A DNA stretch of 53,442 nucleotides from contig CAMDBU010000017.1 in the NCBI GenBank assembly GCA_945889495.1, positions 1-53,442 of the forward strand, given 5' to 3'. A program made the position numbers and the translations under genes. How positions within the stretch are numbered: position 1 is the first letter of the stretch; each line of letters begins with the position of its first letter. The notes under the pieces were generated by a model. The model made no database searches and was not told the DNA's origin. It saw only the letters and a program-made list of their open reading frames with translations. Source of the stretch: Syntrophobacter sp. SbD2. Its GTDB lineage: Bacteria > Desulfobacterota > Binatia > UBA9968. Shown here one piece after another: positions 1-53,442 of the stretch.

Positions 1-173
1 CGACGCACACACTTGGCCTATACCGAACGCCAGCTAAGAAGCAGGGGTTCCGCTACGGTCCGATTTCTACCTTGGAGGCTGCTACCAACAAACCGACCTG
101 ACATTTTCGCCTTGCCGTTAACATGACAGATTGACGTTGCTACGACACCTTCGAGATTGCTGTTGATGGCGTT

Positions 174-2303
174 GTGCAAGATGTACAGTGGACGGACGGC
201 AAGTCCGCCCCTGTGGCGCTGTCGTCTTTCGCAATCTTCGACTCACGCTGTGCGCGTGCCTACCTTGATAGCGAAGATGACTTTTCTTACGTGCCCTACG
301 GGCTCGATGTGTTCGAGGGGCTGGCCAATCTCTGCAAACAGTTGAAGACTGCGGTCGATAACGAGCATGCGCAGTCCGCCGCCGACCTTACAGCGTTCGC
401 GCCGTTGCTCGGCGACACACTCGTTGGCAAACTGATTTCAGGACTTTCGGCCAAGACGTTACAGGACCAAATCAACGCGTTAGCCACGCTGTCTCTGGAA
501 GAATTGGCCCAGCATGCAGCGCTGGACAAAAGTCTGAAAGAAAGCAATCCGAAGGAGAAGGCGGTTCAATTACGCCTGCGTGCCCGTCGAGTCGCCGCCA
601 TCGCGACAAACGCAATCAACAAGGGCGCGCTGGTGGATCATACGGTGGTGGCCAAGTTACGCGGTCTGGCAGACAGTTACCGTACGGCACAGTCGGCCGC
701 CGCACTTGCAGCCAAGCAGTTTAAGGAGGGGGAGAACCTGCTGCCGGGGACCGGGGGTGAGGCATGGCGCGAGCTGTTCGATGCCGCTCGCAGGTTCGCG
801 GTCGTATCCCACCCGGACAAAGCATTTCCTGAGCTGGGCATGGATGCGCCTTGCCCTCTGTGCCAGCAACCTCTCGCCGAAGGCGCCGCCCGTTTGCTGC
901 GCTTCGAGGCCTTTATCCAGGAGGAAGCAGAGATAACTGCCCAGGCGCGCCGCACCGCTCTGTACGCCGAATACAAGCCTTTCATCGCGAACGTGCTGAC
1001 GCTAAATCTGGATGATGTGACCCACGGCGAGATCGAAGTCCTTGACCCGCAACTCGCCAAAGATGTTAAAGCCTTTGGGCTAGCGCTGACCGCTCGCCAG
1101 GATGCCATCAGGGAGGCGGTGCTCTCGTACCAATGGGATGGCACCGATCAGGCTATGATCAACCCGGCAGCGAGACTTCAAGAGCTGGCCAACAAGCTGA
1201 ATGCCGAGGCCGATGCTCTTGAGAAAGCATCGGACGAAAAGGCGCGTGCCGAACTTCAAAAGCAGTTTGGCGAACTCGATGCACGAGTGCGTCTGAGTCA
1301 GGTCAAAAATGCGGTGGTCGCGGCCGTAACCCGACTCGGCCATCAATTTAAACTTGAGCAGTGCCTGTCAGCGATCAAGACCAATTCCATCTCGCTGAAG
1401 GCATCGGAACTGGCTGAAAAGGTCGTGTCCAAAGAACTGGCCGACGCGCTCAATCGCGAATTCAAGGCGCTGGGCGCGGGCACGCTCCGCGTTTCGCTTC
1501 AGAGCCGCTCCGACAAGGGTAAAGCCTTGCACAAGTTGAAGCTGGAGCTGCCCCAGAGCCGTAGCCCCGGCGACATCCTCAGTGAAGGCGAGCAGCGAGC
1601 CATTGCGATCGGCTCCTTTCTGGCCGAGGTCGGTCTAAGTGGTCGCAAGGGCGGAATCGTGTTCGATGACCCGGTGTCCTCGCTCGATCATCGCCGCCGC
1701 GAACTGGTGGCGAAGCGCCTAGCTGTTGAAGCAGCGCAGCGCCAGGTCATCGTACTCACCCATGACATCTATTTCCTTTGTCTCGTGGCCGAGGAGGCAA
1801 AGCTGGCTGGTGTGCCGATCGGCACCCAGAGCCTGACACGCCGTCCTGAGGGGTTCGGGGTTGCCGATCCGGATCTCCCGTTCGAGGGTAAAACCGCCAG
1901 CAAGCGAATTGGAGCCTTGAGAGCTCAGCATCAATCCATCGCAAAACTGTACAAAAGCGGCGAAGAGCAGGAGTCCCGAAAGCAAACTGTTGATGCCTAT
2001 TACCGGCTCCGTATGACGTGGGAACGCACCGTCGAGGAAGTCCTCCTGCGCGAGGTGATTCTGCGCTTCCGCAAAGGCGTCGAAACACAACGACTTGCAG
2101 GAGTCGTTGTCGAAGACGACGACTATGCCCAAGTGTATGCCGGCATGACGAAGTGCTCGAACTACGCGCACGACAAAGCCCTGCAAGGCGGCATTGCTGT
2201 TCCCGAACCCGACGAACTCCTCGCCGACATCATAGCGTTGGATACTTGGCGGGACGGAATCGAAAAGAGGAGCAAGATCATCGCGCAGAAACGCAAGACG
2301 TAA
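174..2303 (+). CDS. RloC/AAA_13-like ABC ATPase, N-terminally truncated
   Basis: The 709-residue product carries the C-terminal half of an SMC/Rad50-like ABC ATPase: a CPLC zinc-hook motif (C227, C230), an ABC signature LSEGEQ near residue 469, and a Walker B FDDPVSSLDH with D498-D499 followed by LTHD. RloC proteins, anticodon nucleases that respond to DNA damage or phage, combine these parts with a C-terminal R-x3-E...H nuclease triad. Here R613-x3-E617 and H666 (context NYAHD) could be that triad; this assignment is inferred. No Walker A P-loop is present. The GTG at 174 is only the first available start. Family-like sequence continues upstream of it to an in-frame TGA at 132-134, and bases 1-131 hold no P-loop in any forward frame. 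The protein is therefore probably a broken defence gene, or the upstream join is an assembly error. The ATPase assignment is firm; the RloC assignment is tentative. Confidence 0.75.
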   Translation: MQDVQWTDGKSAPVALSSFAIFDSRCARAYLDSEDDFSYVPYGLDVFEGLANLCKQLKTAVDNEHAQSAADLTAFAPLLGDTLVGKLISGLSAKTLQDQINALATLSLEELAQHAALDKSLKESNPKEKAVQLRLRARRVAAIATNAINKGALVDHTVVAKLRGLADSYRTAQSAAALAAKQFKEGENLLPGTGGEAWRELFDAARRFAVVSHPDKAFPELGMDAPCPLCQQPLAEGAARLLRFEAFIQEEAEITAQARRTALYAEYKPFIANVLTLNLDDVTHGEIEVLDPQLAKDVKAFGLALTARQDAIREAVLSYQWDGTDQAMINPAARLQELANKLNAEADALEKASDEKARAELQKQFGELDARVRLSQVKNAVVAAVTRLGHQFKLEQCLSAIKTNSISLKASELAEKVVSKELADALNREFKALGAGTLRVSLQSRSDKGKALHKLKLELPQSRSPGDILSEGEQRAIAIGSFLAEVGLSGRKGGIVFDDPVSSLDHRRRELVAKRLAVEAAQRQVIVLTHDIYFLCLVAEEAKLAGVPIGTQSLTRRPEGFGVADPDLPFEGKTASKRIGALRAQHQSIAKLYKSGEEQESRKQTVDAYYRLRMTWERTVEEVLLREVILRFRKGVETQRLAGVVVEDDDYAQVYAGMTKCSNYAHDKALQGGIAVPEPDELLADIIALDTWRDGIEKRSKIIAQKRKT

Positions 2304-2481
2304 CGCGACTTACATCAAAATACGTCGTAGAAAAGCTAACGAATCATTCCAGCGCCTGCCCCCTGCAGCCGCTGAACTCAAGCGTCAAAACCTTAATCTA
2401 CGCAAGTAGCAACACCACCATTCGCCAGCGCTGAAGTTTCATCCGAAAACAATTTGAACTACTTGAACGTTTTGAACCCGT

Positions 2482-3810
2482 TCACTTCGTTCCGACAAAC
2501 CGCGACATCGTCTGCGGCTTATACTCATCCGGCGCCTTGGTAACGAACAGCTCCGGTTCGATGCCGTAGAGCCGGCGGGCGTTGCCGCCGAGCATTTTTT
2601 CGCGGGCGCTTTGCGGCACTTTATATTTGTCCATGTGGTCGATGGCTTCCCAGACGTCCGACGCGTCGAGATGCGGCATGTCGGAGGACCACAGCGCGAT
2701 GTTCTCGAACAGGTCCCACAAGCGCAGGGTGATCATCTCGTCACTTTCGAAAGCGATGAAGCATTGTTTGTAAAACACTTCGTGCGGATCGCCGATCTTC
2801 TCGCCGATATGCTTATACAGATCGAGATAGGTCTCGGCCTTTTCGAGAACCAGCGGCAGCCAGCTGGAGTTGGATTCCAAGATCGCCACTTTCAGCTTGG
2901 GGAATTTTTCCAGCCAGCCGGTCATCAAGACCACGCCAGTCCAGGTCATCGCTTCGGCCATGAAGCCGTAAGCCGCGTCGCCCGCCTGCTTAGAACCCAT
3001 GATCTGCATAATGTTAGCGACGAACTGGCCAGGCGAATAAACCATAATGTCTTCGTCGGAAAACAACCGCTTGCGGTTGGCGCCCATGCGCTTGTCCAGC
3101 TCCGGCGACATCGCTTCGCCGCGCGACGGGAAAGTGTGCATGCCGAGCACCATGCCCAGCTCCTCGAACTCGCGCCACAAGGGATCGTACTCGGGAAAGG
3201 TCGGATACTTGCCTTGAGCGATGATCGGCCGGATCAGCGCCGACTTGAAGCCGCGCTTGGCGACTCGGCGCAACTCTTCGATGGCGAAGTCGACGTTCTG
3301 CGTCGGCAACACCGCTGCCGGGAACAGCCGCTTCTTGTCGGCGCTGCAATAATCGTAGACCCAGTCGTTGTAGCCGCGGGCGCAGATGTAGGCCGCGTCG
3401 GCGTTTTCCACCAGCGGCAGATAGACGAAGGTCGACGGGAAGATCATCACCTGGTCGATGCCCGAGGCGTCCATGTCCTTCAAGCGCACGTGGGGATCGC
3501 GCGCGCTCCGGTTGCGGCCGACCACCTCGTCCCATTCCTTGGTGCCGGGCTGGGTCTGGCCGATAATCTTCTTGGTCAAACCCGGATGCCAGGTCTCGCC
3601 GGGATATTTCCAGCTGTCAGGATCGCGAAAACTGATGCGCGAGTTGCGCACCAGGAACAGCCGGTCGGAGTCCCGGTAGAAATGGGTCTTGGCGAAATCG
3701 CGGTTTTTCTGCGGAATATACTTGTCCCAAACCTCCGGCGGCTCGTAAATGTGACTGTCGCAGTCAAATACCGAAAAGTCTTTCGTCCTGCCTTGTGCGT
3801 TGTAAGCCAT
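2482..3810 (-). CDS. Amidohydrolase_2 (ACMSD-like) family protein
   Basis: This 442-residue protein belongs to the metal-dependent TIM-barrel amidohydrolase_2 family, whose members decarboxylate or hydrolyse aromatic or cyclic acids. The N-terminal metal motif D-x-H lies in FDCDSHIYEPPE, a barrel histidine lies in GMHTF, and the C-terminal metal or catalytic Asp lies in SSDMPH. At 442 residues it is longer than the usual 330-390, because of an insertion around residues 35-90 rich in Trp, Tyr and Arg. The start at 3810 is preceded on the minus strand by a purine-rich GGGAGG. It is the first of five family members in the window. An alpha/beta hydrolase lies upstream on the same strand behind a repeat-filled 365-bp gap, so cotranscription is uncertain. 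The substrate is unknown. Confidence 0.85.
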   Translation of the reverse strand: MAYNAQGRTKDFSVFDCDSHIYEPPEVWDKYIPQKNRDFAKTHFYRDSDRLFLVRNSRISFRDPDSWKYPGETWHPGLTKKIIGQTQPGTKEWDEVVGRNRSARDPHVRLKDMDASGIDQVMIFPSTFVYLPLVENADAAYICARGYNDWVYDYCSADKKRLFPAAVLPTQNVDFAIEELRRVAKRGFKSALIRPIIAQGKYPTFPEYDPLWREFEELGMVLGMHTFPSRGEAMSPELDKRMGANRKRLFSDEDIMVYSPGQFVANIMQIMGSKQAGDAAYGFMAEAMTWTGVVLMTGWLEKFPKLKVAILESNSSWLPLVLEKAETYLDLYKHIGEKIGDPHEVFYKQCFIAFESDEMITLRLWDLFENIALWSSDMPHLDASDVWEAIDHMDKYKVPQSAREKMLGGNARRLYGIEPELFVTKAPDEYKPQTMSRFVGTK

Positions 3811-3870
3811 AAATGCCTCCCTGTACTTGCGTTTTAATGTTGGAAGTTAGTGCCATGTCGCTTCGGAATG

Positions 3871-4165
3871 TTCACCACAGAGGGCACAGAGATCACAGAG
3901 GGTTCGGAAAGTATTTTCTCCCTGGTCTCCGTACTACTATAGCCGATAATTTGCGCGGCTTGCGTTGCTGTTAGAACACGCGAACCAACTCGGAATCGGA
4001 TTTTCCTCTCGCCAAGGCGCAGAGACGCCAAGTTCGGAAGATAAAAGATAATATCATAAACCGTGATTGCAATTACGATTCTCCGACCTTTGCGAGCTTA
4101 GCGCCTTTGCGAGAGATATTCCGAAATTCGGTTGCGGCTTTGCCACACTAGGTGCTCCGTGGTGA
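3871..4165. repeat. Nested dispersed inverted-repeat element
   Basis: This fills the 365-bp gap between two minus-strand genes. The outer arms are TTCACCACAGAG (from 3871) and the near-complement CTCCGTGGTGAA (from 4155). Inside lies a second pair: CTCTCGCCAAGGCGCAGAG (about 4006-4024) facing a GCGCCTTTGCGAGAG-type arm (about 4099-4115). The same 'cgccaaggcgc / cttagcgcctttgcgag' wording recurs near 8516-8598 and 25059-25150, which marks it as a dispersed, REP-like family rather than a local hairpin. A 65-codon open frame across it (3834-4031, minus) looks like a translation of the repeat and was not called. Confidence 0.65.
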
Positions 4166-4175
4166 AAAATCTATT

Positions 4176-4988
4176 TCAACTCCCGCGCAAAAACTCCCTT
4201 ATCATGCCATGTACCTTCTCCGGCTCGGTGTAAAAATAACTATGACGCGCGCCGGGCAGGACGATCAATTTGGCGCCGGGAATCCCCTTGGCCAGGATGT
4301 CGGCGCCGCTGCGGTGCGACATGTCGCTGACCACGAAGTGATCGTCGTCGCCGACGAAGATCAGCGTCGGCACTTTAATGTCTTTCAACCGACCGCTGGT
4401 GTCATGCTCCTGGCGCGCTAGCACATGGCGGAAGTAAAATTCCGGTCCGCAGAGGTTCGCCATGCGCACCTGGAGATATTTTTCGATGTCGTTCATGTGG
4501 TTGCGCACGTACTCTTCGGTCCAGCCGACCACGATGGTGTGGTCGCGGACATATTTCACATAGCCCCACTCGACCATCTCGGTGGCGATGCGTATTGGAA
4601 TGCCGCGGTCGCCCGGATGGGCCGCGCCGCTGGAGGCGAGGATTAGCTTGCTGACTTTGCGCGGATGATCGAGAGCCAAGAGCTGCGCCACCCGACCGCC
4701 CATGGAATGGCCGCAAACTATGGCGCCATCGAGGCCGAGGTGGTCGAGTACCGCGACGGCGTCCTCGGCGAATTGTGCTGTGCTGTACTTATTCGAGGGC
4801 TTCCCCGAAAGCCCCGTGCCGCGGTAGTCGAGCGTGACGACGCAATGATCGCCAGCGAACTCCGGGGTCTGATAAAGATTCCACACCGCGCCGTCGCAGG
4901 CGGTTTCGCTCAAAAACAAGAACGGCGTCCCCTTACCGGTGGCCTCGTAGTAAATCTCGACACCGTCTTTGGCTTTCGCATAGGGCAT
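4176..4988 (-). CDS. Alpha/beta hydrolase fold protein
   Basis: This 270-residue hydrolase has the nucleophile elbow GHSMGG with Ser95, an acidic loop VGDDDHF with the likely Asp, and a C-terminal GARHSYF with the likely catalytic His. The usual oxyanion HG motif is replaced by LSETACDGAVW, which fits esterases or C-C hydrolases of catabolic gene sets. The open frame extends to 5099, but the ATG at 4988 has AAGGAG at good spacing and begins at the conserved MPYAKAKDGVEIYYE, so the shorter start is used. It is divergent from the amidohydrolase at 5162, with a 173-bp shared upstream region. The substrate cannot be named. Confidence 0.85.
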   Translation of the reverse strand: MPYAKAKDGVEIYYEATGKGTPFLFLSETACDGAVWNLYQTPEFAGDHCVVTLDYRGTGLSGKPSNKYSTAQFAEDAVAVLDHLGLDGAIVCGHSMGGRVAQLLALDHPRKVSKLILASSGAAHPGDRGIPIRIATEMVEWGYVKYVRDHTIVVGWTEEYVRNHMNDIEKYLQVRMANLCGPEFYFRHVLARQEHDTSGRLKDIKVPTLIFVGDDDHFVVSDMSHRSGADILAKGIPGAKLIVLPGARHSYFYTEPEKVHGMIREFLRGS

Positions 4989-5161
4989 GGATGGTTCTCC
5001 TTCTTGGTAGCAATAAACCAACACCGGCCTTCCTGACAAGCATATTAGCGATTTTTGACTCGGCGCCGTTTCAACCCGTAACTCAAAACTCGAAACCAAA
5101 CTATTCCTATTGACAGCCGGCCACCGCCCCCACTATTCAAGACAGAACAAGGAGAAAAGCC

Positions 5162-6190
5162 ATGGCGAATAAATTTGTCGACTGCGACGGGCATGTGATG
5201 GAGAACACGGACGAGATCATCCGGCTGGTGGGCGAGCCGTTTAAGACCACCGGCCATATGAACCCGCGCCGCATGTTGCCCAGCCTCGACCGCTTTCACA
5301 CGCCGCGCTTGGAAGAGCGCAAGCCTGGCACCTTCGATCCCAACGTCGGGCCGGAGAAGTGGGTGCAGTTCCTCGACAAGATGGGGTTGGAGTTCAGCGC
5401 GCTGTTCCCCACTGAGGGATTAGCCTATGGTCAAGTCGCCTTCGCCCCCTGGGCGATCGCCTACGCTAAAGCTTACAACAACTGGCTCAGCGCCAAATAT
5501 TTGAAATTCAACTCGCGCCTCAAAGGCATCGCCTTGATCCCGCTGCAAGATGTCGGCGCCGCCGTGGTGGAATTGCGCCGCGCGGTGAAGGACTTGGGCA
5601 TGGTCGGCGCCATGCTGCCGTCCAACGGCTTGAGTCCGCACCTGAGCTCGAAGCATTTCTGGCCGGTGTACGAAGAAGCCGCCAAACTCGACTGCGCGCT
5701 GGCCGTCCATGGCGGCTGCTACGGCGACCTCGGTTTCAACAGCTACACCGTCTTCCCCGCCACCCGCGCCCTCGGCATGCCGGTGCCGCTCGCCATCGCC
5801 GCCACCGGCATGATCGTCGACGGTGTCTTCGATGAGTTCCCGAGCTTGCGCGTGGGATTTTTGGAAGGCGGCACCTGCTGGATACCCATGGTGCTCGACC
5901 GGCTCCATCGCGAGCGCGAATACGGCGGCCTGCAAATCAAGCGCGCGCCAGTGGACTACTTCACCAGCGGCAAGATCTTTTGCAGCTGCGAAGGCAACGA
6001 GAAGGCGCTCGCCTACGCCATCGAGCGGGTCGGCCCGGCGCCGTTCATGTTCGCCTCGGACTTCCCCCATGAAATCTCGCTCGACAACTGCTTGGAAGAG
6101 ATCGACGAGATCCAAGTGCGCAAGGATTTAAAGGAAGAACACAAAGCCGCCATCCTGGGCGAGAACGCACGGCGGTATTACAAGATATAG
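5162..6190 (+). CDS. Amidohydrolase_2 family protein
   Basis: This 342-residue ACMSD-like TIM-barrel protein has the metal motif D-x-H in VDCDGHVMEN at the extreme N-terminus, a barrel His in AVHGG, and a C-terminal Asp in ASDFPHEIS. Its length is typical for the family. The start follows AAGGAGAAAAGCC, a strong ribosome binding site. A REP-like element follows the stop, and then two solute-binding protein genes on the same strand, so it may open a catabolic transcription unit (5162-9806) that ends with another amidohydrolase. A decarboxylase or hydrolase acting on an aromatic-derived acid is inferred from the family only. Confidence 0.87.
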   Translation: MANKFVDCDGHVMENTDEIIRLVGEPFKTTGHMNPRRMLPSLDRFHTPRLEERKPGTFDPNVGPEKWVQFLDKMGLEFSALFPTEGLAYGQVAFAPWAIAYAKAYNNWLSAKYLKFNSRLKGIALIPLQDVGAAVVELRRAVKDLGMVGAMLPSNGLSPHLSSKHFWPVYEEAAKLDCALAVHGGCYGDLGFNSYTVFPATRALGMPVPLAIAATGMIVDGVFDEFPSLRVGFLEGGTCWIPMVLDRLHREREYGGLQIKRAPVDYFTSGKIFCSCEGNEKALAYAIERVGPAPFMFASDFPHEISLDNCLEEIDEIQVRKDLKEEHKAAILGENARRYYKI

Positions 6191-6220
6191 ACGCACCGGT
6201 TGTGACGAACTGGCCGCCTC

Positions 6221-6339
6221 GTCATTCCCGCGCAGGCGGGAATCCAGGCGCGGACAACGTTCGTCATACCGGCGAAGGCCTCTATCCAGGAGTGGCGGGT
6301 GGGGGTTAGCCTGGATACCCGCTTTCGCGGGTATGACGG
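6221..6339. repeat. REP/BIME-like palindromic repeat cluster
   Basis: Three related units lie between two plus-strand genes. Unit 1 (6221-6247) contains the hairpin ATTCCCGC-gcag-GCGGGAAT. Unit 2 (6261-6290) is a diverged copy reading CGTCATACCGGCGAAGG. Unit 3 (6310-6339) is in the opposite orientation and forms ATACCCGC-tttc-GCGGGTAT. The GTCATTCCCGCG...GGAATCCAG wording matches a palindrome type common as an intergenic repeat in many bacteria. Units 2 and 3 face each other like a BIME. The cluster may stabilise mRNA ends or terminate transcription between the flanking genes. Confidence 0.75.
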
Positions 6340-6386
6340 AAGCATGAAACAATTGCGCTCATATGTATTCTCAAAGGAAAAACGAC

Positions 6387-7394
6387 ATGGGACCCATTCT
6401 AAAATTTGGAATTACCGGCTTGGCCATTCTGTCGGCGTTCTTCGCCTCGCGGCACCAAGTCGCCGCCCTCGACAAAATCAAATTCCCCTACTCGCCGATT
6501 TCCTACCATAGCCTGCCGTTCTTGGTCGCCTATGAAGCGAAGCTGTTCGAAAAGCATGGCTTGGCGGTGGACCCGATCTTCGCCGGCGCTTCGTCGCTGA
6601 TCGTCCAGTCGATGCTCGCCGGCGAGGCCGATCTGGCCGGCATGGCGGGGCCGGCGGTGATTTCCAACGTGTTGAGAGGCGGCGATGTCATTCAGGTGGC
6701 GGCGCTGGTGAAATCCTTCAGCGTGCCGCTCTACGTCCAACCGAGCATCACGCAGATCGGCCAATTATCCGGCAAGCCGGTCGGTGTCACCCGCTTCGGC
6801 TCGGTGTCGCATTTCACCGCCAAGGCGATCCTCGACCGCTCCAACGTCCCGGACGCGATCATCATACAGACCGGCGGCTATCCGGAGTCGATGACCGCGC
6901 TCAGCACCAACGCCATCGCCGGCGCCATGATCCCGGCGCCGCAAAGCGTGGTGCTGCGCGAAAAAGGGTTTCGCGAGCTGGTCAGCATCAAGCAGATTCG
7001 CGACATGAACATTCGCTTCATCGAGCAAGGCGTGGTCGCGCGGCGCGGCTTCGCCGAGAAAAATCCCGATATCGTCAAGCGCTTCATCAGCGCGGTCTAT
7101 GAAGGCTTGAAAAAAATCCACGACGACAAGCCGCTAGCGCTCAAAGTCCTGGCCAAATTCACCAAGATCAGCCGGCAAAACATGCTGGAAGAAAGTTACC
7201 AGGCCGGCATCGACGCCTTCGCCAAAGATCCACGCATACCTCCGGAGGTGTTTAAGGATCTGGCCGACCAATTGGTGGGTTTGAAACTGATCGATGGAGC
7301 AGCCGCGCAGAAAACTCCCCTCACCGCTTACTACGACAACCGCTACATAGATGAGTTGGAGAAAGCCGGATTTTTCAAACGGCTCTGGCAGTAG
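6387..7394 (+). CDS. NMT1/THI5-like ABC substrate-binding protein
   Basis: This secreted solute-binding protein of the NMT1/SsuA type begins with a signal peptide (hydrophobic ITGLAILSAFFAS, cleavage probably before LDKIKF). The mature part starts with the family hallmark KIKFPYSPISYHSLPFLVAYEAKLFEKHGL, here split into two stretches by the SYH turn, and contains SVSHFTAKAIL. The frame opens at 6363, but the ATG at 6387 is preceded by AAAGGAAAAACGAC and begins the signal peptide directly, so it is preferred. The next gene, 42 bp downstream, is a second binding protein of the same superfamily. No permease or ATPase gene is linked, so the transporter partner must lie elsewhere, or the protein has another role. 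The ligand is unknown. Confidence 0.82.
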   Translation: MGPILKFGITGLAILSAFFASRHQVAALDKIKFPYSPISYHSLPFLVAYEAKLFEKHGLAVDPIFAGASSLIVQSMLAGEADLAGMAGPAVISNVLRGGDVIQVAALVKSFSVPLYVQPSITQIGQLSGKPVGVTRFGSVSHFTAKAILDRSNVPDAIIIQTGGYPESMTALSTNAIAGAMIPAPQSVVLREKGFRELVSIKQIRDMNIRFIEQGVVARRGFAEKNPDIVKRFISAVYEGLKKIHDDKPLALKVLAKFTKISRQNMLEESYQAGIDAFAKDPRIPPEVFKDLADQLVGLKLIDGAAAQKTPLTAYYDNRYIDELEKAGFFKRLWQ

Positions 7395-7435
7395 ACTTCG
7401 GGCCTATCCATTGGCTCGATACTGGAGGTTCGATC

Positions 7436-8452
7436 ATGGGACATCGCTGGCCAATCGCTTGTGCGCTCCACGCATTTCTCGTGGTCGCCGCGTCTTTCAC
7501 AGCGGCCAACGCCCAACCGCTGACGCCGATCCTGGTCGCCTACGCCGGCCAAAACGAAACCGCCGGCCCCATGTGGATCGGCGTCGAGCGCGGGACGTTT
7601 CGGAAATACGGCCTGGACGTGCGCATGGTGCAGCTGCGCAACGGTTCGCTCAGCATGTCGACCTTGGCGTCGGGCCAGGTGCAGTACAATTATGGCTCGC
7701 CGGCCAATGCGCTCTCCGCCGCCGCCGGCGGCATGCGCCTGCAATGCGTCGCCTCGCCGGTGGCGAAAATCCCCCGCGAACTGATCGCGCGCAAGGAGAT
7801 TCGCACGCTCGACGACCTGCGCGGCAAAACCTTCGGCGTGCAGAGCATCGGCGGCGGCTTCTGGCTGCAAACCATGATCGCCTTGGATTATCTCGGCATT
7901 GATCCAGACCGATACGATCTCAAGATGCGCATCCTCGGCGACACCGCGACAGTCACCCAGGCGCTCGGCACCGGCGGCGTCGGCGCCACGGTGATCCCCT
8001 ACAGCTTCAGCGAAGCCGCCAAACGCGCCGGCGCCAATGTCTTGGCCGACATCGGCAAACTGCCGATCCCCTACCAGGGCACGACCATTTGCTTTCTGCG
8101 CGACACGCCGTCGCAAAATCTCGACATCATATCCCGTTTACTCAGAGGCCTGGTCGACTCCGTGGTGATGATTCACGATCCCGGCGCCAGACTTGACGTA
8201 ACGGAAATCCTGCGCAAAAGTTTTCGCTTTCCCAAACTAGAAGACGCCGAGGCGTCCTATAAAGTGTTGGGCCAGATGGCGACCCTCGAAATGCTGCCCG
8301 ATCCGGCCGCTTGGAAAATCGTCCAGCGTATGGTCGCGCGCATCAACCCGAAAGTAACTCAAGTCGACGTCGCCCAGCTCAACAACCCAGCCTACGTCCG
8401 CGCGCTTGAAGACAGCGGCTTTCTCGCCGAGGCGCGGCGGAGGCTGCGATAA
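7436..8452 (+). CDS. NMT1/SsuA-like ABC substrate-binding protein
   Basis: This 338-residue periplasmic binding protein has a signal peptide ending near AANAQP. It then shows the family pattern: ILVAYAGQNETAGPMWIGVERG, a glycine-rich segment, and RTLDDLRGKTFGVQSIGGG in the position where the ligand loop lies in NMT1/SsuA proteins. The ATG at 7436 follows CTGGAGGTTCGATC. It lies 41 bp after another binding protein and is probably cotranscribed with it; the pair look like ancient paralogues serving different ligands. No membrane component is nearby. The ligand cannot be named. Confidence 0.82.
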   Translation: MGHRWPIACALHAFLVVAASFTAANAQPLTPILVAYAGQNETAGPMWIGVERGTFRKYGLDVRMVQLRNGSLSMSTLASGQVQYNYGSPANALSAAAGGMRLQCVASPVAKIPRELIARKEIRTLDDLRGKTFGVQSIGGGFWLQTMIALDYLGIDPDRYDLKMRILGDTATVTQALGTGGVGATVIPYSFSEAAKRAGANVLADIGKLPIPYQGTTICFLRDTPSQNLDIISRLLRGLVDSVVMIHDPGARLDVTEILRKSFRFPKLEDAEASYKVLGQMATLEMLPDPAAWKIVQRMVARINPKVTQVDVAQLNNPAYVRALEDSGFLAEARRRLR

Positions 8453-8515
8453 GATGGCAAATGACTCACTCCAAAGGTCGCAGTGCGGCGGGGTCGCGAT
8501 CGAATATCAGGAAAG

Positions 8516-8598
8516 CTCGCGCAAAGAACGCCAAGGCCGCAAAGGAAAAGAATTAGAGTTCCGAACTTAGCGAGCTTGGCGCGAGGAATATCCGACGA
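8516..8598. repeat. Dispersed inverted repeat (ccaaggc / gcttggc family)
   Basis: The 196-bp gap between a binding-protein gene and an amidohydrolase carries two facing arms: CTCGCGCAAAGAACGCCAAGG (8516-8536, an imperfect arm) and ACTTAGCGAGCTTGGCGCGAGG (around 8565-8586, its partial complement). Both wording and spacing resemble the elements at 3871-4165 and 25059-25150. It is probably a non-autonomous dispersed repeat; it could also form a large stem in mRNA. Confidence 0.6.
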
Positions 8599-8648
8599 TT
8601 TACCAGAGTCGAATTTCAGCGACGCGAACATTAGAAAGGAACTCGACA

Positions 8649-9806
8649 ATGCTCCAAGGTTACCGCGTCTTCGACGCTGACGCTCATGGCTCGATCAATC
8701 CCGCCATGTGGGAGGATTTACCCGAACAGTTTCGTGCCCGCCGGCCGCGGCCGGTGACGATTCATGACGACAGCGGCTTGGGTAACTTCAACGCCGGCTG
8801 GCTGATCGAAGGGTCGCTTGAACCGCACGCCTTGGGCCCCGGCGCCCAGCAGGCCAATACGCCGCGCAATGTCTTAACCGAATTCGGCGCCAACATGACC
8901 CGCGAGCATTGCTCGGTGGGCAGCATGACGCTCAACGATCCAGCGGCGCGGCTCGCCGACATGGACCGCATGGGCTTCGACGCTCAGATGATATTTCCGA
9001 GCACGCTCTACGCCCATATGACCAGCGACCCGGAGTTCGAAGCCGCGCTGTGCCGCGCTTACAACCGTTACGTCGCCAAGAAGTGCGCCGCCAATCCCGG
9101 GCGGCTCAAGTGGTCCGGCCTATTGCCGCTGCGCGAGCCGCGCCAGGCGTTGCTCGCCCTCGAAGAGATGCAGCGCCTGGGTGCCCGCGCCGCCGTGGTG
9201 TTCGGCACCGCCGGCGAGCGCTTGCTCTCCGATCCGAGCTTCCTGCCGATCTGGAATGAGTTCGCTAAAACCAAGCTGCCGCTGTGCGTCCACATGGGCA
9301 TGAGCTATCCGCCGTTGGCGCAGCTGGGCCGGAGCATCTACGACGGCCATATCATCGGCATGTCCTTGCCGGCGCAGCTGGCCTTCATGGCAATTGTCGG
9401 CCACCGCATGCTCGACCGCTATCAGGATTTGAAGGTGGCGTTTTTGGAGTTCGGCGCCGAATGGATTTTCTACATGGTGTCGCGCATGGATCATTACCTG
9501 CCGCTCGACCGCGGCGCCCATCCGTTCGGCCTGAGCATGCCCAATGCCAACGAACTGCCCCGCGCCAGCATCCGCGACTACGTCAAATCCGGCCGCATCT
9601 TTATGGCTGCCGAAGCCGACGACCGCATGCTACATTTGTTGTTCGACTTGATTGGCGAAGACCAAGTGCTGTTCTCGTCGGACTTCCCCCACGGCGAAGG
9701 CCGCGACAACGCCGCCTTGGAGATCCTCGAACGGCAAGATCTGTCGGAAACGCAGAAGCGCAAACTGCTCTACGACAACACCGTGCGCTTCTTCGGCGCG
9801 CCGTGA
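8649..9806 (+). CDS. Amidohydrolase_2 family protein
   Basis: This 385-residue TIM-barrel metal hydrolase or decarboxylase has an N-terminal VFDADAHGSINP that gives the D-x-H metal pair. CVHMGMSYPP supplies the barrel histidine, and SSDFPHGEGRDN supplies the C-terminal Asp. The ATG follows AAAGGAACTCGACA. It shares the domain order of the 2482-3810 protein more than that of the 12435 and 20619 proteins. It closes a run of four plus-strand genes. A repeat mosaic follows it, so transcription may stop there. The substrate is unknown. Confidence 0.87.
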   Translation: MLQGYRVFDADAHGSINPAMWEDLPEQFRARRPRPVTIHDDSGLGNFNAGWLIEGSLEPHALGPGAQQANTPRNVLTEFGANMTREHCSVGSMTLNDPAARLADMDRMGFDAQMIFPSTLYAHMTSDPEFEAALCRAYNRYVAKKCAANPGRLKWSGLLPLREPRQALLALEEMQRLGARAAVVFGTAGERLLSDPSFLPIWNEFAKTKLPLCVHMGMSYPPLAQLGRSIYDGHIIGMSLPAQLAFMAIVGHRMLDRYQDLKVAFLEFGAEWIFYMVSRMDHYLPLDRGAHPFGLSMPNANELPRASIRDYVKSGRIFMAAEADDRMLHLLFDLIGEDQVLFSSDFPHGEGRDNAALEILERQDLSETQKRKLLYDNTVRFFGAP

Positions 9807-9836
9807 ACTCTGCCGGCGACCGAATTGAGAAATTCC

Positions 9837-10033
9837 TTTCACCACGAAGGGCACGAAGTTCCACGAAGGGTCCGGAGATTTCCCGTAGGGGCGAAAATTT
9901 TTCGCCCTCCGAATCTTGGCAACGATGCCATAACCGCGCACCCATGAGTTCGTAGGATGATGCGCTTCGCCGACTCAACACATCCTACGGGCCGCGGTGT
10001 ATGCCGACCGGATGGGCGAAAATTTTTTCGCCC
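9837..10033. repeat. Mosaic of four small palindromic repeats
   Basis: The 435-bp gap 9807-10241 contains no convincing gene but several intergenic repeats in tandem. CACCACGAAGGGCACGAAG begins near 9840. The hairpin GGGCGAAAA/TTTTTCGCCC lies at 9889-9907. The inverted repeat CGTAGGATG (9951-9959) / CATCCTACG (9981-9989) follows. A second GGGCGAAAA...TTCGCCC hairpin lies at 10014-10033. The two GGGCGAAAA copies share sequence, so this is a hotspot of repeat insertion. The remaining 200 bp up to the next ribosome binding site shows nothing I recognise. Confidence 0.7.
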
Positions 10034-10241
10034 GTACCTCAATAAACCGGAACCTGCGTGGGCTTCGTAGTTAAGCGCCCTCCGCGCTTCCTGCCACGAA
10101 CGCCCACCTATATCTTCTTTCCTTCGCCCTTCGTCTAATAGGTCATCAGGGCTGAAAGTAGCTCTGGCAAAGCGCACCGGCGGGTCACAAGAGAGACAAA
10201 AGACGCCGGACACATTGGCGAACTAACCTCGGAGGACTGCA

Positions 10242-11279
10242 ATGGCAAGATCCATGTTTTTATCGGCTCTAGTCGCGGTTCTATGGCTCACCGGCCAGGC
10301 CGGCGCCCAGGGCGAAGCGTTTTACAAAGACAAAACCATCAAGATCGTCGTCGGCTTGAGCACCGGCGGCGGCTACGACCGGGCGGCGCGGCTGATCGGC
10401 CGTTTCTTGCCGAAATACCTGCCCGGCAACCCCAACGTGGTGGTCCAGAACATGCCGGGCGCGGCTTCGGTGACCGCGGCCAACTATGTCTATGGCGTTG
10501 CGAAACCCGACGGCCTGACGCTGTTAATGCCGCACAACAATCTCTATCTCAACCAGCTCTCGGCGCAGAACGAAGTCCACTTCGACTTGAACAAATTCCA
10601 CTGGATCGGTGCCGCCGAGAAGGACGACATGATGCTGTTCATGCGCGCCGACGCGCCGTATAAATCGATCGGCGACCTGGTCGGCGCCAAAGAAGCGCCC
10701 AAGTGCGGCTCCACCGGCTTCGGCAGCTCGGACTTCGTCATGTCGCGGATCATCGAAGAGATCACCCACGCCGACATCGACAGCGTGGTCGGTTACCCCG
10801 GCAGCAGCGAGATCGCCCTGGCCCTGGAACGCGGCGAAGTGCAGTGCATGGGCTTGACCATCACCACCTACTTCTCGCGCGAGCCGTTCACCAACTGGCA
10901 GAAGACCGACTTCACCCGCTTCATGGTCCAGAGCGGCAAGAAGCGTGAAGCGCGCTTGGCGGCGACGCCGACCCTCTTCGAGCTCATGAGCGAGTACAAA
11001 ACCCCGGCGCCGACCAAGCGTTTCGCCGAGGCGATGCTGCTCGGCGGCGATTGGGCGCGGCCCATGCTCGCCGCCCCTGGCGTACCGGCGGAGCGCGTGA
11101 AGCTCTTGCGTGAAGCCTATGCCAAGACCATGGCCGACGGCGAATTCCTCGCCGAGGCCAAGAAAGCCAAGATGGAAATCGAGCCTTCCAAAGGCGCCGA
11201 ACTCCAGGCCCGCGCCAAGGAAGTGTTGGATCAGCCCAATGACATCCTCGAGCGGATCAAGAAAGCCTTCACGCTGTAA
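10242..11279 (+). CDS. TctC/Bug-type tripartite transporter binding protein
   Basis: This 345-residue protein has a signal peptide ending in GQAGAQGE and a mature start FYKDKTIKIVVGLSTGGGYD, the TctC/Bug pattern. PGNPNVVVQNMPGAASVTAAN is the second hallmark segment, here with the conserved PGA. Bug proteins bind carboxylated solutes and deliver them to TctAB membrane proteins, none of which is encoded here. The ATG follows CGGAGGACTGCA. It stands alone between a repeat mosaic and a strong terminator, so it is probably monocistronic. Confidence 0.8.
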   Translation: MARSMFLSALVAVLWLTGQAGAQGEAFYKDKTIKIVVGLSTGGGYDRAARLIGRFLPKYLPGNPNVVVQNMPGAASVTAANYVYGVAKPDGLTLLMPHNNLYLNQLSAQNEVHFDLNKFHWIGAAEKDDMMLFMRADAPYKSIGDLVGAKEAPKCGSTGFGSSDFVMSRIIEEITHADIDSVVGYPGSSEIALALERGEVQCMGLTITTYFSREPFTNWQKTDFTRFMVQSGKKREARLAATPTLFELMSEYKTPAPTKRFAEAMLLGGDWARPMLAAPGVPAERVKLLREAYAKTMADGEFLAEAKKAKMEIEPSKGAELQARAKEVLDQPNDILERIKKAFTL

Positions 11280-11309
11280 CGCCAGCAGAGCCATACCAAC
11301 GCAACAACC

Positions 11310-11335
11310 GAGGGGCGGCTTAACGGCCGCCCCTC
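11310..11335 (+). terminator. Rho-independent terminator after tctC-like gene
   Basis: A perfect 10-bp stem GAGGGGCGGC / GCCGCCCCTC with loop TTAACG lies 30 bp after the stop of the TctC-like gene. The T-rich stretch TTCATTTGATTTTTT follows it. It should end transcription of the plus-strand gene. Confidence 0.85.
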
Positions 11336-11378
11336 TTCATTTGATTTTTTGAAAGATAATTTGACGCCGCGATTCCGG

Positions 11379-11420
11379 CGTAGGATGGGTAGAGCGTAAA
11401 GGAAACCCATCGTTCGCAAC
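11379..11420. repeat. GATGGGT / ACCCATC dispersed repeat
   Basis: CGTAGGATGGGT-agagcg-taaaggaAACCCATCG contains the inverted repeat GATGGGT (11384-11390) / ACCCATC (11405-11411). A second small stem, CATCGTT / AACGATG, overlaps its end. The 'taggatgggtagagcg...aaacccatc' wording is a common intergenic repeat type. It shares the CGTAGGATG core with the element at 9951-9989. Confidence 0.6.
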
Positions 11421-11434
11421 GATGGAGATCGCCG

Positions 11435-12373
11435 CTACCGCCCCAACTCCTGGGCCACCTGCCGGGTCATGGAAAAATCCGCCAGCTCCGCCGGCTTCAT
11501 GGTGATCTTGGATTTGGTCTGCTCGGCGATGCGGTTGAGCTCGACCTGGACTTCGGCGTCGGTCAGCGACAGCGTCGGATTGAGCGTCTCCATGATAGCA
11601 TCGTAAACCGCCTCCGACACGTCTTTGTCCATCTTGTACTGTTTCATGATGAACTGCACGGTGTCACTCTTGCGCGTGCGGGCGAACTCCACGGCGCGAA
11701 AGACCGCGCGGATCGCCCGGCGGATTTTCGGCGCTTCTTTCTCCAGCTTTTCCTTGGTTGTGACCAACCCGGTGGTCGGCGAGACTGGAATGACATCGCT
11801 GGTCTTGATCAGATCGCGGTAGCCCATCCGTTTGGCCAAAATGCTATAGGGCGGCGTCAGCGCCACCGCCGGCATGCTACCCTGTTGCAAGGTAAGAAAA
11901 CCGTTGGCGACATCGCCAGTGGAAACCAGTTGGACGTCTTTGTCGACGCCGCTGGGCTTCAAGGCTTCGAGCACCTGGTAGAACTGCGTGCCCCAGTTGC
12001 CGCCGACACCGATCATCTTGCCGCGCAGATCTTCCACGCGCTGGAGATTTTTTTGGCCGACGATCCACAGATCGGCCTTCTTGGTGATGTTGAGAATCAT
12101 CTTGAGCGGCGCGCCGTTGACCGCCGCGCGCAGGGCCGAGCCGCCGGCGGTGGTGAAATCGATGGCGCCGGTGACCAACGCTGCGATGCCGGTGTTGGTG
12201 CGCATGACGATGATCTCGGAACTGAGCCCCTCACGGCTGAAGAAACCTTCCTTGGCCGCCAGATGCACTGGCCAGGAGGCTAGCCCCGGCGAAGAAGGCG
12301 ACACGCGAATTCTATCCTGAGCTTGGACAAGCGGAGTGAAAAGCAACGCCGCGGCCAAGACTTTAAACAGCAT
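11435..12373 (-). CDS. NMT1/SsuA-like ABC substrate-binding protein
   Basis: This periplasmic solute-binding protein of about 312 residues starts with the signal peptide MLFKVLAAALLFTPLVQAQ and continues with DRIRVSPSSPGLASWPVHLAAKEGFF, broken by the SPG turn, typical of NMT1/SsuA proteins. NLQRVEDLRGKMIGVGGNWG is the ligand-loop segment. The frame is open to 12460 and would overlap the upstream gene by 26 bp. I prefer the ATG at 12373 because it begins the signal peptide, but neither start has a strong ribosome binding site. It follows the amidohydrolase at 12435-13445 on the same strand and is probably in its operon, which suggests that both handle the same compound. No permease is linked. 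Confidence 0.8.
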   Translation of the reverse strand: MLFKVLAAALLFTPLVQAQDRIRVSPSSPGLASWPVHLAAKEGFFSREGLSSEIIVMRTNTGIAALVTGAIDFTTAGGSALRAAVNGAPLKMILNITKKADLWIVGQKNLQRVEDLRGKMIGVGGNWGTQFYQVLEALKPSGVDKDVQLVSTGDVANGFLTLQQGSMPAVALTPPYSILAKRMGYRDLIKTSDVIPVSPTTGLVTTKEKLEKEAPKIRRAIRAVFRAVEFARTRKSDTVQFIMKQYKMDKDVSEAVYDAIMETLNPTLSLTDAEVQVELNRIAEQTKSKITMKPAELADFSMTRQVAQELGR

Positions 12374-12434
12374 GATAGCGGTGATGCCTGCTCGGATGAC
12401 TAAGCCGAAACCCTCAACTCGAAACCCGTAACCA

Positions 12435-13445
12435 CTATATCCCGTACAACACCTTGGCATTGTCGTAGAGAATCTTATCGATGATGCGCGGCTCGACCTC
12501 GCCCTTGCTCTTGATCGTGCGCAGCGCTTCGATCTCGGTCGAGGTGTCGTTGTGGCCGTAATCCGAGCCGATGATGATGTTGTCCTCGCCGGAATACTTC
12601 AGCACCTGGGGCAGGTCGTCGTCGGTCTGGCAGGTGACCCAGACATGGTTGTCGCGGATCAGATTGCGCGCGACGGAATTATCGGCGCGCTCGAAGCGCC
12701 GGGCGATCTCGATGGCCATGTAGGGGATCCACTGGGCGCGCACCTCGATGAAGGCGAATTTTAAATTGGGAAACCGTTTGGGCACGCCGTCATGGACCAG
12801 GGAGTGGAAACCCGACAACACCGGCGCTTTGAAGCGCATGAAGCCGCTCTCGCCGTCGAACATCTCCATCCAATCGAAGTTGCCAGTGGACGCGTGGACG
12901 CACACCGGCAGGCTGGCCTTTTCGGCGGCGGCGTAGATCGGAAAGAATTTCGGATTGCTCAAGCGCTTGTCGTCGATCATGCCGCGCAAAAATATACCGC
13001 AAGCGCCATTGGCTCGGGCGAATTCGATCTCCGCCACCGTGCTCGGAATATCGATAACCGGCACTTGGGCGATCCATTCGAGCCGGTCTTGGCCTTTTTT
13101 GCAGACGTCAATGACCCACTGGTTGTAGCTCCGGCAGATCGCGTTCTCGACCTCCGCTTTGGTGGTGAGCGGCCGGAGAAACAGCGACGGGTAGAGCACC
13201 TGAACGTCGATCTCGAGGTCGTCCATATGTTTCAAGCGGCCGTCGATGTCGCGCATTTCGCAGATATCGAGCGGCAGACCTTTGTCGAGATTGACGCCGC
13301 GGTGAAACACCCGGCCGTCGATCAGCCAATTCTGCGGCCGGCCGCCGCCCGGCGAGATCATAAAGGGACGAAGTTTGTCGTTTTCGATATAGGACCAAGT
13401 CTGTTCGCATTCGATCACATGGGCATCGGCATCGATCGTTGGCAT
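12435..13445 (-). CDS. Amidohydrolase_2 family protein
   Basis: This 336-residue amidohydrolase has the N-terminus MPTIDADAHVIECEQTW with the D-x-H metal pair, a barrel His in VCVHAS, and a C-terminal Asp in GSDYGHNDTS. The start follows GGAGGACAACCCATC. It is clearly paralogous to the protein at 20619-21707: both have DADAHVIE, VTCQTDDDL and DYGH. This separates the two from the other three family members here, which have SDFPH or SDMPH. It is probably cotranscribed with the binding protein downstream. The substrate is unknown. Confidence 0.87.
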   Translation of the reverse strand: MPTIDADAHVIECEQTWSYIENDKLRPFMISPGGGRPQNWLIDGRVFHRGVNLDKGLPLDICEMRDIDGRLKHMDDLEIDVQVLYPSLFLRPLTTKAEVENAICRSYNQWVIDVCKKGQDRLEWIAQVPVIDIPSTVAEIEFARANGACGIFLRGMIDDKRLSNPKFFPIYAAAEKASLPVCVHASTGNFDWMEMFDGESGFMRFKAPVLSGFHSLVHDGVPKRFPNLKFAFIEVRAQWIPYMAIEIARRFERADNSVARNLIRDNHVWVTCQTDDDLPQVLKYSGEDNIIIGSDYGHNDTSTEIEALRTIKSKGEVEPRIIDKILYDNAKVLYGI

Positions 13446-13643
13446 GATGGGTTGTCCTCCGCTAATCTGGCCATTTGATGCAAATTAACCTCATTGGCCG
13501 CTCGCCGTCAAACCCTCAGCGGGAATCGTCGCCGAGTATTAAATTATTTTTCCAAGTATGCTAAAACTGGTGAATCTGAAGGGTCACTGTGCCGTCCAAT
13601 GCTAGGGAGTAGCCAAAGATTTTTGCAGCCAAAGGAGACCGCT

Positions 13644-14507
13644 ATGAATGCCGTTCAACAATTGTTCCGACTGTTATTGATACCGCTGCTGTTTTTCGCC
13701 GGATGCCATGAGCTCGGCCACGGTGGCCCGGGTGACTATGGCACCGTCGGCAGTACCAACATCGCGGGCGAAGTCCAATATGTCGACACCCGCGCCTCAG
13801 AATTGGAAGTTCGCGCCGACAACGGCCGCACCTCCCTAGTGCGCTACGACGCCAACACCCGGGTCGTCTATCAGCAACGCAACTATTCGGTGTCAAATCT
13901 CGAGCCAGGGGATCAGGTGACATTGCGCACCCAGACCGACCGTAACGGCCGGCTTTATACCGATTTGGTGACGGTCAGCAACAGCGTGCAGAACCAGGTC
14001 TATGGCGGCACGGCCGGATTTCTGCGCGGGACGGTGCAAAGATACGACCCGCGCTATTCGGAATTCCAAATCACCACGACCAACAACAATCAATTGCAAA
14101 ATTTTTATCACGACGGCCAGACTCGGGTGCGCTATCGCAACCGCGACTATCCGTTAACCAGCATCCAAGCGGGCGACACGATCACCGTGCGGACCCGCGA
14201 CCGCAACCTACCGAGACCCATCGCTGACGTTATAACCGTCGTCAGCACCGCCCAGGACCGCACCGGCACCGGCGCGGTGATCGCCGGCCGGTTGGAAACC
14301 CTGGAGGGCCGCGTCGAATACGTCGACAGCCGGCGCGGTCTGTTCGAAGTCCGCGCAGCCAATAACCGTCTGGTGGTGGTCAACCTACAATACAACCCGC
14401 CGCGGCCCATCGTCGACCGTTTCGCGCGCATGCGCGAAGGCGAATCCGTTCGGGTCGAAGGCCGCTTCGTCAACCAAGACCGTTTCGAATTGGATAATTT
14501 CCGCTAA
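13644..14507 (+). CDS. Lipoprotein with three DUF5666-like repeats
   Basis: The frame is open from 13494, but the ATG at 13644 has AAAGGAGACCGCT before it and starts a lipoprotein signal peptide with lipobox LFFAGC. The mature part consists of three tandem beta-rich repeats of about 75 residues. Each begins G-x-V-x-Y-[VD]-[D]-x-R and ends with a GD/GE-x-[VI]-x-V-R strand: GEVQYVDTRASELEVRA, RGTVQRYDPRYSEFQIT and GRVEYVDSRRGLFEVRA. This matches the pattern of DUF5666-type OB-like domains of unknown function. It is probably anchored in the outer or inner membrane facing the periplasm. It stands alone, and a strong bidirectional terminator follows. Confidence 0.7.
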   Translation: MNAVQQLFRLLLIPLLFFAGCHELGHGGPGDYGTVGSTNIAGEVQYVDTRASELEVRADNGRTSLVRYDANTRVVYQQRNYSVSNLEPGDQVTLRTQTDRNGRLYTDLVTVSNSVQNQVYGGTAGFLRGTVQRYDPRYSEFQITTTNNNQLQNFYHDGQTRVRYRNRDYPLTSIQAGDTITVRTRDRNLPRPIADVITVVSTAQDRTGTGAVIAGRLETLEGRVEYVDSRRGLFEVRAANNRLVVVNLQYNPPRPIVDRFARMREGESVRVEGRFVNQDRFELDNFR

Positions 14508-14521
14508 AACTTTCTTGAGAG

Positions 14522-14568
14522 AATAAAGCGCCTCCCAGCTCCACTTGGCATCTGGGAGGCGCTTTATT
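14522..14568. terminator. Bidirectional rho-independent terminator
   Basis: A perfect 17-bp stem AATAAAGCGCCTCCCAG / CTGGGAGGCGCTTTATT with a 13-nt loop sits between two convergent genes. A-rich and T-rich flanks on both sides make it usable in both directions. Its right arm abuts the fumarase stop codon. Confidence 0.9.
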
Positions 14569-16191
14569 TTAGTGCAGGATCTGCTTGAAAAAATCGTTGC
14601 CCTTGTCGTCGACCAGAATAAACGCCGGGAAATCTTCCACCTCGATTTTGTAGACCGCTTCCATCCCCAACTCTGGATACTCCAGGAGCTCGACCTTCTT
14701 AATATTCTCCTTGGCCAGGATCGCCGCGGGGCCGCCGATGGAACCCAAATAAAAGCCGCCGTATTTTTTGCACGCGTCGGTGACCTGTTGGCTGCGGTTG
14801 CCTTTGGCCAACGTGATCAGCGCCGCGCCGTTGGCTTGAAACAGTTCGACATAGGAATCCATCCGTCCCGCCGTGGTCGGACCGAAGGAGCCCGACGGCA
14901 AACCTGCCGGCGTCTTGGCCGGGCCGGCGTAGTAGATCGGATGGTCTTTTAAGTATTGCGGCAGCCCCTCGCCTTTGTCCAAGCGCTCTTTCAGTTTGGC
15001 ATGGGCGATATCGCGGGCGACGATCATGGTGCCGTTGAGTGACAGCTGGGTGGTCACCGGATATTTTTTCAATTGCGCGAGGATCTCCGCCATGGGCCGG
15101 TTGAGATCGACCTTGACCACGTTGGCGGCGAACTTGCCACGGTACTCATCAGGAATCAGCCGGCCCGGCTCTTTTTCCAACTCTTCGAGCCAGATGCCAT
15201 CCTTATTGATCTTGCCCTTCACGTTACGATCCGCCGAGCAGGACACGCCCATGCCCACCGGACAGGACGCCCCGTGACGCGGCAAACGAATCACCCGCAA
15301 GTCCAGCGCAAAATATTTGCCGCCAAACTGCGCGCCGTAGCCCGACTGATAGGCCTGCTGCAACATCTTGGCTTCGAACTCGGTATCGCGGAAGGCCCGG
15401 CCATGGGCGTTGCCAGTGGTCGGCAGATGATCGAGATAGCCGGTGGAGGCGAGCTTCACGGTCTTCAAACAAGCTTCCGCCGAGGTGCCGCCGATGACGA
15501 ACACCAAATGGTATGGCGGACAGCCGGCGGTGCCCAAGGTTATCATCTTTTCGGTGAGAAATTTTTCCAAGCTCGCCGGATTAAGCAATGCCTTGGTCTC
15601 CTGGTAGAGCATGGTCTTGTTGGCCGAGCCGCCGCCCTTGGTGACGAAGAGAAAGTTATATTCCATGCCGTCGGTGGCCATGACATCGATTTGCGCCGGC
15701 AAATTGGTCCCGGTGTCGACCTCATCCCACATGTTGAGCGGCGCGGTCTGCGAGTAGCGGAGATTCTCCTCGGTGTAGGTTTTATAAATCCCCTTGGCGA
15801 TATGCTCCTCATCCTTGACGCCGGTCCAGACCTGCTGGCCCTTCTTGGCGAACACCGTGGCGGTACCGGTGTCCTGGCAAAATGGCAAGATGCCCTTGGA
15901 CGAAGTGTCGGCGTTGCGCAGCATCGCCAGGGCGACGTATTTATCGTTCTGCGAGGCTTCGGGGTCCTTCAAGATCACCGCGACTTTCTCCAAGTGCGCC
16001 GTGCGCAAGAGAAACGACACATCGCGAATCGCCACGTTGGCGAGGTAAGTCAACCCTTCCGGCGCGACTTTGAGAATCTCCTTGCCCTCGAACTGGGCCA
16101 GCGAAACATGCTCTTTGGTCAGCAGGCGATACTGGGTGTCATCTTTTCCCAACGGCAACGGATCTTGATAGACGAATTCAGGCGTAGCCAT
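14569..16191 (-). CDS. Class I fumarate hydratase (4Fe-4S)
   Basis: This 540-residue enzyme interconverts fumarate and L-malate in the TCA cycle. It aligns with E. coli FumA/FumB along its length. The three cluster ligands appear as C105 (LPFCQDTG), C224 (GTAGCPPYH) and C318 (GMGVSC), the same numbers as in E. coli FumA, and C310 is also present. The start is preceded by GAGGTAGAAATCGTT. It is convergent with the lipoprotein gene, and divergent from a binding protein gene. The 4Fe-4S cluster makes such enzymes sensitive to oxygen and superoxide, which fits microoxic or anoxic growth. No other TCA gene is linked. Confidence 0.93.
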
Positions 16192-16306
16192 AACGATTTC
16201 TACCTCACGAGTGTTTTGCCAATCCTAAAGGAAAAAATATCGCTTGTCGACGCGCTGGGGTTCCGTGTGTTGACACTACCGGGCGCTCTCCTCTACCGTG
16301 CGGGTC

Positions 16307-17290
16307 ATGAAAATCTCGCTCGCTACCCTGCTCGCTTGTTTGGCGCTGGCAACCTCGTCACAAGCGCAAACCCTCGACCAACTGATCGCCGGCGCCAAGA
16401 ACGAAGGCAAGCTGGTGATCTATGCGTCGGCCGCCGCCCAGCAGCTGCAAATGTATATGGCCGCCTTCGCCAAGCGCTATCCGTTCATCAAGACCGAATA
16501 TTTCCGCACCGACAAACAAAAATTGGTCACCCGCGTCCTACTCGAAGAGCAAGCCAAGCAGCGCCTGGCCGACGTGGTTCACACCAGCGTTATCGAAACC
16601 CATATCTTGAAAAAACGCGGCGCCCTGAGCCGCTACCTGCCCATGGAAGCGGCCTCCTATCCGGCGCAGTACAAAGACCCAGAAGGCTACTGGACTTCGG
16701 TCTACGCCAGCGGCACCTTGATGGGCTTCAACACCCGCCAGGTTAAACGCGCCGAAGCGCCTAAATCTTATGACGATTTGCTAAATCCGCGCTGGAAAAA
16801 CGCCATCGCCATCGACAACACCAAGATCGAGTGGTTCTCCATGCTGCTCAAGCTCAAGGGGCGCGGCTTCATGGAAAAACTGGCGGCGCAAAACGGCCCG
16901 GTGATGGCCGGCAATACCAATTTGCTTAACTTACTCGCCGCCGGCGAGTTCGCCATCATGGCCGGGGTCTACGAATATTCCGTCGACAGTTTGAAAAGCA
17001 AAGGCGCGCCGGTGGACTGGATCGGCCTCGAACCGGTGATCACCTACACCGTCGCGGCGTCCTTACCGTCGCAGCCGGCCCATCCCTTCGCCGCCAAGCT
17101 GTTCATCGAATGGCTGCTCACCAAAGAAGGCCAGGAAACGATCAACCAATATGGCCGGGTGCCGATCCGCGACGACATCGATTCCAAATACGGCAAATTG
17201 CTAAAGCAGCACAAGCTGTTACTAACCGACATCGATTTGAGCCAGCGTGAAATCGAAGTCAACGAAATGATCCGCAAGCTATTCCGCTGA
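16307..17290 (+). CDS. Iron/ferric-type extracellular solute-binding protein
   Basis: This secreted binding protein resembles the Fbp/AfuA and SBP_bac_11 group. The signal peptide MKISLATLLACLALATSSQAQ is followed by LDQLIAGAKNEGKLVIYAS, a hallmark start. YWTSVYASGTLMGFNT and PKSYDDLLNPRWK are the usual inner segments. The ATG at 16307 gives the cleanest signal peptide; a GTG at 16298 in the same frame is possible. Neither start has a clear Shine-Dalgarno sequence. It lies 135 bp upstream of a hydrolase-oxygenase pair on the same strand and may bring in their substrate. No permease is linked. Confidence 0.8.
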   Translation: MKISLATLLACLALATSSQAQTLDQLIAGAKNEGKLVIYASAAAQQLQMYMAAFAKRYPFIKTEYFRTDKQKLVTRVLLEEQAKQRLADVVHTSVIETHILKKRGALSRYLPMEAASYPAQYKDPEGYWTSVYASGTLMGFNTRQVKRAEAPKSYDDLLNPRWKNAIAIDNTKIEWFSMLLKLKGRGFMEKLAAQNGPVMAGNTNLLNLLAAGEFAIMAGVYEYSVDSLKSKGAPVDWIGLEPVITYTVAASLPSQPAHPFAAKLFIEWLLTKEGQETINQYGRVPIRDDIDSKYGKLLKQHKLLLTDIDLSQREIEVNEMIRKLFR

Positions 17291-17425
17291 AGTTGCCGCG
17301 CCGACAATCGCCGCGATTGACAGCTTGGCGGGGTTTCCTGTAGAGATTTTTCTGAACCTGAACGCCGCTGCCATGGCAATGCAGCCAATGCAAATCTAAT
17401 TACCGCCGCAATAGGAGATAATCAC

Positions 17426-18271
17426 ATGAGCGCACCGCAAGATAAATTCGTTACCATCGATGGCTTGAAGCTACGCTATATCGAGGAAGGCAGCGGGCCG
17501 TCGGTGCTGTTTCTGCACGGTGCGTCGCTGGGCAGCTCGGCAGATGTGTTTCGCCGCAATCTCGGACCGTTGGCGCAAGCCGGATTTCGCGCCGTGGCCT
17601 TCGATTATCCGGGTTTTGGCCTTTCCGAGATACCGGCCAAGCAAAGCACGGCGCAGCAGCGCAACTCGATCCCGAAATTCATCGACGCCGCGGGACTCGG
17701 CAAGACCGCGCTGATGGCCCATTCGCGCTCCGGCGGCTTCGCAATGCAGCTGGCATTGGATGACCCCAACCGCTATTCGCATGTGATCATTCTCGGCACC
17801 GGTTCGCTGCTGCCGCTGCAAACCCAAGAACAGGTTGGCAAGTACGAAGCAGTGCAGGCGCGCGTCGACAAAGAGATGGCGCAAAAGGAACCGACTGTGG
17901 AAGACGCCCGCAAGCTCCTCCAAGCCGACACCTTCAACCATTCGCTAATTTCCGATGAAGACGTCACCCTACGCCACCGCAGCATGATCGGCGCCAACTT
18001 CAAAGCCCATCAAGACCGCCAGAACCACGACGCCCCCGCCGGCGGCGGCGCGGCGAGCAAACCGCTCTACGAACGGCTCAACGAACTGAAAATGCCGCTC
18101 CTGATGATCTTCGGCCGCGAAGACCGCGCCCACGCCGGCGAACGCGCCGAGCTACTGAAACAGCAGCAACCCAAAATCAACCTGCACATCGTCAACGGCT
18201 GCAAGCATATGGTGCATTGGGATGCCTTCGACACCTTGATGCGCTTGGGCGTGCCGTTCTTGAAGTGCTAG
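17426..18271 (+). CDS. Alpha/beta hydrolase, C-C meta-cleavage hydrolase type
   Basis: This 281-residue alpha/beta hydrolase resembles BphD/MhpC-type hydrolases that split C-C bonds in ring-fission products. The oxyanion segment is LFLHGAS. The nucleophile elbow is AHSRSGG with Ser100, so the usual last Gly of GxSxG is Ser. The acid lies in FGREDRAH and the catalytic His in GCKHMVHWD. The ATG follows TAGGAGATAATCAC. A Rieske oxygenase starts 34 bp after its stop, so the two probably form an operon that oxidises and cleaves an aromatic compound; the ring-cleavage dioxygenase is not here. The specific substrate is unknown. Confidence 0.85.
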   Translation: MSAPQDKFVTIDGLKLRYIEEGSGPSVLFLHGASLGSSADVFRRNLGPLAQAGFRAVAFDYPGFGLSEIPAKQSTAQQRNSIPKFIDAAGLGKTALMAHSRSGGFAMQLALDDPNRYSHVIILGTGSLLPLQTQEQVGKYEAVQARVDKEMAQKEPTVEDARKLLQADTFNHSLISDEDVTLRHRSMIGANFKAHQDRQNHDAPAGGGAASKPLYERLNELKMPLLMIFGREDRAHAGERAELLKQQQPKINLHIVNGCKHMVHWDAFDTLMRLGVPFLKC

Positions 18272-18305
18272 TATCCGTAATGAGTTGAAGGGTATTGCCG
18301 GTTCG

Positions 18306-19520
18306 ATGTTAACCGTTGAAGAAAATAATTTGTTAGCGCGGGTCGGGCCGGGCACGCCGGCGGGTGAACTGCTGCGCCGCTATTGGCACGCCGTTGCCGT
18401 CGCCACTGAAGTCACGACGGAAAACCCCACCAAGCATGTGCGCGTGCTCGGTGAAGACTTGGTGCTGTTTCGCGACAAGCGCGGCAAGCTCGGTTTGCTG
18501 GCCGACCGCTGCGCCCATCGCGGTGTGTCGCTGCTCTACGGCCGGGTCGAAGAGCGCGGCATCGCCTGCGCTTATCATGGTTGGCTTTACGACACCGCCG
18601 GCAATTGCTTGGAGTGTCCGGCCGAGCCCGCCGAGAGCAAATTCCATCTCACCGTCAAACAAAAAGCCTATCCGGTTGAGGAGCATTTAAATTTAGTCTG
18701 GGCCTATATGGGTCCCCTACCGGCGCCGGTGATGACCCGCTTCGACACGTTCTTTCGCCGCGACGGCCACCGCAAGATCGTCGTTCACCCACGGTTAGAT
18801 TGTAACTGGTTCCAGGCGATGGAAAATTCCGTCGACCCGGCGCATTTGCAGATCCTGCATCAGGAATATTACGGCCGCGGCCTGCGCAAGGCCGAGAGCA
18901 CGACGCGCGGTTTCACCGACGATGTGGCGCGTAACGAGTTTTATCTCACCGATCATGGCGTGATAAAAAAGCGCATCTACACCAACGGTGTGACCGACGA
19001 GCACCCGCTGCTGTTTCCAACCATCCTGCGCCAGGGACCGAGCTCGCAGATTCGCACTCCCATCGACGACCAGCACACCATGCACATCCACGTGCTGTTT
19101 TTCCCCACCGAGGACGGCAGCGAACCGGCTGAGACCTACGATCCCGAAGTCGTCTACAACGACCCGTACAAAGAGCCGCCTGACAAGCTCCACCCCTTCA
19201 CCCATTTCACCCAGAAGCACATCATCCCGCAAGATCACATGGCCTGGGAAACCCAAGGACCGATCGCCGACCGCACCAGCGAAAGACTCGCCAGCTCCGA
19301 CCGCGGCGTCGTCATGCTGCGCGAACTGGTGACGCGAGAAATCGCCAAGGTCGCCCGCGGCGAAGACCCCATCGGCGTCGAACGTGACCCCAACCATGCG
19401 ATGATCGACACCAACGTCGACGAAGGCGTGCAACAAATGCGCAACGACGCCCGCTCGCCAGCGCAAGGGTCGTACCGGCAGGACTTGGCGAAGCTCTATC
19501 AGACTGGCGGGAGGGATTGA
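18306..19520 (+). CDS. Rieske oxygenase alpha subunit, phthalate dioxygenase type
   Basis: This 404-residue oxygenase has a Rieske 2Fe-2S site with C69-x-H71 (RCAHRG) and C88-x2-H91 (CAYHGW). A mononuclear iron site follows, D-x2-H-x4-H, in NSVDPAHLQILH. The N-terminus MLTVEENNLLARVGPGTPAGE and the phrase LLRRYWHAV are typical of phthalate 4,5-dioxygenase and related aromatic demethylases. The frame extends to a TTG at 18285; the ATG at 18306 matches family N-termini better. Such enzymes need a reductase, which is not linked. With the hydrolase before it, it points to aromatic-compound catabolism. Confidence 0.9.
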   Translation: MLTVEENNLLARVGPGTPAGELLRRYWHAVAVATEVTTENPTKHVRVLGEDLVLFRDKRGKLGLLADRCAHRGVSLLYGRVEERGIACAYHGWLYDTAGNCLECPAEPAESKFHLTVKQKAYPVEEHLNLVWAYMGPLPAPVMTRFDTFFRRDGHRKIVVHPRLDCNWFQAMENSVDPAHLQILHQEYYGRGLRKAESTTRGFTDDVARNEFYLTDHGVIKKRIYTNGVTDEHPLLFPTILRQGPSSQIRTPIDDQHTMHIHVLFFPTEDGSEPAETYDPEVVYNDPYKEPPDKLHPFTHFTQKHIIPQDHMAWETQGPIADRTSERLASSDRGVVMLRELVTREIAKVARGEDPIGVERDPNHAMIDTNVDEGVQQMRNDARSPAQGSYRQDLAKLYQTGGRD

Positions 19521-19607
19521 GAAAGTGGCGACGAGCGTACAGTGAACGGCTCACCTGAAAGCGTCAAATTGAAAGATTGATAATTTTCAGAGCATCTACC
19601 GATTTCC

Positions 19608-19826
19608 CTAACGTTTCTCCAACTCCGCCAATCGGCTTTTAGCCTGGCTGGGGTATCTTGAGTCGGGATATTGCTCTACTATCTGCCGGTAAAGTTTCGT
19701 CGCGTGTGGTTTGTTGAACTGCTTCTCCTCGAACTGCGCCGTCTCAAAGATATCCTTCGCTTGATCGCCGCAGCCCATGAGCAGCGCGAGAAAGCAGCCT
19801 GCGAGCAATAGCTTTGCATGGAACAT
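19608..19826 (-). CDS. Small TPR-like lipoprotein
   Basis: This predicted lipoprotein of about 72 residues has the signal peptide MFHAKLLLAGCFLALLMGC with lipobox LLMGC. The rest is one or two short helical repeats, including FNKPHATKLYRQIVEQYPDS, in the style of TPR lipoproteins such as BamD or YbgF, but far too short to be either. The frame extends to 19865; the ATG at 19826 has AAAGGACG before it. It lies 28 bp after the retropepsin-like gene on the same strand and may be third in that operon. Its function is unknown. Confidence 0.6.
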   Translation of the reverse strand: MFHAKLLLAGCFLALLMGCGDQAKDIFETAQFEEKQFNKPHATKLYRQIVEQYPDSRYPSQAKSRLAELEKR

Positions 19827-19854
19827 CGTCCTTTTGGTCCCCGACTCGCGCGAA

Positions 19855-20289
19855 TTAGCGACCATCGACCCGATATGAATGCGGTTGCGCGAGCATGATG
19901 ACTTGCCGTTCGGGGTAGCTGTAAATCACGTGGAAGTTGTTTGAAATATCCCGACCAAGAACCGAAACATCGCTGCTTGCGATATCTGTGAAGACAATGA
20001 ACTGGCCCTGAACCGTGACCCGGTTGCCGTCGTCACGAAGGAAAGCGAGCTGGGTTTCGACAAGCTTGCTGCCAACATTTCCGCCGACTCCAGCGAGCTC
20101 AAGATTTTGCGAGGAGGCTAAAGGGGAAAACCAGGAAAGTAGACTTGCGTCAAAAACCGTGCGATCGGCGCCGCAGTCGAAAAGCATGGTAATGTTTTGC
20201 CAGCCGCCCGATGGAGATAACACGGCGGCATCGATCACCGGACTGAGCGCGCCGTCTTGGAAGCGGTGCCAGCGACCGTCAACACGCAT
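19855..20289 (-). CDS. Retropepsin-like aspartic protease domain protein
   Basis: This single-domain protein of about 144 residues contains the clan AA catalytic pattern MLFDCGADRTVFD, where the usual DTGA or DSGA is DCGA. A later hydrophobic-hydrophobic-Gly-R-D motif (VLGRDIS) matches the second conserved segment of retropepsin-like domains. There is no signal peptide. The open frame runs to 20526, but its first 79 residues are antisense-like and low in family character. The ATG at 20289 overlaps the end of the upstream DUF5678-like gene, giving the coupled junction ATGCGTGTTGA, and is preferred. One domain should act as a dimer. Substrate and role are unknown. Confidence 0.6.
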   Translation of the reverse strand: MRVDGRWHRFQDGALSPVIDAAVLSPSGGWQNITMLFDCGADRTVFDASLLSWFSPLASSQNLELAGVGGNVGSKLVETQLAFLRDDGNRVTVQGQFIVFTDIASSDVSVLGRDISNNFHVIYSYPERQVIMLAQPHSYRVDGR

Positions 20290-20554
20290 AAATCCGTGGC
20301 CGACTCTCGCGCGGAATGTACTGCACGAAAGGTTCGTCCTCTGGATGTTTCTGGTCTGCCAGCCGCCGTGCCTCAAGGGCGTCATCGGCAACGAAAACTT
20401 CGCCTCCACTCGCGGCAATATATTTACCGGGGAACTTGGCGAACCAGGGGGCTCCCTGTTCCGTGAGCCAGACGCCGTTAGCGCGATAACGCGCCGAGCG
20501 CTGTAGAAACTCCGGCTCCGCAGCATCTACGGAGATACTCAGCTTCTTATGCAT
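20279..20554 (-). CDS. DUF5678-like small protein
   Basis: This protein of about 91 residues has the pattern APWFAKFPGKYIAASGGEVFVADD, broken by AKF, then a helical stretch and EPFVQYIPRE, matching DUF5678-type small proteins often found next to retropepsin-like proteases. The frame extends to 20716 with unconvincing sequence; the ATG at 20554 begins the conserved part. Its TGA (20279-20281) lies inside the first codons of the protease gene, an 11-bp overlap suggesting translational coupling. Its biochemical role is unknown; it may be a substrate or partner of the protease. Confidence 0.6.
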   Translation of the reverse strand: MHKKLSISVDAAEPEFLQRSARYRANGVWLTEQGAPWFAKFPGKYIAASGGEVFVADDALEARRLADQKHPEDEPFVQYIPRESRPRIYAC

Positions 20555-20618
20555 GGGCGAGAATCTAACACATTTCTCACTGGGCGGCCAATTGCCGGGC
20601 GCCGCGGCGTCCGCTCCT

Positions 20619-21707
20619 CTACAGCGCGTACAGCTCCTTCGGATTGTGGTGCAGGATGCGCTCTTTGCTCTCCTGGCTGATATTATTTTTCTGTTTAAAT
20701 ATTGCGATCGCGTCAACTTCGCTCGATGGGTCGGTGTGGCCGTAGTCGGTGCCGATCACCAAACTGCGCTCGCCGGCGTATTGCAGCACGTAACCCAAAT
20801 CATCGTCGGTTTGGCAGGTCACGTAGACCTTGTATTCACCGAACAGGTCTTCAGGGAATGCCTTGCCGGTTCTCTTATGGCGCAAAACCGTCTCGTTATG
20901 GATCCACGGTATCCACTGCGCGCAGGTTTCGATGAAGCCCCAGCGCAGCTTGGGAAACACGCTCGGCAGTTCGCTGACCAGAAAGTTAAAGCAGGAAATC
21001 ACCGTCGGCGCCCGGAACATGGCGAAGCGATTGGCCGGGGTGCCGCGGAACAGATCGACATTGAGCGGGTTGCCGTTGGCGATGTGAATGGCGACGGCGA
21101 GATCGAGCGAGCTGGCGTGTTCGTAGATCGGATAGAAGTAAGGGTCGGTCATATGGCGCTCGCCATCGATGGGACGGATGCAAACCGCGACAGCGCCATG
21201 CTCCTTGGCAATAGTCATTTGCTCCTTCGCCTCGTCGATGGCGAGATAGGGAATCACGCAGGACCAGCGCAGTCGGCCGCCACCCTGCTTCCAGATATCG
21301 GCGAGCCAGCGGTTCCAGCTCCGGCATAGCGCGGTTTCAACCTCCGGCCGCTGCGACACTTGCTCGATCCACAGGGTGTTGTGGAGCACTTGAACCGCGA
21401 TGCCGAGCTCGTCCATATGGCGCAAGCGCAGCTCGACGTCGGCCATCTCGCGAGCGGCTTGCGGCGTATCGAGCTTGCGCCCACCACGTTCCGACAGCTC
21501 ACGGAGCTGCCGCTCGGTGAAGCTGGGAAAGCGAAAGCCGCGAATCTTGTCGTCGATGACCCAGTATTCCCGCCCCGGCTCGTCGGGCGACGCAAACAGC
21601 CGTGGGCGAAATTTCCGTTCAGACGGTTCGAGATAATCCCAGGTGTGCTCGGTTTCGATCACATGAGCGTCGGCGTCGATGACTTCTAGACTCGTCACTT
21701 GTGTCAT
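20619..21707 (-). CDS. Amidohydrolase_2 family protein
   Basis: This 362-residue ACMSD-like TIM-barrel protein has the metal pair in VIDADAHVIETEHTW, a barrel histidine in VAIHIANG, and the C-terminal Asp in GTDYGHTDPS. The start follows GAGGAGGGACGAGAC. It is closest to the protein at 12435-13445, from which it probably arose by duplication. It is flanked by a vapBC remnant upstream and, 64 bp downstream on the same strand, by the DUF5678/retropepsin pair. The substrate is unknown. Confidence 0.87.
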   Translation of the reverse strand: MTQVTSLEVIDADAHVIETEHTWDYLEPSERKFRPRLFASPDEPGREYWVIDDKIRGFRFPSFTERQLRELSERGGRKLDTPQAAREMADVELRLRHMDELGIAVQVLHNTLWIEQVSQRPEVETALCRSWNRWLADIWKQGGGRLRWSCVIPYLAIDEAKEQMTIAKEHGAVAVCIRPIDGERHMTDPYFYPIYEHASSLDLAVAIHIANGNPLNVDLFRGTPANRFAMFRAPTVISCFNFLVSELPSVFPKLRWGFIETCAQWIPWIHNETVLRHKRTGKAFPEDLFGEYKVYVTCQTDDDLGYVLQYAGERSLVIGTDYGHTDPSSEVDAIAIFKQKNNISQESKERILHHNPKELYAL

Positions 21708-21900
21708 GTCTCGTCCCTCCTCGTGGATTCGCCTCCGTTCCTGATCAGCACGTTACCGATCATCGCGCCAACACCTAGCGGCGTCAAGACGAAATATAGC
21801 GCCGGTTGTAGCAAAATGAATCCGTCGGGGTTAACGGCAACATGAAAATGCCAGGGTAACAAGACGGATGGGAGCCGTAGAGTAGATGGAAGCGAAGAGA

Positions 21901-21987
21901 TTAAGCTAATTTCACGGACAAAAGGTGGTCCGAATCACGCCGCACGAAATACCCGAACCAACCACCGGTATCGACAAAAACGGCCAT
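21901..21987 (-). pseudogene. VapC-like PIN toxin remnant
   Basis: Two bases after the stop of the upstream small gene, an ATG opens a 28-codon frame. It reads MAVFVDTGGWFGYFVRRDSD, ends HLLSVKLA, and stops at TAA. This is the start of a PIN-domain ribonuclease: a hydrophobic strand, the first catalytic Asp (D6 in FVDTGGW), then the D-x-x-H of the first loop. A full VapC has about 130 residues, so roughly 100 are missing, along with the other acidic residues. The TGA-GC-ATG junction is the classic antitoxin-toxin arrangement. The toxin should be inactive. Confidence 0.7.
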
Positions 21988-21989
21988 GC

Positions 21990-22244
21990 TCAACGACCGT
22001 GAAGATATTTGTCGTGATCGCGATTGCTGACTGCGGCGCCCGTTTCCAAAGAGAGCCCGGCCACGGAGTCCAGGACACTACAAATCCGAACGTGTTCCGC
22101 GTCTGATAATTCTAGCTCGGCAGGCCGAGCCCCAAGCGCACGCTCCCGGCAAATCGATTTCACAAGCGTCACGACGGATTCCACATCTTCAGGCGAGAAA
22201 TCGCTGATAACCTTGCTAATTTCCTGTTCAGGTAGCGGTTTCAT
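21990..22244 (-). CDS. VapB-like antitoxin (orphaned)
   Basis: This small helical protein of 84 residues starts MKPLPEQEISKVISDFSPED and ends RDHDKYLHGR. The D-H-D-x-x-L-[YH]-G ending is common in short proteins that precede PIN-domain toxins. The ATG at 22244 has GGAG at 7-nt spacing; the frame extends to 22259. A truncated PIN toxin starts 2 nt after its stop. I recognise no DNA-binding fold, so the antitoxin role rests on context and the C-terminus. Confidence 0.55.
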   Translation of the reverse strand: MKPLPEQEISKVISDFSPEDVESVVTLVKSICRERALGARPAELELSDAEHVRICSVLDSVAGLSLETGAAVSNRDHDKYLHGR

Positions 22245-22439
22245 ATCCACGCTCCGCACCGATTTTTGTATAGGCTAGCGCCAATGCGGCCTCCGGCCAA
22301 CTGTTCTACCTCCCCTCCTGGCACACGGGACCGTAGAGACTTCAAGCCGATGTTTGATTTGTCTGTTAGCGCGCGAAAGAGCAAAACAGGGCACCATGAA
22401 TCTTGCCCCTTCGTCACTGCCGTGCGAAATTAACCCGGC

Positions 22440-23582
22440 ATGAATCCGACTAAAACCTTCCCCCGCCGTGGTATCGTCGAAGGCTTCTTCGGCCCACTGT
22501 GGTCGATGGCGCACCGGCGGCGGCTTTTTGAGTTCGGCGCGGCGCGCGGCATGAATACTTATCTCTACGCCCCCAAGGACGATCCCTATCATCGCAAACT
22601 TTGGCGCCGACCCTACCCCGATACGCAGTGGCGTGAGCTGCTGCGGCTGATTCGTGCGGCGCGAAAATATCAGATTGACTTCGTTTACGGCTTTCATCCC
22701 GGCGAGGGATTGTACTTTGGCGACGACCGCGCCGTGCGCATCCTTGTGCGCAAGGCGCAACGTTTTTACGATGCCGGCGTACGCAGCTTCGCCGTGCTAT
22801 TCGACGATATTACCTCCAAGCTCAGCGACCCGCGCGACCGGCGCGCATTCAATAACAGTCTGGCGCGCGCCGAGGGCACATGGCTGGCGAAAATCATCGC
22901 CGCGCAACCGGCGAGCTGGCGCGATGTCGAGTGGTGGATTTGTCCGTCTTACTACAGCGAAGATGGGTTGCTCGAACGGGTCTTCGGTAAATTCGAAGCG
23001 CACTTTCTCGAAACCTTGGCGCAGTATCTACCGCCCAACATTCCCTGCTTCTGGACCGGGCCAGCAGTTGTTTCGCAAACCATCAGCCTGGCCCATGTCG
23101 AGCGCATCGCCAAGCGGATCAACCGCCCGCTGCTCCTGTGGGACAACTATCCGGTCAACGATCTGTCCATGGCTGACGAGCTCCATATCGCGCCGCTCAC
23201 CGGCCGCGATCCGCGCTTGCCGGAATCGGTCTACGGCTACTTGAGCAATCCCTTGCTGCAAGAAGAACTGAGCTTTGTGCCGTTGGCGACCTGTTTCGAC
23301 TACGCGCGGGCACCGGCCAACTATCGCGCCGAAGTGTCGTGGAAACGAGTTGTCAGTCAACGCTACGGTGCCGCGGCGTTGCCCCATTGGCGCGCGCTCG
23401 GGAGTTACGCTGAGGCGAGCATCGCGGCAAAAAAAGCCAAACAGCCGTTGCGACTGACTGCATCAGAAAAGCGGCGATTGCAAACGGCCTTGGCCTACGT
23501 CGATCGCCATCGCGCCCAGCGCTGGGCGAAAGAATTGGTCCCCTGGCGTCCCGCCATCGCACAACTACTTTCAGGTTTGTGA
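22440..23582 (+). CDS. GH84 beta-N-acetylglucosaminidase-like protein
   Basis: This 380-residue catalytic domain is of the glycoside hydrolase 84 type (O-GlcNAcase/NagJ-like), which removes terminal beta-linked GlcNAc by substrate-assisted catalysis. The family start RGIVEGFFGPLWS is followed by GMNTYLYAPKDDPYHRKLWR. The catalytic neighbouring Asp pair D122-D123 lies in VLFDDIT. LLLWDNYPVND is another family segment. There is no signal peptide, so it is probably cytoplasmic. GH84 enzymes are usually secreted and multidomain, so this short form is unusual. It lies 59 bp upstream of senA on the same strand. Because the selenoneine pathway uses a GlcNAc selenosugar, a functional link is possible but inferred. 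Confidence 0.85.
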   Translation: MNPTKTFPRRGIVEGFFGPLWSMAHRRRLFEFGAARGMNTYLYAPKDDPYHRKLWRRPYPDTQWRELLRLIRAARKYQIDFVYGFHPGEGLYFGDDRAVRILVRKAQRFYDAGVRSFAVLFDDITSKLSDPRDRRAFNNSLARAEGTWLAKIIAAQPASWRDVEWWICPSYYSEDGLLERVFGKFEAHFLETLAQYLPPNIPCFWTGPAVVSQTISLAHVERIAKRINRPLLLWDNYPVNDLSMADELHIAPLTGRDPRLPESVYGYLSNPLLQEELSFVPLATCFDYARAPANYRAEVSWKRVVSQRYGAAALPHWRALGSYAEASIAAKKAKQPLRLTASEKRRLQTALAYVDRHRAQRWAKELVPWRPAIAQLLSGL

Positions 23583-23641
23583 TGCGCGGAATTATGGGTT
23601 AAATCAGGAGAGCCATTTTTTCTAACCTAGGCAACGCCAAG

Positions 23642-25039
23642 ATGCTCGTCAATCCCACCGCCGCTCAATTGATCGCCACCATGCGCGATTTTCGCGCACG
23701 CTTGTTGGGCCTGGTTGGCGATTTAACTGACGAGCAAACGATTGGCCCGCGTTTGGCGATCGTCAATCCGCCGCTCTGGGAGATCGGCCATGTCGCTTGG
23801 ACTCAAGAGTTCTGGGCGCTGCGTCACCTGCGCGGCGAAAGCCCGCTTCTGCTGGATAGCGACCAGCTCTACAATTCCACTGAAGTCGCCCATGACACGC
23901 GCTGGGAGCTGCTGCTGCCGAGTCGTGCCAGTACTTTGGATTACATGAAGGAAGTGCTCGACCGCTGTATCGAGCGGATCGAGAACAAGCCCGAGCTGTC
24001 ACCGGAAGAATTTTATTTTTACTGGCTGACCACCTTTCACGAAGGCATGCACGCCGAAGCGCTCGCCTATACGCGCCAGACCTTGGGCTATGCGCCACCG
24101 CGGTTCCTTCAGTCAGCGCCGATCGGCGCCGCGCCCGATCCTCGCGCCTGGTTCGGCGATGTCGAAGTTCCCGGCGGCAAGTTCACGATCGGCGCCGGCA
24201 AAAACGACCCATTCGTTTTCGACAACGAAAAATGGGCCCAGGTCGTGGAAGTCAAACCTTTCCGCATCGCCCGCGCGCCGGTGACCAACGGCGAGTTCTT
24301 GGAATTTGTCGAGGAAGACGGCTACCGCGATGAAAAATACTGGAGCGCCGACGGCTGGCGCTGGCTCCAGTCCGGCGGCTCGCCGCAGCTAGAAAAGTCC
24401 TTCGCCAAATTCTTCGGCAAAGATATCCACGAGCCAGTCGAGATCGCCGCTTTCAAGGAAAAACTCGATCACCCGGTGTACTGGAAGCCGCTCGACAACG
24501 GCAAATGGGAGCGCCGCGTCTACGACCAATATCTGCTGCTGGACGAAGATCTGCCGGTAGTCCATGTCAGTTGGTACGAAGCCGAAGCCTTCTGCAATTG
24601 GGCCGGCCGGCGCTTGCCCAGCGAAGCCGAATGGGAAGCGGCGGCCGCGGGTGACCTCGGCAAGGATGGCAAGGTGCTCAATGGCCATCGCCGCCGCTTT
24701 CCGTGGGGCGACCACGCGCCGACAGCGCAACACGCCAATCTCGATTGGCGTAATGGCGGGCTAGTCGAAGTTGCCGCCCACGGCGCTGGCGACAGCGCCT
24801 TCGGCTGCCGCCAGATGATCGGTAATGTCTGGGAATGGACCGCCGACGATTTTCTACCTTATCCAGGATTTAGCACCGACCCTTACAAGGAATACTCCCA
24901 GCCCTGGTTTGGTACTCACAAAGTGCTGCGCGGCGGCTGCTGGGCGACCTCGTCACTTTTAATTCACAACGGCTGGCGCAACTTTTATACGCCGGACCGG
25001 CGCGATGTCTGGGCCGGCTTTCGCACCTGCGCGCTATGA
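23642..25039 (+). CDS. senA: Selenoneine synthase SenA (EgtB-like)
   Basis: This 465-residue protein has a DinB-like N-terminal domain and a C-terminal FGE-sulfatase (SUMF1) domain, as in EgtB. The iron-binding triad is visible: H50 (WEIGHVAW) and H133-x3-H137 (HEGMH). The segments AIVNPPLWEIGHVAW, AHDTRWELLLPSR and HAEALAYTRQTLGY fit SenA, whereas EgtB usually has HEQQHQEL. SenA joins a selenosugar to hercynine on the way to selenoneine. A SenB-type glycosyltransferase follows, which decides the call over EgtB. The ATG at 23642 lacks a Shine-Dalgarno; an in-frame ATT at 23615 lies 4 nt after AGGAG and is an alternative. No senC or egtD lies in the window. Confidence 0.82.
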   Translation: MLVNPTAAQLIATMRDFRARLLGLVGDLTDEQTIGPRLAIVNPPLWEIGHVAWTQEFWALRHLRGESPLLLDSDQLYNSTEVAHDTRWELLLPSRASTLDYMKEVLDRCIERIENKPELSPEEFYFYWLTTFHEGMHAEALAYTRQTLGYAPPRFLQSAPIGAAPDPRAWFGDVEVPGGKFTIGAGKNDPFVFDNEKWAQVVEVKPFRIARAPVTNGEFLEFVEEDGYRDEKYWSADGWRWLQSGGSPQLEKSFAKFFGKDIHEPVEIAAFKEKLDHPVYWKPLDNGKWERRVYDQYLLLDEDLPVVHVSWYEAEAFCNWAGRRLPSEAEWEAAAAGDLGKDGKVLNGHRRRFPWGDHAPTAQHANLDWRNGGLVEVAAHGAGDSAFGCRQMIGNVWEWTADDFLPYPGFSTDPYKEYSQPWFGTHKVLRGGCWATSSLLIHNGWRNFYTPDRRDVWAGFRTCAL

Positions 25040-25058
25040 TGCAGCGGACTGGCAGGCA

Positions 25059-25150
25059 AATTTCGCAATATCTCCCGCCAAAACGCAAAGGCGCCAAGTG
25101 CGGAGAAGACATTTGTTGCTGAATTCTTAGCGCTCTGGCGAGAAAAAGGC
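25059..25150. repeat. Dispersed inverted repeat between senA and senB
   Basis: The 125-bp gap contains TCCCGCCAAAACGCAAAGGCGCC (split here by AAAACG; about 25069-25091) and the facing arm CTTAGCGCTCTGGCGAGA (about 25126-25143). This is the same imperfect palindrome family as at 3871-4165 and 8516-8598. Its position inside a likely operon suggests insertion after the operon formed, or a role in setting relative expression. Confidence 0.55.
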
Positions 25151-25164
25151 TCCGAGTCGACAAC

Positions 25165-26139
25165 ATGAACATCCAACTGGTCACCCCGGCGCCGCTGAAG
25201 ATCAACAACGGCAACAAGATCACCGCCCTGCGTTGGGCGGCGATCTTGAAAAAACTCGGCCACCGGGTGCGCGTGTTGCAAACCTACGACGGCAAACCAT
25301 GCGATCTGCTGATCGCGCTGCATGCGCTAAAGAGCGCCGAGTCGATCCGGCGTTTTCACGAGGATCATCCCGGCAAGCCGGTAATCGTCGTGCTCACCGG
25401 CACCGACGTTTACCGTGACATTCATGAGACCAAAGAAGCTCAACGATCCCTTGAGCTAGCGACCCGCCTGGTGGCACTGCAAGACATGGCGCTGCGTGAA
25501 TTACCCAGGAAGTATCGCGGCAAAACTCAAGTGATCTATCAATCGGCGGAACCGGTAAAAGTGAAAGCGCAGAAACCAAGGCGCAATTTCAACGTTTGCG
25601 TCATCGGCCATCTGCGCGAGGAGAAGGATCCCCTGCGCACCGCCCTGGCGGCGCGCCAACTGCCGGCTCAGTCGCGCATTCAAGTCACCCACATCGGCGC
25701 CGCCTTGGACCCGGAGCTGGGCCGAGCAGCGCGCGCCGAAGCCCAGGTCAATCCACGCTACCGCTGGATTGGCCAGTTGTCGCACCGCAAGACACGTGAC
25801 CATCTGGCGCGCAGCCACTTGCTCTGCATCACATCGAAGATGGAAGGCAGCTCCAACGTCTTGTCCGAAGCCTTAGCCTCTGGAGTTCCCGTGGTAGCGT
25901 CAAAGATTTCCGGGCTGATGGGAACTCTGGGCGCGAGATTCCCCGGTTACTTTCCCTTGGGCGACACCGGCCGGCTCTCCCGGCTACTGGTGAAAGCCGA
26001 AACCAACCGGCAATTTTATGGCAAGTTGAAGCGCCACTGCGGCCAATTCGCCGCATTGGCCGCGCCACGCCGTGAACTCCAGGCTTGGCGAAGTCTGTTG
26101 GGCGAAGTTTCTCAACCGCCCAGGCGATCGGCGCGCTGA
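25165..26139 (+). CDS. senB: Selenosugar synthase SenB (TIGR04348-type glycosyltransferase)
   Basis: This 324-residue GT4-like glycosyltransferase has the family start MNIQLVTPAPLKINNGNKIT followed by ALRWAAILKKLGHRV, then CDLLIALHALKSAESI and VLTGTDVYRDI. C-terminal MEGSSNVLSEALASGVPVVAS is the sugar-nucleotide binding region. These segments match the TIGR04348 family, to which SenB belongs. SenB makes a seleno-GlcNAc sugar from UDP-GlcNAc and selenophosphate. It follows senA on the same strand. The third pathway gene, senC (a SelD homologue), is not adjacent, so selenophosphate would come from a SelD elsewhere. The ribosome binding site is weak. Confidence 0.85.
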   Translation: MNIQLVTPAPLKINNGNKITALRWAAILKKLGHRVRVLQTYDGKPCDLLIALHALKSAESIRRFHEDHPGKPVIVVLTGTDVYRDIHETKEAQRSLELATRLVALQDMALRELPRKYRGKTQVIYQSAEPVKVKAQKPRRNFNVCVIGHLREEKDPLRTALAARQLPAQSRIQVTHIGAALDPELGRAARAEAQVNPRYRWIGQLSHRKTRDHLARSHLLCITSKMEGSSNVLSEALASGVPVVASKISGLMGTLGARFPGYFPLGDTGRLSRLLVKAETNRQFYGKLKRHCGQFAALAAPRRELQAWRSLLGEVSQPPRRSAR

Positions 26140-26245
26140 AATCGCCGCGCGCGGCACTGCGTTCTTAGCGCCCGGTCGCACTCGCACTGAGCACCGATTG
26201 CAGTCTCAAGGTGCAATCCTAGTCGCCGACGCCTATAATGCTGAC

Positions 26246-28717
26246 ATGAAACTAACGCGGACAGCGGTCGTGCTGGTGGCGATTTTTCTAACTCTGTTTA
26301 CCAACTCAGTTCAGACCAGGGCGGCCCAGCCGCCGAGTCCGGCGGACCAGCCGGGCGCCGAGGCGCTGCGCTACATCGCCGATGGCCAGTATAAACTCGG
26401 GGTGATCAAAGCCCGCGAGGTGCTCGCCAAGGCCGAACAAGCTGGTAATCCCAACAGCATCCTGCTGGTCAATCCACTTTTTTATCTGGCCGAGTTGCTG
26501 GGCCGCACCGGCCAATGGGCCGAAGCCAAGGGACTGTTCGAGCGGGCGATCGAGATTATCGAACGCGACCGGGGCGCCGGCCATCTCGACCTAGGCGAGA
26601 CTCTGATCGATTATGCCAAGCTATTGGTTGACATGGGCGACTTGGCGGCGGCCCAGAGCGCCGCCAGCCGGGCCCAAGAGATCCTCGACAAAAGCCTCCA
26701 TCCCAACGACTTGCGCATCGCCGCGGCACTCACCCAACTGGGCCGCTTGGCGTTGCTAAAAAGCGATCCTGGCGCGGCCAAGCCGCTGTTCGAGCGCGCT
26801 TTAAAAATCCGCCAGAGTCAAAGCCGGCCGAGACCGGCCCAGGTCGCGGTCGCTCTGCAACTGCTTGGTATTGCCCACCAGCGGTTGAGCGAACCGTTGG
26901 CGGCGCGGAAGTATTTTCAGCAAGCGTTGCAGATCCGCGAACGCGCACTGGGCACCGAACACCCCGCTCTGGCCGGCAACCTTACCCGGCTGGCGATGGT
27001 TAGCGAGCGCACCCAAGATATCGCCGCGGCAAAGTCATTGTACGAGCGGGCGTTGAGCATCGCGCGCAAGAGCGCCATACCGAACGAGCAGCTGCGCGCG
27101 GCCGCCGGCCTAGCCCAACTGAACGAACGGCAAAACCGTCCGGTCGAAGCCACCGAGCTGTATCGCGAGTCGATCCGGGTGCTGGAATCGCTGAGCGGCC
27201 AGTTCGAAGACGAGTCGGCCCGCGAGCGCTATCTCCAAGCCGGCGATAAGTGGCAAATCTACGACGCCTTGGCGCGGCTGCTGCTGCAACTGCACGAGCA
27301 AGACCGGACCAAGGGCTACGATCGCGAAGCCTGGGCGGTGATCGAAGCGAAGCGCAATCGGGTGGTCTCCGAGGTGATCGCGGCCAGCGCTCCCAAACAG
27401 CAAGACCCGCAGGTGCGCGAGCGAATCGACAAAGTCCACGATGCCAAGAGCGAGACCATCGCCTTAGAAAAAGCCCTGGCCGAGGAGCAAGCCAGGCCAG
27501 CGGACGCGCAACAACCGAGCCGATTGGAAAATCTCACCACGCTCTTGGCTCAGACCAAGTCAGAGTATCTCAAACAAGTACAAACCTTCATCGCCGCCTA
27601 TCCGCAGTACCGCACGCAGTTTGTCGACCAGCAAACCATCGATCCCAAAGCGCTGGCGAAATTCGCCGACCGCCTGCCCGCCAACACGCTGGCGGTGCAG
27701 TTGTTCGCCAGCGCCGACGCGCTGTATATTTTCGCCGTGGCGCCGGGCGGATATTTTCAGGTCAAGCGCCAAGCGGTGACGCAGAAAGATCTCTACACAC
27801 TGATCGCCGGTTACCGCGACTATCTGGAACGGGGCGCCAGCGAGCGGCTGTCCTGGAGCGACGACGGCTCGCCCGGCTACCGGCGCGACACCTTGCCATT
27901 CAAAGAGCTGACCGAAAGGCTGAGCACCCATCTGTTGGGCCCCATCGAAGCCGAGCTCAAAGCCAACCGCAATGTGATTTTGATCCCCAACGACATGCTT
28001 TTGTATCTGCCGATTCACGCACTGACGCAGAAACAGAGCGACGGCAGCAAGCGCTTTCTCGCCGAGACTCATACCGTCAGTTACCTGACCCAACTGGAGC
28101 TAGCCGACATCGTCAATCCCGGCGGCCCCAAGCTCAACGTGCCGCTCTTGGCGCTGGCCAATCCCGACGGCACGCTGCCGGCGGCGAGCCGCGAGGTGCG
28201 CGAGATCGGCAAACTGCGCTCCGGGGTAACCACCCTCGATGGCCTGCAAGCGACCAAAGAACGGTTTCTCAGTCTGGCCGGAAACTTTCCCGATCTCCAC
28301 TTGGCCACCCACGGCGTACTCGACCCGGTGCGACCGGAAAAGTCATATCTGCTGATGGCGGGTAAGGATGAAGAAAGCCAGCGGTTGTCGATCGCCGAGA
28401 TCGCCGGCATGCGCTTATCGCCCAATGGCCTGGCGATCTTGTCGGCTTGCGAAACCGCTGTGGGCGAGCAAGTGCCGGGGGCGGCGCTGATTACGCTCTC
28501 GGCGGCGTTCAGCCAGGCTGGCTCCCAGTCGATCATGGCGTCGCTGTGGAAAGTCGCCGATGTCGCCACCCGCGATTTGATGATCGCGCTGCATGGCGCA
28601 TTGCCGAAGGTCGGCCGCGCCGCCGCACTCCAACAAGCCCAACTGGCGGTGCTGAAAAATCCCCAGACCGCCCATCCCTTTTATTGGGCGCCGTTCATTC
28701 TGATCGGCGCGCGCTAA
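26246..28717 (+). CDS. Secreted TPR-CHAT domain protein
   Basis: This protein of about 823 residues has a signal peptide (KLTRTAVVLVAIFLTLFT), an N-terminal array of tetratricopeptide repeats (about residues 30-340), a helical linker, and a C-terminal CHAT domain (about 530-823). CHAT domains are caspase/gingipain-like cysteine proteases; the His and Cys are H689 (LATHG) and C735 (SACETA). The ending HPFYWAPFILIG is also typical. The frame is open to 26072, but that extension overlaps senB; the ATG at 26246 begins the signal peptide. Secreted TPR-CHAT proteins are common and mostly uncharacterised. It ends 6 bp from a convergent gene. Confidence 0.87.
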   Translation: MKLTRTAVVLVAIFLTLFTNSVQTRAAQPPSPADQPGAEALRYIADGQYKLGVIKAREVLAKAEQAGNPNSILLVNPLFYLAELLGRTGQWAEAKGLFERAIEIIERDRGAGHLDLGETLIDYAKLLVDMGDLAAAQSAASRAQEILDKSLHPNDLRIAAALTQLGRLALLKSDPGAAKPLFERALKIRQSQSRPRPAQVAVALQLLGIAHQRLSEPLAARKYFQQALQIRERALGTEHPALAGNLTRLAMVSERTQDIAAAKSLYERALSIARKSAIPNEQLRAAAGLAQLNERQNRPVEATELYRESIRVLESLSGQFEDESARERYLQAGDKWQIYDALARLLLQLHEQDRTKGYDREAWAVIEAKRNRVVSEVIAASAPKQQDPQVRERIDKVHDAKSETIALEKALAEEQARPADAQQPSRLENLTTLLAQTKSEYLKQVQTFIAAYPQYRTQFVDQQTIDPKALAKFADRLPANTLAVQLFASADALYIFAVAPGGYFQVKRQAVTQKDLYTLIAGYRDYLERGASERLSWSDDGSPGYRRDTLPFKELTERLSTHLLGPIEAELKANRNVILIPNDMLLYLPIHALTQKQSDGSKRFLAETHTVSYLTQLELADIVNPGGPKLNVPLLALANPDGTLPAASREVREIGKLRSGVTTLDGLQATKERFLSLAGNFPDLHLATHGVLDPVRPEKSYLLMAGKDEESQRLSIAEIAGMRLSPNGLAILSACETAVGEQVPGAALITLSAAFSQAGSQSIMASLWKVADVATRDLMIALHGALPKVGRAAALQQAQLAVLKNPQTAHPFYWAPFILIGAR

Positions 28718-28723
28718 CGCGGC

Positions 28724-29995
28724 TTAGCTGCGGGTAGGCTGCGCCGGGGTTTCGTGAATCCAGCCCTTGACCCAAGGCAGTAGCAAATAGGCCGGCATCG
28801 ACAACAAAAAAGTGATCGCGAAATAGTTGGCGAAGCCGTACTTCTCGGCGCCGAGACCACTAATTGCGCCGATCAATCTTCCAGTCAGCGAAAACACCGA
28901 CGACAGAAACGCGTACTGCACGGTGGCGTGCTCTTTTTGGCAAACGTTCATCAGGAAGGCCAAGAATGCCGCGGTGCCGAGTCCTCCCGACAGCGACTCG
29001 AACATCGACGCGCCATAGAGGCCGAAGCGGCCAAGGTCCATCCACTCGACAAACGAATAGCCGAGATTGGACACCGCCTGTAACAGGCCGAGAAACCAAA
29101 TGCCGTGAAAAATACCGAAGCGTGAGATGAATGCGCCGCCCAGAAGCGCGCCGACGACGCTCAAGACGATGCCAAACGTGGTCGGGAACATGCCGATCTG
29201 AAACATTAATTCTTCTTGCACCGGCCAAATGGTTTTACCGTAGTCGACCCAGAACGGCTTCACCATCGGCCCGATGGCGAACTCGCCGAGCTTGTAGGTC
29301 AAGACGAACAGGATAAGCGGAATCACTTTCCAAGTGCCGGCCCAACCGGCGAAGCCGGCGAGCCAATGTTCCTTGGCTTCTATCGGCAAACTCAAACGCG
29401 GGATCGCCAGCGCGGTGAAGCCTAGGGCGGCGAAAACAATTCCGGCCAGAACGAAGAGCGAATTCCACGCCAACACACCGGCGAGCAACACGGCACCGCC
29501 GCCGATGGCGACCAACGCGACGCGGTACGCCGAAGCGCGCACGCCGTTGGCCGCGCCCTCCTCGGCGCGCTCGACCAAGCCGACGGAATAGGAATCGATA
29601 GCGATATCTTGGGTCGCCGACAAGGTCGTCAGCGCGAGGATCAAGAACAGCACGATGAGACCGACGCCGGCAACGTTGACGAACGGCAGCGCGAACAACA
29701 CCGCGGCAATGCCGAGCATGCAGGCAAGCATCCAGTGGCGCCGGTCGCCGAAGCGGTGCACGAGCGGCGACCAGAAGACTTTCAGGGAATAGGGAAGTTC
29801 GAGCAGCCGCAGCCCGCCGATGGCGCGCAAGGACACGCCGTTGATGCGAAAATAAACCGGCAAGACTTCCCAGAGAATCGCCGCCGGCGCCCCTTGAATG
29901 AAATAGAGCAAGGCGATGGTGCCAAGTTTCTTACGAGTCTCGGGTGCGCTCTCTCGCACGCCTAACAACTTCCACATCCACGCCGGCATATTCAT
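28724..29995 (-). CDS. AmpG-like (PAT family) MFS permease
   Basis: This integral membrane protein of 423 residues has about 12 hydrophobic segments. LLYFIQGAPAAILWEVLPVYF, split by APAA, is followed by LPYSLKVFWSPLVHRFGDRR. The latter matches the 'KFLWSPLMDR' loop of AmpG, the muropeptide permease, and of acetyl-CoA transporters in the PAT subfamily. The substrate here is not certain; muropeptide recycling is plausible. The ATG has no evident Shine-Dalgarno sequence, and an internal ATG lies two codons later. It is convergent with the CHAT gene and divergent from phoX. Confidence 0.8.
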   Translation of the reverse strand: MNMPAWMWKLLGVRESAPETRKKLGTIALLYFIQGAPAAILWEVLPVYFRINGVSLRAIGGLRLLELPYSLKVFWSPLVHRFGDRRHWMLACMLGIAAVLFALPFVNVAGVGLIVLFLILALTTLSATQDIAIDSYSVGLVERAEEGAANGVRASAYRVALVAIGGGAVLLAGVLAWNSLFVLAGIVFAALGFTALAIPRLSLPIEAKEHWLAGFAGWAGTWKVIPLILFVLTYKLGEFAIGPMVKPFWVDYGKTIWPVQEELMFQIGMFPTTFGIVLSVVGALLGGAFISRFGIFHGIWFLGLLQAVSNLGYSFVEWMDLGRFGLYGASMFESLSGGLGTAAFLAFLMNVCQKEHATVQYAFLSSVFSLTGRLIGAISGLGAEKYGFANYFAITFLLSMPAYLLLPWVKGWIHETPAQPTRS

Positions 29996-30055
29996 TCACT
30001 TATAAAGACAAACCGCCGAAGTTGCCAGCGCGCCGTAACCCACTCTTCGCTCTAC

Positions 30056-30072
30056 CGTCACCGTTTCGTCAC
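30056..30072 (+). promoter_or_regulatory. Candidate Pho box upstream of phoX
   Basis: CGTCAC (30056-30061) and CGTCAC (30067-30072) are a direct repeat with 11-bp period, the spacing of PhoB half-sites. They lie about 60 bp upstream of the phoX start. The core is GTCAC, rather than the GTAAC/TTAAC of the other sites in this window. I see only two repeats, so this one is weaker. Confidence 0.4.
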
Positions 30073-30132
30073 ATTGCCAGGGTAGTTATCCCGTGTCGAA
30101 GGACAAAATTTTCAGAGGAGGAAATTAGATTT

Positions 30133-31679
30133 ATGAATATCAACTTTCGCAAACGAGCGACCACGGTGGGCAAAAAAGCCGCCGTGGCCGGACTCGCGAT
30201 CTTACTCGCCGCGCCGATGGCCGGCGCGAGCGACGATTGGGACGACGACTTCGACGGCAAGGACTTCGGCCGCCTCGTCGAGCGTATACTGCGCGCGCAA
30301 TCGGAGAAATACTTCGGGTTTAACGGTCCGTTGAAAGAATCCGCACCGGCAACCACGGGGCAATATCGGACGACGAGCCAGAAAGCCAGCGACCAAATCC
30401 TGCTGGCCAAAGGCTTGAAGGTTGAATTTCTCACCCGTAACGCTGGGAACAATACCGACATGATGACTTTCTTCCCGGCGCACAATCCGACCCACCTGGT
30501 TACCTGCGTCGAAGGGGCAGTCGAGACGCTGAGTAATGGCAAGCGCAACCCCTCGGTGCAACGGATTAACTTGGCCACTGGCGCAGTGGAAACCATCCTG
30601 CGCGGCATGAGCCGTTGCGACGGTATTACCACCACAGCCTGGGGCACAATCCTCGCCACAGAAGAAACCGGCGACGGCAGCGCTTATGAGATTCTGAATC
30701 CGCTTACGACAACGGAAGTCACCATCACGGCACGTGGCGCCTGCGGCGTGGCCGCGACCATCGCCAACTCTCCCGGCTCGACAAATGTCATTAAGCGCAT
30801 CGCGCTACCTTGTATGGCGTGGGAAGGGCTGGCCGTGTTGCCAAGCGGCGTTATCATCGCCGGAGATGAACTGCGGCCCGGGGATTCGGGTACCGATACC
30901 GACGGCGGCGCGATCTTCAAGTTCGTCCCGACGACCCTGCGTAGCACCACCGGGCCAATCGAAAATTTGAGCCAATCGCCTCTCACGGCAGGATCGGCCT
31001 TCGCCATGCAGGTCTCCTGCAACAACAACAATCAAGGCACAACAATCAAGGCACTGGACAGGGTTGCGAGGTCGGCAACGCGGCGTGGGTCTCAGTGACT
31101 GCCGCCAGCGCGCGAAGCACGGCCAGAACCGCCGCGGCCACCGGTTATTACCGTCCCGAGGATCTGCATCAGGACCCCAAGTTCAGCGATCCGGACAATG
31201 CCAACGCCATTCGCTTCTGCTGGACCAATACTCAGAACGAGAGCGCGGGCAGCTTCGGCGAAGTGGTGTGCGGCATCGACGCCAGTCCTAATACCGCGTC
31301 GCCAACCAGCCGAACCGTGTTGGTTTATCGCTTGATCGAAGGCGACGAAGACATGAACCAGCCCGACAACCTCGAGTTCCAGCCCGTCACCGGGAACGTG
31401 TACGTCATCGAAGATCATCCCAACGGCGACATTTGGGCCTGCTTGCCGGACGGCGCGGATCGCGATCTCAAGTCGGACGGTTGTGTAAAGATGTTGTCGG
31501 TGAAGGATTCATCCGCCGAACCGACCGGCTTCATCTTCGATCCCACGGGCACGGTTGCCTACGTGGCGATCCAGCACAGCGCCGATGTCGGCATGCCGCT
31601 GTTCGACGGCTATGCCACCGACGACATCTTGAAGATCACCGGCTTCAAAGTTAAACACGACCACAGCAAACGCGATTAA
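30133..31679 (+). pseudogene. phoX: PhoX-family alkaline phosphatase, frameshifted
   Basis: Two frames together encode a complete PhoX (DUF839) phosphatase of about 510 residues, a calcium- and iron-dependent secreted enzyme that frees phosphate from esters. The first part (30133-31098 frame) has a basic N-terminus and hydrophobic KAAVAGLAILLAAPMAGA, then NPTHLVTCVEGAVETLSNG and CDGITTTAWGTILATEETGDG, each a PhoX hallmark. The second part (frame of 31095-31679) has TGYYRPEDLHQDP and NVYVIEDHPNGDIWAC. The break coincides with a perfect 14-bp tandem duplication at 31026-31053. Removing one copy restores a single frame reading CNNNNQGTGQGCEVGNAAWV. The start follows GAGGAGGAAATTAG. It heads the phosphate region. 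Confidence 0.85.
31026..31053. repeat. 14-bp tandem duplication inside phoX
   Basis: The unit CAACAATCAAGGCA occurs twice without interruption (31026-31039 and 31040-31053). Fourteen bases shift the frame by two. Deleting one copy joins the two phoX frames exactly. It is most simply a recent slipped-strand event, or an assembly error. Confidence 0.92.
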
Positions 31680-31693
31680 TCCTGCCTGAGTCA

Positions 31694-31730
31694 CGGCTTC
31701 GGCGGGGGAATTATTCCCCCGCCGAAGCCG
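31694..31730. terminator. Bidirectional terminator between phoX and aquaporin
   Basis: A perfect 17-bp stem CGGCTTCGGCGGGGGAA / TTCCCCCGCCGAAGCCG with a 3-nt TTA loop lies between convergent genes, 14 bp after the phoX stop. The T tract after it is short (AATTTT). Confidence 0.85.
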
Positions 31731-31749
31731 CTGCGCTAATTTTCCAACG

Positions 31750-32424
31750 TCACGCTTTACTCGGCGGCACCATGACAAGCCAGCGAGCCAACAGGGTTGC
31801 CGCCACGGCGCCAAGGATCTGCGCCACGATAAACATTGGCACACTTTGCGGCGCGATCCCGGCAAAAGTGTCGGTCAGCGCGCGCGCCAGCGTGACCGCG
31901 GGATTGGCAAAGGATGTTGAAGAGGTAAACCAATAGGCGCTGGTGATATAGGCCGCCACCGTCACCGGCGCTGATTCGGCGCGAAAGCGCGCTGTGAGCA
32001 GAATCACCAAGACCAATCCGAACGTGGCGATCACTTCACCGAGACCTTCGCCGAAACTCGATCGCACATGGAGCGAAGTTTGAATCAGCGCCAAGCCAAA
32101 CATGCCATGGGCCGCGATCACACCAATAATAGCACCGCATATTTGCGCGCCGATGTAGACCAAGACATGAGCAACTGGAGAGTTGTCATTCCAAGCCGCG
32201 ACCAGGGAGACCACCGGACTGAAGTGCGCGCCCGATATGGGTCCGAAGATGACAATCAAAACATAAAGCCCGGCGCCGGTGGCAATGGAATTCGCCAACA
32301 GCGCGATGGCCACATTGCCCTGGGCCAAACGCTCGCCCATGATGCCCGAGCCGACGACGATCGCCAGCAACATCGCCGTGCCGAGCGCTTCCGCCGCCAC
32401 CGCCTGACTAAGAATTGTTTTCAT
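31750..32424 (-). CDS. MIP/aquaporin-family channel with one altered NPA box
   Basis: This 224-residue channel protein has six hydrophobic segments. The second NPA box is intact in SFANPAVTLAR. The first is SPV in GAHFSPVVSL, where the family has NPA, so the Asn that orients the substrate is Ser. Aquaporins of this size pass water, glycerol or metalloid hydroxides such as arsenous acid; AqpS-type members occur in arsenic operons. The arsenate reductase domain in this same region makes arsenite efflux a reasonable but unproven guess. The ATG follows GCGAGGCGAGTC. It is convergent with phoX. Confidence 0.85.
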   Translation of the reverse strand: MKTILSQAVAAEALGTAMLLAIVVGSGIMGERLAQGNVAIALLANSIATGAGLYVLIVIFGPISGAHFSPVVSLVAAWNDNSPVAHVLVYIGAQICGAIIGVIAAHGMFGLALIQTSLHVRSSFGEGLGEVIATFGLVLVILLTARFRAESAPVTVAAYITSAYWFTSSTSFANPAVTLARALTDTFAGIAPQSVPMFIVAQILGAVAATLLARWLVMVPPSKA

Positions 32425-32532
32425 GACTCGCCTCGCTATCTCTCTTACGCGTCAATCGTAACATTTGCCACGCTATCGAAGCGATGCGCTGGTCAATACT
32501 CGCCTATGTAAGCCGGCACAGCGCGACGAATG

Positions 32533-32559
32533 TTCACCCATCGGTAACGCTGGCTTAAC
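32533..32559 (+). promoter_or_regulatory. Candidate Pho box upstream of the 185-residue hypothetical gene
   Basis: TTCAC (32533), GTAAC (32544) and TTAAC (32555) follow each other with exactly 11-bp period, the PhoB half-site spacing. The last two match the TAAC cores seen before ppx, ppk and pstS. The site ends about 50 bp upstream of the next start codon. Confidence 0.5.
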
Positions 32560-32609
32560 GCCGCCGCGCCACTATCGCGCCAAATACAGTAACAGTAAAG
32601 GAGAGAGCC

Positions 32610-33167
32610 ATGGAAAAATTAAACATTGGCACTATCATTCAGGAAGCGATCTCGCGATTTAGCCAAAATCGCAGCGGCGACAAGCCGCCGGTGTTCGTCA
32701 CTCTCGCACCCGCCATAAGCCCGGTGCCGTGGGAAAACCCAAGCGCGGAAACGTTCATGCGCCGGTTTGTCTACGAAACTCTACTAACCAGCGATCCCGA
32801 GGCGCCGATCGAAGTTTCGCTGCGCTGCAAAAGCAGCCTCAGCGACCTTAATGCCTTCATCGGCATCAAACCCGCCTTCTGGATTCAGCTGCGCGTTACC
32901 GGCCGCGGCCTGCGCATCGGTGAAAAAGCAATCGAAGAACTATTCGACGAACTCGGCTTCCGGGTCGAAGAATGGATCGGCGTTGAAGGCTCGGGTACCC
33001 GCTTGGGCATCTTCGGCACCATCGACGCGCCGACGGTGAAGATGGTCTTTTGTCTCCAGTCGGTGCACCACAAACTGAAATGCGACTTGTTATTGCCAAT
33101 TCATGACCGTTCGATCCATTCGGACTTGGTGAGTCGTGAGGAGGTAAGCCGATCGCCGCAAGCTTAA
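32610..33167 (+). CDS. Conserved-looking hypothetical protein
   Basis: This is a 185-residue soluble protein without signal peptide or membrane segment. I do not recognise a family. It has an N-terminal helix, a Pro-rich linker (FVTLAPAISPVPWENPSAE), then an alternating strand-helix part with RVTGRGLRIGEKAIEELFDE and a Gly-rich turn EGSGTRLGIFGT. The ATG has AAAGGAGAGAGCC before it, a strong ribosome binding site. A candidate Pho box lies upstream, and a UspA gene follows after 81 bp, so it is probably induced by phosphate limitation. Confidence 0.7.
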   Translation: MEKLNIGTIIQEAISRFSQNRSGDKPPVFVTLAPAISPVPWENPSAETFMRRFVYETLLTSDPEAPIEVSLRCKSSLSDLNAFIGIKPAFWIQLRVTGRGLRIGEKAIEELFDELGFRVEEWIGVEGSGTRLGIFGTIDAPTVKMVFCLQSVHHKLKCDLLLPIHDRSIHSDLVSREEVSRSPQA

Positions 33168-33248
33168 CACACTGTTCTCGGAGCCTTTATTAGCTGGAAA
33201 TGAGGCGGCGTTAACCTTCCTCCAGCTACAATTAAGAAGGAGAAAATT

Positions 33249-33791
33249 ATGACACGCTTACAGAAAATCTTGGTGCCCACCGACCTATCGGAACATTCAC
33301 GGCGCGCCCTCGTCTACGGCTCGCGACTGGCGGCGGAAGACAATGCGGCATTGGTGATTTTACACATTGCCAACGAACTTAACTCCTGGGAGATCACCAA
33401 TGAATTCGAAATTTATGCCGGCAATTACAACCAGGTATGGCCGCTCGATCGCGTGCTCAGCGAAGCATCCCTCGACTTAAGCAACTTCTTGGAACCCCAC
33501 ATGGAGCAGTTAAAAAAGTTGCCCCGTACGACCAAGAGGGTAATGTTGGGCAATGTGCTCGATCAGATTACCTCGGTGGCTGAAGAAGACAAAGCCGACT
33601 TGATTATCATGTCGCCGCGCCGCAACCGCGGACTGCGCCACTGGCTCGGCGGCGGCATCACCGACCGGGTCACGCGGCTGAGCCCCTGCCCCGTGCTGTC
33701 GATCACCCAGCCGTTGCCGTCCCAGCCCTGGCGCGGCAAGCTGGTGCCAAGTTTCTTCGGCTGGCCCAAGCAACGCACCGTGGAGATTTAG
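33249..33791 (+). CDS. Universal stress protein (UspA family)
   Basis: This 180-residue UspA-like protein starts with the hallmark KILVPTDLSEHSRRAL and continues with AADNAALVILHIAN-like beta-alpha elements (read EDNAALVILHIAN here). The C-terminal core is DLIIMSPRRNRGLRHWLGGG, then TDRVTRLSPCPVLSI. In ATP-binding Usps this region reads G-x2-G-x9-G-S. Here the first Gly is Pro or Arg and the last is part of GGGIT, so ATP binding is uncertain. The ATG follows GAAGGAGAAAATT. PsiE follows after 27 bp, so the two may be cotranscribed in the Pho region. Confidence 0.88.
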   Translation: MTRLQKILVPTDLSEHSRRALVYGSRLAAEDNAALVILHIANELNSWEITNEFEIYAGNYNQVWPLDRVLSEASLDLSNFLEPHMEQLKKLPRTTKRVMLGNVLDQITSVAEEDKADLIIMSPRRNRGLRHWLGGGITDRVTRLSPCPVLSITQPLPSQPWRGKLVPSFFGWPKQRTVEI

Positions 33792-33818
33792 GCTAATGGA
33801 ATTGGCAAGCCGACGTTC

Positions 33819-34376
33819 ATGAAACCTCTATCGGATACCAGACGGAGATTGCTCGATTTTTGGCGCCATTTTGAAGCCGTGGGATTTTTCAACCAAGTCA
33901 TGGATAGCTTTTTCAAACTGCTGATATTCTTCGTCGTCCTGGTACTCGCCATTGGTCTGGTGCGGCTGTTCTTGGACGTCTGGAACGTCATGGCAGGGCG
34001 CGAGCTGAAGGAAGCGTTCGGTTACACCGTGACCAATTTGCTCACCTTTTTTATCATTCTGGAACTGTTCAAAAGCCTGGTCGAGTATTTTCGCGAGCAC
34101 CGGCTCAAGCTAACGTTCATTATCGACGCGACATTGGTTTTCATTCTGCGCGAAGTAATGATCGGCCTCTATCAGCACCAAAGCTCGCCGGCGCTGCTCG
34201 TCGCCCTGGCGCTGATGGCTTTAGTGCTGGGAGGCGTGCGCACGCTCGCCATCGTCTACTCACCGATGGAACACAACCTGCTAGACACATCGAACCAGAA
34301 CCAAACCGACGCCGCGATTCAAAGCAACAAACAACCGACGACCCATAATCGAGCCACCGAATTAACCGTTCAGTAG
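33819..34376 (+). CDS. psiE: PsiE-family phosphate-starvation-inducible membrane protein
   Basis: This 185-residue inner-membrane protein has four hydrophobic helices (about residues 30-52, 72-90, 100-118 and 122-142). The middle, LLTFFIILELFKSLVEYFRE followed by HRLKLTFIIDATLVFILREVMI (split at the loop), is the PsiE pattern. PsiE is induced by phosphate starvation in E. coli; its biochemical role is unknown. The hydrophilic tail after residue 150 is longer than in the E. coli protein. It sits between a Usp gene and a DHp-only gene on the same strand. The ribosome binding site is weak. Confidence 0.82.
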   Translation: MKPLSDTRRRLLDFWRHFEAVGFFNQVMDSFFKLLIFFVVLVLAIGLVRLFLDVWNVMAGRELKEAFGYTVTNLLTFFIILELFKSLVEYFREHRLKLTFIIDATLVFILREVMIGLYQHQSSPALLVALALMALVLGGVRTLAIVYSPMEHNLLDTSNQNQTDAAIQSNKQPTTHNRATELTVQ

Positions 34377-34396
34377 ACCCAAAGGAATTGATTTCA

Positions 34397-34756
34397 ATGA
34401 TCAAAGATACGCCAAACCCAAAACCACGAAGTCAGAGCCTGGAATCTTTTCTCGCCAAACGCCAGCAGCGCCAGTCCATCGACCAAGTCGCCCACGAGAT
34501 CGTCAATCAACTGACGGTACTCAATCTGGTCGGTTCAAGGATCATCGCGCGCTCTCCAGCCGGCGCCGACGCCAAGCTCGCGCGCGAAGTTGAGATCTTC
34601 GAGCGCTCCATCGCTGAAGCTACGGTTCTGGTCCAACAACTAGTCAACGATCTGCAATCCCAAAAGAAATGCACCCAGCAAGAAGCGAAAACCGCGCCGG
34701 CAGTTCCCGGCCAGGTCATTCGCTTCCTACGTGGGGTGTCAGGTCAAAAGCGCTGA
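34397..34756 (+). CDS. DHp-only (HisKA-like) orphan protein
   Basis: This protein of 119 residues contains a two-helix segment like the dimerisation and phosphoacceptor domain of histidine kinases. SIDQVAHEIVNQLTVLNLVG carries His33 in an H-box-like AHE-x2-N-x-LT context, and a second helix FERSIAEATVLVQQLVNDLQ follows. No ATP-binding domain, receiver or membrane segment is present. It could be a histidine phosphotransfer protein or a dimerisation competitor of a kinase. The ATG at 34397 lies 10 nt after AAAGGA; a TTG at 34388 in frame is too close to that site. It lies between psiE and ppx. Confidence 0.6.
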   Translation: MIKDTPNPKPRSQSLESFLAKRQQRQSIDQVAHEIVNQLTVLNLVGSRIIARSPAGADAKLAREVEIFERSIAEATVLVQQLVNDLQSQKKCTQQEAKTAPAVPGQVIRFLRGVSGQKR

Positions 34757-34787
34757 CCATCGGCTGAACCTGGTGTGAGCGCCAGGC

Positions 34788-34816
34788 GTTAACTTAAATT
34801 TAACATAATTGTAATG
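34788..34816 (+). promoter_or_regulatory. Candidate Pho box upstream of ppx
   Basis: Three 7-mers at exact 11-bp period: GTTAACT (34788), TTTAACA (34799) and TGTAATG (34810). The 4-bp linkers are TAAA and TAAT. They end 45 bp before the ppx start. This is one of the best examples of the TAAC-type site in the window. Confidence 0.65.
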
Positions 34817-34861
34817 TGGCAAAATGCGATCGCCGGAATAACTGTGATATGAAGCCGGTTC

Positions 34862-36412
34862 ATGGCGCAGCACTTCGCGGTAGTCGACGTTGGCAGCAAT
34901 GGCATGCGTTGCCAGGTGGCGGTGGTCGACAAACCGAAACACTATCGGGTCATCGAACAAGACCGCCAACCGGTGCGGCTCGGCCGTGATGTTTTTAAGA
35001 CCGGAAAATTAAATCCGCAGACCGCCGAGGCCGCGCTCAAAGTTCTCGGCGATTTCAAGAAACTCGCGGACCGGTTTCACGTCAAGGCGATTCGCGCGGT
35101 CGGCACCAGCGCCCTGCGCGAAGCCTCGGACAGCCGGCAATTTCTCAAGCGCGCCGCCAAGCTCGGTATTCCCCTTGAGGTGCTATCCGAAGAGGAAGAG
35201 GCCCGGCTCATCAGCCTGGGCATTATGAGCGGTCTGCGCTTCGATCTGCCGCTCGGCTTGTTTCTCGACATCGGCGGCGGCAGCGTCGAGCTCGCGGTGG
35301 CCAACACGACCAACACCTATTGCTTGTTTAGCCTACCCTTGGGTGCGGTGCGTTTGACCGAAAAACTCATTGCCCACGACCCGCCGCGACATAAAGAAAT
35401 CAAAGCGCTGCGCGAGGATGTTCAGGCGCAGCTCAAACCGGTGGTGCGTCGTATCCAGCAAGAAAAATTCACCATGGCGTTCGGCAGCGGCGGCACCATC
35501 ACCACGCTGGCGGAAACCGACACTCGCGTCGGCGGCGCTCCCAATCGAAACGGCTCATTGATCGTGCTGCGGCGCCAACGTCTGCGCGCGCTCTTGGAAC
35601 TGCTGATGAAGGAGCCGGCCGCCGAGCGCGCGCAGATGATCAACGGCGATCCCAAACGTGCCGATATCATTATCGCCGGGGGATTCGTCCTCCATGAAAT
35701 CATGTCGGAGATCGGCCTGGAATATATATTTGTTTCCCGCCGGGGCCTGCGCGACGGTCTGATGGTCGATCTCCTGCAACAACGCTATTCGGAAAGCGGG
35801 CCATGGCAACCGGATTCCGACCGGGCGGAATCCCTCGATCAAGTCTGTCAAAAATATCTTTACGACGCCGCCCATGCCCATCATGTCAGCCAGCTGGCGC
35901 TCAATCTATTTTACCAATTGCACGACCTGCATGGCCTGCCGGAAAAGTACTCGAGCATTCTCCACGCCGCCGCCATGTTGCACGACATTGGCCTGTTCCT
36001 CGCCGAGCCCAAACACCACAAGCATTCCTATTATCTGATCAAGAGTTCGGGCATGAACTCGTTCAACCGCGTCGACCTCGACTTGGTCGCCAACATCGCG
36101 CGCTACCATCGCAAGGCCCACCCAAGCCCTAAACATCTGGGCTTTAGCCAGCTGTCGCCGGCCAATCAAGAAATCGTGCGCAAGCTGAGCTCGCTCTTGC
36201 GCATCGCCGACGCCTTCGACTTCAAACATGATCAGCAGGTCGACAATTTGAGCTGTACTTTCAACAAATCGCGCTCGCTGACGCTGACGGCGGCGTCGGC
36301 GGGCAACCTCAAGGACGAAATTCGCTGGGCCGAAAGCAAAGGTAAACTGATTCAAGAAGTCTTTAACATCGATCTAGTCATGAAACCCAATAAACCGTCG
36401 CGTACGCGATAG
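34862..36412 (+). CDS. ppx: Exopolyphosphatase, Ppx/GppA family with HD domain
   Basis: This 516-residue Ppx/GppA phosphatase removes terminal phosphate from polyphosphate (or the 5' phosphate of pppGpp). Part 1 (about 1-300) is the ASKHA fold: FAVVDVGSNGMRCQVAVV, AIRAVGTSALREA and LFLDIGGGSVEL are the conserved segments. Part 2 (about 310-500) is an HD-like helical domain with LHAAAMLHDIGLFL. This gives the typical length. A Pho box precedes it, and four genes of related function follow on the same strand with short gaps (21-22 bp or less), forming a polyphosphate and signalling operon. Confidence 0.9.
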   Translation: MAQHFAVVDVGSNGMRCQVAVVDKPKHYRVIEQDRQPVRLGRDVFKTGKLNPQTAEAALKVLGDFKKLADRFHVKAIRAVGTSALREASDSRQFLKRAAKLGIPLEVLSEEEEARLISLGIMSGLRFDLPLGLFLDIGGGSVELAVANTTNTYCLFSLPLGAVRLTEKLIAHDPPRHKEIKALREDVQAQLKPVVRRIQQEKFTMAFGSGGTITTLAETDTRVGGAPNRNGSLIVLRRQRLRALLELLMKEPAAERAQMINGDPKRADIIIAGGFVLHEIMSEIGLEYIFVSRRGLRDGLMVDLLQQRYSESGPWQPDSDRAESLDQVCQKYLYDAAHAHHVSQLALNLFYQLHDLHGLPEKYSSILHAAAMLHDIGLFLAEPKHHKHSYYLIKSSGMNSFNRVDLDLVANIARYHRKAHPSPKHLGFSQLSPANQEIVRKLSSLLRIADAFDFKHDQQVDNLSCTFNKSRSLTLTAASAGNLKDEIRWAESKGKLIQEVFNIDLVMKPNKPSRTR

Positions 36413-36433
36413 ATAAAAATACCGGAGGTTCCG

Positions 36434-36874
36434 ATGCGCCGTGCGATCCACGATCGAAACGTGCTTTTTCTCTGCGACGATAACGCCATGCTAAGTCAAA
36501 TGGCCGAAGCGACGGCAAAACATCTGGCGCCGCCGAAGACCAGAATTCTCAGCGCCGGTATCAAGCCGGGGGTCATTCCTGAAGCCGTGATCAAGGCGAT
36601 GAACGAGATCGGCATCGCCATGACCAACCATAAGTGCAAGGGCCTCGCCGAGGTGCCCATGGACGAGATCGATTTGGTGGTTAGCTTTGGCGGCGCCCAC
36701 AAACAATGCGCTCATCTGCCGGGGCGCACTAAGATTGAAAGCTGGCCGGTCTCCGACAAACTCGCCAACCGCGCCGGACAGGCTGACGATTTGGACGCCA
36801 TGCGCGGCGCGCGCGACGATATTGAAAAACGCGTATTCGCCTTGTTCATGGACTATTGGCGAAATATTTCTTAG
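36434..36874 (+). CDS. Degenerate ArsC/LMW-phosphatase-like protein
   Basis: This 146-residue protein has the LMW tyrosine phosphatase/arsenate reductase fold. NVLFLCDDNAMLSQMAEA aligns with the active loop LFLCTGNSCRSQMAE of the PhoR-fused ArsC domain here. Cys14 and Asn17 remain, but the essential P-loop Arg is Leu20 and the second Cys is Met19. Further on, SFGGAHKQC keeps only the second of the two redox cysteines. It is therefore probably not a working reductase or phosphatase, and may bind an anion or regulate. The start follows CGGAGGTTCCG. It lies between ppx and sixA. Confidence 0.75.
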   Translation: MRRAIHDRNVLFLCDDNAMLSQMAEATAKHLAPPKTRILSAGIKPGVIPEAVIKAMNEIGIAMTNHKCKGLAEVPMDEIDLVVSFGGAHKQCAHLPGRTKIESWPVSDKLANRAGQADDLDAMRGARDDIEKRVFALFMDYWRNIS

Positions 36875-36894
36875 CCAAGGCCATCGGCGCGACC

Positions 36895-37416
36895 ATGAAT
36901 CTCTACCTCATGCGCCATGGCATCGCGGTGGCCGCCGATGACCCGAGCGTCACCGATGACCATCAACGGCCGTTGACTAATAAGGGCGTCAAACGGATGC
37001 GCCGTGCTGGCCGTGGCATGCGGCGTTTGGGGATCGAATTCGCGGCAATCTTAACCAGTCCCCTGCCGCGGGCGCGCCAGACCGCCGACATCGTCGCGGC
37101 GGCGCTCGGTCTCGAGTCGCGGGTGGAAGAGATATCCGGTCTGGCGCCGGAAAGTTCGGTGGATCATTTGCTGTCCGGGTTGACCCGCTACCAGGACCGC
37201 GACCATCTGCTGCTGGTCGGCCATCAACCGCTGCTCGGACAGACCCTGGCTTATCTGATCGACCAAAGCCAGACGAGCAAACTGGAGTTCGATTTGCGAA
37301 AAGGTTCGCTTTGCCGAGTTGAACTCGATGGTCTACCGGTACATAGGCCGGCAATGCTCCACTGGCTCCTGACGGCTAAACAACTTCGGCTGTTGGCCGA
37401 GCGGTCCAACGACTAA
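36895..37416 (+). CDS. sixA: SixA-type phosphohistidine phosphatase
   Basis: This histidine-phosphatase protein of about 173 residues has the branch 2 RHG motif in MNLYLMRHGIAVA (H8). TSPLPRARQTADIVA and LLLVGHQPLLG supply the second Arg and His of the active site. SixA removes phosphate from phosphohistidine on kinases with HPt domains, such as ArcB. The frame is open to 36856; the ATG at 36895 begins the RHG sequence at the usual place. Lying in the ppx-CHAD run, and with a DHp-only protein nearby, it may reset histidine phosphorelays, which is inferred. Confidence 0.87.
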   Translation: MNLYLMRHGIAVAADDPSVTDDHQRPLTNKGVKRMRRAGRGMRRLGIEFAAILTSPLPRARQTADIVAAALGLESRVEEISGLAPESSVDHLLSGLTRYQDRDHLLLVGHQPLLGQTLAYLIDQSQTSKLEFDLRKGSLCRVELDGLPVHRPAMLHWLLTAKQLRLLAERSND

Positions 37417-37427
37417 GTGAGCGACCC

Positions 37428-38333
37428 ATGCGCGCCACGTCAATCGATACCGTTGCCGCACGAAGCAAACTAGTGAAGCTGGGACATCGGCGGCTGGGAA
37501 AGTACGCCACCCTGCTGCCCAAGGCGCTGATCGACGACGCTCCTGAAGTCATCCATGACCTGCGCGTCGCCAGCCGCCGTCTCCAACAGCTGCTGCGCGC
37601 CCTTGGGCCGGCGGCACACGCTAAAGTCCTTAAGAAAACCACCGCCGTCCTGCGCCACGTGCGGCAAGCTTTGGGACCATGCCGCGATCTCGACGTCAAC
37701 TTGGCGCTGATCGATGCCAAGCGCGAACAAGGCGCCGCCGGCAGCGTGCAACGCGCATGGCAGTTCATGGCCGACGAAGTGGCGTCCCAACGGCCCGCCC
37801 TGCTCGCCCGCGCCCGTCACGAAATCGCCAGCCAAGACCTGTATAAATTGATCCACCGAGTGCAACGGTTGTTGGCGGCCCAACAAAGCGACTTCGATGC
37901 GCTAGAACCGATTGCCGCGACAATGGTTAAGTCCATGGAAGTCTGGCGAGAGGCCTTTGAGTCGGCGCGCCAACAGCCTGAGGTCGCGGCCTTGCACAGG
38001 CTCCGCATCGCCGGTAAAAAATTACGCTATCGCGCCGAGATCCTGACCGCTCTGGGCCAAGCAAAGGTAAAGCCGCTGGTCAAAACGCTCGAAGCCATGC
38101 AGGCCGCGCTCGGCGATTGGCATGACCGCTCGGTACTGCTACATCAGGTCGCTGACTTTATCGGCCGGCCGGAGTTCTTGGCCGAACACCCCGACATGGC
38201 CAGGATATTATTGGCGGAGATGGAAAAGGAACGGCTGCGCAGCGCCGCCGACGCGGCGAGCATCCTGCGCCTAGCCGACAAGGTGCCAGAGGCCTGGACC
38301 AATTGGAAAGCCAGCACGGTGACGACTGAATAG
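37428..38333 (+). CDS. CHAD domain protein
   Basis: This 301-residue helical protein is made of one CHAD domain (conserved histidine alpha-helical domain): EVIHDLRVASRRLQQLLRAL, RDLDVNLALI and the second half RLRIAGKKLRYRAEIL. CHAD domains bind inorganic polyphosphate through conserved His and Lys/Arg residues and are often found beside ppk, ppx or CYTH genes. It starts 11 bp after sixA and is convergent with ppk1. A role in attaching to, or localising on, polyphosphate granules is likely. Confidence 0.9.
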   Translation: MRATSIDTVAARSKLVKLGHRRLGKYATLLPKALIDDAPEVIHDLRVASRRLQQLLRALGPAAHAKVLKKTTAVLRHVRQALGPCRDLDVNLALIDAKREQGAAGSVQRAWQFMADEVASQRPALLARARHEIASQDLYKLIHRVQRLLAAQQSDFDALEPIAATMVKSMEVWREAFESARQQPEVAALHRLRIAGKKLRYRAEILTALGQAKVKPLVKTLEAMQAALGDWHDRSVLLHQVADFIGRPEFLAEHPDMARILLAEMEKERLRSAADAASILRLADKVPEAWTNWKASTVTTE

Positions 38334-38378
38334 CCGCTGTGGACTGGCTCGCTGATCGATTCCTCTAACCTCCGCGAC

Positions 38379-40469
38379 TTAATCCAGATTCACCTTGGGC
38401 CGGGTTGGCGCGCCGGCTTGCTCGGCGCGGATGAATTCATAGAGCTGTTCCTGGGAGCGCGCCAGTTGCGAGGGTTCGGACGCCATGCGCACCGAACTCC
38501 CATCGGACTGAATTCGCCAGCCCTTTGCGGTATCGGCCAGTTGAATTTCCAGAACCTTTTTCAACTTGGCTTGATGCGGTTCATCGAGCACCGGGAAGGC
38601 GATCTCGACCCGGCGATCGAAGTTGCGTGGCATCCAATCGGCTGAAGCCAGCAGGTATTCGGGCTTGCCGTTATTCTGGAAGTAAAAGATGCGCGCATGT
38701 TCGAGATAGCGGTCGATGATGGAGATCACCCGGATGCGCTCGGATATTCCCGGCACTCCCGGGCTGAGGCTACACATGCCACGGACGATCAGATCGATTT
38801 CGACGCCAGCTTGGCTGGCCAGATACAGTTCGTCGATGATCGACGGATCGACCAGGCTGTTGACCTTGGCGATGATCCGCGCCGGATGGCCGGCCCGGGC
38901 ATGGTCCGCTTCGCGGCGCACGCTGATAATAAAACTTTCCCGCAGGCCGATCGGCGCCAAGATCAAATGGTTGAATTTTTGCGGCCGCGTGTAGCCCGTG
39001 AGTAAATTGAACAGCTCGGTGAGATCCTGGCCGAAGGATTCCCGGCAGGTGAACAAACCGAGGTCGCTATAGACGCCGGCGGTGCGGACATTGTAGTTAC
39101 CCGTCGCGAGATGGCAATAACGGCGAATGCCGTCGGCCTCCTGGCGCACCACCAAACAGATTTTGCAATGGGTCTTGTAACCGACCAGTCCATAAACCAC
39201 ATGGGCGCCGACTTCTTCCAGGGCGCGCGCCCAGGTGATGTTGGCCTCTTCGTCGAAGCGCGCTTGCAGCTCAACCAACACCGACACTTCCTTGCCCGCT
39301 TCGGCGGCGCGCGCCAGCGCTTGGGCGATCGGCGAAGTCGGGCTGACTCGGTACAGCGTCATCTTGATCGCCAGCACCTTGGGGTCCTTGGCCGCTTCCT
39401 CGACGAAGCGCACCACCGCGTCGAATGATTGATAAGGATGAAAGGCCATAACATCGCCGCCGCGGATCGCGCTCCAGATATCCGCGGCGCGCTCGAAAGC
39501 CGGCACCGGCACCGGCGCCTGGGGCCGGTCCTTCAATCGCGGCAGATTCACCGCGGCATAGAGTTGAAACAAATCGGTGAACGCGGTGAAGCCTTTTCCA
39601 GGGTAGAGGTCTTCGCACGAAAGCTCCAGTTCCTCGACCAGTTGGGTGATGGGCTCCACCGGGATATCGGGATCATATTGCAGCCGCACCGCGTCGCCCA
39701 TGCGGCGATCGCGCACGCCCTTCTCGATGGTCATCATGAGGTTCTCGTCGCGCCGGCGCGATACCAGAAAATCAGCATCCCGGGTTACCCGAATGGCGTG
39801 ACAGGAACGGATCTCAAAACCGTGATAAAGCCGCGGCAAGTAGTGGCGCAAAGTATCTTCCAGCAGCATGAAGGCATGTTGTCCATCGTGCGCCGGTAGC
39901 GGAATGAACCGCGGCGCCACGTGGGTCGGGATATGGACGATGGACAGATCGGTGTGCGGCAATCTTGAGGACAGTATCGGCCGCAACGACACCACCAAAC
40001 ATAGAGAACGGTTGGCCAGATAGGGAAACGGATGGGCCGGATCGATCGCCAGCGGCGTGACGATGGGATAGAGCATGCGCAAGAAATAATCTTCGAGAAA
40101 GCGCTCTTGCTCGCCGCTCATCTCTTCTGGACGTACCAGGTGAATCCCCTCGGCGCTCAGTTGGGGCAATATGGTATTGAGAAAACAAAAATGCTGCTCG
40201 GCCGCCAGTTCATGGACTCGGGCAGATATCGCGCTCAAGTTCTCCGCCGGAGTGAGCCCGTCGGGATCGGTCGAGCCGTCGCCCTTGAAGACCATGGCTT
40301 TGAGTCGGGCCACGCGCACCATGAAAAATTCATCGAGATTGGAACTGAAGATGGCGAGGAATTTTACCCGCTCAAGTAGCGGCACGCTCTCGTCCTTCGC
40401 TTCTTCGAGGACGCGCCGGTTAAATTCCAGCCAGGATAGCTCACGATTGATATAACTGCTTGCATCCAT
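38379..40469 (-). CDS. ppk1: Polyphosphate kinase 1
   Basis: This 696-residue enzyme makes polyphosphate from ATP reversibly. The N-terminal ELSWLEFNRRVLEEA and LAIFSSNLDEFFMVRVA are the family start. GYKTHCKICLVVR carries the autophosphorylated His (His435 of E. coli), and LEHARIFYFQNNGKPE carries the second active-site His (His592). SADWMPRNFDRRVE closes the C-terminal domain. Full length matches the family. Three TAAC repeats with 11-bp period lie about 90 bp upstream (40557-40583), so it is probably PhoB-controlled. It is convergent with the ppx-CHAD genes, which place synthesis and hydrolysis in one locus. Confidence 0.95.
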   Translation of the reverse strand: MDASSYINRELSWLEFNRRVLEEAKDESVPLLERVKFLAIFSSNLDEFFMVRVARLKAMVFKGDGSTDPDGLTPAENLSAISARVHELAAEQHFCFLNTILPQLSAEGIHLVRPEEMSGEQERFLEDYFLRMLYPIVTPLAIDPAHPFPYLANRSLCLVVSLRPILSSRLPHTDLSIVHIPTHVAPRFIPLPAHDGQHAFMLLEDTLRHYLPRLYHGFEIRSCHAIRVTRDADFLVSRRRDENLMMTIEKGVRDRRMGDAVRLQYDPDIPVEPITQLVEELELSCEDLYPGKGFTAFTDLFQLYAAVNLPRLKDRPQAPVPVPAFERAADIWSAIRGGDVMAFHPYQSFDAVVRFVEEAAKDPKVLAIKMTLYRVSPTSPIAQALARAAEAGKEVSVLVELQARFDEEANITWARALEEVGAHVVYGLVGYKTHCKICLVVRQEADGIRRYCHLATGNYNVRTAGVYSDLGLFTCRESFGQDLTELFNLLTGYTRPQKFNHLILAPIGLRESFIISVRREADHARAGHPARIIAKVNSLVDPSIIDELYLASQAGVEIDLIVRGMCSLSPGVPGISERIRVISIIDRYLEHARIFYFQNNGKPEYLLASADWMPRNFDRRVEIAFPVLDEPHQAKLKKVLEIQLADTAKGWRIQSDGSSVRMASEPSQLARSQEQLYEFIRAEQAGAPTRPKVNLD

Positions 40470-40556
40470 AACAACTCACTCCCAGCTGGCGCGCGCGCCG
40501 CCTTCGACTACCGCAAAACTTAACGTTTAGTCATAGCCCCAACAAGCAAGTTAGCT

Positions 40557-40583
40557 GTTACGTTTATGTTAAGATTAGGTTAA
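40557..40583 (-). promoter_or_regulatory. Candidate Pho box between ppk1 and DUF3047 remnant
   Basis: On the plus strand GTTAC (40557), GTTAA (40568) and GTTAA (40579), that is GTAAC/TTAAC cores on the minus strand at exact 11-bp period. It lies 88 bp upstream of ppk1 and about 100 bp upstream of the plus-strand DUF3047 fragment, so it could serve either. Confidence 0.6.
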
Positions 40584-40685
40584 GTGGCGGCCGCCCATCC
40601 ACCGTCGACCGCGTGGATTCAAGCGGCAACCCAATCGTAACCGCGTTCTCATCCAGCCGTCATCGAAAAACACTACGCTCTTTGG

Positions 40686-40976
40686 ATGATCCTCCGTCTA
40701 TTAGTCATCGCGATCTGCCTGCTGCCACCAACGAGATTGATGGCGACAACCCCGTTGGAAGACTTCGAGCAATATACCGACGGCGCCTACCCGAACAAAT
40801 GGCGTGGCAAGAACAACCAGGCGCAATCGATCTATCGCGTCGCAAGTGAGAACGGCAACCGCTTCCTCCGCGCCCACAGCCGCAACCAGGGCGTGCAGAT
40901 CGCCTTGGAACAGATCGTCGATCCAAAGGAGCTACGCCGGCTCGCTTGGCGCTGGCGCGTCCGTGAAATTTACGTG
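40686..40976 (+). pseudogene. DUF3047 family protein, 3'-truncated
   Basis: A signal peptide (MILRLLVIAICLLPPTRLMA) is followed by PLEDFEQYTDGAYPNKWRGK and VDPKELRRLAWRWRVREI, which match the first 90 residues of DUF3047 secreted proteins. Family likeness stops near 40976. The open frame continues to 41213 only because it runs antisense through the end of the convergent phytase-like gene. DUF3047 proteins have about 220-250 residues, so more than half is missing. A 10-bp direct repeat CTGGCGCGTC (40952-40961 and 40979-40988) lies at the break and may mark a deletion joint. Confidence 0.65.
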
Positions 40977-41000
40977 AACTGGCGCGTCTCAGGGTCAGAG

Positions 41001-42332
41001 CTACTTCGCGTCGAGCGGCAGCGGCTTGTCCAGGGCAATAGTCAATATCTGGCTGACCTTACCCTTGCCGACGTTGTTGCCTTGCTCGTCATACTTACTT
41101 TCTTCGCTGTCAAAATCGTTGTCGTTGGACACCGCGATGGTATTCCGATCGATGACCGCCACGCCTTCGATTTTCTCCGGCATCTCCTTAAATCGATTCA
41201 AGTCGAGAATTAACGTCTTGGGCAACACGCGCACGCCCGCGCTGGCCGGATCGTCGAGCATCTCAAGACTGGGCGCGGTGGCGCCATCGTCCCACTTGCT
41301 ACCCAGAATATTGGTCGCTTGGGCCAGGTCCACGGTGTAGAGTTTGGCCAACCAATCGGTGCGCTCGAGAATCAACAACGTGGTCGGATTGAGATAAACC
41401 ACGCCGGAGAGTTTCATTTCATCCGGCGACATTTTCGGCCTGGGATCGAACTCCTTGGCGTCCTCGAAACGGTAGACATATTCGGCAACGGCTTTTCCCT
41501 GCTCGCGGTCGAACGCCAGCACGCGGGTAATGCGCGAAGCATCGCCAACTTTACGGTCGGGGTTATACAGGGGGCTCTGCAACACCGCGTAGAGGATTTT
41601 TTCGTCGGCACTGACGGCTAGCCCTTCGAAGCCGCGGTTGATTTTCCTTTTGCCGAGGATCGCCGGCAACGAATCCTGCACCGGGTAATCCGCGCCCGGC
41701 AGTTTGAGTCCGGCGGGTGTATAGCGCTTGAGAACTTTGCCGGCTTTATCGACATGAACCAGCGACGGCCCATACTCCTCGGCGAGCCAGAATTCTCCGG
41801 ACTTCAAGCGGATCAAACCTTCGGTATCGAGACCGTTGATATTGAAACCCAGCTCCTTTTGCGCCGTATAATCATAGGGAATTTCATCGCGACTTATGAC
41901 ATTGGGCAGGCCGCTAACCGGTCGCCCCGACTGGCCGACGATCGGTATCGCATCGAGGATTTTCACCGCACTGCCATCAAATTTGACCCGAACAAGGGTT
42001 GGATTGAATTCAGGAACCCAGAAGGTTCGCCGGTTGCCGCCGTCGACTTTAATTTGACCGTTGGGGCCGCGGTCGGTGGTCATCCAGAATTCGCCGGCGG
42101 CGTCCGTGGCGCCGCGCCAGAGATCACTGCCCACCGAGCCCATGAGTATCTTGCGATCGTTGGCCACGCTGCCGGGAAACTTGGCGTTGTGAAATTCTTT
42201 GATGGAGATGGCTGGGAATTGGTAAACGCCGGTAATCCGTGTCTGGGCATGCAACTGACGCCCTTCGGATAAACACATTCCGATCGCACCGATTAACGTC
42301 GCTACAAAGGTCTTAACCCGCGGTCGCTGCAT
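41001..42332 (-). CDS. Phytase-like esterase-family secreted protein
   Basis: This secreted beta-propeller-like protein of about 443 residues belongs to the 'esterase-like activity of phytase' family. Signal peptide VKTFVATLIGAIGMCLS is followed by conserved segments: FWMTTDRGPNGQIKVDGG, GLDTEGLIRLKSGEFWLAEE (about 180), NRGFEGLAVSADEKILYAVL and VAVIDRNTIAVSNDNDFD. Such proteins are thought to release phosphate from organic esters. The ATG at 42332 has CGGAGG at good spacing; the frame extends to 42350. A three-repeat Pho box lies 44 bp upstream, which supports a phosphate-scavenging role. Confidence 0.85.
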   Translation of the reverse strand: MQRPRVKTFVATLIGAIGMCLSEGRQLHAQTRITGVYQFPAISIKEFHNAKFPGSVANDRKILMGSVGSDLWRGATDAAGEFWMTTDRGPNGQIKVDGGNRRTFWVPEFNPTLVRVKFDGSAVKILDAIPIVGQSGRPVSGLPNVISRDEIPYDYTAQKELGFNINGLDTEGLIRLKSGEFWLAEEYGPSLVHVDKAGKVLKRYTPAGLKLPGADYPVQDSLPAILGKRKINRGFEGLAVSADEKILYAVLQSPLYNPDRKVGDASRITRVLAFDREQGKAVAEYVYRFEDAKEFDPRPKMSPDEMKLSGVVYLNPTTLLILERTDWLAKLYTVDLAQATNILGSKWDDGATAPSLEMLDDPASAGVRVLPKTLILDLNRFKEMPEKIEGVAVIDRNTIAVSNDNDFDSEESKYDEQGNNVGKGKVSQILTIALDKPLPLDAK

Positions 42333-42375
42333 GGCACCTCCGAAAAACAAATTTCAGCCACCATAAGAAGCAATT

Positions 42376-42402
42376 GTTACGGCTAGGTTAATGTCAGATT
42401 AC
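42376..42402 (-). promoter_or_regulatory. Candidate Pho box for the phytase-like gene
   Basis: On the plus strand GTTAC (42376), GTTAA (42387) and ATTAC (42398): three cores in exact 11-bp steps, reading GTAAT, TTAAC, GTAAC on the minus strand. They end 44 bp from the gene start. Confidence 0.65.
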
Positions 42403-42508
42403 ATTTGCAAAACTAATCCGCGGCGCCAACCAGCAATCGCCGGCGCTGAGTAGACCGATACTAGCCAGGACTAAGCCAAAGTAACCGTTGGTGACCGCGG
42501 CAACCCAA

Positions 42509-42537
42509 CTGTCATCGTTCCGTAACCTGATTGTAAT
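42509..42537 (+). promoter_or_regulatory. Candidate Pho box for the pstS paralogue
   Basis: CTGTCAT (42509), CCGTAAC (42520) and TTGTAAT (42531) at 11-bp period with 4-bp linkers CGTT and CTGA. The first unit equals the E. coli Pho box half-site. It ends 42 bp before the start codon. Confidence 0.7.
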
Positions 42538-42578
42538 CAACGCTAGTTACCCTTCGAGGCAATCGAAGTTCACAAACC

Positions 42579-43574
42579 ATGCATCGATCCATACTCCGAG
42601 CACTCGCGCTTTTGGCTTGCTTAACCTCGAGCCCGAGTCTCGCCCGTTCACAACCGGTCATCACCATTGACGGCACGGCTAGGCTAGCGCCGATATCTCA
42701 AGAAGCCGCCCGCCTCTATCACGAGCTCATCAAGGACACCGCCAAGGTGAGTGTGAAGGCTTCAGGCACGGCTAACGGATTCAAAAACTTTTGCCGCGGC
42801 GAGCTGAATGTTAGCGCCGCGAACCGACCGATGGTTCGCGCGGAACTAGAGCTGTGCAAGGGCGGCGGCGGCGAATATTATGAGATCCCTATCGCCTACG
42901 ATGTCCTGACCATAATCGTCAACGCGCAAAACCATTGGGCGCACTCCATCACTATGGACGCCTTGAAGCGTCTCTGGGAACGTTCCGGGCAAAATCAAAT
43001 TAGCCGCTGGAACCACCTGCAGCCGCTATGGCCACCCTATTCCATCCGTCTTTTTAGCAGCCCGCCGGACAGTGAAATCTTCGAGTTCTTTGCTGAGGCG
43101 ATGCAGAGTGGTGCCAAAGGTTTACGCAGCGATGCGACTCATCTCAGCAGTAGCTCCGAAATCGTCCGGGCAGTTAGCGGCAATCCATCAGCCATCGGCT
43201 ATTGCCCGATCGCCGAATGTGCCAAGAAAACCACCGGAACCAAGGTCCTGTCCATAGATTTCGGTCAAGGTCCCATCGCTCCGTCGGCTCTGACCGTGCA
43301 GAACAACCGATATCGCCAGCTAGCTCGCCCGCTCTTCCTATATATCAATCGGAAAAGCACCGAGCAGATCGACATCCATAGATTCGTCGCGCTTTATCTT
43401 TTGCGCGCTCGGCAACTGGTTGGCCTGGCCGGTTACCTGCCGCTGGCGGATCGCGCCTACAAGATTGCTGTGAATGTTATGAAAAATAAGAAAGTCGGCA
43501 GCGCCTACGGCGGCGTAGTCCCCGGCGATCTAACCATCGACGAATTCATAACCAGTAATGCCGGATTGCGTTAA
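42579..43574 (+). CDS. Divergent PstS-like phosphate-binding paralogue
   Basis: This 331-residue secreted protein (signal peptide LRALALLACLTSSPSLARS) aligns along its length with the PstS encoded next to it. However, the phosphate-binding positions differ. The PstS segment DGSSTVFPV reads DGTARLAPI here, GTGGGFKKF reads GTANGFKNF, and [10 protein letters not shown] reads PPDSEIFEFF. The Ser/Thr that grip phosphate are largely lost. It may bind another oxyanion or a phosphonate, or act as a sensor. A three-repeat Pho box precedes it. About 230 bp separate it from pstS, which has its own Pho box, so the two are expressed in parallel. Confidence 0.8.
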   Translation: MHRSILRALALLACLTSSPSLARSQPVITIDGTARLAPISQEAARLYHELIKDTAKVSVKASGTANGFKNFCRGELNVSAANRPMVRAELELCKGGGGEYYEIPIAYDVLTIIVNAQNHWAHSITMDALKRLWERSGQNQISRWNHLQPLWPPYSIRLFSSPPDSEIFEFFAEAMQSGAKGLRSDATHLSSSSEIVRAVSGNPSAIGYCPIAECAKKTTGTKVLSIDFGQGPIAPSALTVQNNRYRQLARPLFLYINRKSTEQIDIHRFVALYLLRARQLVGLAGYLPLADRAYKIAVNVMKNKKVGSAYGGVVPGDLTIDEFITSNAGLR

Positions 43575-43751
43575 CCATGCAGGTCTACCCTGGTTTCCTT
43601 CATCAATTCTTAACATTCTCGTTACTGGCCGTTTATCTTTGGCGCTTAGTTTCAGCGTCGAAAGAACAAGATCGAAATCATCGAAGGCCAGGAGGTTGAT
43701 AATTCTAAGGCGAGGTAAAGCGCCAAACGACTTAACGGTACGTTCAACGGT

Positions 43752-43780
43752 TCGTAACATTCCCGTAACATTGGCTAACT
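43752..43780 (+). promoter_or_regulatory. Candidate Pho box for the pst operon
   Basis: TCGTAAC (43752), CCGTAAC (43763) and GCTAACT (43774) at exact 11-bp period with linkers ATTC and ATTG. It ends 25 bp before the pstS start. The bases from 43575 to 43740 show no gene. Confidence 0.7.
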
Positions 43781-43805
43781 AAACAATAAAAAAGGAGAAA
43801 GAACT

Positions 43806-44795
43806 ATGAAGAAAGCACTATTGGCCCTTTCCGTACTCGCCCTGGTCGGCATCGCGCCGCGAGCGGCCAAGGCGCAGATCGTCCAGATCGACGGTTCGAG
43901 CACCGTGTTTCCGGTCACCGAGGCGGTTGCCGAAGAATTCCAAAAGTCGAAAAAGGGCAAAGTCAAAGTCACCGTCGGCATCGCCGGCACCGGCGGCGGT
44001 TTCAAAAAATTCTGCCGCGGCGAGATCGATGTCAGCAATGCCTCACGGCCGATTCTCAAGTCGGAGATCGAGGATTGCAAAAAGAGCGGCGTGCAGTTCA
44101 TCGAACTACCGGTGGCCTATGACGCGCTCACGGTCATCGTCAATCCGAAGAATGACTGGGTTAAATCGATCACCGTGCCAGATTTGAAGAAAATGTGGGA
44201 ACCGGCGGCGCAGGGCAAGATCACCACCTGGAATCAAATTCGGCCCGAATGGCCCAATAGCCCGCTGAAACTGTTCGGCCCTGGCGCCGACTCCGGCACC
44301 TTCGATTACTTCACCGAGGCGATCGTCGGTAAGGCCAAGTCGAGCCGCGGCGATTTCACCGCTAGCGAAGACGACAACGTGCTCGTCCAAGGCGTGAGCA
44401 ACGACCGCAACGCGCTGGGCTATTTTGGCTTCGCCTACTACATCGAGAACCAAGCGAAGCTCAAGGCGGTCCCCATCGAGACCGCCAAGGGACCGGTCGG
44501 ACCGTCGGCTAAGACCGTCGAGGACGGCACTTACCAACCGCTAGCTCGGCCGATCTTCATCTACGTCAGCAAGAAATCCTTGGACAGCAAGCCTGAGGTT
44601 AGGGAGTTTGTCGACTTCTATCTAAAAAATGCCTCGAAGTTAGTTAAGGATGTGAAATACATCGCATTACCTCCGAGCGCTTATAAGATCGCTGAGGAGC
44701 ATGTCAGCAAACGCAAGGTCGGCACGGTCTTTGGCGGCACCGCCGAAGTCGGCGTCAAGATCGAGGATTTAATGAAACGCGAAGCGAATTTCTAG
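43806..44795 (+). CDS. pstS: Phosphate-binding protein PstS
   Basis: This 329-residue periplasmic high-affinity phosphate-binding protein has a signal peptide ([19 protein letters not shown]). The binding segments are intact: [38 protein letters not shown] (about 60-80), and [16 protein letters not shown]. It delivers phosphate to PstC-PstA. The ATG has AAAGGAGAAAGAACT before it. A hairpin follows the stop and separates it from pstC, as expected when binding protein is needed in excess. A divergent paralogue lies just upstream. Confidence 0.95.
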
Positions 44796-44809
44796 AGTTA
44801 ACCCACAAA

Positions 44810-44836
44810 TGGGCAGGGGCTGCCAGCCCCTGCCCA
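44810..44836 (+). terminator. Attenuator-like hairpin between pstS and pstC
   Basis: A perfect 12-bp stem TGGGCAGGGGCT / AGCCCCTGCCCA with a 3-nt loop lies 15 bp after the pstS stop. It has no clear T tract (GAACTTTCTC follows), so it more likely protects the pstS mRNA end or stops only part of the transcripts. Confidence 0.65.
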
Positions 44837-44867
44837 GAACTTTCTCAAGATTTGAAAGCGAAACACC

Positions 44868-45818
44868 ATGTCAAAGTCTGAAGTAGCTGGCGCTTTCCCC
44901 GACGTGCGCCAGCAAATTCGTGCCCATTCAGGCAGTGTCGCGGCGCGGAAGGTGCGCGAGCGAATCATTGAAGCCGGGTTATTCCTTTGCGCGGTTTTCT
45001 CCGTGGCGATCACGGTTGGCATTGTTTGGGTGCTGGTCTACGAATCTTGGAGCTTTTTTAGAAACGTCTCGATCTTCGATTTTCTCACCGATACCCAATG
45101 GACGGTGCTCTTTGAGAACCCGCGATACGGCATCATGCCGCTGGTGACCGGAACTCTGGTGACCTCAATGATCGCTCTGGCCGTGGCGCTGCCACTGGGG
45201 ACAACCATCGCGATCTATTCGAGCGAATACGCCAACCCGACGGTCCGGGAAATCCTCAAGCCGATCTTGGAGCTATTGAGCGCCGTGCCGACAGTCGTGT
45301 TCGGTTATTTCGCCCTACTGTTCGTTACACCCATGCTGCAAAGTATCCTGCCCGACCTGCCAGGCTTTAACATGTTAAGCGCCGGCATCGTCATCGGCAT
45401 CATGATCGTTCCCTATGTCAGCTCGCTCAGCGAGGACGCCATGCGCGCGGTGCCGGTAACCATTCGTGAAGGCTCCTACGCCATGGGCGCGACGCGGGTA
45501 CAAACCGCGGTCCGCGTCCTTATGCCGGCGGCATTCTCAGGCATCGCGTCCGCTTACGTGCTCGGCTTCTCCCGGGCGGTTGGCGAGACCATGGTGGTCG
45601 CCCTAGCGGCGGGAACCCAGCCAAACTTGACCCTCAATCCCATGGAAGGCGCGGCCACCATCACCGCCTACATCGTCCAAGTGAGCTTGGGCGATTTGCC
45701 GCACGGCAGTCTCGCCTATCAAAGTATCTTTGCCGCCGGTCTGACGTTGATGCTGATGACTCTAGTATTCAACATCGGCGGCTATTTCCTGCGCAAGCGC
45801 TTCAGGGAGATCTACTAG
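44868..45818 (+). CDS. pstC: Phosphate ABC transporter permease PstC
   Basis: This 316-residue inner-membrane permease has about six helices. IYSSEYANPTVREILKPILE and LSAVPTVVFGYFALLFV, followed by the EAA-like loop REGSYAMGATRVQTAVRVLM and PAAFSGIASAYVLGFSRAVG, are PstC hallmarks. It pairs with PstA to form the phosphate channel. It follows pstS after a hairpin. PstA starts 3 bp after its stop. Confidence 0.95.
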   Translation: MSKSEVAGAFPDVRQQIRAHSGSVAARKVRERIIEAGLFLCAVFSVAITVGIVWVLVYESWSFFRNVSIFDFLTDTQWTVLFENPRYGIMPLVTGTLVTSMIALAVALPLGTTIAIYSSEYANPTVREILKPILELLSAVPTVVFGYFALLFVTPMLQSILPDLPGFNMLSAGIVIGIMIVPYVSSLSEDAMRAVPVTIREGSYAMGATRVQTAVRVLMPAAFSGIASAYVLGFSRAVGETMVVALAAGTQPNLTLNPMEGAATITAYIVQVSLGDLPHGSLAYQSIFAAGLTLMLMTLVFNIGGYFLRKRFREIY

Positions 45819-45820
45819 TC

Positions 45821-46744
45821 ATGGACAAACCGTCCGCCTCGGTTATTGGAAAAAGCATCGCCAGCAACAAGAGCCGCGACCAGGTGTTTGCGGTGATCGG
45901 CCTGCTCGCGACGTTTGTCGGCATGCTAACGCTGGCCGCGCTGCTGTTCGATCTCGCCAGTGACGGCTTGGCGCGCATCAAGCCACATTTTTTTACCTCC
46001 TTCCCTTCGCGGTTCGCCGGCCAAGCGGGCATTCTTTCGTCCTGGGTCGGCACCATCCTAGTCATGATCGTTACAGCCCTGGCCGCCGTGCCCATCGGTA
46101 TTGGCGCCGGGGTGTACCTTGAAGAATACGCGCCCAAGAATTGGTTCACCGCGCTGATCGAAATCAACATTGCCAATCTCGCCGGCGTGCCGTCGATTGT
46201 TTACGGCCTGATGGCGCTGGGACTCTTTGTCTACCAATTCAAGTTCGGCCAAAGCATCCTGTCGGCGGGGCTGACCTTGGCGTTGCTCATTCTACCGATC
46301 ATTATCGTTGCCACCCGAGAATCGCTGCGCGCGGTGCCGGGGAGCATGAGAGAGGCCGCCTACGCCCTCGGCGCCACCAAATGGCAGACCACCAGCGACC
46401 ATGTCCTGCCGTATTCGATGGGCGGCATTTTGACCGGAGTGATTATTGGATTGTCCCGCGCCATCGGTGAGACCGCGCCGCTCATCACCATCGGCGCGTT
46501 GACCTTCATCGCCTTCCTGCCCGATGCGCCGGTCAAAGCCGAGTTTCCGTTCATCTCGTTCGAGTGGCTGTGGTCGCCCTATTCGGTCATGCCGATTCAA
46601 ATGTTTAACTGGGTGTCGCGGCCCCAAGCCGAATTTCACCTCAACGCCGCGGCCACGGGATTGATATTGATGGCCATGACCTTGGCCATGAATGCCGTGG
46701 CGATTTATTTTCGCTACCGCTTCCGCAAACGCATCAAGTGGTAG
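45821..46744 (+). CDS. pstA: Phosphate ABC transporter permease PstA
   Basis: This 307-residue partner permease of PstC has VGTILVMIVTALAAVPIGIG followed by AGVYLEEYAP, ANLAGVPSIVYGLMALGLFV and REAAYALGATKWQTTSDHVL. All are typical PstA segments with the EAA loop. The start lies 3 bp after the pstC stop, within one operon. The length and six predicted helices match the family. Confidence 0.95.
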   Translation: MDKPSASVIGKSIASNKSRDQVFAVIGLLATFVGMLTLAALLFDLASDGLARIKPHFFTSFPSRFAGQAGILSSWVGTILVMIVTALAAVPIGIGAGVYLEEYAPKNWFTALIEINIANLAGVPSIVYGLMALGLFVYQFKFGQSILSAGLTLALLILPIIIVATRESLRAVPGSMREAAYALGATKWQTTSDHVLPYSMGGILTGVIIGLSRAIGETAPLITIGALTFIAFLPDAPVKAEFPFISFEWLWSPYSVMPIQMFNWVSRPQAEFHLNAAATGLILMAMTLAMNAVAIYFRYRFRKRIKW

Positions 46745-46786
46745 AAATCGGCGACACCAATGACAAAGAACCCCGATGGAGGTAAG

Positions 46787-47638
46787 ATGAGTGTATCCGA
46801 ACCCCGAGAAGTCGGCGCCGTGGATCGGCCGACGATGAAAGCCATGGACAACTCAATAATTCGGACGATCTCCGAAACGCCGCACAAAGATATCTTCAGC
46901 GTCGAAAACGTCGATTTTTACTACGGTGAAAAACGCGCGCTCAAATCGATCAACTTGGCGATCGCTGAGAAAAAAGCCACCGCTTTCATCGGCCCGTCCG
47001 GCTGCGGCAAGACCACCCTACTGCGCTGCTTCAACCGCATGAACGATTTGATCCTGGGCAGCCGGGTCACCGGCCAGATCAAACTCGAAGGCAAGAATAT
47101 CTACGATCCCGATCTCGACGTGATCAACCTGCGCCGGCGCGTCGGCATGATCTTTCAGAAATGGAACCCGTTTCCCAAGAGCATTTACGAAAACATCGTT
47201 TACGGTCTGCGCATCGTCGGCATCAATAATCGCGCATATTTGGACGAGGTGGTTGAGAAGAGTCTGCGCCGCGCCGCGCTGTGGGACGAAGTCAAGGACA
47301 ACTTGCACAAAAGCGCCGCCGATATGTCCGGCGGCCAGCAACAACGGCTGTGCATCGCTCGAGCCCTGGCGGTCGAACCCGAAGTCATTTTAATGGATGA
47401 ACCATGCTCGGCACTCGATCCGATTTCCACCGCCAAGATCGAGGAATTGATCCATGAGCTGAAGGACACCTTTACCATCGTCATCGTGACGCACAACATG
47501 CAGCAAGCCGCGCGGGTTTCCGATTACACCGCGTTTTTCTATCTGGGCGAACTCATCGAGTTCGGCGAGACCGGCAAGTTGTTCACGGCGCCGGAGAAGC
47601 GCCAGACCGAAGATTACATCACCGGCCGTTTCGGTTGA
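46787..47638 (+). CDS. pstB: Phosphate ABC transporter ATPase PstB
   Basis: This ATPase of about 283 residues powers PstSCA. Walker A is [12 protein letters not shown], the signature is [17 protein letters not shown], Walker B is [13 protein letters not shown], and the switch His is in [26 protein letters not shown] is the family start, preceded here by about 40 extra residues. The frame also offers an ATG at 46760 without ribosome binding site; the one at 46787 has GGAGG before it, at short spacing. PhoU begins 14 bp after the stop. Confidence 0.95.
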
Positions 47639-47652
47639 TTCAGGAGGATATC

Positions 47653-48339
47653 ATGACCACCCAACATACCGATAAACGATACGAAGAAGAGCTGTCCAAG
47701 CTGCGCGAAGAGATTCTTTACATGGGCGGCCTGGTCGAAGATCAGATTCAAAGGGCGATCAAGTCGCTGGTTGACCGCGATTCCGACCTGGCCAACATCA
47801 TCATCGAGCGCGATCATGAAGTAAACCGTCTCGATGTTGAAATCGATGAGCAGTGCATCAAGCTCCTCGCCCTGCACCAACCGGCGGGCCGCGATCTGCG
47901 CTTCATCACGACCGGATTGAAAATCACCACCGACCTGGAACGCATCGGCGACATGGCGGTCAATATTTGCGAGCGTGCGCTGGAATTGAACCAGGAGCCC
48001 CAGCTCAAACCGTATATCGATATCCCGCGCATGGCACGGATCTCCCAGCGGATGATTCACGAAAGCCTCGACGCCTTTGTCCGCGAAGACACCGAACTTG
48101 CGCTCAAGGTTTGCAAGGACGACGACGTTGTCGACCAGCTGAACGCGCAGATCTTTCGCGAAACGCTGAGTTTCATGCTCGAAAATGCTCAGACCATCAG
48201 CCGCGCCACCAAGATCAGCTCGATCTCGAAATATCTCGAACGGATCGCCGATCATGCGACCAATATCGCCGAGATGGTGATATTCATGGTCAAGGGCAAG
48301 AGCATCCGTCACATGAAGGAATTGCCCCCGTCAGTTTAA
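47653..48339 (+). CDS. phoU: Phosphate signalling regulator PhoU
   Basis: This 228-residue all-helical protein has two PhoU repeats. Each contains the metal-binding E/D-x3-D pattern: LVDRDSDLANIIIERDHEVN in the first and LKVCKDDDVVDQLNAQIFRE in the second, with DLERIGDMAVNICERA and YLERIADHATNIAEM as the paired helices. PhoU links PstB to PhoR and silences the Pho response when phosphate is plentiful. The frame opens with TTG at 47635; the ATG at 47653 has CAGGAGGATATC before it. Confidence 0.95.
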   Translation: MTTQHTDKRYEEELSKLREEILYMGGLVEDQIQRAIKSLVDRDSDLANIIIERDHEVNRLDVEIDEQCIKLLALHQPAGRDLRFITTGLKITTDLERIGDMAVNICERALELNQEPQLKPYIDIPRMARISQRMIHESLDAFVREDTELALKVCKDDDVVDQLNAQIFRETLSFMLENAQTISRATKISSISKYLERIADHATNIAEMVIFMVKGKSIRHMKELPPSV

Positions 48340-48345
48340 CCAAAC

Positions 48346-49065
48346 ATGAGTAATGCCATCTACAAAATCCTCGTCGTCGAAGACGAGCCCGACATTCGCA
48401 AGCTGGTGCACTACAACCTGACCCAGGACCATTACAAGGTGCTCGAAGCGGATAACGGCGAACAAGCACTCAAACTGATCCAGCGCGACCAACCGAGTCT
48501 GGTCATCCTCGACCTGATGATGCCCGGCATGTCGGGCTTAGAGGTATGCCGAACTCTGCGCGGCAAGGAAGAAACCGCCAGACTGCCAATCCTCATGTTG
48601 ACCGCCAAGGCCGGCGAAGCGGACCGCGTGCTTGGGCTAGAAATGGGCGCCGATGATTACTTGGCCAAACCTTTCAGTCCGCGCGAACTAGTCGCCCGCG
48701 TGCGCGCGATTCTACGCCGCAGCAACGGCGCGGCGCAGAGTGAAGCCGTGCCAGGTTACGCCAAGGGAGTATTGAAGATCGACTTCGCCACTTACGAAGT
48801 GGCGGTCGGCGGCAAGCCGGTCAAATTGACCCTCAAGGAATTCGAGTTGCTCAAGTTCCTGGTCCACAACCCCAACCGGGTGCTCAACCGCGATCAACTT
48901 CTCGACCGAGTCTGGGGCGGCGATACCTACGTCACGCCGCGCACCGTCGATGTGCATATACGACGCTTGCGCAAAGCGATTGAAAAGGACGATAGTAAGC
49001 CGAAATGGATTCTCACCCTGCGCGGCGTCGGCTACAAGTTCGATGAAAAGGCTTTGGAATCTTAG
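48346..49065 (+). CDS. phoB: Phosphate response regulator PhoB
   Basis: This 239-residue OmpR-type response regulator has a receiver with ILVVEDEPDIRKLV, the phosphorylated D56 in VILDLMMPG, and LAKPFSPRELVARV. A winged-helix DNA-binding domain (about 140-235) has LTLKEFELLKFLVHNPNRV and TVDVHIRRLRKAIE. It should bind the 11-bp-period boxes in this window. It starts 6 bp after phoU, and its last 23 bp overlap the phoR start. Confidence 0.95.
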   Translation: MSNAIYKILVVEDEPDIRKLVHYNLTQDHYKVLEADNGEQALKLIQRDQPSLVILDLMMPGMSGLEVCRTLRGKEETARLPILMLTAKAGEADRVLGLEMGADDYLAKPFSPRELVARVRAILRRSNGAAQSEAVPGYAKGVLKIDFATYEVAVGGKPVKLTLKEFELLKFLVHNPNRVLNRDQLLDRVWGGDTYVTPRTVDVHIRRLRKAIEKDDSKPKWILTLRGVGYKFDEKALES

Positions 49066-51253
49066 TCTCGTCGGCAAAGTATTTTTCTCCTACCTTGCGG
49101 TCACCCTGCTGCTCGGGGTCGGCTTCTACCTTTCCGCCAATTCGCTGATCCGCGATTTTCACATCGGCACGCTGAGCCATCGCATGGAGCAAGAAGCCCA
49201 CTTGCTCGGCCGAGTCCTGCCCTTTGGCATCGAAGGCGACCCACTCGACGCGATCTGCCGCCAGCTCGCCGGCGAACTGGGCTCACGCATTACTGTGATT
49301 ACCCTGGAGGGGAAAGTGGTCGGCGACTCAGCGGAGCCTTCGCTCAAGATGGACAACCATCGCAGCCGGCCTGAAGTGCGTGAAGCCATCGAGTCGGGCA
49401 CCGGCAGCGCGCAACGCTACAGCACCACGGTTGGCTTCGACATGCTCTACCGGGCCTTTCACCAGCGCGCCGACCGGCAAGCGCGCATCGTCCGCATCGC
49501 CATCCCATTGAAAGACTTCGACGGCGTCATCCGCGGCATGCGCCGCTCGCTATTCGCTGGCTTGGCGCTCGCTTCGGTCGCCGGACTCCTGCTCGCCTGG
49601 TGGTTTTCCAAGTACCTGAGCCGCCGCGTACAACGTTTGACGGATTTTACCGCGGTCATCGCCGAGGGGAATTTCCCCCAGGGCTTTTTAACCAGCCATG
49701 AGCGCGATGAGATCAGCTTACTCGAGCGCCGGCTCAACGACATGAGCCAGCGCATTTATGACAACCTGGTGGAGATCACCGGAGAGAGAGAAAAAGCCGA
49801 TTCGATCCTGCGTTGCATGATCGAGGGAGTGGTGGTCATCGATCCCAAAGGCAACGTGCTGGTTATCAACGACCGGGCCAAGCAAATGTTTCATGTCGCC
49901 GACGGACGCGAGATTCACGGCGCCTCCATCCTGGAACTGTCACGTCATCCTGACATCCGCGCGGTGTTGGATGAAGTCTTGAAATTCGACTTCACCAGCA
50001 CCCCCTATCGCAAGGAAATTGAAATCGAAGAGGGCGCCTGGTTCATCGTCAATGCCGCGCCGCTGCGCACGCCTTTGCGCATGACCCTGGGCTCCATACT
50101 GGTATTTCACGATGTCACTGAACTGAAAAGGCTCGAAACGATTCGCAGCGACTTCGTCGCCAACGTCTCCCATGAGCTGCGTACCCCGCTGACGGCGATC
50201 CAAGGTTACGTCGAGACCCTGATCCATACACCGCCCGCCGATGCCGACATGCAGCGGCAATTTCTCGAAATCATCGTGCGCCATGCCGAACGGCTCGGCC
50301 GTTTGACCGAAGATCTATTGACCTTAGCCGATCTTGAGTCGGGCAAAATCCGCATCGCGCCGCGGCCGGTGGATGCCGGCCGATTGATCGAGCAAACCCT
50401 GGAAGTGTTTTGGGAACGGGCCGGCAAAAAAGACATCGCTCTGACCCAACAAATCGCCGATCACTGCGGCTATGTGCGGGGCGATCCCGATCGGTTGCAG
50501 CAACTGCTGATCAATCTAATCGACAACGCGATCAAGTACACGCCCACCGGCGGCCAAGTAGCGGTCAGCGCGGCGCCTAGCCAGGCCGACAACCGAATGC
50601 AAATCGAGATATCGGTCGCCGACAACGGCGCGGGCATCCCGGAAACGGATCTGCCGCGCCTGACCGAGCGCTTTTACCGCGTCGACAAAGCGCGCTCGCG
50701 CGATCTTGGCGGCACCGGTCTGGGCCTGGCGATCGTCAAACATATCGTTCACGCTCATGGCGGGGAGTTGCAAATTACCAGCGAGTTGAACAAAGGCACG
50801 ACGGTTACCGTGCGCTTAGCCAGCGTTGAGAAAGAATCAGCCAAGAATAGCATCTTGTTTCTCTGCACCGGGAATTCTTGCCGGAGCCAAATGGCCGAAG
50901 GCTTCGCGCGGCAGTTGGCCAATGGCAATTACCGCATCTTTAGCGCCGGCACCGAACCCAAAGGCGTTCATCCGTTGGCCATCCAGGTTATGGAAGAAGT
51001 GGGCGTCGACATTTCACGGCAAACCTCCAAGGGGCTCGATGCGATTGTGCTTGCCGATCTCGACCAGGTGATCACCCTATGCGGCGATGCCGATGAACGT
51101 TGTCCGACCCTGGCCGCCAAGGTCAAACGCAGCCACTGGCCGTTAGCCGACCCAGCTTCGGCGCGGGGCAGCGAGGCCGAGATACTGGCGCAGTTTCGCC
51201 AGGTGCGCGATCAAATCAAGCAAAGGGTCGCGGCCCTGCTCACCGATCGCTAA
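49043..51253 (+). CDS. phoR: PhoR sensor kinase fused to thioredoxin-type arsenate reductase
   Basis: This 736-residue protein reads through without a break. TM1 is at about 7-29, an extracytoplasmic segment at 30-165, TM2 at 166-186, HAMP at 187-240 and PAS at 250-350. The HisKA domain carries His377 (VSHELRTPLTAI), and the ATPase domain has LLINLIDNAIKYTPTG and GTGLGLAIVKH. A PhoR would end near residue 585. Instead, after a short linker, residues 599-736 form an ArsC domain: NSILFLCTGNSCRSQMAEGF with C608 and C613, then C680 and C687 (LCGDADERCPTL). These four match C10, C15, C82 and C89 of the S. aureus plasmid enzyme at constant offset. The ArsC part lacks its own ATG. The ATG at 49043 overlaps phoB. 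Confidence 0.92.
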   Translation: MKRLWNLSLVGKVFFSYLAVTLLLGVGFYLSANSLIRDFHIGTLSHRMEQEAHLLGRVLPFGIEGDPLDAICRQLAGELGSRITVITLEGKVVGDSAEPSLKMDNHRSRPEVREAIESGTGSAQRYSTTVGFDMLYRAFHQRADRQARIVRIAIPLKDFDGVIRGMRRSLFAGLALASVAGLLLAWWFSKYLSRRVQRLTDFTAVIAEGNFPQGFLTSHERDEISLLERRLNDMSQRIYDNLVEITGEREKADSILRCMIEGVVVIDPKGNVLVINDRAKQMFHVADGREIHGASILELSRHPDIRAVLDEVLKFDFTSTPYRKEIEIEEGAWFIVNAAPLRTPLRMTLGSILVFHDVTELKRLETIRSDFVANVSHELRTPLTAIQGYVETLIHTPPADADMQRQFLEIIVRHAERLGRLTEDLLTLADLESGKIRIAPRPVDAGRLIEQTLEVFWERAGKKDIALTQQIADHCGYVRGDPDRLQQLLINLIDNAIKYTPTGGQVAVSAAPSQADNRMQIEISVADNGAGIPETDLPRLTERFYRVDKARSRDLGGTGLGLAIVKHIVHAHGGELQITSELNKGTTVTVRLASVEKESAKNSILFLCTGNSCRSQMAEGFARQLANGNYRIFSAGTEPKGVHPLAIQVMEEVGVDISRQTSKGLDAIVLADLDQVITLCGDADERCPTLAAKVKRSHWPLADPASARGSEAEILAQFRQVRDQIKQRVAALLTDR

Positions 51254-51357
51254 ATCTCGGCAATTTAGTTGAAGCTCCGCGCCACGCGTGATAAATGTCA
51301 TCGCGTTTCGTTTCCTAGTTCAACAATCCAAATTTTACCGGTTTTCTTGGAGCGATC

Positions 51358-51987
51358 ATGGCGAAATTTCAGTTTCTGCCGGCGGAGACCAAATTTTACG
51401 AGTGGTTCGAAAAAGCCACCGGCAACTTGCTTGAAGGAGCTGCCGCCTTGCAGGACATGTTCGATCATTACGAAAATGTCGAAGCCAAGGTCGCCCATAT
51501 CACCGAGTTGGAGCATCGCGGCGACTTCATCGTCCATGAAGTCATGCATCTGTTGATGCACACGCTGATCATTCCGCTCGATAGCGAAGATATTGAAAGG
51601 CTGATCTCGGCCCTCGACGACGCCATCGACAAGATCGAGGCTACCGCTGTGCGCATGGTAATCTTCCAAGTCGAGGCGCCGACGGAGCGGGCGCGCCAGC
51701 TGGCGCAGTTGATCCACGCGGGCGCCCAAGAATTGCACCAGGCGATGCCTTACCTGCGCGAGAAGAAAACCTTCCGCTTGGTCACCGAGCATATCAAAGA
51801 GATCAATACCATCGAGAACAACGGCGACCGAGTGCTGCGCGAAGCCTTGGTCGACATCGTCAACCACAAGGAAGACCTCTTCAACCTGATCCGCTGGAAA
51901 GAGATCTACGAGATGCTCGAAGAAGCCACCGACCGGATGGAAGATATCGCCGATGTCATGCAACGGGTGGTAATTAAAAATGGCTGA
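51358..51987 (+). CDS. DUF47/PhoU-like Pit accessory protein
   Basis: This 209-residue helical protein of the DUF47 family (also called Pit accessory protein) resembles PhoU and pairs with Pit-type transporters. LPAETKFYEWFEKATGNLLE is the typical start. HITELEHRGDFIVHEVMHLL holds acidic and His residues, and PLDSEDIERLISALDDAID and EEATDRMEDIADVMQRVVIK match the second half. The ATG follows TTGGAGCGATC. Its last 8 bp overlap pit, so the two are translationally coupled. Confidence 0.92.
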   Translation: MAKFQFLPAETKFYEWFEKATGNLLEGAAALQDMFDHYENVEAKVAHITELEHRGDFIVHEVMHLLMHTLIIPLDSEDIERLISALDDAIDKIEATAVRMVIFQVEAPTERARQLAQLIHAGAQELHQAMPYLREKKTFRLVTEHIKEINTIENNGDRVLREALVDIVNHKEDLFNLIRWKEIYEMLEEATDRMEDIADVMQRVVIKNG

Positions 51988-53011
51988 TCCGGTTCTGCTG
52001 CTGACGATTTTTATTATCGCCGTCGCCCTCGCCTTCGACTACGTCAACGGCTTTCATGACGCGGCCAATTCCATCGCTACAGTGGTATCGACGCGGGTCT
52101 TAACACCGACCCAAGGCGTGGTCTGGGCAGCCTTCTGGAATTTCGTCGCCGCTTTTACCTTCGGCACCGCCGTGGCCAAGACCATCGGCAGCGGCTTGCT
52201 CGACGTCAAACAGGTCGACTCCTACGTAATTCTCGCCGCGCTGATCGGCGCCATCGTTTGGGACCTGATCACTTGGTACATCGGCTTGCCGACCAGCTCG
52301 TCGCACGCCTTAATCGGTGGCTACGCCGGCGCCGGCATCGCCAAGGCGGGTTTGGGCATCATCATTCCCGGCGGCTGGATCAATACGATGATTTTTATCA
52401 TCCTCGCACCCATGCTCGGCATGGCGCTGGGCATGATCAATCTCGTGGTCATTCTCAATATATTCAAAAAATCTATTCCGGCCAGCGTCGACCACATATT
52501 CAGACGCGGACAGCTCATCTCAGCGGCGGCCTATAGCCTGGGCCATGGCACCAATGACGCGCAGAAAACCATGGGTATCATCGCCGGTGCGCTGTTTATA
52601 GTCCCGGAGTACCGCGAGTACGTCAGCGACGCCGCCGGCAAACTGTTCATCCCGTTCTGGATCGTATTAATCGCTCACGCCGCCATCGGCCTGGGCACCC
52701 TATCCGGCGGCTGGCGCATCGTCCACACCATGGGCTCGCGCATCACCAAGCTCCAACCCATGGGCGGGTTTGCCGCCGAAGCGGCCGGCGCGATCACTCT
52801 GTTCGGCGCCGCTCATTTCGGCATCCCGGTGTCCACCACCCACACCATCACCGGCGCCATCGTCGGCGTCGGCTCCCTACGCCGGCTGCGCTCGGTGCAC
52901 TGGAATGTCGCCGGCCGCATCGTCTGGGCCTGGATCCTAACCATCCCGGCATCGGCCGCCATGGCGATGCTCTGCTGGCTGCTGATCGACTGGGGGCGGA
53001 AGCTGTTTTAA
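51980..53011 (+). CDS. pit: Low-affinity inorganic phosphate transporter (PiT)
   Basis: This 343-residue membrane transporter has about ten helices and the PiT signatures DYVNGFHDAANSIATVVSTR, GLPTSSSHALIGG, SLGHGTNDAQKTMGII and GIPVSTTHTITGAIVG. It carries phosphate with protons or metal ions, and the same route lets arsenate in. It overlaps the DUF47 gene by 8 bp and follows phoR after 104 bp plus that gene. Having both Pst and Pit in one locus is notable. Confidence 0.94.
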   Translation: MADPVLLLTIFIIAVALAFDYVNGFHDAANSIATVVSTRVLTPTQGVVWAAFWNFVAAFTFGTAVAKTIGSGLLDVKQVDSYVILAALIGAIVWDLITWYIGLPTSSSHALIGGYAGAGIAKAGLGIIIPGGWINTMIFIILAPMLGMALGMINLVVILNIFKKSIPASVDHIFRRGQLISAAAYSLGHGTNDAQKTMGIIAGALFIVPEYREYVSDAAGKLFIPFWIVLIAHAAIGLGTLSGGWRIVHTMGSRITKLQPMGGFAAEAAGAITLFGAAHFGIPVSTTHTITGAIVGVGSLRRLRSVHWNVAGRIVWAWILTIPASAAMAMLCWLLIDWGRKLF

Positions 53012-53442
53012 GTCTAAGGGTTATCCGTCCACCAACGGCGCAAAAACCCACTCAATTTCACTAAAATCCTAAGGTTTGAACCTTCTTGTAGTTAGGCCGT
53101 ATTCTACACAGTGCTTGGCACTAGTTGGAATCAATTGACAATACTCATGAATTTAAGTTAAAAGCTTGGCTATCAGGCCTGCGGCAGCGCGGTTCTCCGG
53201 GGCGTGTTAACCGCCAGCAAATTAGGCAGTCTTGATGTGGAGTATCCGTGCGCAATCCGCGAGTTCGCGACATAAAGCAGACTTCCAACCCCAATTGGAT
53301 ATTTCGCACAACTCGGCCGGTGACTTCGTTGCATTTCGGCCTCCTATTTCGCTGACTGCGGCCGGTTGGTCGGAGCGAAGCGACGCTGGAGTTTTTTTCA
53401 TAGCCTAAGGCTTGAATAAGTTGCAAGTCGGTTTTGTCATTT
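53012..53442. other. Intergenic tail with no clear gene
   Basis: No convincing gene lies in the last 431 bases; an 93-codon minus-strand frame (53145-53426) has no family-like features. A weak hairpin AAGGTT-TG-AACCTT (53071-53084) follows pit and may contribute to termination. A possible sigma70 promoter is TTGACA (53135-53140), 17 bp, then TTAAAA (53158-53163), reading rightward; its -10 is poor. Confidence 0.4.

Follow-up and report, generated by a model that had tools for sequence, protein, structure and literature searches.

A maintained, presumably non-catalytic ArsC relative encoded between ppx and sixA in a bacterial phosphate gene cluster

We analyzed a stretch of 53,442 nucleotides (the window), taken from an assembly of 5.64 Mb in 239 contigs, and focused on the open reading frame (ORF) at 36434-36874 on the (+) strand, which encodes a 146-aa relative of ArsC and LMW-PTP. 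Comparison with orthologous sequences supports the view that this protein descends from an enzyme but lacks its catalytic residues, i.e., that it is a pseudoenzyme. We consider it probable, though well short of certain, that the protein is a maintained pseudoenzyme that works by protein binding or regulation, rather than by catalysis or retention of an oxyanion, within a phosphate/polyphosphate gene cluster. Pseudoenzymes in general are a familiar class of proteins; a limited search of the open-access literature found no bacterial pseudoenzyme of the ArsC/LMW-PTP fold.

The gene and its phosphate-related neighborhood

The features of the window that bear on this protein are the following, with the basis of each assignment in parentheses.

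34862..36412, (+) strand: long Ppx/GppA with a C-terminal HD-type domain, directly upstream of the putative pseudoenzyme gene (Pfam, homologue search)
36424..36428, (+) strand: GGAGG, Shine-Dalgarno-like, before the start codon (sequence)
36434..36874, (+) strand: putative pseudoenzyme of the ArsC/LMW-PTP family, 146 aa (ORF, Pfam, orthologue alignment, AlphaFold model, Foldseek, VIA-align)
36473..36496, (+) strand: former P-loop, residues 14-21, CDDNAMLS replacing CTGNSCRS (alignment)
36683..36709, (+) strand: former redox segment, residues 84-92, first redox Cys gone, Cys92 present (alignment)
36755..36757, (+) strand: former catalytic Asp, residue 108 (alignment)
36839..36862, (+) strand: C-terminal helix signature A-L-F-x-D-x-W-R, residues 136-143 (orthologue alignment, model)
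36895..37416, (+) strand: SixA-like histidine phosphatase, directly downstream of the putative pseudoenzyme gene (Pfam His_Phos_1)
37428..38333, (+) strand: CHAD-domain protein (Pfam)
38379..40469, (−) strand: presumed polyphosphate kinase PPK1, convergent (sequence)
48950..51253, (+) strand: presumed PhoR-type sensor kinase with a C-terminal ArsC domain that starts near 50846 (domain scan)

The 146-aa protein matches Pfam LMWPc (PF01451) with 44.5 bits, which exceeds the gathering cut-off of 23.2. Its gene follows ppx after 21 nt and is itself followed by sixA after 20 nt, a gene order that is consistent with its earlier placement in the ppx operon. In all seven further orthologues inspected (G008 not among them), the start likewise has a G-A-rich stretch ahead of it. 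Promoter and terminator scans from ppx to sixA, which are uninformative for such a bacterium, returned no promoter-like site and no (+)-strand terminator-like site.

Several gene names used here are our assumptions. We take the product of 36895..37416 to be SixA and that of 38379..40469, judging from its sequence, to be PPK1. From gene order and general knowledge, the region beyond PPK1 is presumably a pst-phoU-phoB-phoR cluster and the kinase at 48950..51253 presumably PhoR; the latter contains sCache-like, PAS, HisKA and HATPase domains, with HAMP slightly below the cut-off. Two tandem genes ahead of pstC (42579-43574 and 43806-44795) are, we presume, PstS-like. A scan of the window with what we take to be the Pho-box consensus gave three matches at three mismatches versus 2.2 expected, with none ahead of ppx and one at 42509, just before the first PstS-like gene. 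Two other ORFs in the phosphate cluster (32610-33167 and 34388-34756) have no Pfam match; the former has relatives in two genomes (G005 and G008), where they adjoin Usp genes.

Catalytic residues and predicted fold

Residues 14-21 of the protein read C-D-D-N-A-M-L-S, while the PhoR-fused ArsC domain in the same window has CTGNSCRS. The sequence-only reading of the window had described a rewritten loop with Arg changed to Leu and the second loop Cys to Met, as well as the loss of one of the two redox cysteines, and both descriptions are confirmed: the first redox Cys (LCG motif) is gone and Cys92 remains. In working enzymes, the loop Arg clamps the oxyanion, and the two redox cysteines of pI258 ArsC are Cys82 and Cys89 (pI258 numbering). 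The loops of the nine orthologues that we found (see below) are CDDNAMLS, CEDNACLS (in two), CDDNASLS, CEDNASLS, GEDNACLS, DEDNAGLS, GMDQSCSG and SPADTA-S. In the alignment, none of the nine has the catalytic Arg, a loss common to the whole pseudoenzyme clade on the tree, and the group lacks the C-x5-R motif of active LMW-PTPs (PF01451); C-x5-R-S is kept in 62 of the 63 other rows collected, the remaining row having Ns at the loop. Since nine genomes agree on the loss of Arg, a sequencing error in the loop is ruled out.

The other catalytic positions vary among the orthologues. The nucleophilic loop Cys, which was said to stay, does so in the window protein and in five of the nine orthologues in all, but is absent from the other four. 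As it is missing in both the G015/G005 and the G019/G008 pairs, parsimony on the tree indicates that it was most likely lost at least twice. The first redox Cys is absent from all nine, the second (the Cys92 equivalent) is kept in six, including the window protein, and residue 108, the catalytic Asp of the DP loop, is Asp in four (again including the window protein) and Asn or Ala in five. No Cys is common to all nine; specifically, G020 has the loop Cys only and G005 the Cys92 equivalent only. Conservation of CDDNxxL, proposed earlier as a check, does not hold as such. However, [DE]-D-N-A-x-L-S is common to seven of the nine orthologues, so the loop is not simply random but has a new consensus, perhaps still with some role, structural or other. 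The loop Asn is retained in seven orthologues and two acidic residues lie within the loop in seven, while the loop of G008 is one residue shorter owing to a deletion. Together, the sequences strongly indicate a loss of catalytic function. The non-catalytic role proposed earlier is supported to the extent that, with Arg lost in all nine orthologues and their frames intact, the protein appears to be a maintained, presumably non-catalytic relative.

The fold itself is predicted to be kept. An AlphaFold model built with 13 alignment rows reached a pLDDT of 85 and a pTM of 0.83, with the last helix spanning residues 120-145 (a single-sequence model, pLDDT 52, was not used). Foldseek and VIA-align place this model with the pI258 and Bacillus subtilis ArsC structures, with Z-scores up to 19.2, the value obtained by VIA-align for pI258 ArsC (2cd7; 130 residues, rmsd 2.2). 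The model is thus in keeping with the remark that the rest of the fold is well kept.

The best solved relatives are the thioredoxin-coupled ArsC proteins of Staphylococcus aureus pI258 and B. subtilis (TIGR02691; 1ljl, 1jl3), which have the same fold and overall sequence; the orthologue profile matched 1jl3 best among solved structures (1.4e-25). All nine orthologues match TIGR02691 at E < 0.001, with the window protein scoring 71.5 bits, below the cut-off of 174.3. Apart from this low score, the pseudoenzyme differs from these enzymes in lacking C-x5-R-S and the redox Cys pair and in having a longer conserved C-terminal helix. A parallel is offered by the STYX-like pseudophosphatases of the PTP superfamily, which, in passages of PMC2175518, are eukaryotic, dual-specificity-type proteins whose enzyme fold is conserved after loss of the catalytic loop and for which binding roles are proposed. 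Both STYX and the window protein keep a fold without the catalytic loop, but the latter is an ArsC/LMW-PTP fold in a bacterium. An LMW-PTP fold found in a complex is that of trypanosome mt-SAF26, an LMWPc-domain protein of a mitoribosome assembly complex according to the title lines of PDB entries 6sga and 7pua; it is, however, a remote relative (E of 1.1e-05 in the profile comparison), and a search of the open-access literature for mt-SAF26 by name gave no match.

Distribution, selection and relation to the PhoR-fused ArsC domain

Orthologues with scores of 194-250 bits were found in 9 of the 25 family genomes, and all other matches listed for the genomes of the family (25), class (148) and phylum (395) scored at most 134.2 bits. 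No further member at a comparable score was detected in the 148 class genomes (up to the best 27 candidates scored per genome) or among the matches listed for the 395 phylum genomes (up to the best 10 per genome). A search of genome contigs for short peptide patterns yielded three already-known orthologues and one canonical ArsC. The relatives retrieved by name are metagenome assemblies labeled Deltaproteobacteria and Candidatus Binatia, and we accordingly assign the window to class Binatia.

The order ppx, pseudoenzyme gene, sixA, CHAD gene was observed in eight of the nine genomes (the window and seven others). The ninth, G008, has the order Usp-Usp-PsiE, pseudoenzyme, PstS, which places the gene within the pst-phoR cluster. 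In G008, long Ppx (E ≤ 1e-20), CHAD (1e-6) and PPK1 (1e-40) were not found, and SixA gave a generic match only; therefore, Ppx, CHAD and PPK1 cannot be the sole partners of the pseudoenzyme. At the same cut-off for PPK1 (E ≤ 1e-40), G017 and G023 likewise gave no match, G023 having a PPK1 fragment at a contig end. Conversely, in two genomes congeneric with the window (G002 and G003), sixA comes immediately after ppx and no pseudoenzyme gene separates them, and in G009 sixA and the CHAD gene are present with neither long Ppx nor the pseudoenzyme gene; the operon genes are thus able to dispense with the pseudoenzyme. Overall, the pseudoenzyme gene occurs in 8 of the 10 genomes with long Ppx and in 1 of the 13 without (Fisher p 0.0007, shared ancestry ignored), leaving out two genomes with a ppx fragment only (G013 and G014).

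Two side observations concern the same region in relatives. Where the pseudoenzyme is missing from the locus (G002 and G003), a separate ArsC-like gene lies on the far side of ppk or ppx (L048:8834-9313 and L102:2843-3217). Downstream of CHAD, an adjacent pair of genes that we take from their P-loop motifs to encode thymidylate-kinase-type NTPases occurs at L040:10444-11837 and also in L033, L039 and L041; no such pair was found among window ORFs of at least 150 aa.

The pseudoenzyme appears to be kept intact by selection. All nine orthologues have an open frame, and dN/dS is 0.10 for G023/G020, the only pair with a usable dS (0.89), which supports the earlier remark that the gene is not simply decaying. 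For the neighboring genes of this pair, the ratio is 0.09 (Ppx), 0.17 (SixA), 0.23 (CHAD) and 0.06 (PstS). The dN of the pseudoenzyme (0.091) exceeds that of these four neighbors (0.028-0.051) two- to threefold, and its dS is likewise above theirs (0.23-0.45); thus, the protein evolves more quickly, and its low ratio relies on the high dS. Other pairs with a finite dS (1.5-2.7, near saturation) gave dN/dS of 0.15-0.34.

The pattern of conservation differs between pseudoenzymes and fused domains. Mean pairwise identity is lower in the pseudoenzymes for the loop (0.53 versus 0.95), the Asp loop (0.38 versus 0.70), the redox segment (0.42 versus 0.62) and the whole protein (0.51 versus 0.64), but higher for the first strand (0.87 versus 0.72) and the C-terminal helix (0.71 for residues 124-143 versus 0.62 for residues 124-138). 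Within the signature at residues 136-143, A, L, F, D, W and R are invariant in all nine orthologues, and W142 sits in a stretch that is absent from 13 of the 15 fused domains.

A complete ArsC domain had been placed on PhoR about 12 kb away. The domain is indeed intact, with CTGNSCRS and both redox cysteines kept, but it starts ~14 kb downstream. It shares 36% identity with the pseudoenzyme, which lies in the same phosphate gene cluster. The tree comprises 72 rows, for which its 128-143 columns are few. On it, the pseudoenzymes form one clade (support 100/98; 100/99 without the loop and C-terminal columns) and join 15 PhoR-type ArsC domains (93/91; 84/85 without those columns), one of which is a stand-alone frame that we placed there (G006). 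Support for the fused domains as a clade of their own is 70/13 and 90/71, so the pseudoenzymes may instead have arisen from within them. Based on this grouping, the gene and the fused domain most likely go back to a common ancestor inside this bacterial family, although support is moderate.

The fused domains, the nearest group to the pseudoenzymes on the tree, differ from them in having kept the P-loop (14 of 14 readable rows) as well as the second redox Cys and the Asp (15 of 15). The PhoR-ArsC fusion was counted in 13 of the 25 family genomes (G017 from a second contig, G013 from a row with Ns), twice in G003; G022 ends inside an apparent fused domain. The pseudoenzyme is present in 5 of the 13 genomes with the fusion and in 4 of the 8 without (Fisher p 0.67, shared ancestry ignored; G006, G021, G022 and G024 left out). 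In G023 and G020, the pseudoenzyme is intact while the ArsC domain behind PhoR is broken, reduced to a frameshifted remnant with stops in the former and to a short remnant with a stop in the latter. In G004 and G019, tblastn detected no ArsC domain behind PhoR; elsewhere in G004 (completeness 67%), an ArsC-like fragment of 38 residues lies at the edge of a contig. The catalytic sister can thus go while the non-catalytic protein, a separate gene, stays. The suggestion of a dedicated partner of PhoR-ArsC is therefore not supported by the co-occurrence data or by G023 and G020, and the link between the two, as judged from sequence comparison, is one of descent. A scan of viral contigs with short patterns from the fused domain returned no relative. 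An alignment search turned up 16 distant ArsC-like loci, which we used solely to supply alignment rows (seven taken).

Candidate roles of the protein

Given the lost Arg, the acidic loop and the absence of any Cys shared by all nine orthologues, both catalysis and oxyanion binding appear unlikely, and the best-kept parts (the first strand, the basic N-terminus and the C-terminal helix) point to a binding or regulatory role. An ArsC-type domain whose nearest relatives in the set are the PhoR-fused domains is a separate gene between ppx and sixA. Its product may bind another product of the phosphate/polyphosphate cluster, probably through the basic N-terminus and the extended C-terminal helix (ALF-D-WR). 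Gene order favors a client in the ppx-sixA-CHAD operon, so our guess for the most likely one would be the CHAD protein, SixA or Ppx. A shared origin with the PhoR domain, together with the G008 case, leaves room for PhoR or another Pho protein as client, and a regulatory role of some kind may apply.

A more specific form of the PhoR option is that a duplicated ArsC domain kept its kinase-packing surface and acts on PhoR in trans as a free-standing regulator. The grouping of pseudoenzymes with PhoR-fused domains on the tree is consistent with this, as is the position of the G008 gene between psiE and pstS in the pst-phoR cluster, away from any adjoining ppx-sixA-CHAD genes. PhoR matches were also found in all nine pseudoenzyme genomes, but they occur in 22 of the 25 family genomes with or without the gene, so the presence of PhoR is weak evidence. 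Moreover, the gene adjoins ppx in eight of the nine genomes, its presence is unrelated to the fused form, and the invariant residues common to both groups look mostly structural to us. We regard direct regulation of PhoR as doubtful, if conceivable. It is very unlikely that the protein is a non-catalytic sensor that still binds phosphate, arsenate or polyphosphate, an anion-binding role that had also been put forward. The gene does sit among phosphate genes, and the loop has kept its Cys in five orthologues and its Asn in seven, with a new consensus in seven. Nevertheless, Arg is gone from all nine, seven carry two acidic loop residues, G008 has the loop deletion, and the loop has fallen from the best-kept part of the domain (0.95) to an average one (0.53 versus 0.51 for the whole protein).

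Nor do the remaining cysteines (the loop Cys in five orthologues, Cys92 in six) argue strongly that the chemistry was changed rather than lost, e.g., to a thiol function, since none is kept in all nine and G020 and G005 each retain a different one; we give this reading the least weight of all. That the gene is a slowly decaying relic would fit its divergent loops, its elevated dN in G023/G020 and the fact that two congeneric genomes have no copy at the locus. Against this stand the nine open frames, the dN/dS of 0.10 and the invariant C-terminal signature, as well as the stop-bearing remnants of the fused domain in G023 and G020, which show what a relic looks like in those genomes; slow decay is therefore highly improbable. 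The same evidence, namely the uninterrupted frames, the dN/dS and the comparison with the broken fused domain, leads us to judge an outright pseudogene unlikely.

Returning to the maintained pseudoenzyme with a binding or regulatory role, a fuller scenario can be drawn, although as a whole we deem it unlikely. A duplicated PhoR-fused ArsC domain would have been freed, lost its catalysis and become part of the polyphosphate operon, linking the Ppx/SixA/CHAD module to PhoR signaling by binding both; in G008, it would have outlived the operon as a pure part of the Pho system.

The gene is of interest as a candidate link between polyphosphate turnover and phosphate sensing and as a case in which an enzyme fold has apparently been reused as a binding or control part. 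G023 and G020 provide a natural contrast inside single genomes, with the catalytic sister domain broken and the dead paralogue kept. For arsenic biology, the finding has little import, apart from the need to avoid annotating the protein as an arsenate reductase. A limited search of the open-access literature found no account of this gene or of a PhoR-ArsC fusion. The PhoR-ArsC kinase at 48950-51253 could in its own right be an arsenate- or redox-linked phosphate sensor.
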